Below, piece after piece: positions 1 through 28,057 of a stretch of DNA of 28,057 nucleotides. Location: the IMG/VR virus record IMGVR_UViG_3300042014_000056, positions 1 to 28,057 of that record, one strand, 5' to 3'. This DNA is from a virus. Under the pieces are notes generated by a model. That model searched no databases. It saw only the letters and a program-made list of their open reading frames with translations, and was not told the DNA's origin. The position numbers were made by a program, and so were the translations under genes. Each line of letters begins with the position of its first letter. Position 1 is the stretch's first letter.

Positions 1-769
1 CAAAAGGATCATCTGTTGCATTTGACGGATTACCCTTAACTGATAAGGCTGGCATTTGCGCCAGCTTAGTGTTTGAAACAGCGTTGGCGGCGATGGTAGG
101 ATTAGGAAAAGTGCCGGTAAGATCACCACCAGCCGGACCCGATGCACCGCCTCCCGTCCACCCGGCCATTTTTACGACATTGCCCGATGCGTCAACTGCT
201 ATGGGTTTGTGGGTAGTGGTGTCAACTTTCATAGGTAAACTTCGTAATCGTAAGCTATCGATGATCACCCACCCCGATGTAAACTCTAATGAATCGGCCA
301 GGACAATATTTTCGTTTTCGGTTAGTGTAGAACCATTATTCAGTATGCCTTGTAGATTCCAGTGACGACCCGGTAGAATGATATTTCGATTTGTTCCGTT
401 GATCTTGATTTGTAGCGTAGAATCATTGAGCGCATATGCAGTATCGACCTTTCGCCTCGTATCATATACTCCTTTCAATATCACGTTCCTGAATACGCCA
501 CTCTTTCGATACCTTATTGTACTGTCATTCAACGCCCACAACGTATCCACACCTAATGCACCTCCGCCCCCGGTTCCTGCACGGGCCGTATCTATCCAAT
601 CGATCATGCCCCGGAGTAATGTATTCAATCTTAGATTTGAAAACGCTGTCGCTGGGTTGTTGGTTATATACTTGTTATTGTAATTGCGTAATGAATCAGT
701 TCCAGTGAACTGCGCATTCCCATTCTTAATTAATAACATCCCCAAAATAAAAATCAATATATACTTCAT
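1..769 (-). CDS. Tail fibre / receptor-binding protein, N-terminal part (3' end beyond the window)
   Basis: An open frame starts at 769 and runs off the left edge after 256 codons with no stop. Residues 1-19 look like a Sec signal peptide: Lys2, a hydrophobic core, and cleavage likely after NGNA before Gln20. Residues 74-100 and 108-134 are two copies of a 27-residue unit beginning VDT[LA][WY]ALNDST, a pattern I associate with Bacteroidetes fibre-like proteins. A Gly-rich linker and the motif GGDLTGTFPNPTIAANAVS (215-233) follow, then KLAQMPALSVKGN, both typical of phage tail fibres. It starts 11 bp after the preceding tail gene ends, so it belongs to the tail operon. A signal peptide on a virion protein is odd. 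It could instead be an exported collagen-like prophage protein, but position favours a fibre. I see no C-terminal domain because of the truncation. Confidence 0.8.
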   Translation of the reverse strand, partial: MKYILIFILGMLLIKNGNAQFTGTDSLRNYNNKYITNNPATAFSNLRLNTLLRGMIDWIDTARAGTGGGGALGVDTLWALNDSTIRYRKSGVFRNVILKGVYDTRRKVDTAYALNDSTLQIKINGTNRNIILPGRHWNLQGILNNGSTLTENENIVLADSLEFTSGWVIIDSLRLRSLPMKVDTTTHKPIAVDASGNVVKMAGWTGGGASGPAGGDLTGTFPNPTIAANAVSNTKLAQMPALSVKGNPSNATDDPF

Positions 770-780
770 ATAATACCTGA

Positions 781-2175
781 TTAAGGATTGCTAGCAAAAG
801 CGTTAATTGTATAATCATGGCCTATCGTCGCCACAAAAACATATGAATGGGTACTTAATGTGATTGTTTGATCGTAAATTGTCCCTGCAACCGAATCAAT
901 TACCTGTATCCGTTTCGGCACTGTTCCAAATCCGGACAGCCTGACCTCGATAGTGTCGCCCGGGTTAACAACAATCGACTCACTTTCTGAAGCTCCCTGA
1001 GCATGAAACCTAAGTGCTGCATTAACATATACATTGCATACTGTTATATTCGAAAGTGATCCGCTGGTTAACGTATAAACAATATTGACAGAAATGCCAT
1101 CAGGATTGCTTGATACATCTATGTCGTCGTTATAGGTCGCTGATCCGCATGCATTATTTGCATCAAAAGAAATGGGCTGGTTATCGCCGGCTTCAGGCGC
1201 AGGCCAATCAAATGAAACAACATTGCCACTAATCGAATAACTCATCGTGGCTGGCTTGGTGACATTTGTAATGTTAAAAGGCTGACTACCGGAAAGCGTA
1301 ACAGTGCCATGCCATGGGGTCCCAACAGTAGCCGTTGGATCTGCTAACCCTGTAAGGAAAGCTGGCGCCACACAAGTTGGTGGTTCTGATGGTACACCCA
1401 AAGTGAACGATGCGGTTCTGTTGGCAGTGAAATCATATGTTTGCACACCATACGTGCTTTCGTTCGTAAGCGTATCATTGAACACTGCAGACTTAGTTGG
1501 AGGCGCATTTAATTCAAAAGCATTTCCAATACTCTGAGAGAGGGCCTGCCAGAAAATTGAATACGTGCCTTTTTGAACCTGCCCAGTAACATTGAATGGG
1601 TGGGTTAGGTTACCACCACTCGCTTCTGGCAGCTGACCACTATCAAAAACAATGTCCCCGTTTGCATTCATAAGCTTGAACTGGAAAACTCCATCAATTC
1701 CGCTATCACCAAGGCTGAGAATGTTGATATTAACCAAGTCGGGGATAACGTCAAACACAGTTACCGATCCATTCCCTTGTAATTCAACTGTACCATTCAC
1801 CAGGTTCACTGGACTGGCATCAAGCAAAGTACTTGTGACATACACCCAGCCATCTACGCCCATTATATTGCCACTATTATCAGTATAAATTAATCGATAT
1901 GGTACCGGCAGAAACCCAACCTGATAATCAAACATAGTCTTAATCTTCTCCTGTGAGCCAGAAGATTCGACCTGAAACATTCCATTGAAAGTGATAGTAT
2001 ATGAAAGCTTACGCGGCCGATACTCTTTCCAGAAACCACTACCAACAGTTGTAGTCTCTTTCATATCTGTGATAGGGTTGAACGTAAAGGACTTCGCGCA
2101 TACAACTGTTTTGTATGTGTCATCAATTTTTAACTGAAAAACGCAGTTCTTTCCTTGTATGTCGAATGCTCCCAT
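781..2175 (-). CDS. Distal tail protein with a tail-tube-like N-terminus and Ig-like domains
   Basis: This 464-residue protein is encoded just after the large baseplate-like gene, with a 1-bp stop/start overlap at 2175. Residues about 25-70 carry a pattern seen in TP901-1-type tail tube proteins: a KETTTVGSG loop, then WKEYRPRKLSYTITFNG. After a beta-rich middle, about residues 267-355 look like an Ig-like or putative adhesin fold (PAFLTGLADPTATVGTPW... Ser/Thr/Pro-rich), and a further beta-sandwich-like tail ends in YTINAFASNP. The order suggests a tube-like ring at the tail tip decorated with Ig domains that may touch glycans on the host. I recognise no enzyme motif. Tail location is secure from context. 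The specific role (tip, hub or side decoration) is inference. Confidence 0.7.
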   Translation of the reverse strand: MGAFDIQGKNCVFQLKIDDTYKTVVCAKSFTFNPITDMKETTTVGSGFWKEYRPRKLSYTITFNGMFQVESSGSQEKIKTMFDYQVGFLPVPYRLIYTDNSGNIMGVDGWVYVTSTLLDASPVNLVNGTVELQGNGSVTVFDVIPDLVNINILSLGDSGIDGVFQFKLMNANGDIVFDSGQLPEASGGNLTHPFNVTGQVQKGTYSIFWQALSQSIGNAFELNAPPTKSAVFNDTLTNESTYGVQTYDFTANRTASFTLGVPSEPPTCVAPAFLTGLADPTATVGTPWHGTVTLSGSQPFNITNVTKPATMSYSISGNVVSFDWPAPEAGDNQPISFDANNACGSATYNDDIDVSSNPDGISVNIVYTLTSGSLSNITVCNVYVNAALRFHAQGASESESIVVNPGDTIEVRLSGFGTVPKRIQVIDSVAGTIYDQTITLSTHSYVFVATIGHDYTINAFASNP

Positions 2176-4283
2176 TATTCGAATATGTATTGTAATGGTA
2201 TATGTGAATCACCTGTGCTATTCCCGTCCTGCGATCCATCCTCTAATACCTCAATGAAATTCATATCAGCGCGTCCCTCGCTATAATTCAGTGTTAGTGG
2301 CGGAACCAGTACGAAATATCTGCCGTTCATCTTGCTGCTATCGGGAAAAATAAAATGCCGGTGAAATGAAAGTGGTTCAATGAATGTCGGGTTGTCGGCC
2401 GGTGTAAACTTAAGTCCATCATACTGGCCTTCCATTTTCCACATTCGCCGGTAACTGTTATTGAACCGAGCCAGTTCGCCAAGTTCTTTGAAATGGCGCT
2501 GCTCAATTACCCCATACCGGTGCCAGGTAGGTGTGGTTAGATCTGTTAAGTTTTCGCGGTATAAGGCGCCCTGAAATACTTTCTTTGGCGAATCAGATAT
2601 AAACACATCCTCGTCAATTGTGTCTTTTAGATTAGCATTTTGTAAGGTTTCGGCGTAGTCGGCCTTTATTTGAAGATACCCGCCTGCAATAAACGGGATG
2701 TATGAAAATTCAAAGTTTCTAAATATTGTATGATTTGGGTAATTACCATCAAATACCCCGCATAATTGAATGTAAGCAACCCCGTCTGCGGGTATAGGCT
2801 GTGAATCAAGGCTTATACTTTTGTATACCTTTGTTTTATCATTTCCGTCAATATACTCGACAAAAATAGCTTCTGCGGACGCTCCGTTTCGTCGCCATCT
2901 ATTGGTAATGCCTGCACCATCTCGCCACCAATACGGGAACCCTCCACTATTAGGCTTTATATAAACTTGAACTGCTGCAATATTAAGCTGATCATTGAAA
3001 TTGAATCCAAGCTTATAATCGAAGGAAATACTTAACCTATCCCCAGCATTTACGGGGATAGGGGAACTTTGAAGAACCTGCGTATTAGTAGTGGTTTTTT
3101 CAATGTATATCTCCCTGTTTATTTCTACCCCATATATATTTTTCGTTACTCGCTTCCAGGCCGGGAAATCAATGGGGGCATCTAATGCAGGAAGTTGTGA
3201 TATTGGCGTCGGTGTGCCATTGAATGTGCCAAAAGTCCAATCGTTGATAAAATAATCTAAAAATGTTCCGACTTGCACTGCTGTATCATCACCGTTTTGG
3301 TCTTGCTCGTATACCGGCCCGCTTGATCCCCCAACCTGTGTTCCTCCTTCAAACTTATTATTTGTTGGTAATTCAGGCCAAACGCTATAATTGTAAGTGT
3401 ATCTGGTGGACTTGACGGCAAAATTAGAACTGATAAACTGTGATAATTCAACTGGGTGTATAAGTCTATCCCTCCCAACTCCTGAAGCGTTTTCTAAATA
3501 CTGGGCCGTATCAATTATTACACCCAAATTGTTATACTCTGTATACCATATTTTTGCACCAGGATTTGTTTGCAATTCTCCTATGCGAAGTATTACCCAT
3601 TTGCCGTTATGCTGGTAGATGCAGAAGTATTCACTAAGGATTCTTTCCAGACAAGTGTAACAATCATAAAAGGTTGTTGGATTTTTTAAGAATGTTCGAG
3701 CATGCAAGCCTGTTTGATTAAATGTGTCAGCTTGGGTGTTCTGTGTACGATCCTCCATGCTTTCTTCAACAATATTACTGAATAGTCGCATGTTCAGAAA
3801 CAACCCAGTTTTATTCAGGATAGCAAGCACATAATCAATAATTAAATTAACACCAGTAAAACTTGTATTATCATTTTTAGTGAGTGGTACACCTTTAAGT
3901 AACCCGATGCCATCAACTGCTGATATTGAAATGTCATATGGCTTATCCTGAAATTCAGCGCGACCTTCGCCTGGGGTTAAGAAACCAACAAATACAGTTT
4001 GATTGTCATCATACGCAACCATCTTCCATTCATCAGGGAAAGTGACAATGAAATCATCGAACTCTTGATCGTTATCTGGGTATAGGGTAAAATTTAATTT
4101 TGCCTCGCACGATATGATCGTTGTGAACTTATCTCCATCGCCGGTGGGGTATTGAACGCTAAATGAATTCCCGAGCAGCGTCGTAACCGCATCAGGAACA
4201 ACATCCTTGCGATAAAGCTCTATATGAAGCGCCTCGTTTAGTGGATTCAAGAAATCAACTGTATGATGAAGATGATATGCCAT
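2175..4283 (-). CDS. Large baseplate / tail-tip protein
   Basis: The 702-residue product lies directly downstream of the tape measure (1-bp overlap at 4283) and upstream of the tube-like protein. That is the place of distal tail and tail-lysin/hub proteins in siphoviruses. The N-terminal half is beta-rich with a segment FIVTFPDEWKMVAYDDNQ followed by VFVGFLTPGEGRAEF, resembling the distal tail proteins of Bacteroidetes prophages. Two cysteines lie in TFYDCYTCLERIL near residue 210. The C-terminal part holds long beta segments consistent with carbohydrate-binding sandwiches, and ends with LQYIFE. I see no peptidase, lysozyme or hydrolase motif. The call rests mostly on position and size. Confidence 0.65.
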   Translation of the reverse strand: MAYHLHHTVDFLNPLNEALHIELYRKDVVPDAVTTLLGNSFSVQYPTGDGDKFTTIISCEAKLNFTLYPDNDQEFDDFIVTFPDEWKMVAYDDNQTVFVGFLTPGEGRAEFQDKPYDISISAVDGIGLLKGVPLTKNDNTSFTGVNLIIDYVLAILNKTGLFLNMRLFSNIVEESMEDRTQNTQADTFNQTGLHARTFLKNPTTFYDCYTCLERILSEYFCIYQHNGKWVILRIGELQTNPGAKIWYTEYNNLGVIIDTAQYLENASGVGRDRLIHPVELSQFISSNFAVKSTRYTYNYSVWPELPTNNKFEGGTQVGGSSGPVYEQDQNGDDTAVQVGTFLDYFINDWTFGTFNGTPTPISQLPALDAPIDFPAWKRVTKNIYGVEINREIYIEKTTTNTQVLQSSPIPVNAGDRLSISFDYKLGFNFNDQLNIAAVQVYIKPNSGGFPYWWRDGAGITNRWRRNGASAEAIFVEYIDGNDKTKVYKSISLDSQPIPADGVAYIQLCGVFDGNYPNHTIFRNFEFSYIPFIAGGYLQIKADYAETLQNANLKDTIDEDVFISDSPKKVFQGALYRENLTDLTTPTWHRYGVIEQRHFKELGELARFNNSYRRMWKMEGQYDGLKFTPADNPTFIEPLSFHRHFIFPDSSKMNGRYFVLVPPLTLNYSEGRADMNFIEVLEDGSQDGNSTGDSHIPLQYIFE

Positions 4284-6475
4284 TAGAACTTCCTGCCGGC
4301 ACTCCTTTCACCGCGTTTCATAGCCAGATACAGCCCCTCGTTATTGATTATAGGGATCAGCTGGGTACCACCGCCTCCATCACCACCAAACTGTTTAAAC
4401 AGCTGAGGCAGACGATCGAGCGGTATAATAACTTCCGGGCGGAAGCGCTCACCCACTTGGCCGATCATGGGGCCCGAAACAATACCGCCATCAGCAAACT
4501 TGGGACCGTCGAATTTGATATTTTTAAGTGCAGCGCCGGCTGCTACGAGCCCAATGCCAGCAACTATTGCTAATGCGGGATTTGCAATAGCCCACTTTTC
4601 GAACGTCTCTTTAAGAAGCTTTATTTTTATAGCTGCCACAATTAAAGCTTTACCCAATTGTTGCATTACGCTTCCTACAATACCTAAAATATTCTGCGCA
4701 GCTTTTTTTAGCCCCTCTCCAAAGCCTTCGCCAGTCAAAGACTCACTAAATGATTCGCCTATCCCTTCGCCTAAGCCAGTAAAAACGTCCGTTAAACCTC
4801 CTTCGAAGATGCCTTTTATTTGCTCTCTTAATTTTACATTCATTTCATCTAGGGCATTTAAAATCTCAGCGGGTATTCTAAATTTCAATCCTGCTCTCTG
4901 AAATTTAAGTCGGACTTCAGGAATAGTTATTTCCGGTATCTTCTTATCCAATCCCGTAGCCTTTGCAATCTGCGAATCAATATTGCCTGGTATTTCCGCC
5001 CTTATCACTTGGCTAAATTTCAGCTTGGTGCTGAACTCTAATAACAAAGTTTCTTTTTCAAAGGCTTCGTTTAATCGTTTCTGAGTATCCTGCTTTATCG
5101 CATCCTTCAGCCTTTCTATTTCAGCAGCTGGCAAGCCTGCTTTCTTCGCATCCCTCACGGCTATCTGTAATTTCAGATTGCCCACTTGCTGTTCAAGAGC
5201 GGCAAGTTTATCAGTTGCGGCATCAATATCTTTAAGGTTGAATAATTGGCCCTGAAACTCTTTGGCGGCGTCACGTATTTTTTCGAGTAGGTCTAGTTGT
5301 TTTTTGAGGGAATCCTCGTTAGATTTGTTCCCTCCGGGTCCTGTCAAGTCCCTAAATTTTAAAGATTCTTTTACTGCTTCATCTATTGAAACATTTAATT
5401 CGTCTAAATTTGATCGCAACTTACCTACAACGCCAAACTGTGTTGTAAACGCATCGTTAGCGTCATCTAATGCGTTTTTAGCTTTTATATACTTTGACGA
5501 TATTCGATCTTCCCCTGTCAATGAGGTTTCTGATTGCTTTGTATTGGCGAGGGCAGTACGAAGCCTATTGACTTCGTCAGTTGATTTTTTAAGCGCTCGA
5601 TCCTGCTTTGATAATTCCACTGAGACCCGGCCTATTTCATCACTAAAGCCTTTAACAACAGCTTGCGCTACAATAGCTTTTGTGTATTCATTAACCCTAT
5701 CCTTCAACTTGTCCATTAACCCTTCTTCCAGCTTCAGATCACCGAAATAATTTTTATTTACTTCTTTAAGTTCCTCTAAGGCTCTCTTTCGTTGGCTGTA
5801 TGCATTATTTGAATTTGTTATTACATTGGCCAATGCCTGGACTTGTGCGATATCTCCCGCTTGACTGCCTCCTGCGGCTCCCGCAACATCGCCAACCGAT
5901 TTTAATGTTTTAAGGAATTCCTCCGTTTTATCTTTCGCCTCTTTTGTTTTGCTATTAAAACCGGCTATACCATTTTGAAATATTAATATAGCTGCAGAAA
6001 CTACTGACAAGGCAATACCAATACCGGCTGGCCCTATGAGGGATTGCCCTAATGCGGCTAAAGCAGCTTTGCCTGAACCTGTTTCGGCCTTCAGGCGCTG
6101 AAACGATTCAAGCAAAGGGTTAAGGTTATTCTGAATGCCAACGAACCCAAATGGCAAATCCTGTGCAACACGGCCAACGTTGGTTAATGCAGTTGCCGCT
6201 TGGTTTGCACCTTTAGGTATATTTTTAAATGGATCAGGAATAGGATTCTTGGGAAATGTTGCAATATCCTGCTTCAACTTTGCTACCGCATCCTGCATGG
6301 CTTTCATCTTCGCCGGATCTACAGGGCGCAATGCTGCAGGTATTTTGTTCAGCGCTCCTGCTGCATCATTAGCAGAACTAGATACGCCTTGCATGGCATC
6401 AGTTAACTTGCTGACACCCGCTATAGCCGAACCAATATCCGCCCCTATTACTATTTTAAGTCCTTCATTACCCAT
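4283..6475 (-). CDS. Tail tape measure protein
   Basis: The 730-residue protein sets tail length and is threaded through the tube during assembly. It follows the tail assembly chaperones directly. Residues 95-127 contain the signature GRVAQDLPFGFVGIQNNLNP, which I associate with Bacteroidetes tape measures. A hydrophobic segment at about 146-168 and another near 630-660 (ALAIVAGIGLVAAGAAL) are as expected for membrane-active tape measures. Between them is a long charged, heptad-like coiled-coil stretch. The C-terminus has the typical FADGGIVSGPMIGQVGERFRPE motif followed by PEVIIPLDRL. At about 1.5 angstrom per residue it would specify a tail of roughly 100 nm, which is an estimate from family behaviour. 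No lytic transglycosylase or peptidase insert is visible. Confidence 0.93.
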   Translation of the reverse strand: MGNEGLKIVIGADIGSAIAGVSKLTDAMQGVSSSANDAAGALNKIPAALRPVDPAKMKAMQDAVAKLKQDIATFPKNPIPDPFKNIPKGANQAATALTNVGRVAQDLPFGFVGIQNNLNPLLESFQRLKAETGSGKAALAALGQSLIGPAGIGIALSVVSAAILIFQNGIAGFNSKTKEAKDKTEEFLKTLKSVGDVAGAAGGSQAGDIAQVQALANVITNSNNAYSQRKRALEELKEVNKNYFGDLKLEEGLMDKLKDRVNEYTKAIVAQAVVKGFSDEIGRVSVELSKQDRALKKSTDEVNRLRTALANTKQSETSLTGEDRISSKYIKAKNALDDANDAFTTQFGVVGKLRSNLDELNVSIDEAVKESLKFRDLTGPGGNKSNEDSLKKQLDLLEKIRDAAKEFQGQLFNLKDIDAATDKLAALEQQVGNLKLQIAVRDAKKAGLPAAEIERLKDAIKQDTQKRLNEAFEKETLLLEFSTKLKFSQVIRAEIPGNIDSQIAKATGLDKKIPEITIPEVRLKFQRAGLKFRIPAEILNALDEMNVKLREQIKGIFEGGLTDVFTGLGEGIGESFSESLTGEGFGEGLKKAAQNILGIVGSVMQQLGKALIVAAIKIKLLKETFEKWAIANPALAIVAGIGLVAAGAALKNIKFDGPKFADGGIVSGPMIGQVGERFRPEVIIPLDRLPQLFKQFGGDGGGGTQLIPIINNEGLYLAMKRGERSAGRKF

Positions 6476-6828
6476 TATACTGAATAGCCCATTTGTCGAT
6501 AAGTTTCAAATACAATATCCATAGCCTCCTTTGCCGCCTTCTCTTGTTCTTCCTTTATGATCGCTCGTTCTTCTTCCGTAGGATCGGTTGGTAACGCCAG
6601 TATATCTTCCGGTTGCATAACTGTTCCTTTCTTCAGATATGGTAATGATCCATACCAGGCTATGAACCTGGCTCGCTCCCACTGATAGGATTCTCTTTTC
6701 TGGTAACCGCGGTAATGCCTGAGTATTTCCCCGACAGTTAAATCATAATACTGCTCTGGCATCAGCTGCAATTCAGAGCACATATCATAAAGTAAATCCC
6801 ATGTTAGCTCTTTGCTTTTTCTGGAATT
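6475..6828 (-). CDS. Tail assembly chaperone, frameshift-extension (gpT-like) domain
   Basis: The frame is open from the A9 run at 6827-6835 to the stop at 6475. If ribosomes slip -1 on A-AAA-AAA, decoding continues AAT TCC AGA... from 6828 and adds 117 residues to the upstream chaperone, giving a fusion of about 235 residues. The extension includes ELTWDLLYDM, then LMPEQYYDLTVGEILRHYRGY and a WERARF segment, and ends ETYRQMGYSV. An internal ATG at 6783 could start a 102-residue free-standing form, but coding-like sequence extends upstream of it (KELTWDLLYD), which favours frameshift expression. Tail chaperone pairs located just before the tape measure commonly use this mechanism, as lambda G/GT does. 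The stop overlaps the tape measure start by 1 bp. Confidence 0.82.
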   Translation of the reverse strand, partial: NSRKSKELTWDLLYDMCSELQLMPEQYYDLTVGEILRHYRGYQKRESYQWERARFIAWYGSLPYLKKGTVMQPEDILALPTDPTEEERAIIKEEQEKAAKEAMDIVFETYRQMGYSV

Positions 6829-7181
6829 TTTTTTTCCTGCCCGTTGGAACCATTATCTGTGAATGATTCGACAATCACCGATAACATAGATACAAAGCCA
6901 CTGCCGGCAATGCCTCCCATTTCGTCTATCCAGTCTGCGGCATCCATATCAGTAAATACAAACTCCTTTTTCTCTTTAATACTCACATATTCAGCGGCGC
7001 ACAATAAAAGTGATATGAACCCGGAAAGTGTCATGCCAGTGCTTAATGCGTCCTGCAGTTGACTCAGCGTCATGTTGCCATTAATCTCACAGAAACGCTT
7101 GAACGTCCATGTGCAGAAGCGTAGCGGAATTTGTTTACCATTTCCCAGCTTAATGGTATAAAAACCTCTTTGTTGTAACAT
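6804..7181 (-). CDS. Tail assembly chaperone (gpG-like)
   Basis: This 125-residue protein lies between the tail tube gene and the tape measure, the invariant place of tail assembly chaperones. It contains a compact N-terminal part (KLGNGKQIPLRFCTWTFKRF), a helical middle and a low-complexity charged C-terminus GSNGQEKKIPEKAKS. The last residues are encoded around an A9 run at 6827-6835 where a -1 frameshift would fuse it to the next frame. Unshifted ribosomes stop at TAA (6804-6806). By analogy with lambda G, the short form would coat the tape measure protein and the long form would recruit tail tube subunits. The assignment is by position, size and the slippery site. I do not recognise strong primary-sequence similarity. 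Confidence 0.82.
   Translation of the reverse strand: MLQQRGFYTIKLGNGKQIPLRFCTWTFKRFCEINGNMTLSQLQDALSTGMTLSGFISLLLCAAEYVSIKEKKEFVFTDMDAADWIDEMGGIAGSGFVSMLSVIVESFTDNGSNGQEKKIPEKAKS
6827..6835 (-). promoter_or_regulatory. Slippery A9 sequence for programmed -1 frameshifting
   Basis: On the coding strand the run reads G-GAA-AAA-AAA-ATT in the zero frame, containing the canonical heptamer A AAA AAA. The zero frame stops 7 codons later. The -1 frame is open and joins the next chaperone frame exactly. I see no obvious downstream pseudoknot, which is common for A7-type sites. Confidence 0.8.
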
Positions 7182-7189
7182 GATTTATA

Positions 7190-7624
7190 TTATGGGTTAC
7201 TGATATCCAATGTTCCTTCACCAGTCAACGTCCATGAAAACTTCACTACATCATTGGGCGCAAATTGAAGATCCAATGAGGTTACCTTGCAGCTTCCCTT
7301 CAGGAAGAAATTGTTGCCGGTTGACCCGCTGGACGGATTACGAACCCGGAATTTTATTGTTTCGACATTCGTCTGTGCAATCAATAACCGGTTGTAGGTG
7401 ACCTGCGAACCGGCATCCGGATCGGCGCGGCATATAGCAGTACCGGTTGGATTGAACGTTTGGCTTCCTACTCCAACCACCTGCCCGCAGGTAAGCGTAT
7501 CAGTAACGGTGGTAGGTAATTCGGTAGGCACGTTATAGGCCTCCAAACAGACAAGGACCTGCCAGCTTACTTCGTTATCAAAGGATAACTCAATCGGCGA
7601 GGTAGAAGATTGAATTGTTTGCAT
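7190..7624 (-). CDS. Major tail tube protein (probable)
   Basis: The 144-residue protein precedes the tail chaperones and follows the tail terminator, which is where the tail tube gene sits. Its predicted character is almost entirely beta, with repeated short strands and a C-terminus FAPNDVVKFSWTLTGEGTLDISNP that resembles the closing strands of tube proteins. It is the first gene after a strong double hairpin at 7651-7723. Its leader is AT-rich and unstructured (CAACAAAAAATAAA before ATG), a favourable initiation context in Bacteroidetes and fitting a highly expressed virion protein. Three cysteines (26, 46 and 65 by my count) are unusual for a tube subunit. Function is assigned from order rather than from a recognised motif. 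Confidence 0.72.
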   Translation of the reverse strand: MQTIQSSTSPIELSFDNEVSWQVLVCLEAYNVPTELPTTVTDTLTCGQVVGVGSQTFNPTGTAICRADPDAGSQVTYNRLLIAQTNVETIKFRVRNPSSGSTGNNFFLKGSCKVTSLDLQFAPNDVVKFSWTLTGEGTLDISNP

Positions 7625-7650
7625 TTTATTTTTTGTTGAATGGTGTAAAA

Positions 7651-7723
7651 ATTAAAGGGGCATACACTCATTTCTGAGTATATGCCCCTATAATTTTGGC
7701 CGGGCTTGTTTAACTGGCCGTCA
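7651..7723 (-). terminator. Two-hairpin intergenic element, copy 1 (before tail tube gene)
   Basis: Read on the minus strand, a small GGCC/GGCC hairpin (7698-7719) with AAGCCC in its 3' loop is followed by a long stem GGGGCATATACTC / GAGTGTATGCCCC (7657-7688) and TTTAATTTTT. This fits a rho-independent terminator. One pair is U-G on the minus strand but would be C-A on the plus strand, so the RNA is from the minus strand. It shares layout and the AAGCCCGG core with copies at 11974-12048 and 20690-20760. It could also act as an RNA-processing or 5'-protecting stem. Confidence 0.8.
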
Positions 7724-7726
7724 GTC

Positions 7727-8167
7727 TTATAATTGCGCGATCTTCGCCGTTAGCCGCAAAAACTTCGCTGCTTCTGTTTCCGCGTTCTGCAATCTCACTT
7801 CATTACTGTTCACACTTTGCGCCTGCAAGCAATTTATCTGAAATCCACTTTGTTGCACTAATCCATCTGTCGCTGTTCCAGGGAAAAGGATTTGCGTTAT
7901 TTGCTGGCTAACGTGATCCAACCCATCTTTGCTTATTGTGTCATCCGTTTTGGTTTCTATCTGCAGCAAAATCGAGCTGTCATGTAAAAATAAACTAAAG
8001 TTTGGTATTTGATTGCCTGTTTCCGTGGAAAGTATCACATATGTGTTACTGACGGCATCTTCAGCCTTACCATCGAATATCTGAACCGGCTGACTATTCA
8101 GGTCAACCAGGTTCCCATTAAGCGCGGAAAACACGGCCATTCGAAATGCTTTATGTGGATCTTTCAT
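7727..8167 (-). CDS. Tail terminator / tail completion protein
   Basis: The 146-residue product has the size, helix-strand pattern and position (after the gp10-like gene, before the tube gene) of tail terminator proteins such as lambda gpU and the DUF3168 group, which form a ring closing the tail tube at the head end. The N-terminus DPHKAFRMAVFSALNG fits the opening helix that is typical of this group, followed by VQIFDGKAEDAVSNTYVILS, a pattern usual around the first two strands. The gene overlaps the upstream gene by 4 bp (ATGA) and is followed by the double hairpin at 7651-7723. Sequence similarity alone is weak, so the call depends on synteny. Confidence 0.7.
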   Translation of the reverse strand: MKDPHKAFRMAVFSALNGNLVDLNSQPVQIFDGKAEDAVSNTYVILSTETGNQIPNFSLFLHDSSILLQIETKTDDTISKDGLDHVSQQITQILFPGTATDGLVQQSGFQINCLQAQSVNSNEVRLQNAETEAAKFLRLTAKIAQL

Positions 8168-8685
8168 ATATCTTTCAATACTGCTTCGACGTTCTTTATA
8201 ATAGCATCACGTTCGCTAAAAAATGGATCAAAGAAGAAAGGATGCGGCTTTACACCATACCTCAAAATACTTAATGCAATGGGATATGCGGCTTTCGGAT
8301 TAATGCCTTTTCTTGAAGCCCACGCGGTGATGATCTTTAAAAAAGCATCAAACCCAATCTTTGGCCCCTTGACGTTGAATTGAGCGGCGAATTCTTGAAC
8401 CTCAACTGGCACCCTAACTCGTTTCTTTGTTCCAAATTCCATAAATGGCGCATACCGCTTACTGCTTAATAATTCAACCTCTAAATCACTTACCTTCCTT
8501 GTGACTGTTGACTGCTTTATCCCTCCCTCATCTACAGGAACAAGTCGAAGTTGTTTGCCATTTATGCGCCGGGCTCCATCCTGAATCTCCATGCCAACTT
8601 CTTTTTTTATATTAGATGGCATGGATTTCAAGCGCCTTTCCAATTGCGCTAACCCTTTTATTTCAAACTTAAATGTTCCGGCCAT
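8164..8685 (-). CDS. HK97 gp10-like head-tail joining protein
   Basis: The 173-residue protein begins FKFEIKGLAQLERRLKSMP, a typical opening for the HK97 gp10 family (GLdeLer+L..l....), and then has VELLSSKRYAPFMEFGTKKR, matching the hallmark Y(A/P)...EFGT motif of that family. The C-terminal region RYGVKPHPFFFDPFFSERD carries the family's conserved PxPFF segment. The protein sits at the head-tail junction. The gene overlaps the upstream zinc-motif gene by 17 bp and the downstream tail terminator by 4 bp, so the junction genes are tightly coupled. Confidence 0.9.
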   Translation of the reverse strand: MAGTFKFEIKGLAQLERRLKSMPSNIKKEVGMEIQDGARRINGKQLRLVPVDEGGIKQSTVTRKVSDLEVELLSSKRYAPFMEFGTKKRVRVPVEVQEFAAQFNVKGPKIGFDAFLKIITAWASRKGINPKAAYPIALSILRYGVKPHPFFFDPFFSERDAIIKNVEAVLKDI

Positions 8686-8866
8686 CTTCTATTAAGTTAT
8701 AACAGCTTTCGCAATATGAAACTTTGAGAACGTTTACTGATGGGCCAATCTGAATAACTGGCACGAAACGCTTTAGGTAAATTGGCTCCTTACACATTTC
8801 ACAAGGCTTACAATCACCTGCCTGTTCCTCCCAAAATAAACTAATCGTTAGTGATATTTCTGCCAT
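8669..8866 (-). CDS. Small zinc-motif protein in the connector cluster
   Basis: This 65-residue protein has CKPCEMC (residues 19-25) and a second CESC pair near the C-terminus (about 52-55), compatible with one structural zinc site. It overlaps the head-tail adaptor by one base (TAATG) and the gp10-like gene by 17 bp, so it is translated with the connector proteins. I do not recognise the family. Whether it is a virion part, a chaperone or a regulator cannot be told from sequence. Confidence 0.7.
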   Translation of the reverse strand: MAEISLTISLFWEEQAGDCKPCEMCKEPIYLKRFVPVIQIGPSVNVLKVSYCESCYNLIEDGRNI

Positions 8867-9210
8867 TACTCATTTTCCAGGAGGGTAAACCTGTAATATC
8901 TTTTTTTATGATCGATCAATTCGTAATTGTTCACTTTGAACGTGCGGCCATCAATTATCCAACGCATAGACTTTTTGGTTGTCACCCCATCAATGGCGGT
9001 TTGAAACCGGCATACCCATTCCCATACGGCGTTAATATTAACTTCTGCGCTATTCAGCCCCCGGTTACCTCTTAGCTTTGTTAAATCGCCGCGACATGTG
9101 AGCAGCGTTGTAAAACTATCCTTGAACCCGGCACCCTGCTGAACTGGTGTATTGACCTGCAGTTGGCCAGATTGCCGTAGTTTGCCGATATGGGGGTTGG
9201 TTACAGCCAT
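8866..9210 (-). CDS. Head-tail adaptor (SPP1 gp16 / Phage_H_T_join-like)
   Basis: The 114-residue protein follows the connector gene. It has the pattern of head-closure adaptor proteins: a short basic N-terminus, VWEWVCRFQTAI, then MRWIIDGRTFKVNNYELID and a closing RYYRFTLLENE. This parallels the 'r.i.y.g..y.I..i...d...r.l.l.c' signature of the family. It would stack on the portal-bound connector ring and close the filled head. The gene overlaps the connector by 10 bp. Family assignment is good from pattern and order together. Confidence 0.82.
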   Translation of the reverse strand: MAVTNPHIGKLRQSGQLQVNTPVQQGAGFKDSFTTLLTCRGDLTKLRGNRGLNSAEVNINAVWEWVCRFQTAIDGVTTKKSMRWIIDGRTFKVNNYELIDHKKRYYRFTLLENE

Positions 9211-9794
9211 GTTAGTCGTCTATGTTTTGCGGCGAACAATTCAAGTGCTTCATCCAATCCCCGGGCCCGCTGTTGGCCACCCTGTAAGCTCGTTAACGGC
9301 TCATCGCCTTTGTGTTCGTAGCAATAAGCGCATATTCGCTTGAGATCTAGAATCAAGTCTTTTGGAACTTTAGCCGCAGCATAACCAGCAGTATAAACCA
9401 GCTTATACCGACCCGAGCTAAATGGCCGGAATACCTTAAACCCATTATCAATACCATCTATCTCAAAATCCGTATTTGCCGTTTGGGCCTCATACGATCC
9501 GGTGCCAGTCTTTAATGAGGCTGAAGTGAATGTGGCTACCGGTCCATATGGAAATTCGCGCTCACAATAATAATCTGCGAATACGGTAACCGTTTTGCTG
9601 ACAAGGCTAATGCAACAAAACTGCTCTATCGCCTGTCGGCAGGAAACAATAAGATCAGTCAGGTACGTATCATCATCAGTGTAAGTAATCTGCAAATGAG
9701 CCTTTAATTGTGACAGGGTAAGAAAGTCTGCGCCTGTCTCATCAAACTGGACATCATAAATCTTATTATCCTGATATCGTGGTAAGTAGGTCAT
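9201..9794 (-). CDS. Head-tail connector (gp6-like)
   Basis: The 197-residue product matches gp6-like head-tail connectors: FLTLSQLKAHLQITYTDDDT, then YLTDLIVSCRQAIEQFC near the N-terminus, followed by a beta segment and the family-typical GRYKLVYTAGYAAAKVPKDL before a C-terminal helix with hydrophobic and charged residues. It forms a ring under the portal. Its ATG overlaps the stop of the upstream GT4 gene by 4 bp (9791-9794). In related phages this gene lies close behind the capsid gene. Here it is separated from it by the glycosylation island. Confidence 0.92.
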   Translation of the reverse strand: MTYLPRYQDNKIYDVQFDETGADFLTLSQLKAHLQITYTDDDTYLTDLIVSCRQAIEQFCCISLVSKTVTVFADYYCEREFPYGPVATFTSASLKTGTGSYEAQTANTDFEIDGIDNGFKVFRPFSSGRYKLVYTAGYAAAKVPKDLILDLKRICAYCYEHKGDEPLTSLQGGQQRARGLDEALELFAAKHRRLTWL

Positions 9795-10861
9795 AAATAA
9801 GTGTACCTCCTTAAGTTGTTTTGTGGCTTATTGCTGATAACGGCGTTGCGCAAAAACTGTTCAACATCTGCAAGCCCTTTCTGCGGATCAAGTTCCCGAC
9901 TCCGAGCCCGGCACTTATCACTGACTACCTTGTAATATTTCTTATCGTTATCCAGCTTGTTAATTTGTTTAACAAGGTACGAAATATCGTAAGTATCACG
10001 GTCATCTTTTGTTATGATCCAATTAACATCGCGCTCCGGTTCTTCCCTGGCGGGGATATAAATTCCTGCATCCGCGCAGTTTTCCTTTAGTCCATCTGTG
10101 GGTGTGCATATAACCGGGATGCCGTTACACATTGCCTCGGTTGCAGTCATACCCCAGCTTTCGTAACGAGATAACATCAACAAAATACGGGTCTGTGTGT
10201 ACACTTCCAATATGTTGGGTGTGTTAGGAATAACTTTAACATTCGGTGGAAAGTTGGTTGCCTGGCCGAAGTAGTGGGGCTCACTGTAACTACCCTTCAC
10301 AGCCAAAAACTTTTTATTTGGCAGCGCTTCGGCCAATCTGCGCAGGATAAACCCGCCTTTATTCTCGTCCAGGTTGATCAGGGTTATATATTCGTTTTCA
10401 CGTGGAAATTTACCTAAATCGAAATAACGGTTGTCGATAGGTGGTGTAAATACCATTGACGGCCATTGATAGTTCAGCTTTTGTTGAATCCAGCGGCTGT
10501 TGTAGATACAGTAATTATTGCGCCGGGCGCCTTTAATGCATTCATAAGGGTGGGAATTATGGATCACGTTTACAACCGGTTTATTGATCGCCTCTGCAAT
10601 TCCGATAGTGTGGTGGGTAAAATCCAGATGCGTTAATAGACAATCCGCCCATAGGAATTGATCTGTAGATCCGTTAGGGCCGAAGACATCAACTCCGTCA
10701 ATATTATACGGCACTTTCACATTATGCATGACCGCCTGCTGCAGCACCACTCGAACGTTATGCCCCTTACTTACGAAGTACTTATTGATGTTATGGGCGT
10801 AATATTCTGAGCCGCAATTGTGGCCGGGTGGGTATAGATGGATATTCCAAAGGATGTTCAT
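9791..10861 (-). CDS. GT4-family glycosyltransferase
   Basis: The 356-residue protein has a GT-B architecture. The N-terminal Rossmann part starts MNILWNIHLYPPGHNCGSEYYA, the usual acceptor-side opening of GT4 enzymes (Gly-rich loop after the first strand). The C-terminal nucleotide-sugar domain has LLMLSRYESWGMTATEAM followed by NGIPVICTPTDGLKENC, which is the EX7E-type motif of the family. It would transfer a sugar from a nucleotide donor with retention of configuration. No signal peptide or membrane anchor is visible, so it is probably cytosolic. It overlaps the fucosyltransferase-like gene upstream and the connector gene downstream by 4 bp each. Donor and acceptor are unknown. Confidence 0.9.
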   Translation of the reverse strand: MNILWNIHLYPPGHNCGSEYYAHNINKYFVSKGHNVRVVLQQAVMHNVKVPYNIDGVDVFGPNGSTDQFLWADCLLTHLDFTHHTIGIAEAINKPVVNVIHNSHPYECIKGARRNNYCIYNSRWIQQKLNYQWPSMVFTPPIDNRYFDLGKFPRENEYITLINLDENKGGFILRRLAEALPNKKFLAVKGSYSEPHYFGQATNFPPNVKVIPNTPNILEVYTQTRILLMLSRYESWGMTATEAMCNGIPVICTPTDGLKENCADAGIYIPAREEPERDVNWIITKDDRDTYDISYLVKQINKLDNDKKYYKVVSDKCRARSRELDPQKGLADVEQFLRNAVISNKPQNNLRRYTYL

Positions 10862-11676
10862 GAGAGTACTTTTTGTTGTTCATAATCAATTACCGTCCAG
10901 TCGTGGCAGTATATATCTTTACCTGTTATGTTTGTATACTTCGGCCCGAACCAGGGGGATGGCGCAATAACTCGCTTGTCTTTTGCCTCACCCAATATGG
11001 CAGCCATGGCGCTATAGCTGCTATTGCCGATGATAAAGTGCCGGCAGGATTTCATAAACCGGAAATCTGAAATATAATCGCCCCCTGACGGTGTTATCTG
11101 CCCATCCTTCCATTGAATGCCCTGGCGCTTTAATTCAGTTTTTAGCTTGAATGAAAAATCCCAGTCATCGCTAAACAATATGAACTCCTGGTTAGGAGGG
11201 AATTGCTTAATTGCTTCTACATAGTAGCTCATGGGCATGATTGGGTGGTAAGCATTGTCGTAGTCGCCTGCGCGGTAATGAATAGCGCAAACGTCCTGCA
11301 ATCCAGGCTCATCCTTCATCCGCATATAGTACTTTACTTCATCGAAGCAATGGGCGAAGTATTTTAGTGATTGAAAATGCCCGGACAGGTTCCAGTTACC
11401 CGGGCCTAACCTCACGTTCTGATAACCCCACTCAACCGGCTGATCAATCCACCGGACGCCATTGGGCATAGCCGGGAGCGGATTCTTAAAGTACTTCCCG
11501 ACATCAATATCCTCATTGCTGCCAAAGCGTTCCTTATGATCTAGGTTAACCAGCGGTTTGAAAACCGGCTGCAATCCGTTCTTACGGGCAACTCCGATGA
11601 CGCCGGCCACCTGGAACAGCATATTTGCAAATCGGCCGTAGTTACCGATGGCGGTCATAGTACAGTAGCCTTTCAT
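10858..11676 (-). CDS. GT11-family (alpha-1,2-fucosyltransferase-like) glycosyltransferase
   Basis: The 272-residue product has the GT11 motifs in order: NYGRFANMLFQVAGVIGVA (12-30; GRLGNQMFQ in relatives), LSGHFQS (97-103), HYRAGDY (133-139; HxRRGDY in relatives), FSDD (168-171) and FIIGNSSYSAMAAIL (214-228; NSSFSWW in relatives). These enzymes transfer fucose from GDP-fucose. The second Arg of the HxRRGD motif is Ala here, a position important for donor binding, so specificity or activity may differ. It overlaps the 88-residue gene upstream and GT4 downstream by 4 bp each. An N-terminal start at Met7 is possible but the overlap favours Met1. Confidence 0.9.
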   Translation of the reverse strand: MKGYCTMTAIGNYGRFANMLFQVAGVIGVARKNGLQPVFKPLVNLDHKERFGSNEDIDVGKYFKNPLPAMPNGVRWIDQPVEWGYQNVRLGPGNWNLSGHFQSLKYFAHCFDEVKYYMRMKDEPGLQDVCAIHYRAGDYDNAYHPIMPMSYYVEAIKQFPPNQEFILFSDDWDFSFKLKTELKRQGIQWKDGQITPSGGDYISDFRFMKSCRHFIIGNSSYSAMAAILGEAKDKRVIAPSPWFGPKYTNITGKDIYCHDWTVIDYEQQKVLS

Positions 11677-11939
11677 CGATACATCTTTTCAACTTTAGAA
11701 ATTTTATACACCCCTGATTCATCCTGATCGATAATAACATCGTACTGTGGCGTTACACACCCCTCTTCCCTTTCATCAAACAGTTCGCTTATCCCTATGT
11801 ACTCTATATGTCCTTCATGCCACATCATTTCAGCTCGTAGTGGGATGAATTTTGAGAACAGCAAATGAATAACCTCAGGCTTGTTTTCGATGATGTCTGT
11901 AGCAATTAAGACCTTACCTATCCGCTTGTTTTTTATCAT
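11673..11939 (-). CDS. Unknown 88-residue protein opening the GT11-GT4-connector operon
   Basis: The protein begins with basic residues (MIKNKRIGKVLIATDII), has a central MMWHEGHIEYIGISELFDE stretch with two His residues, and ends in a beta-like YDVIIDQDESGVYKISKVEK. I recognise no family. It is the first gene after the double hairpin at 11974-12048 and overlaps the GT11 gene by 4 bp, heading a chain of translationally coupled genes down to the tail terminator. A short alternative frame starts at 11955 (13 codons) and overlaps this start, which may affect initiation. Confidence 0.7.
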   Translation of the reverse strand: MIKNKRIGKVLIATDIIENKPEVIHLLFSKFIPLRAEMMWHEGHIEYIGISELFDEREEGCVTPQYDVIIDQDESGVYKISKVEKMYR

Positions 11940-11973
11940 AAACAGTACTTTTCATATGTCAGTCTTGTTAAAT

Positions 11974-12048
11974 AAAAAAAGGGACACCAAACCTTTCGAT
12001 TTGATGCCCCTTATATATTTTCAACCGGGCTTATTTCGGTTATCCGTC
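11974..12048 (-). terminator. Two-hairpin intergenic element, copy 2 (inside the island)
   Basis: On the minus strand a hairpin AACCG / CGGTT (12023-12041) with AAGCC in its loop precedes a stem GGGGCATCAAATC / GGTTTGGTGTCCC (11982-12011 or so) closed by a GAAA loop and followed by seven T residues. Three U-G pairs on this strand would be mismatches on the plus strand. It is a convincing rho-independent terminator and the second copy of the element seen at 7651 and 20690. Confidence 0.85.
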
Positions 12049-12067
12049 TTGTGATTTAGGTCTACTC

Positions 12068-12742
12068 TTAATCCTTTTTAAACGGCTTAAGCATTTCTGC
12101 AGTAACTTCCATGTACCCTGCAATGTTATGCAGCCAATCGCATTTAAAATACTCATGGAAGTTTTTCACTCCATCTCCCTTAACCTCCGGAAATAGCTTT
12201 CTGTATTGCTTATCGACAAAGACAAGGTTACCGGTGTGGGCCAGCAGAAAGTATCCTTTCTCGATTGCCAATTTCACCATAGGTAAATAACCGGCGCCCC
12301 CTTCACTATTGAACCGGTCGGCATCCGGCGGAATGCTGCTATCGATCTCGATGATCACCACCTTTGGCTTTGCCTCCATTGCCCGGAATATTTGGAAGTC
12401 GATCCCGTCAACATCAATACTTACCACATCGCACGATTCATCAACAAACGCATTCACATTGCCAGGGTTTACCATGCTACAAGTTGACTTAACACGGTCA
12501 TTGCCCTGCCAGTTCTTGCAACATTGTTCCCATAGGTCATAGTCAGCTTCGATGAACTTGCCAGACCAGCCCTGATCGATTAGCAGGGCAGTATTTGAAA
12601 GCCATCGGCCGTCATGGCCTCCGAACTCGCAACATTCCCCCTTATCGATCTTTAGACGTTTCATTACCTCAATCAATAATTTTTCTTCGCCATTTTGGCT
12701 ATAAGTGACGTTGCCGCCGTACTTGTTATAAAATGTCAGCAT
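12068..12742 (-). CDS. FkbM-like SAM-dependent methyltransferase
   Basis: The 224-residue protein has a motif-I-like ECCEFGGHDGRWLSNT (37-51), an acidic strand end FIEADYDL where the SAM ribose would bind, and VVSIDVDGIDFQIF, corresponding to the D-x-E/D-G segment of FkbM enzymes. The family methylates sugar hydroxyls or glycan ends. The order and spacing differ somewhat from the second FkbM gene at 13116, so these are paralogues or separately acquired. It is preceded by a short GC stem (12751-12766) and followed by the double hairpin at 11974-12048, so it appears as a single-gene unit. Substrate unknown; a sugar is inferred from the neighbours. Confidence 0.8.
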   Translation of the reverse strand: MLTFYNKYGGNVTYSQNGEEKLLIEVMKRLKIDKGECCEFGGHDGRWLSNTALLIDQGWSGKFIEADYDLWEQCCKNWQGNDRVKSTCSMVNPGNVNAFVDESCDVVSIDVDGIDFQIFRAMEAKPKVVIIEIDSSIPPDADRFNSEGGAGYLPMVKLAIEKGYFLLAHTGNLVFVDKQYRKLFPEVKGDGVKNFHEYFKCDWLHNIAGYMEVTAEMLKPFKKD

Positions 12743-12750
12743 ATAAGAAA

Positions 12751-12766
12751 GCCCCTATTCAGGGGC
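12751..12766 (-). terminator. Short GC stem-loop before the methyltransferase gene
   Basis: GCCCC TGAATA GGGGC on the minus strand is followed by TTTCTTAT and then the ATG at 12742. The stem lies 6 bp after the preceding stop codon. It fits a weak terminator or a stabilising leader stem. It does not have the AAGCCCGG companion hairpin of the repeated element. Confidence 0.6.
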
Positions 12767-12771
12767 GTTGT

Positions 12772-13086
12772 TTACTTTTTTCCTTCCGGCTGCTTCTCCT
12801 CAGCCTCTTTTGCCTTCTTCTGATACCCGTCCCTTAAAGTATCATAATGGCTTGTGTTACCCTCCTGGCCCACACTGAATGAATTGGCATCAGCGCCTGC
12901 AGCGGTTTGTAAATCGCGGATAAGATCCAATCTTTCTTTAATTGGTAGCTGGCTGATCATATTAATGATCTCGGCCTTGTCTACCTTTTTGCCTTCAGGT
13001 TTTTTACCATCAGGCTGCTTACCTGCATCGTTCTGTTGCAGTTCTTCGTTTGTAACGGAGGCGTTAATTTGACGTTCTTGTTCCAT
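12772..13086 (-). CDS. Charged low-complexity protein of unknown function
   Basis: The 104-residue protein is rich in Lys, Glu and Gln, with near-repeats of QPDGKKPEGKK (about residues 23-34) and a final KQPEGKK. A helical middle (EIINMISQLPIKERLDLIRDLQTAA) could form a small folded domain. There is no signal peptide or membrane segment. It lies between the two FkbM-like methyltransferase genes. I do not recognise it. Disordered linkers with a helix of this kind occur in phage scaffolding and assembly factors, but nothing here proves that. Confidence 0.65.
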   Translation of the reverse strand: MEQERQINASVTNEELQQNDAGKQPDGKKPEGKKVDKAEIINMISQLPIKERLDLIRDLQTAAGADANSFSVGQEGNTSHYDTLRDGYQKKAKEAEEKQPEGKK

Positions 13087-13115
13087 AAAATTATTTATGG
13101 GAAGTTACGCAATAA

Positions 13116-13697
13116 TCACGCCTTCAATTGCCAGTTCTCCCAACAAAAAGGATAGTGCCAGGTAAGGGAATGTGTTTCACTTAACTTAGCGGCAATCTCT
13201 TTATACCATCGCTCATATGGCACCCCGGCGATTTGATGAAATTGCACCTGAATGTTTTTAATACGGGTGTGTAAACCGGCACCAATGATGTGATGTAAAA
13301 GGTCGTATTCCGCGCCTTCAATATTTATCTTAAGTAGCACAATTTCATTAAATTGTCCCAGTACTTCATTTATATCGAAGCACTCATATTCATGATCACC
13401 GGTTTCGAAGGTGCTGCTATAGTATGCCCTGCCGCCGAATGATATTTTACCGTCATGCGTCCCGGCCGCCTTGTTTATAATAAACCCATATTTAAAATCT
13501 CTAATGTATTCGGTTGGCTCAACTGCTATTATATGACTCCCATAGCGTTTGTATATTTCAGTCGCCCACTCCCCCTGATAGGCGCCCAAATCGATCACGA
13601 TACTTTCAGGCTTCAAGTCATATTCATACCTGATATGTTCCAGGTTCTCATGCTGCCATGCAGCCAGGGAGTTTTCGTTGAGGGTTACTTTGCTCAT
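13116..13697 (-). CDS. FkbM-family methyltransferase
   Basis: The 193-residue product shows the FkbM pattern clearly: SIVIDLGAYQGEWATEIYK (32-50, SAM-binding motif I), IIAVEPTEYI (56-65, acidic/Pro motif after strand 2), a central NEIVLLKINIEGAEYDLL (K-I-D/N-x-E-G-x-E in the family) and a C-terminal VQFHQI segment. FkbM enzymes O-methylate sugars or sugar-like hydroxyls. It overlaps by 4 bp the 57-residue gene upstream, which itself overlaps the GT-A gene, so transferase and methyltransferase are translated together. In the LKINIEG motif Asn replaces the more usual Asp. Confidence 0.9.
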   Translation of the reverse strand: MSKVTLNENSLAAWQHENLEHIRYEYDLKPESIVIDLGAYQGEWATEIYKRYGSHIIAVEPTEYIRDFKYGFIINKAAGTHDGKISFGGRAYYSSTFETGDHEYECFDINEVLGQFNEIVLLKINIEGAEYDLLHHIIGAGLHTRIKNIQVQFHQIAGVPYERWYKEIAAKLSETHSLTWHYPFCWENWQLKA

Positions 13698-13867
13698 GGG
13701 TAAATTTTTATTACCATATCAATATTTACTCGAAACGGCAACCCGTTGACCAAAACAAGGTAACCGGTTTCAGCAACTCCTTTCCCATAATCCATAAGGA
13801 TAGTATCAATTACATCGCCCTCCATGGTTACTCCATTGTACTCAAATTTCATTGTTTTGCCTATCAT
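13694..13867 (-). CDS. Small unknown protein (57 residues) coupling GT-A and methyltransferase genes
   Basis: The frame fills an otherwise empty 165-bp gap. Its ATG (13867) overlaps the glycosyltransferase stop by 4 bp and its TGA (13694) overlaps the methyltransferase ATG by 4 bp, strong evidence for a real translated gene. The sequence looks like a small beta barrel or SH3-like fold: KFEYNGVTMEGDVIDTIL, then GYLVLVNGLPFRVNIDMV. No function recognised. It may be a partner of the adjacent enzymes. Confidence 0.78.
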   Translation of the reverse strand: MIGKTMKFEYNGVTMEGDVIDTILMDYGKGVAETGYLVLVNGLPFRVNIDMVIKIYP

Positions 13868-14649
13868 AACATTCCAGGGTATTTAGATTTAAAATATTTC
13901 TGCATATGCCGGTTAAGGTCGTCGGTTGTGGCGAAGTCGTTATTTCTCATTCGGTGATGGTGAAACAATACGGGGTAAGTGTCGGTGTAACCTGTTTTCT
14001 CATAGGTAAAGTTGCCCGCGTTGTACATGGCTGGCCACCAGTGGAGCGGCACGTTATGCCTTATTGCTAGACATGTGATAACTGCTTGATCGTGCCGATG
14101 TTCTTGAAACTCAGGATGGTTAGGTAATTTACTTGAGCTGTCGTCAATTATACCCGGCTGGTAACACCACTTCAACCAATCATTAACGAAAAGCCTTGAA
14201 TACACTGTATTTCTGATTACAATTACGCTTGCTTGCGCTTGCTTGCCCTGGTAGTTATAGTATTGATTGCTTAGAATCGGAATAAACGCATCGGCCTTGC
14301 ACCAATGAACGTGTTGAAACTTATTCCCGAACAGCCATATATCATCAGTCATCCGGTCTATAATGTGGTTGATGTTGTTGATGATCTCCACCCCGGCGTC
14401 GCAATAGATCAGTATATCGCAATCGTTCATTTTCTTTAGCTCCTGATCTATGAAATACGGTTTCCACAACCAGTACCCGCAACCTCTTGGCTGATCCAGT
14501 ATAGCAGCATTTGCCTTGCTAAACTTGGCGTCAATTTCTTTAGGGCCGTATACTTTCACCTCATGCACATTGTTCTGTAATGCACTCGCCTCACAGATTT
14601 TCGCTGCGATCGTCATGTTATCGTCGGTGAATGTGATGAGGTGGGTCAT
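13864..14649 (-). CDS. GT-A-type glycosyltransferase with a DxG/DxD-like motif
   Basis: The 261-residue protein begins with a strand-turn HLITFTDD and has QPRGCGYWLWKPYFIDQEL (53-71) followed by CDILIYCDAGVEI (77-89). This pairing of 'RG(C/Y)GYW(L/I)WKP' with 'D(I/V)L(I/L)Y(L/C)DAG' is typical of a glycosyltransferase family from capsule and O-antigen loci, where the acidic pair binds metal and nucleotide-sugar. Later HRHDQAVITCLAIRHNV and FHHHRMRNND are further conserved-looking stretches. No membrane anchor. It overlaps upstream and downstream genes by 4 bp each. Donor sugar cannot be told from sequence. Confidence 0.82.
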   Translation of the reverse strand: MTHLITFTDDNMTIAAKICEASALQNNVHEVKVYGPKEIDAKFSKANAAILDQPRGCGYWLWKPYFIDQELKKMNDCDILIYCDAGVEIINNINHIIDRMTDDIWLFGNKFQHVHWCKADAFIPILSNQYYNYQGKQAQASVIVIRNTVYSRLFVNDWLKWCYQPGIIDDSSSKLPNHPEFQEHRHDQAVITCLAIRHNVPLHWWPAMYNAGNFTYEKTGYTDTYPVLFHHHRMRNNDFATTDDLNRHMQKYFKSKYPGML

Positions 14650-15089
14650 AAAATGTCATCTTTTAAATCATCCAGCATCACTTCTTCCCCCTGACTAACA
14701 CTCTTTTCCTTAACGTATGCTGAATGTTTGAAAACAGAAATTACTACTACCTGGGTGCCAACGGCAAAACGATGCCCGCTGATATTGCCCACAATTGTTG
14801 CAAAAGGACCTATCTTACGTTTAGTCTTCCATTGCTGATGAAAAATGATATTTCGTAACGCATCTAGGTTCTTAAGACGTCTCGCTCTTCTCAAATGGGC
14901 GCGAAAACAATACCATGGCAATGGAGTTGTTACGAATAAATGTTTTACATGTGATATTGACACCTCAATCAAATCCAAATACTCTTGCATGGTTAACTTG
15001 CCAGAGCAATACTTTGCATAAAACAACTGATCAAACAGATGAGCGGCTGCCCAGTCTAGTGTATTATTCGGTTTACGAAAGTCAATCAT
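14646..15089 (-). CDS. Unknown island protein, helical N-terminus and small beta-barrel-like C-terminus
   Basis: The start at 15089 (Met of MIDFRKPNN) overlaps the stop of the membrane-protein gene by 4 bp, so it is preferred to a Met 17 codons upstream inside that gene. The 147-residue product has a helical N-terminal domain and a basic patch RAHLRRARRLKN near the middle. The C-terminal part GHRFAVGTQVVVISVF resembles the small SH3-like modules found in many phage hypothetical proteins. No enzyme motif is evident. It is coupled to the GT-A gene by a 4-bp overlap. Confidence 0.68.
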   Translation of the reverse strand: MIDFRKPNNTLDWAAAHLFDQLFYAKYCSGKLTMQEYLDLIEVSISHVKHLFVTTPLPWYCFRAHLRRARRLKNLDALRNIIFHQQWKTKRKIGPFATIVGNISGHRFAVGTQVVVISVFKHSAYVKEKSVSQGEEVMLDDLKDDIL

Positions 15090-15301
15090 TCGGCTACTAT
15101 TTTTAAATACCCACAAAACACAAATATTGCAAACCCACATGGGATGAACCTAGAGCCTAGTAACCCACTAGCTGTTACCATCCCGCCGCTTTCCTTCAGC
15201 TGATCTACCCACCATTCGGCGACTGACTGGCCGATACACCGTGCAATACCTGCGAAGCAAAGAGCTATTAGTATGTGTCTGATTAGGTTCATGTTCACCA
15301 T
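15086..15301 (-). CDS. Small membrane protein in the island
   Basis: Two hydrophobic helices are visible, at about residues 5-22 (LIRHILIALCFAGIA) and 50-66 (FIPCGFAIFVFCGYL), joined by a polar loop WWVDQLKESGGM, giving a hairpin of 71 residues. The start at 15301 overlaps the ligase stop (ATGGTGA). An alternative Met at 15292 gives 68 residues. It is the only predicted membrane protein of the island. It could anchor the cytosolic transferases, modify lipid-linked sugar handling, or be a holin-like or superinfection protein; no choice can be made from sequence. Confidence 0.65.
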   Translation of the reverse strand: MVNMNLIRHILIALCFAGIARCIGQSVAEWWVDQLKESGGMVTASGLLGSRFIPCGFAIFVFCGYLKIVAE

Positions 15302-15861
15302 TTAAAACCGAAGTCTTTTTTCTTAATCTTTACCATGCGGCCGTCGGGGTGGTGCCAGACGATACCTTCATAGTGTAATTCCTCCAAAAATCTTTTGACT
15401 GTTCCAAAGGTTACGCCACCAGGAAAATAAATCTTTTCCTGCCCGTGCTTTATAAGCTCGTATTTACCCCAACCCTCTATATTTCCGTTTATCTTCGGCC
15501 CAATTAATTCATAGGTTCCATCAGGTACCAAACGGTCGATGTAGGATACTGCCGTTTCGGCATACCCTTGCACGAAATACTTGTCTTCTGGCCCTATACC
15601 TACCTTTAACCAGCCGGGCCAGTGACCAGTAACCGGGTCTGGATCCTGAGCAGGCATGAAGCCATCGGGCGGTGTCTTACCATTCTTTGCATCATAACGT
15701 TTATACAACTCGCCATCCTTAATCATACAGCACGTACCATCCCATTTGCGCGTTGCGATTCCTTCACCGTTCAATACCCATTCAGCGCCGGGCGTTACTT
15801 CGTTGCGCACCAATCGGTCGCCGTCGTAATTACGTTGAAAGAGTGAAATGATTTTTTGCAT
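15295..15861 (-). CDS. Minimal RNA ligase / nucleotidyltransferase (RNA ligase 1-like, DUF5565-type)
   Basis: The 188-residue protein contains the covalent nucleotidyltransferase motifs in order: motif I KWDGT (39-43, Lys39 the AMP acceptor), RYDAKNGK (55-62), motif III-like GTYELIGPKINGN (115-127), motif IV EGIVWH (165-170) and motif V MVKIKKKDF (176-184). It has essentially only the adenylation domain, with no accessory C-terminal domain. Such ligases seal nicked RNA, and in phages can undo host anticodon-nuclease cuts. No partner kinase/phosphatase lies nearby. It stands between glycosyltransferase genes and small unknowns, in the middle of the virion operon, which is unusual. Confidence 0.85.
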   Translation of the reverse strand: MQKIISLFQRNYDGDRLVRNEVTPGAEWVLNGEGIATRKWDGTCCMIKDGELYKRYDAKNGKTPPDGFMPAQDPDPVTGHWPGWLKVGIGPEDKYFVQGYAETAVSYIDRLVPDGTYELIGPKINGNIEGWGKYELIKHGQEKIYFPGGVTFGTVKRFLEELHYEGIVWHHPDGRMVKIKKKDFGFKW

Positions 15862-15879
15862 GTTACACCAAGTTCATTT

Positions 15880-16113
15880 TTAATTAATCAACTTTTCTTC
15901 CACGATATCCCATCCGCCGCCTTTCACCTTTAGAAATCCATACCCCTGAAACGCATGTACTCTTTCTCTTACCGTGAACTTGCTTACTATTATATATTTC
16001 TCCAACCATATGAGCTTGTCGCCTACCTTTTTTGGCCACCAAGCAAATTCCTTTTCTTCTCGGGTGTCACCCTCTTTCGGCTTTGTTTTTATGGCGATAG
16101 TCTTCAATCTCAT
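15880..16113 (-). CDS. Unknown 77-residue basic protein
   Basis: The protein opens with MRLKTIAIKTKPKEGDTREE, followed by FAWWPKKVGDKLIWLEKY, and ends GGGWDIVEEKLIN. Its Trp-rich, basic beta character is similar to small phage proteins adjacent to adenylation ligases or glycosyltransferases, but I recognise no family. Its ATG at 16113 overlaps the upstream 87-residue gene stop by 4 bp. Function unknown. Confidence 0.68.
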   Translation of the reverse strand: MRLKTIAIKTKPKEGDTREEKEFAWWPKKVGDKLIWLEKYIIVSKFTVRERVHAFQGYGFLKVKGGGWDIVEEKLIN

Positions 16114-16373
16114 ATCATACCATTTGGATTGCCTTTTACAATACCCCCCTCAATGAAAGAAGGCGCAGCTATATCATTAAGATCTTTACCGGTATTTGTT
16201 AGTTCAATACTACTTAAAACTCGAATTCCCTCCCTAGCAAGAATCATATTCTGTAAGGCATGAATATGAAATCGAAACTCGTTTTGATCATCAGGGTGAA
16301 TCATTGGCAATTGAAGGAATGCATTCCATACTTCACTTATGGCTGATATAGTTTTTAATTCCGGCGTAGTCAT
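16110..16373 (-). CDS. Unknown helical protein of a widespread phage family
   Basis: The 87-residue product contains LPMIHPDDQNEFRFHIHALQ and NMILAREGIR, a helix-rich pattern that I associate with small conserved phage proteins of unknown function (LPxxHPxDxxxFxxxxHxxQNxIxxR). It overlaps the GT25 gene stop and the 77-residue gene start by 4 bp. Position suggests only co-translation with island genes. No catalytic motif is visible. Confidence 0.7.
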   Translation of the reverse strand: MTTPELKTISAISEVWNAFLQLPMIHPDDQNEFRFHIHALQNMILAREGIRVLSSIELTNTGKDLNDIAAPSFIEGGIVKGNPNGMI

Positions 16374-16966
16374 ACAAGTTTCATTTGACTGTTCTTAAAT
16401 ATTTCCTCATAGTTCACCACCTCATTCCAGATAGCCGACTTACGGGGCCGCTGGTAGGCAAGGAATGGCTTGCACACGTAGGCTTTCCAATCTTTCAACT
16501 GTGAGCCCAACCAATTATCAAACATCATTTCGCTTTCACCCGGGTGATTGTCCAGTATAAACTTCACAATCGGCTTACGATATACAACTGCGTGCGTAGT
16601 CCAGCAGTCGGTAACCCGGTAGATGTGTTGGCTTATCCTTTGTGGCTTCTCATCCCGGATATTGGCGCCTAAGTAAAATATATCAAAGTCTTTGGGTAGT
16701 TCTTTCAACACTTGCGGCAGTAGATGAAGGTTACGAAAATCACAATCATCTTCAAGGAATAACAGCGTGTGGTCTTTGCTGTCGTAGAACTCCTGCAGGA
16801 TGGCGTAGGTGGAAAGGTTAAATGATTGATGGGGACCAATCGATGGAATTGCCTGGAAAGGATTTGCCTTCAGTCCTACGGCGTTGAACTCAGCCTGGGC
16901 TAATGTCCATTCATCGCCACCGAGGGTGAGGCAGGTGATGCAGTCAAAGAATTGCCAGTTGTTCAT
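16370..16966 (-). CDS. GT25-family (LPS-type) glycosyltransferase
   Basis: The 198-residue protein follows the GT25 layout: GPHQSFNLSTYAILQEF (44-60; acceptor/donor helix), LLFLEDDCDF (68-77; the LEDD motif that binds metal), DIFYLGAN (95-102), AVVYRKP (126-132) and a C-terminal KPFLAYQRPRKSAIW. GT25 enzymes transfer galactose or related sugars to lipopolysaccharide cores and, in other systems, to collagen-like hydroxylysine. It overlaps the first island gene by 4 bp and the next one downstream by 4 bp. No signal peptide. Acceptor unknown. Confidence 0.88.
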   Translation of the reverse strand: MNNWQFFDCITCLTLGGDEWTLAQAEFNAVGLKANPFQAIPSIGPHQSFNLSTYAILQEFYDSKDHTLLFLEDDCDFRNLHLLPQVLKELPKDFDIFYLGANIRDEKPQRISQHIYRVTDCWTTHAVVYRKPIVKFILDNHPGESEMMFDNWLGSQLKDWKAYVCKPFLAYQRPRKSAIWNEVVNYEEIFKNSQMKLV

Positions 16967-17238
16967 CCTTTGCCTCCCATATAATTGTCTGTCTGTGTAA
17001 TTTCCCTTAATCGATCTTCCTGCATTCTCATCGCTGCAAGGCCGTCGCCACTCAATACATGTTCAGCGCATTTAAAATGCGGATCATAAACAATTTCAAC
17101 CTCAGTTTTTTCGACATTATCGCCAAAAACAAGTACGGTAAACTCATCTGCCACCCTGGTCCTTATCTTTTCTGATATCTCCTGCATTCGCAGGGGTGGC
17201 ACAGAATGTGGTATACGTATAACTAATAGTCTTTTCAT
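16963..17238 (-). CDS. Unknown 91-residue protein, first gene of the accessory island
   Basis: The frame is open from 17391, but the start at 17238 (MKRLLVIRIPHSVPP) is chosen because the upstream 51 codons run through a terminator-like hairpin pair and an AT-rich stretch ending TTTTTTG-TTTT just before the ATG. The protein is an alpha/beta type with LLVIRIPHSV as the first strand and TVLVFGDNVEKTEVEIVYDP. It ends at a 4-bp overlap with the GT25 gene. Not recognised. It probably works with the sugar-transfer genes behind it, an inference from overlap only. Confidence 0.72.
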   Translation of the reverse strand: MKRLLVIRIPHSVPPLRMQEISEKIRTRVADEFTVLVFGDNVEKTEVEIVYDPHFKCAEHVLSGDGLAAMRMQEDRLREITQTDNYMGGKG

Positions 17239-17245
17239 AAAACAA

Positions 17246-17330
17246 AAAACCGGCTTCTCATCTTGGGAATGATCCGCCGGCGTTTGACTTCTTAAAAGCC
17301 GTTCGCGCTTCCCAAGTGGCGTGAACGGAT
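17246..17330 (-). terminator. Double hairpin with complementary loops between capsid gene and island
   Basis: Read on the minus strand, hairpin A has a CCGTTC/GAACGG stem (17299-17304 with 17323-17328) extended by CGC/GCG, with a loop CACTTGGGAA. Hairpin B (17250-17280) has a CCGGC/GCCGG outer stem, a GGA/GAA internal loop, a TCAT/ATGA inner stem and the 7-base loop TCCCAAG, and is followed by TTTTTTG. The loop of B is fully complementary to CTTGGGA in the loop of A. Hairpin B is a good rho-independent terminator. The loop pairing suggests a kissing interaction or alternative folding. Confidence 0.7.
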
Positions 17331-17393
17331 TACTTATACAAAGGACGTAATTGTAATCGACCTGTAAAATGTTAAATACACCACATTGCAAAG

Positions 17394-17419
17394 AATCCCA
17401 GGTTTTAAGACCCGGGATT
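17394..17419 (-). terminator. Terminator-like hairpin after the major capsid gene
   Basis: On the minus strand AATCCCGGG (TCTTAAAA) CCTGGGATT forms a 9-bp stem with one G-U pair, beginning 29 bases after the capsid stop codon. It is followed by CTTTG, so the T-run is poor. It could attenuate read-through into the island or protect the capsid mRNA 3' end. Confidence 0.65.
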
Positions 17420-17448
17420 CGATATAAAACACTTACTAACTGCTATGA

Positions 17449-18675
17449 CTATGTTGTTCCGGCTGTCATCCAGGTGAAGGCATCCGTTCTCAGTGTAGCC
17501 AGGGCCACACGGGCTTCAGCTTTCACCGTAATGAGGTTACGTTGCACATTGTCGCTGTCCTGCTCGTACATGTTCACGTTCAGCCCTTCAGTTTGAATGA
17601 TGGCCGCCTTGGTGAAGTCGCCTAACAGGATGCGATCGTTACCAATGTTGGATGCGTTTGTTTTGAAAACAGGCACGCCCACGATTGCCACATCCCCGTT
17701 TGGAGTAATGGTTACGCCACCAGGTATGCTGTAATCATTCGGCTTTGTCTTTAGTATCTTAGCCCACACCTGATTGGTAACCACGATACCATTAACGTCG
17801 TAATCGCGATCTTCAAGGTTAGCAATGGTCTCGATCACCTTTTCAACAGTTACTGTTGATGTGCCGGCTGTTCCAGTAGCAGCAGAATACAATGCCCCAA
17901 AGAACTTGTTATCTTCAGTACGCAGGTAATCTTCTACCAGCTCGTTCGATACAAAGCTCTGCATGAAAGGCAAATCCTGCAACATCTGTTTGGCGATACG
18001 CACGAAGCCAGCCAGATAGTCAACTGTAACGGTTACTTCGGTGAAGTCGTAATCCAATTGCTCCTTTAAGTTGCCGTGAGTGGTCTGGAAATCGAAAGAG
18101 CCCTCACCAGCAGGTATATTCTGACGGTAGAACTTCCACAAGCCGGTTGCTGACGGGATAACATTCAACAGGTCCCGGATGTGGAGCTTGCGACGAGCGC
18201 GCAAAGCAGGCTGACTGGCATAAGTAGCCTGAACGCTTCCAGTCAAGTTAGCAGAAGCGGTCATGTTGCCAACGGCCTTCACTTTGAATTTGTGCTGGGC
18301 AACAGGTTCATTGGCCTGTTCCTTTATCTTGGCAAACTCTTCAGCAAAGGCATCTTTCAGGAGTTTGCGGGTGCTTTCAACTCCTTCGCCATCTTCGCCA
18401 GTTACCGGGCGACCACGACGGGCTTTGATTTCCTGCAGTTCGTCCTGCATTTGTTTGAGGGTGGCGCCTTTCGCCGCTACTTCGGTATTGATTTTTTCAA
18501 CCTCTTTGTTGAGGTTGTCAAACCATTCTTTGGCTTCAGCTTGCTTTTCGGCTAATTCCTTTTCAGTAATAGCGCTATCCGCTTTTGCCTTGATATCTTC
18601 AAGGGCTTTTTTGTTTTTGGTTTTGAACTCGCCAAAATCTTTGACGAGGCCTTCGACCAGCTCTAAATCTTCCAT
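17449..18675 (-). CDS. Major capsid protein (HK97 fold)
   Basis: The 408-residue protein has the HK97 arrangement: an N-terminal charged coiled coil (about residues 1-100; LEDIKAKADSAITEKELAEK and following) that acts as a delta scaffold domain and is removed by the protease encoded upstream; then the mature part with RKLHIRDLLNVIPSATG, YDFTEVTVTVDYLAGFVRI (P-loop/E-loop region) and the C-terminal NLITVKAEARVALATLRTDAF. The processing site is probably near residues 130-160 but is not certain. The gene follows the prohead protease and ends before hairpins at 17394 and 17246. This is a major structural product and a plausible acceptor for the glycosyltransferases that follow. Confidence 0.94.
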   Translation of the reverse strand: MEDLELVEGLVKDFGEFKTKNKKALEDIKAKADSAITEKELAEKQAEAKEWFDNLNKEVEKINTEVAAKGATLKQMQDELQEIKARRGRPVTGEDGEGVESTRKLLKDAFAEEFAKIKEQANEPVAQHKFKVKAVGNMTASANLTGSVQATYASQPALRARRKLHIRDLLNVIPSATGLWKFYRQNIPAGEGSFDFQTTHGNLKEQLDYDFTEVTVTVDYLAGFVRIAKQMLQDLPFMQSFVSNELVEDYLRTEDNKFFGALYSAATGTAGTSTVTVEKVIETIANLEDRDYDVNGIVVTNQVWAKILKTKPNDYSIPGGVTITPNGDVAIVGVPVFKTNASNIGNDRILLGDFTKAAIIQTEGLNVNMYEQDSDNVQRNLITVKAEARVALATLRTDAFTWMTAGTT

Positions 18676-18699
18676 TTGAAATAATGATTTATTAATTAG

Positions 18700-19701
18700 T
18701 TAATCGTTACTGGAAAAAGCCATTTGTGCTTTTAACCGCAACAGGTTACGTCTTAACTCATCCTTATTTCTGCTGGCATCCGGCTGACTCTTAATTACAT
18801 GATTACACTCGGTGCATTTAGTGCAACCCGATTCGTCTACAATGACTGCACCATAAGTTTTACACTTATGACATTGCTGAATCGAAGAGTTAGTGGAAAA
18901 TGCGGTATCAGAACTTTTATTTAGGAGAATATTAAGCGACTTTTGCACTGACTTAATGCATTCATCTGATGCATTGCTGTTTCTTATAAACTTCTGCATC
19001 TTTACGATTTGGCCTTCAAGTTGTTCTTTCATGCCATATCGAAGCTCAGAACGTAGGCTGCCGATTTGCTCAGCATGCCGGGATATGAACCACATAACGA
19101 AAGTGTACAGGTCAGAATCGGTATCAAGTTGTACAGCAACATCCATCGCCGCACGAATACTATCCATGCCGTTGCCAATAAGTAGCATAAGCAAATCCTG
19201 TTCGGGCTGGCTCAATGACTTCAATCTGAAATTAAACTCGTTCAAGCTCTTGTTAACAAGTACCGGTCCGCTTTCAGAATGAGCGCCCCAATGGGTTAGG
19301 CCGGATACTTCATAATGCACAACTTCCTTTAAGTCTTTGCCTTTACCCTTTATGTCTTTATACTTTATTGGGTCGAATCCGAAAGATGCTGCTACTATAA
19401 TTCCCTCGTCCAGTTGTTTCAGTACATCTTCACCAATGGTATGAGTGCCATGCTTAACCTGAGCGTATGCATGTTCGTCATCATCCCAAAGGCGTTCTAT
19501 TTTACCGGGCGCCTGCTTCTTATCGTGGTTAAGAAAGTAGCGCACCATGCTCCGGTTCTCCCGCCAGCTCTTATCGAACATGCCACGGTTAGACCGATCG
19601 CCGTCGCTATCCAGTGATTTATATGTAGCAAAAGCAATAACCGCCTCCCGTTTAGAGAGGTCAATGTCTTTTACACTTAGGTCAATCGCTTTAGTTATCA
19701 T
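18700..19701 (-). CDS. HK97-type prohead protease with a C-terminal zinc ribbon
   Basis: The N-terminal domain of this 333-residue protein matches HK97-type prohead protease: VRYFLNHDKK (His59), IIVAASFGFDP (Ser106) and HYEVSGLTHWGAHSES (Glu131) supply the Ser/His/acid residues of the herpesvirus-protease-like fold. It cleaves the capsid delta domain during maturation. Family members usually end at about 180-230 residues. Here another region of about 150 residues follows, including a helical segment and CHKC (277-280) with CTKCTEC (293-299), a probable zinc ribbon. The tail may tether the protease to scaffold or DNA. It lies directly upstream of the capsid gene, as expected. Confidence 0.9.
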   Translation of the reverse strand: MITKAIDLSVKDIDLSKREAVIAFATYKSLDSDGDRSNRGMFDKSWRENRSMVRYFLNHDKKQAPGKIERLWDDDEHAYAQVKHGTHTIGEDVLKQLDEGIIVAASFGFDPIKYKDIKGKGKDLKEVVHYEVSGLTHWGAHSESGPVLVNKSLNEFNFRLKSLSQPEQDLLMLLIGNGMDSIRAAMDVAVQLDTDSDLYTFVMWFISRHAEQIGSLRSELRYGMKEQLEGQIVKMQKFIRNSNASDECIKSVQKSLNILLNKSSDTAFSTNSSIQQCHKCKTYGAVIVDESGCTKCTECNHVIKSQPDASRNKDELRRNLLRLKAQMAFSSND

Positions 19702-19719
19702 GTCGTTTTGTGTTAATTG

Positions 19720-20571
19720 TTAAACTGCTTGTGGTAGCCTTCCCGGCCCTATCGGTATTACCTTTGTCTTTGGAATCAGTCGGCCGTTTTCATCTCTCTT
19801 TGCCCTTGTCGCGCTGCTACACCGGCAATTGCATAGATTCGCGGCGCTTGCTGTTGGATCACCAGGGCCTAACATGTAATCAGTTCCGCCTTTTGGTGTC
19901 GATACAGCAAACTTTCCATCCACATCTATCACATCGCCATCGACCGCCCTGTGTGAATGCCTGGTACGGTGATCATTGGCCGCTATCCACTCTTTTTCAA
20001 TCTCCCACTCGCTATCATCTGCTGCAAGCTTACGACCGAAGAATGCACCTTTGCCTAATTCGGTACGTGCTATCAGTCTTGCTCGATAAGCAGGTATCTC
20101 AGGGGCTTTCAATTGCTTAACGATATCATCATTTGACCACCCTTCTTCTGCCGCTTGTGAAAGAACTTTAAAGATTTGATCACGGGTTGTGTCACTGATC
20201 TGTTGTACCAGGGCGAAATATTCTCGATTGAAAAAGTCGATAATAGCCTGAAGCCATTCTTCGGATAACCCAAACCCAGCTTTCTCGATCTTCTTTTTTG
20301 CACTTCGCCGGATCTCGTAATAGGCTTTCTTTCCGAAGTAGAGTGCTGATACTTTGTGCAGGTCCTGCAGCACCGGTGTAATCTCATCGTTGCCTATTGA
20401 GACATATAACCGGCTTTGTGCAGCTTGCAGGCCGTTAGCCTCCATATCTTCAATGAACTGATTTATCTGGCTGAAAAGAGCGTCGTAAAGCTTGCGCGTA
20501 TATCTATTTTCCAGCCTGTTCAGCTGGTTGATATACTGCTGGCTATATTCCCGGCGCTCTTTTGCGGTCAT
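19720..20571 (-). CDS. Head morphogenesis protein (Mu F-like)
   Basis: The C-terminal half of this 283-residue protein carries the Phage_Mu_F signature: IARTELGKGAFFGR (residues about 163-176), EWIAANDHRTRHSHRAVDG (192-210) and MLGPGDPTASAANLCNCRC (231-249). The N-terminal half is helical and charged. Mu F-type proteins are minor head components made with the portal and needed for head assembly. The start at 20571 overlaps the 34-residue upstream frame by 4 bp, which supports it. It lies before the protease and capsid genes. Confidence 0.9.
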   Translation of the reverse strand: MTAKERREYSQQYINQLNRLENRYTRKLYDALFSQINQFIEDMEANGLQAAQSRLYVSIGNDEITPVLQDLHKVSALYFGKKAYYEIRRSAKKKIEKAGFGLSEEWLQAIIDFFNREYFALVQQISDTTRDQIFKVLSQAAEEGWSNDDIVKQLKAPEIPAYRARLIARTELGKGAFFGRKLAADDSEWEIEKEWIAANDHRTRHSHRAVDGDVIDVDGKFAVSTPKGGTDYMLGPGDPTASAANLCNCRCSSATRAKRDENGRLIPKTKVIPIGPGRLPQAV

Positions 20572-20672
20572 AGGGAATCTGGTTTTTGTATCGGTACCGG
20601 AAATGGCTTTGGATCCGCGCTTACGGGCACTGATGGCATTTGATCCGGTAGTGCGATTGTTGGTTTTTCCAT
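20568..20672 (-). CDS. Proline-rich small ORF (34 residues) coupled to the MuF-like gene
   Basis: The ORF starts at 20672, 18 bp after the double-hairpin element at 20690, and its TGA overlaps the MuF-like ATG by 4 bp. The product is a Pro-rich peptide (MEKPTIALPDQMPSVPVSAD...) with 9 Pro among 34 residues. Spacing and overlap argue for translation. It may act as a leader that couples MuF translation rather than as a functional protein. Confidence 0.55.
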   Translation of the reverse strand: MEKPTIALPDQMPSVPVSADPKPFPVPIQKPDSL

Positions 20673-20689
20673 ATATGGTATAAAATGAG

Positions 20690-20760
20690 AAAGGGGCAAC
20701 CCAACATTTTTATCTGTTGAATTGCCCCTTTAATTCTGACCGGGCTTTTATTCGGTCGCC
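20690..20760 (-). terminator. Two-hairpin intergenic element, copy 3 (before MuF-like gene)
   Basis: On the minus strand a GACCG / CGGTC hairpin (20738-20757; loop includes AAGCC) precedes an AAAGGGGCAATTCAACA / TGTTGGGTTGCCCCTTT stem (20690-20731). Two adjacent U-G pairs of this strand would be A-C on the other. It is followed by TCTCATTTTATA. Same layout as the copies at 7651 and 11974. Confidence 0.8.
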
Positions 20761-20776
20761 AATATGTTAGTGAACC

Positions 20777-20986
20777 TTATGCGCTCTTTCTGCTGTATCT
20801 CACTCGCTCACCATATGGTTCGGTGGTCACTTTGTTTTCAGTCTCAAAAACGTTTACTGTTTTGCAGGTGTGGCATGTGATCTTTATCCCTCCCCATTGC
20901 TTACCATCATTCGACACCTTTTTTTCGGCCAGATGCCGCCCACAGTTGCAACAATTTAAACTTATATATTCCCTTTCGTTACTCAT
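20777..20986 (-). CDS. Com-like small zinc-finger protein
   Basis: The 69-residue protein has ISLNCCNCGRHLAEKKVSND followed by IKITCHTCKTVNVF: two Cys pairs (C12/C13-x-x and C38/C41 regions) around a short basic loop. This resembles phage Mu Com zinc fingers (CxNC..KLA...IxCPRCxxxN), which bind the leader of the mom mRNA and activate translation. A Com relation is an inference from pattern. It lies directly before the repeated double hairpin at 20690 and overlaps the preceding small gene by 4 bp. It might bind RNA, DNA or act as a structural zinc protein. Confidence 0.72.
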   Translation of the reverse strand: MSNEREYISLNCCNCGRHLAEKKVSNDGKQWGGIKITCHTCKTVNVFETENKVTTEPYGERVRYSRKSA

Positions 20987-21171
20987 TTACTATTTTGCTG
21001 CTCCTTGTATTGCTCATACAATTTCTTCCGGTATGCTTGCCTAGCCGCCTCCCTGGTCATCTTCTCTGTTCGACAGGTTTTCTCCTGCGGTATGATTGGG
21101 AAGCGATTCATTACCATGTCTTCCACCTTCGATGGATCTATCAATTCGGTAGAATTTGCCATACACTGCAA
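20983..21171 (-). CDS. Small unknown protein with a basic C-terminal helix, overlapping the upstream gene
   Basis: The 62-residue product contains TELIDPSKVEDMVMNRFP and a basic Lys/Gln-rich helix ending YRKKLYEQYKEQQNSK. Its stop overlaps the Com-like gene start by 4 bp, which supports it as a real gene. Its first 131 bases overlap, in another frame, the 3' end of the 150-residue gene upstream. A second Met at 21162 (MANSTELI) is possible. No family recognised. Confidence 0.6.
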   Translation of the reverse strand: MQCMANSTELIDPSKVEDMVMNRFPIIPQEKTCRTEKMTREAARQAYRKKLYEQYKEQQNSK

Positions 21172-21493
21172 AAGCTATTTTGACTCTATTCTGAAATTGC
21201 TTCATGTCTTTCATCACTTCCATCGTCTGCTGCACTCCATCAACATAACATGCTACTGCTAATTTACAAGGAATTATTATAATGTAATGACTTTTGTCTG
21301 CATACAGAACAAAATTAGTATTTTCTGCAATAGCTTGCGCAACCTGATTTATGATACTCTCATCACGGTTGGGCAGGATGGTATCAATATTCACCGTTAC
21401 ATTGAGGGAATTGAGCCCTTCACCTGATGCAACTCGCTCGGCTAATTGCTTCGCTGCCTCTGATCGGTAGTATGTTTGTGGTGTATATACCAT
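21041..21493 (-). CDS. Unknown 150-residue alpha/beta protein
   Basis: The N-terminal part has a helix SEAAKQLAERVASGEGLNS and a region of strands: NVTVNIDTILP, NFVLYADKSHYIIIIPCKLA. The C-terminal 40 residues (IEGGRHGNESLPNHTAGENL...) are low in structure and overlap the next gene in another frame. The start at 21493 follows a 5-bp gap after the upstream gene. The function is not recognisable. The overlap could mean that the natural stop lies elsewhere or that the tail is not under strong constraint. Confidence 0.6.
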   Translation of the reverse strand: MVYTPQTYYRSEAAKQLAERVASGEGLNSLNVTVNIDTILPNRDESIINQVAQAIAENTNFVLYADKSHYIIIIPCKLAVACYVDGVQQTMEVMKDMKQFQNRVKIAFAVYGKFYRIDRSIEGGRHGNESLPNHTAGENLSNREDDQGGG

Positions 21494-21498
21494 TAACG

Positions 21499-21762
21499 TT
21501 AGCTTATGAATTTAAGAACCGTCTCCAATGGCATATCAATTAGATATTCTGGGGTTACACTGGCATCGCGCTTGCTTGCCTTATTATAAATATGGATATA
21601 CTCACTTGGCCTGCCCATGAAGTCGCATTCCATGAACATAATGTCTTTAAATTCAGGTAGGCTTGATTCAAATAATGACAGATCATGAATGAACGCTTCG
21701 CCAACTTGCGCGGTTGACCCAGTTAACTTATACTTTTCAATAATTGATTCAGGTATTTTCAT
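21499..21762 (-). CDS. Unknown 87-residue protein
   Basis: The protein has an alpha/beta pattern: MKIPESIIEKYKLTG, an acidic middle FESSLPEFKDIMFMECDFMG, and a helical C-terminus EYLIDMPLETVLKFIS. No signal peptide or cysteine motif is present. It lies in the run of small genes between portal and MuF-like genes. Not recognised. Confidence 0.6.
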   Translation of the reverse strand: MKIPESIIEKYKLTGSTAQVGEAFIHDLSLFESSLPEFKDIMFMECDFMGRPSEYIHIYNKASKRDASVTPEYLIDMPLETVLKFIS

Positions 21763-21783
21763 AACTCAATCCCAAGTTTATAG

Positions 21784-22038
21784 TTATTGTTTAAATTGAT
21801 TTAATTCTTCCATATTCTCAACCTTGGTAGCGTCGTCTACATTAAAGCCATCTACATAATTAATTTCTCTTTCGGGCCTAGCGCACCAGCAACTGAATGT
21901 AGATTCGTAGGTAATCGCTATGCCCCCTTTGACAAATATCTCCTGGTCGTCTTCATCTTCGCCACCGCCTATTGCAAAAAAGAAAGTGCGTTTTTCGTAA
22001 CCGGATTTTATAAGCTCATCTGGTGTGATTGGTGTCAT
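21784..22038 (-). CDS. Unknown 84-residue acidic protein
   Basis: The protein includes IGGGEDEDDQEIFVKGGIAITYESTF and CWCARPEREINYVDGFN, with a C-x-C pair. It starts at an ATGA overlap with the upstream gene (22035-22038), so it is co-translated with it. No family recognised. Confidence 0.6.
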   Translation of the reverse strand: MTPITPDELIKSGYEKRTFFFAIGGGEDEDDQEIFVKGGIAITYESTFSCWCARPEREINYVDGFNVDDATKVENMEELNQFKQ

Positions 22039-22439
22039 AACTCAATTTTAAACTCATCCCCGGTCAAGGCGAAGTAAAGGTTTTGGAGCTGGTGGAGGTA
22101 TTTAATTACTAAAACCTGCATACAATCTTCAAACTTATGTCTCAGTACAAATCCGTCATAATTCCACGTCCCGTCTCTATAAAAGTTCTTAGCTATTGAT
22201 AACGGCCTTTTTATGTAATGCGGCTCTTTATACTCAAACCCGCACCGTTCCAGCCATTCGGGCGTAAGGGGGATGGGGTGAATTTCTTCAGGATTCACGC
22301 TCGTGCCTCCACGTGGTATTATGGCCACTGTAATCTGAAATTCTTCTACTCCTATAACAGTTGTTTCCCATGGCAATTCATCATTCACGCGATCTACCAA
22401 TATCCGATTCCCTATCATTAACTCATTTGGATTTATCAT
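22035..22439 (-). CDS. Conserved phage protein of unknown function
   Basis: The 134-residue product has the pattern LMIGNRILVDRVND at the N-terminus, IHPIPLTPEWLERCGFEYKE in the middle and VIKYLHQLQNLYFALTGDEF at the C-terminus, which I know as a common hypothetical protein of Bacteroidetes phages and genomes. Function unknown. The gene follows the portal gene at 18 bp and overlaps the next gene by 4 bp. It is not a homologue of any known packaging factor that I can recognise. Confidence 0.72.
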   Translation of the reverse strand: MINPNELMIGNRILVDRVNDELPWETTVIGVEEFQITVAIIPRGGTSVNPEEIHPIPLTPEWLERCGFEYKEPHYIKRPLSIAKNFYRDGTWNYDGFVLRHKFEDCMQVLVIKYLHQLQNLYFALTGDEFKIEL

Positions 22440-22457
22440 ATTTCCCTGTTAGTATGT

Positions 22458-23915
22458 TTAATTCGTTTTCGCTCCATTTAGTTGACCATTCGTCTTTCCA
22501 GGTACCTGCTTCTCATAATCATTAGCCCCGGCCACGCCCAATTCATTCAACATCCGATCGAAGCTATCACCGCCTATCTGGCTCATTGGTGTTAATCCGG
22601 TTGGCACCCAGTATTCATCCATCTTTGGTTCGTCTGACTTCTCATAACCCATAAGGTCCCGACGTTCATTCGGCGTTATCCACCACGCTTCCTTCAGCCA
22701 TTCAGTGAGTGCCTTCATATCGGCTTGCATTTCTGGTAGCTGGCTATAGTCGCATTGAATGATGAACTTACCCTCTAATGCGAAAGCCCGCAGTAATACC
22801 CGGTTCAGTTCATCATCGAGTTCGGTGGATGCTGGTATAATCCGGTTGCTTACCCAGTTCTTTTGTTGCCATTCAGAGTTAGCCCATGCGGTGTTTGGAT
22901 CGAACATGGTATAAGGAACACCAAACAGGAAGCACAGCTGCTTCATAGACATTTCCTTGCCCTTGAGCAAGTCAAGATCAATTGATGTCTTACCCAGATC
23001 GATATATCCCCATTCGCCCTGCAATGCAGCCACGGCTCCCTTCACATCGTTGTTATTGATCTTTCGGTCGATAACACCCCGTATCTGGCTTTCTTGGGTT
23101 GGGGTGGCCTTGCTCAGGTCCTTATTGAACATGGCGCCTTTGGAACCATCGTTCTGGTACATGCGGATGGATGAACGAGTAGCATCGTTATTCTGTTGAA
23201 GATCAGCCGCACCAGGCTTCAATGCCGGCATACCGCGTAAATGTTCTTTGGTAGAAGCATCGAACAGCAGATTTGTATCTTTCCAATGAATTACTTCACT
23301 TTTCTTAAATGGTATTTTAGTACCGCCTGCATCAAGTAGGTAACCGGCCACGCCAAATATATTCTCAGGATCAGGTACAACTTCCATCCTGTATGATGGC
23401 AATGGGTACATTTCTAACACCGGCATTGTTGCAATCTTTGCGTCATCTAACCCTTCGGTGTCGCCCCTGTTTAACCATATGAACGCCTCGGCATTAGCCT
23501 TAAAGTAGCTACGAACTGTTTTAAAGAACGCCGCTTGCCCCTGGTAAGGGTTGGGTCGGTTGAGAAGCTTGTCGAGTGTTTGCTTTATTGACGCGCTGGT
23601 CATCGACTCGGCTTTCATCAACGCCTTAAACTGCAATGGCACTTTCCGGCGTTTTTCTTCCAGCTTCTTAGCGTCAGCCACATAACGAGGGATTGAAGCA
23701 AATTTTTCAGCATCGGCCTTAATAATGGAATAAACGGCAGAGTTAGCGTTATACCCTTCCGTAATAGCTTTCTCGGCATTTATATCAGGCATCACTTCCC
23801 TTGTCCCTACATTCCATATGCGCCACCACCTTGATCGGCCGAATAAAGAAGTGAACCAGCTTAAGGTTCTTTGCAATGTGCTTTCCTTTTTTATGATGCG
23901 TTCAGATTGTGCCAT
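22458..23915 (-). CDS. Portal protein (HK97-type)
   Basis: The 485-residue protein contains LLNRPNPYQGQAAFFKTVRSY and FIWLNRGDTEG (wing and crown region hallmark N-P-x8-F.. and n.R), then KGAMFNKDLSKATP, the typical middle segment of HK97-family portals, and QLCFLFGVPYTMF in place of the conserved 'I..aFgVP..ll' motif. It forms the dodecameric ring through which DNA is pumped. It overlaps the preceding small gene by 14 bp and lies directly after the large terminase cluster, as in most phages. The C-terminus is Lys/Asn-rich. Confidence 0.93.
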   Translation of the reverse strand: MAQSERIIKKESTLQRTLSWFTSLFGRSRWWRIWNVGTREVMPDINAEKAITEGYNANSAVYSIIKADAEKFASIPRYVADAKKLEEKRRKVPLQFKALMKAESMTSASIKQTLDKLLNRPNPYQGQAAFFKTVRSYFKANAEAFIWLNRGDTEGLDDAKIATMPVLEMYPLPSYRMEVVPDPENIFGVAGYLLDAGGTKIPFKKSEVIHWKDTNLLFDASTKEHLRGMPALKPGAADLQQNNDATRSSIRMYQNDGSKGAMFNKDLSKATPTQESQIRGVIDRKINNNDVKGAVAALQGEWGYIDLGKTSIDLDLLKGKEMSMKQLCFLFGVPYTMFDPNTAWANSEWQQKNWVSNRIIPASTELDDELNRVLLRAFALEGKFIIQCDYSQLPEMQADMKALTEWLKEAWWITPNERRDLMGYEKSDEPKMDEYWVPTGLTPMSQIGGDSFDRMLNELGVAGANDYEKQVPGKTNGQLNGAKTN

Positions 23916-24222
23916 TTTGTTTGAATGTTGGGTTTGGTTCGAATGTCCATTTGAATGATGTGGTGTAATTACCTACATCCCATCCCTTTATGATTCTGCC
24001 AATTGGCTGATCCTTGTAGGCGATTAGTTCTTGGTTAGGATAGTCGGGATGCGTTGCTAATGTTATATCCTTTGCATCTTCAATAGTTGGCTCCCGTTTA
24101 ATTATCTGGCGCAGCACTTCCTTATAAAACTCATCCTGTTTAGCAGCCATCTGAAGCATAACAGAATCCTGAAAGGACATTAAATCTTTTATATGTATTT
24201 CATTAAGCTTTGGAGTGTGCAT
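23902..24222 (-). CDS. Unknown protein between large terminase and portal
   Basis: The start at 24222 (MHTPKLNEIHIKDL) is chosen over a Met 25 codons upstream because the extension overlaps the terminase gene, while 24222 leaves a 32-bp leader. The 106-residue product has a helix ELxHIKDLMSFQDSVMLQM-like region, EVLRQIIKREPTIED, and a beta C-terminus SFKWTFEPNPTF. It overlaps the portal by 14 bp. I do not recognise it; the position suggests a packaging or head role. Confidence 0.62.
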   Translation of the reverse strand: MHTPKLNEIHIKDLMSFQDSVMLQMAAKQDEFYKEVLRQIIKREPTIEDAKDITLATHPDYPNQELIAYKDQPIGRIIKGWDVGNYTTSFKWTFEPNPTFKQNGTI

Positions 24223-24254
24223 TGTTATTGTAGTTACATAAAGGTAAATTATTA

Positions 24255-25688
24255 TCACATTGCCACCCAGGAAAGTTGGGGGGCTAATTCGAACCATTCC
24301 CGCATCATTAAGCTGTCAGCAAAGTCAGGGGATCGGCCAATTGCAGCTTTAATCTTGTCCTTTGGCAATACCTGTTTTTTAGTATCCTTGTCCATATTGT
24401 ATTGTTTAACCCACTCTAATTCCTCAATAATCATCTGCCGAATGTCCGGATCATCACACTCAATATATACTCCGCCTTTATTTATCCTCTCAGCCAGACG
24501 GAAGTAGCACTGATCCTTTAAAGAGCGGTAATTCTCATCCTCTCCTGTTATTGGGTTTTCTAGCGGCGAGCTATTATTTACAAAACCATAACAGCCTAAC
24601 AGATCTACCAGACCTCCCCCTACGCCATCTTCATCACAAATTATACGGCTGGCCGGGATATTGTTGTTATTTTTTATCTCTTTTATATTTTCCCATGATT
24701 CAGTTATTCGCTTTTTTTCATACCACTTAATTTTCCCTCGCCAGCCTTCCCATGTAACAACTACGATTTTATCGCTCCCTAGCCGCGCTACATCAGCACT
24801 TATATAGCCATCACCTTTAAGACTTTCAAAGTCATTGGTAAAAATATCAAGGATTTTATCGAATTCAATCAATGCGTCAGGGCTGTCGTCGTACTCCCAG
24901 TTGCCATAACGTAACCTTTGCTTTTGCGGGCCTTCGGGCAATCTATCAAGTAATTGAACATACGCGGCAGGGGCATAAGGATTATCTGTTACAAAAGCCT
25001 GAACGTATTTTTTATACGACACCAACTTACCTTCTTTATTCGGCCGATAAAATTCCTGGTAAGGCCATGTTTTAACCGGGTTAGAAGCGTACAGGGCTTT
25101 GGGTATTAACCCCCCAGTTTCGCCCTTACACGATTCACACAGCCACTTTATTGGCTTTTCCTCAGCATTAAATAATAATGGAACTGCGTTATGAAGTTTT
25201 GAGCCGCATCTGTCACAAAAGCTCAGGAAGCGGATACGGCTATTTAATGTATCCTTACCTTTTTGACTAACTTGGCCGCACTCGTCAATAAACAAGTCTG
25301 TAATTTCCAATGAGCCTAATTCGTCAAAGTCGGGGTCACTAGGAGAATCGGCTAGGTCCCGTAGATATATCATACTCTCGTTCTCAAACATGATACAGTT
25401 AGGGTTCTCTTTATCATGTGAACCGGTAAGATCAAAGTGTCTACCCCTTTTAAGTCCCTGTTTTTGGGCGATCTCGAAGAATGTTTTAAGCGTAGTGTCC
25501 TTTAGTGTCTTAAAAACTGCGCGCCCGATAAACCCCCGAGATCCTGGATATTTGAATCGACGCTTCAGTTGCCAGTAGCTGCCAAGTGCCGACTTCGCAC
25601 CACCTGCTGCCCCTCCATACATAAGTTGTTCTGTTATGGCATCCTCTAAATAATCGAGGGCAATGGTTTGTTTTTTGGTCAGTTTCAT
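24255..25688 (-). CDS. terL: Large terminase subunit, with a zinc ribbon in the ATPase domain
   Basis: The 477-residue protein has Walker A YGGAAGGAKS (residues 24-33), Walker B DLFIDE (131-136) and a coupling motif ALYASNP (199-205). The nuclease domain has SADVARLGSDK (297-307), ICDEDGVGGG (350-359) and SPDFADSL (453-460) with the expected acidic residues for RNase H-like metal binding. It packages DNA with the portal. Between Walker B and motif III there are CDRC (158-161) and CESC (184-187), a zinc-ribbon-like insert seen in some terminases of this type. Overlaps the small subunit by 4 bp. Confidence 0.95.
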   Translation of the reverse strand: MKLTKKQTIALDYLEDAITEQLMYGGAAGGAKSALGSYWQLKRRFKYPGSRGFIGRAVFKTLKDTTLKTFFEIAQKQGLKRGRHFDLTGSHDKENPNCIMFENESMIYLRDLADSPSDPDFDELGSLEITDLFIDECGQVSQKGKDTLNSRIRFLSFCDRCGSKLHNAVPLLFNAEEKPIKWLCESCKGETGGLIPKALYASNPVKTWPYQEFYRPNKEGKLVSYKKYVQAFVTDNPYAPAAYVQLLDRLPEGPQKQRLRYGNWEYDDSPDALIEFDKILDIFTNDFESLKGDGYISADVARLGSDKIVVVTWEGWRGKIKWYEKKRITESWENIKEIKNNNNIPASRIICDEDGVGGGLVDLLGCYGFVNNSSPLENPITGEDENYRSLKDQCYFRLAERINKGGVYIECDDPDIRQMIIEELEWVKQYNMDKDTKKQVLPKDKIKAAIGRSPDFADSLMMREWFELAPQLSWVAM

Positions 25689-26059
25689 TCACCCTGCTTC
25701 GTTTCGTACGTTTTTTCTTCATGCCATACAACAGGCATGGCGCCTGTGATCTCCTGCTCAGTCTTGTCTTTCCATCCCATATTCTTTAACGCGAATATGG
25801 CACCTGTGGGCGATTGAGCGGTAGATAGCCGCTTTTCGTACTCGCACTCTACCCGCAATCGGGCGTTTTTTATAATGTAAGAAAACTGACCATCTTCTTC
25901 GTAGTCGTATATAGATTGACGAGATTCAAAACCTATATTCAAGGCTAAACCGGTAATTGTTGCCGGTTCTTTATTTTCTTTAATATATGCAAAATAGCCC
26001 TCCACTGCTCTCTGCAGATCTTCAGGCGCATCATATATTCTCGGTCTTCCCCCTGCCAT
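25685..26059 (-). CDS. terS: Small terminase subunit (gp3-type DNA packaging protein)
   Basis: The 124-residue protein matches the gp3-like small terminase pattern: GRPRIYDAPEDLQRAVEGYF (4-23), then ATITGLALNIGFESRQSIYD, a winged/HTH-like helix pair, FSYIIKNARLRVECEYEKRL and GAIFALKNMGWKDK. It recognises the packaging site and stimulates TerL. It lies directly upstream of terL with a 4-bp overlap, and its start overlaps the endonuclease stop by one base (TAATG). The C-terminal tail is short. Confidence 0.9.
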   Translation of the reverse strand: MAGGRPRIYDAPEDLQRAVEGYFAYIKENKEPATITGLALNIGFESRQSIYDYEEDGQFSYIIKNARLRVECEYEKRLSTAQSPTGAIFALKNMGWKDKTEQEITGAMPVVWHEEKTYETKQGE

Positions 26060-26874
26060 TATTTATATTTGAATATGTAACCCTTATGTTGTTTTTGATA
26101 CCCTCTTGCCACTTTTGCGACAGAAGCTTCATGCAAACCTAATCGCTGTGCTGCGGCTTTAGCAGACTGGTATTCAATGCCATTATTCAGACAAATAAGC
26201 TGTTTTTCTTTATGCTCGCGCATTTTGCTTTTAGCTTCTGCTGTATGCGTTTTACCATAAAAACTATTACTATTCCCTGCCGCGCCAGTTATGCCTTTAT
26301 TCCAAGGTGCTACCCCATGTTCGAATTTTCTTGCAACCTTGTTCAAGGACAGCAGTTTCCTCTCTCTATTAATCTTTTGAACCTCGACTGCCCCGATTTC
26401 TTTGTTCAGCCTGCGCAATAAAGTGTTATGGCTTATTTTATATTTCACTGCAAGTTCACTCATTGATGCCCCTGCGGCGTATTGGTCTTTAATTGCATCA
26501 ATTGGCAACTCTTTGCGTTCTCTGCCCTTGAGCGAAATACTTTGCCTAATCCTTGTTTCCCTGCTCAATGCTCCGTTACTGCCACCTGACTTAATATTAA
26601 GCATTTTATACCCGCAATTGTTATGCACTTCTATATAGAGGCGCTCATATGTATCTAAAACTTCTTTAGAAGCATCCCCGGGTAATTCATGAATAATTTG
26701 GAAGGTGTGCGCTTTACATCCGTATTTCAATAACGAGCGGTAAAGCTTGCGTTGTGAAAGGCAATTCAGGTCCTTGTATCTTTTAAAACGAGCATTTACA
26801 TTGACTGATTGCCCAATGTAAACCCGTCCAGTAGGTGAGGTTATTTTATATATTCCTGTGATCCTATCTGCCAT
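26059..26874 (-). CDS. GIY-YIG homing-type endonuclease
   Basis: Starting at Met 26874 (the frame is open to a GTG at 26889) the protein has TGIYKITSPTGRVYIGQS (6-23) with the GIY and YIG motifs, catalytic Arg29 (NARFKRYKD) and Glu77 in TYERLYIE, plus Asn93 (MLNIKSGG), the fold of GIY-YIG nucleases. Residues about 125-150 (DAIKDQYAAGASMSELAVKY) and KKYKISHNTLLRRLNKE-like region form a helix-turn-helix that likely binds DNA, with NUMOD-like basic repeats and a final AKAAAQRLGLHEASVAKVAR. It is free-standing and overlaps terS by 1 bp. No intron is visible around it. Confidence 0.88.
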   Translation of the reverse strand: MADRITGIYKITSPTGRVYIGQSVNVNARFKRYKDLNCLSQRKLYRSLLKYGCKAHTFQIIHELPGDASKEVLDTYERLYIEVHNNCGYKMLNIKSGGSNGALSRETRIRQSISLKGRERKELPIDAIKDQYAAGASMSELAVKYKISHNTLLRRLNKEIGAVEVQKINRERKLLSLNKVARKFEHGVAPWNKGITGAAGNSNSFYGKTHTAEAKSKMREHKEKQLICLNNGIEYQSAKAAAQRLGLHEASVAKVARGYQKQHKGYIFKYK

Positions 26875-26888
26875 ATTCAAAGTTACCA

Positions 26889-27104
26889 CTATTCCGTTTG
26901 TTCTATAGTGTTATTAATTTCACTTAATTTAAGTTTTACTACAAGCTGGGTAATTGTTTTGCAATTATGCTTTGTCTTCAGTCGGTCTACCTGACGTTCC
27001 AGGGTGTACAGTTTCACGCCATTTGTTTTCGCTATGCCGCGAACAGTGCTACCGGTGGCGAGTAGTTCAATCAGTTTTTTAGCTGGTATTTTTGGTTGTC
27101 TCAT
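26889..27104 (-). CDS. Small HTH DNA-binding protein (LuxR/GerE-type)
   Basis: The 71-residue protein consists of little but a helix-turn-helix: KKLIELLATGSTVRGIAKTN, then GVKLYTLERQVDRLKTKHNC and KTITQLVVKLKL. The arrangement is like the C-terminal GerE domain of LuxR regulators (..L..G.s...IA...g.s..TV...r..i..Klg...r.eLv). It lacks a sensor domain. It is placed just before the packaging genes, so it may regulate late genes or serve a packaging-related role. Confidence 0.75.
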   Translation of the reverse strand: MRQPKIPAKKLIELLATGSTVRGIAKTNGVKLYTLERQVDRLKTKHNCKTITQLVVKLKLSEINNTIEQTE

Positions 27105-27170
27105 ATTATTGATTACGTTTTTAATTTTCCCATCATCTTTGCACCCCCTCTCTCGCCATCACAGATCCGG

Positions 27171-27941
27171 CTATCGTTTCGGCGCCCCAGGCAACGGCCG
27201 CCAGTGAGTGGCTGTCAGTCCCCCCATATGCTTTTCTCCATCGGCAAAAAAAGCAACCCATCCCTGATCCAGGAGTCGGGCAATTAAAGTAGCTCCCTCA
27301 GTGTTGTACACCATAACATACTCCCAATGCTCCGGCAACCTATCCTCCACGCGGATCCACTCAGCCTTTTCACCGGCGCTTTCGTCGAGCCATTCGACTT
27401 GGTCAGCAGGGTGAAAGTCTCCAGAATCGTCCATAAAAAGATCATGATGCGGATGCCAAACCCCTATGGACATTGTTCCTTCAATCTTAATAAATAACTT
27501 TTCATGTGCCTGTGGCAACCTCTGACTCGCCTTCATCCATACTGCACCCTGCTCTATAACTGGCACAGTTGTTTCCCGCACATAACAAAGGCATTGGCCG
27601 TCATTGGAGGTATAGCCGCCACAGATCCGGGGATCATCTTCGGCGCAGGGAATAAACACCGATAAGCCGTTTTGCGTGTCGGTAGCTGCTGGGTTCCTGT
27701 ACCATTCAATGGCTTGCTTTCGTTGCAACACTTCCTCCACGGTTAGGCTCTCCCATGCCTTCATATCTTCTTCAGATAGTATTGGTTCGGATAATTTAGG
27801 CATACCGGCAACTTGGTTGGCAATAGCACACGGCTCACACTGCACCGCTTGTTTATCACCAGTAAACTGATTACCACATGTGCAGCACTTGCATTCATAA
27901 TTTCCCGGCGCATATCCTCCTATCGGGTATTTCTTTGCCAT
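27171..27941 (-). CDS. Tandem DUF551-like protein with an N-terminal zinc ribbon
   Basis: The N-terminus NYECKCCTCGNQFTGDKQA (residues about 14-32) continues to VQCEPC, a Cys-rich zinc ribbon common in Bacteroidetes phage proteins. The C-terminal region has two similar units: VWMKASQRLPQAHEKLFIKI ... GVWHPHHDLF...VEWL and AEWIRVEDRLPEHWEYVMVY ... GLTATHWRPLP. The second matches DUF551 well (W..V.dRLPe...vlvy ... THW.plP.pP), and the first is a more diverged copy. Function unknown. It lies upstream of the packaging genes. Confidence 0.78.
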   Translation of the reverse strand: MAKKYPIGGYAPGNYECKCCTCGNQFTGDKQAVQCEPCAIANQVAGMPKLSEPILSEEDMKAWESLTVEEVLQRKQAIEWYRNPAATDTQNGLSVFIPCAEDDPRICGGYTSNDGQCLCYVRETTVPVIEQGAVWMKASQRLPQAHEKLFIKIEGTMSIGVWHPHHDLFMDDSGDFHPADQVEWLDESAGEKAEWIRVEDRLPEHWEYVMVYNTEGATLIARLLDQGWVAFFADGEKHMGGLTATHWRPLPGAPKR

Positions 27942-27960
27942 TATTTATTGTTTGAGTGGG

Positions 27961-28056
27961 TTAATTAAATATTGATAATCCAAAATATCGTGACATAAAA
28001 ATGCAGTCTATATGAAACCATACAAGCCATTTACGCTTGCCGTAAATACTCCCCCA
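27961..28056 (-). CDS. Possible C-terminal fragment of a gene entering from the right edge
   Basis: One frame is open from the edge (28056) to TAA at 27961-27963, encoding 31 residues ending HIDCIFMSRYFGLSIFN. The first codons form KRKWLVW. The span overlaps a small inverted repeat TTTACG(GCAAG)CGTAAA. The stop lies 19 bp before the DUF551-like start, as is typical in this operon. With only 31 residues the coding status is uncertain; the neighbouring frames stop sooner but not conclusively. Confidence 0.3.
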   Translation of the reverse strand, partial: WGSIYGKRKWLVWFHIDCIFMSRYFGLSIFN

Positions 28057-28057
28057 T

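Follow-up and report, generated by a model that had tools for sequence, protein, structure and literature searches.

Introduction

Glycosylation of virions has so far been reported for a few mycobacteriophages. In phage Che8, gp110 was named as essential for capsid glycosylation (PMC12363180), and in cluster O phages an O-methyltransferase and three glycosyltransferases (GTs) are said to modify the capsid and the tail tube. In the chlorovirus PBCV-1, virus-encoded GTs build the oligosaccharide of the major capsid protein (MCP), methyltransferases cap it and GDP-fucose is of viral making (PMC9614988). As targets of the methyltransferase and GT of Cellulophaga phage phi18:1, section 3.2 of its authors' report names LPS, DNA or other biomolecules and does not single out the virion.

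Here we analyzed a linear virus contig of 28,057 nt (the window, meaning this whole stretch of DNA); records of this kind are often fragments, so genes beyond the contig ends may be unseen. We consider it likely that six core enzymes encoded beside its capsid gene make up a virion-glycosylation pathway, with the capsid as the most likely acceptor. Among the matches listed for titles and abstract openings of the open-licence literature, no description of this cassette was found.

Fifteen genes lie between the capsid gene and the connector

The interval between MCP and connector spans 7,654 bp, and all genes inside it are encoded on the minus strand. Positions 9791-17238 contain 15 genes, 14 ORFs of at least 60 aa and one ORF of 52 aa (Table 1). 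ORF positions and family matches thus confirmed the sequence-only reading, in which 15 same-strand genes separate the capsid gene from the connector. Many neighbouring island genes overlap by 4 bp, including the GT4 stop and the connector start, and the gene after the connector matches PF05521. Within the island there is also a terminator-like hairpin, which speaks against the proposed pathway.

Table 1. Features of the island and its flanking head genes
Feature	Coordinates	Strand	Evidence and remarks
Major capsid protein (MCP), HK97 type, proposed acceptor	17449..18675	-	PF05065 6e-23
Small gene s16963, likely start Met52 of longer ORF	16963..17238	-	patchy among relatives
GT25-fold glycosyltransferase, core	16370..16966	-	AlphaFold2 mean pLDDT 93; COLGALT1 Z 19.6; kept in relatives
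Small gene	16110..16373	-	no Pfam match
Small gene	15880..16113	-	no Pfam match
RNA ligase, passenger, probably outside glycan pathway	15295..15861	-	phrog_14301 5e-78; PF17720; PDB 9c6l 7.7e-10
Small membrane protein (predicted)	15086..15301	-	KD19 1.99
Gene, likely start Met18 of longer ORF	14646..15089	-	phrog_10201 0.0015 (function unknown)
Likely GT-A type glycosyltransferase (GTA) without family name, core	13864..14649	-	AlphaFold2 pLDDT 74; LgtC 4e-5
52-aa ORF	13694..13852	-	read from interval sequence
FkbM-type methyltransferase MT2, core	13116..13697	-	TIGR01444 1.6e-10; PF05050; often present
Small gene	12772..13086	-	no Pfam match
FkbM-like methyltransferase MT1, core	12068..12742	-	PF05050 1.8e-4, just below cut-off; kept in relatives
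Terminator-like hairpin between MT1 and GT11 group	11979..12012	-	window sequence only
Small gene	11673..11939	-	no Pfam match
GT11 (fucosyltransferase family) enzyme, core	10858..11676	-	PF01531 2.4e-10; phrog_2644 7e-38
GT4 glycosyltransferase, core, constant enzyme	9791..10861	-	PF00534 8e-14; 4-bp overlap with connector start
Head-tail connector	9201..9794	-	PF05135 2.7e-8

Enzyme families encoded in the island

Four GTs had been read from the sequence, a GT25, a DxD-type GT-A, a GT11 and a GT4; Pfam supports the GT11 and GT4 assignments and the fold supports GT25, while the GT-A enzyme is likely only. GT11 matches PF01531 with 40.6 bits (cut-off 23.9), and H133, R135, G137 and D138 of its HxRxGD motif are invariant in 15/15 sequences; a PDB sequence search with its profile returned no match. 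GT4 reaches 52 bits against PF00534 (cut-off 26.4) and carries its E-x7-E motif as ESWGMTATE in 4/4 sequences.

The sequence-level match of GT25 is weak (phrog_2835, 1.5e-4). PF01755 (GT25) was not matched at E 0.1 by the window protein or by the GT25 of three relatives, and COLGALT1 was the top match of a PDB sequence search with the GT25 profile, yet with an E of only 0.02. The structural searches suggested earlier for the transferases were run on models of GT25 and GTA; the former matches COLGALT1, and LgtC is the best match of the latter. The GT25 model aligns with COLGALT1 (GT25D1) over 176 residues at an rmsd of 2.3, and its acidic EDD motif (E72, D73, D74) is invariant in 17/17 sequences; the predicted fold and the motif both fit GT25. 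The model also resembles a PBCV-1 capsid-glycosylating enzyme, PDB 2p73 (Z 11.3), which we take to be domain 1 of A064R.

Pfam, PHROG and NCBIfam searches gave no match for GTA, and a PDB search with its profile returned just three unrelated matches at chance level. LgtC is the top Foldseek match of the GTA model (TM 0.40), followed by other GT-A enzymes; because the model is weaker and CMP-KDO synthetases are also among the matches, the GT-A class is likely rather than sure. Residues D84, G86, R185, D187 and Q188 are invariant in 16 sequences.

Of the two methyltransferases described as FkbM-like, MT2 lies above the TIGR01444 (FkbM) cut-off (41.6 vs 37.7 bits), whereas MT1 falls just below that of PF05050 (22.1 vs 22.7 bits). 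The gene taken for an adenylation-type ligase among the glycan genes encodes an RNA ligase instead; given its matches to phrog_14301 and to RNA ligase 1 in the PDB (Table 1), we rejected a role as glycan enzyme, and it is probably an island passenger. The supposed two-helix membrane protein has one clear hydrophobic stretch, its second helix being recognised by eye only.

A six-enzyme core is conserved in relatives

The recurring order in relatives is MCP-GT25-GTA-(MT2)-MT1-GT11-GT4-connector, with varying small genes. The core consists of six enzymes, GT25, GTA, MT2, MT1, GT11 and GT4, and since the same enzymes recur in the same order, the island goes beyond chance. The 15 genes described as an insertion are present, but they form a conserved six-enzyme core with variable small genes rather than a loose insertion. 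The complete core, in unchanged order, separates MCP from connector in the close relatives L006, L007 and L009 (MCP 75-76%). In these three, GT25 and GT4 surpass the MCP in conservation, and the other four enzymes about equal it. Enzyme conservation equals or exceeds that of the head genes in L037 and L060, whereas in L086 the enzymes GT25 and GTA fall behind, at 36-40% against 55% for the MCP. The dN/dS values of GT25 and GT4 (0.025-0.057) indicate strong purifying selection.

Among 57 loci having both MCP and connector, 17 carry the GT25-GTA-GT11-GT4 set, 20 have GT4 at the junction, by itself or accompanied by GT25, and 20 are without GT4. The proposed gene-order comparison of relatives with and without the island was run on a set recruited with MuF, and both states were found: GT4 lies between MCP and connector in 16/33 loci and the two head genes are nearly adjacent in 17/33, in rows that are related to one another and were recruited with query proteins from phages with cassette genes. 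An independent Pfam check of this set found PF00534 in 16/16 GT4-junction loci vs 0/17 others, and PF05050 in 8/16 vs 0/17. None of the cassettes located between MCP and connector lacks GT4, and in 37/37 loci this gene overlaps the connector start or sits at most 8 bp away (first possible start codons used). In an MCP tree of 60 rows, made by a quick method and carrying long-branch warnings, three cassette labels need 6 changes, a pattern that we read as clustering only.

Matches to the enzymes in phage isolates are few (GT4 2 records, GT25 1, GTA 8) and all below 60% identity. A genome scan with the GT11 profile gave 5 matches: the L068 genome carries the cassette, L067 (a Pyrinomonadaceae MAG) combines MT1 and GT11 with a protease fragment, and L069 has a lone GT11, with head genes absent within 16.5 kb. 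Bacteroidota are the probable hosts of the main lineage. A second lineage carries the enzymes between portal and protease, together with a GDP-L-fucose synthase gene.

A proposed virion-glycosylation pathway

Gene content, folds and families, conserved order, tight spacing to the head genes and the GDP-fucose genes of relatives all point to a pathway acting on the virion. The cassette would be expressed late, alongside the head proteins, and soluble cytoplasmic transferases would modify a virion protein, likeliest the MCP, either in the assembled shell or as precursor. GT4 probably makes the initial or core linkage, and elongation would fall to GT25 and the GT-A enzyme. GT11 would transfer a 6-deoxyhexose from a GDP donor, L-fucose being the likeliest, and hydroxyls would be capped by the FkbM-type methyltransferases. 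The predicted product is a fucosylated, O-methylated oligosaccharide on a virion protein, which may act as a shield or in adhesion to host or environmental polysaccharide.

The sequence-only reading had left the destination of a short methylated oligosaccharide between capsid, tail and host surface; virion use emerges as the likeliest and the host-surface option as less likely. The enzymes might modify host surface polysaccharide late in infection, for phage exclusion or release of progeny from the receptor, and in 4 bacterial genomes (a scan of 395 genomes from the class to which L068 belongs gave 6 matching ones) GTA homologues adjoin apparent flippases or other GTs, judged by eye as surface-polysaccharide-like genes. 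LPS change is also among the roles that its authors proposed for phi18:1 gp41. Nevertheless, a simple hydropathy cut found a membrane segment in 0 homologues (GT25 51, GTA 40, MT2 12, MT1 39, GT11 34, GT4 51), and the 14 island ORFs searched yielded no recognisable flippase or lipid-carrier transferase, which makes action on the host surface less likely. The features of serotype-conversion gtr systems, a membrane flippase and a membrane GT, are absent from these six families and 14 ORFs, and the enzyme genes stay beside head genes in two lineages. We regard host-surface modification as quite unlikely.

To our knowledge, GT25, GT11 and FkbM enzymes are not among the usual DNA-modifying families, which counts against glycosylation of modified bases in phage DNA, as does the position of the cassette in the head module. 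A thymidylate-synthase family gene is absent from 17 virus records including the window, records that may be fragments. Phage DNA glycosyltransferases exist, as the title of a cited article indicates; nevertheless, such a role is very improbable here.

If the glycan is placed on the virion, the acceptor could also be another virion protein (tail tube, tail fibre, head fibre or decoration protein); this sub-case overlaps with the preferred reading. Mycobacteriophage tail tubes are reported to be glycosylated too, the L007 island holds a 607-aa gene and two small genes, all without Pfam match, and L116 has a 399-aa gene soon after the MCP. Such extra genes are found in few loci, however, and the cassette neighbours are MCP, protease and connector rather than tail genes, so we consider this sub-case possible but unlikely.

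On the preferred capsid acceptor, a C-terminal tail as reported in mycobacteriophages was considered and rejected, since the C-termini of capsids and tail tubes, compared by eye, have no common Ser/Thr tail. Cassette-bearing capsids as a whole are not marked by a conserved Ser/Thr tail or insert. One capsid loop is at least 2 residues longer (often Thr, Asn or Ser) in 8/9 sampled full-cassette capsids and shorter in all of the comparison set (8/8 minimal and 12/12 cassette-free capsids); we retain this difference as a lead, although it may reflect one clade only. Capsid-specific rapid change after cassette gain was also rejected for L116/L120 and L128/L144 (long stems), where other head genes are equally divergent.

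Donor supply from host pools had been proposed because nucleotide-sugar synthesis genes were absent, and a test of the window for the GDP-mannose dehydratase family likewise found none. One close relative, however, encodes a GDP-mannose 4,6-dehydratase, two more distant loci encode a dehydratase-like protein (cf. GDP-mannose 4,6-dehydratase), and the GDP-L-fucose synthase gene of the second lineage (PDB match 1.8e-108) lies near GT11, usually overlapping it. Since relatives encode these GDP-fucose steps, the donors need not all be host-derived.

Comparison with known systems

The cassette is most likely a more elaborate form of phage virion glycosylation, an already known phenomenon. It suggests that virion glycosylation is widespread and ancient in a further large group of phages, its gene order provides a signature for spotting such phages in metagenomes, and why phages outside animals would sugar-coat their heads becomes a testable question.

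The mycobacteriophage loci (Che8 gp108-110, cluster O/Corndog and Wildflower gp33-36) likewise contain clustered GTs, a GT25-family enzyme and an O-methyltransferase. They combine GT2/GT25 with TylF-type methyltransferases, whereas GT4, GT11, GT25 and GT-A enzymes occur with FkbM here. Che8 gp110 belongs to PF01755 (GT25) and adjoins a GT2-methyltransferase fusion; the Che8 glycosylation genes lie far from the head genes, close to the right genome end. Sequence relation between the GT25s is weak: one hhalign comparison of our GT25 profile with the gp110 family gave a moderate match (probability 46, E 2e-4; control with the GTA profile, 0.46). In Wildflower the order is portal-O-methyltransferase-GT-GT-GT25-protease-MCP; portal and capsid protease flank the locus, as they do in our second lineage. 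Unlike these loci, the main lineage has its enzymes between MCP and connector, and relatives carry GDP-fucose genes.

The related head operon of phi18:1 has a methyltransferase (PF13578) and a GT, gp40-gp41, flanked by MuF and protease, but the GT is PF04765 TOD1/MUCI70-like, and MCP and connector are adjacent. PBCV-1 (A064R, A061L, A111/114R, GMD A118R, GMER A295L) shares virus-encoded GTs, methyl capping and GDP-fucose synthesis; it is a eukaryotic virus with an N-linked glycan and other enzyme families, and serves as an analogy only. We see about an even chance that widespread phages, the main lineage probably of Bacteroidota, encode a virion-glycosylation pathway more elaborate than any other known from phages. 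It would decorate HK97-fold capsids with a multi-sugar glycan bearing fucose and O-methyl groups, would have been gained or lost at one fixed capsid-side spot, and would parallel mycobacteriophages and chloroviruses in its design.

Island genes in the window

The record is linear, and its 28,057 bases are the whole IMG/VR virus record. On the minus strand the late genes run terminase, portal, MuF, protease, major capsid protein (MCP), island, connector, head-completion and tail, the terminase and tail names coming from position and reading by eye. The 15-gene same-strand island between MCP and connector described in the sequence-only reading is present: the gap measures 7,654 bp, 4-bp overlaps between neighbours are frequent, and the core recurs in relatives. 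G+C (0.41-0.45) is the same as in the flanks. Among the core enzymes, profile searches placed GT4, GT11 and the FkbM-type methyltransferase MT2 above cut-off and the second FkbM-type methyltransferase, MT1, just below it.

The GT25 assignment was borne out by structure prediction (pLDDT 93): Foldseek top matches were COLGALT1 and mimivirus R655, and realignment gave Z 16.3-19.6 against these two and at most 14.7 against every other entry. The GT-A type enzyme (GTA) was assigned less firmly: LgtC was its best match (4e-5), but pLDDT was 74 and TM-score 0.40, and CMP-KDO synthetases also rank high.

A strong terminator-like hairpin interrupts the island and is followed by a promoter-like site, and together they may divide its transcription; the region scanned holds 17 terminator-like sites versus 9.6 expected. 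The island RNA ligase was detected, among the loci examined, in the window and phage phi10:1 only. Since the phi10:1 copy lies upstream of the terminase, the ligase looks like a mobile passenger; does it act in tRNA or RNA repair?

Positions of features in the window and in related records
Feature	Record	Position	Strand	Remark
Portal	window		-	PF04860
TerL	window	24255-25688	-	
GIY-YIG-type endonuclease-like gene	window	26059-26889		beside head genes
MCP	window	17449-18675	-	
Island	window	9791-17238	-	15 genes
RLIG1-like phage RNA ligase	window	15295-15861		inside island
Terminator-like hairpin	window	11979-12012	-	between MT1 and GT11 group
Connector	window	9201-9794	-	
607-aa protein, two small proteins	L007	14968-17503		between MT2 and MT1
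MT1, GT11, protease fragment	L067	3-2571		Pyrinomonadaceae MAG
Che8-gp110-like GT25 gene	NC_019721.1 (L165)	38715-39305		34%; coliphage mEp390 (Hendrixvirinae)

Conservation of the enzyme cassette

The cassette is real and conserved. An MCP scan returned eight loci, three of which (L006, L007, L009) carry GT25, GTA, MT2, MT1, GT11 and GT4 in this order between MCP and connector; on the shorter contigs of the remaining five, GT25 follows MCP in 5/5. Between the window and these three, GT25 (88-91%) and GT4 (85-90%) are more similar than MCP (75-76%), connector (72-80%) or the other four enzymes (72-77%), and dN/dS is 0.025-0.057 for GT25 and GT4 versus 0.077-0.095 for MCP; for GTA, MT2, MT1 and GT11 synonymous sites are saturated. 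The small island genes are patchily distributed among relatives. In L007 the cassette includes three proteins without a Pfam family, one of 607 aa and two small, which are possibly head fibre or decoration proteins.

Profile scans with GT4 (11 loci) and GT25 (41 loci), annotated with local HMMs, recovered the same enzyme block in much more distant phages, with GT25 identity down to 45%. A head gene was in reach in 37 of 38 GT25-scan loci (repeats dropped), the exception being a 4-kb contig. In L037 and L060 the enzymes (41-60%) are equally or more conserved than the head genes (25-47%), whereas in L086 GT25 and GTA (36-40%) fall below MCP (55%).

The window TerL has no BLAST match in L006, L007 or L009, relatives with 72-82% identity across portal, MuF, protease and MCP, a pattern read as a terminase swap.

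Gene order with and without the cassette

The isolates phi10:1, 11b and phi18:1 (MCP 32-35%) have no cassette enzymes between MCP and connector, where the gaps are 372 bp, 1,677 bp (small genes) and 69 bp, respectively. The gene-order comparison was extended with the head gene MuF as bait, thereby avoiding selection for glycosyltransferases. Of the best 80 of 485 confirmed loci, 77 were new, four of these lay on contigs already sampled, and 73 were kept; the sample leans towards kin of cassette phages because 13/13 query proteins came from phages with cassette genes. MCP and connector were both present in 33/73. Within this best-80 sample GT4 lies between them in 16/33 and is absent from 17/33, rows that are related by descent and therefore not independent events. 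One of the 16 also has GT25, GTA, MT1 and GT11, and five have GT25. Of the loci lacking GT4, 15 have a gap of 36-231 bp, and the other two a gap of 746 bp that contains a GIY-YIG-type gene. When these 33 records were searched separately against Pfam, PF00534 turned up in 16/16 with GT4 versus 0/17 without, and FkbM PF05050 in 8/16 versus 0/17.

In total, with the MuF best 80 of 485 included and repeats dropped, 127 loci were compared. MCP and connector are both present in 57: the full set occurs in 17, GT4 alone or accompanied by GT25 sits at the junction in 20, and GT4 is missing from 20. Frequency can be read from the MuF sample only, since the GT4 and GT25 scans select for those genes. In 37/37 the GT4 end overlaps the connector start or stops 8 bp before it, taking the first possible start codon.

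Genes resembling GIY-YIG-type (homing) endonucleases, identified by eye and by HMM kinship, turn up repeatedly next to head genes: just after MCP in L004, L005 and L006, and exactly at the MCP/connector junction, the cassette's own site, in L152 and L154.

A second lineage, donor genes and hosts

Eleven contigs show the order portal-GT25-GTA-(MT1)-GT11-protease-MCP, within each contig's reach, with GT25 ahead of the protease and, in 6/11, GT4 after MCP. A GDP-L-fucose synthase-like gene is present in 10/11 (L057 is without it) and in the partial contig L052; the L043 copy matches a PDB GDP-L-fucose synthase at 1.8e-108. It overlaps GT11 by 4 bp in seven cases and lies 38 bp away in two and 453 bp in one. 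GDP-mannose 4,6-dehydratase is encoded on the L006 contig and was not found in eight other records searched; the more distant L122 and L126 encode proteins 43-47% identical to it. These genes in relatives point to GDP-fucose as the putative GT11 donor.

A different protein (start near '...EIGPADFPA...') occupies the place between GTA and GT11 in L057, L060-L062 and L068. We take it, by eye, to be a putative methyltransferase; its L060 and L068 copies gave no Pfam match backing this. Minimal cassettes (GT4 alone or with GT25) often have a methyltransferase between MCP and GT4 (L026, PF05050, 1.2e-10; L027, Methyltransf_23, 1.8e-9; L024, below cut-off for most models).

Main-lineage hosts are likely Bacteroidota, since L068, a full cassette, belongs to a MAG assigned to Saprospiraceae (Bacteroidota), and Cellulophaga and Flavobacterium are the hosts of the nearest isolates. 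Other hosts are possible because L067, a cassette fragment on a contig otherwise without recognised phage genes, lies in a Pyrinomonadaceae (Acidobacteriota) MAG. This fragment is possibly a phage remnant or wrongly binned, and either the L068 or the L067 contig could be in the wrong bin.

Putative function and comparison with known phages

The idea of a glycan-building island stands in part, virion glycosylation being the most likely putative function. Counted against it are the hairpin within the island and the bacterial GTA homologues: these occur in 6/395 genomes of the L068 genome's class (the L068 MAG among the six), and in four of the six the neighbours resemble, by eye, surface-glycan genes.

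Three mycobacteriophages, Che8, Corndog and Myrna, are described as having glycosylated virion proteins (capsid, tail tube), with gp110 of Che8 and gp38 of Corndog given as the essential capsid transferases (PMC12363180, PMC11256854, PMC11600133, PMC12619734). Che8 gp110 matches PF01755 (1.2e-7; Pfam search), and gp108 is a fusion of GT2 and a TylF-type methyltransferase. Comparison of the cassette GT25 profile with the Che8 gp110 group (E 2e-4, probability 46; control 0.46) is no more than suggestive of kinship. A GT25 gene in mEp390 suggests that Che8-gp110-like enzymes occur in lambdoid coliphages too.

In contrast to the cassette, the Che8 glycosylation genes lie near the right genome end. 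Phage Wildflower has a Che8 gp110 relative (47%) within portal-O-methyltransferase-GT-GT-GT25-protease-MCP, a GT25 set at the second lineage's own place between portal and protease. By analogy, viral enzymes of PBCV-1 make methyl-capped, fucose-containing capsid glycans (PMC9614988).
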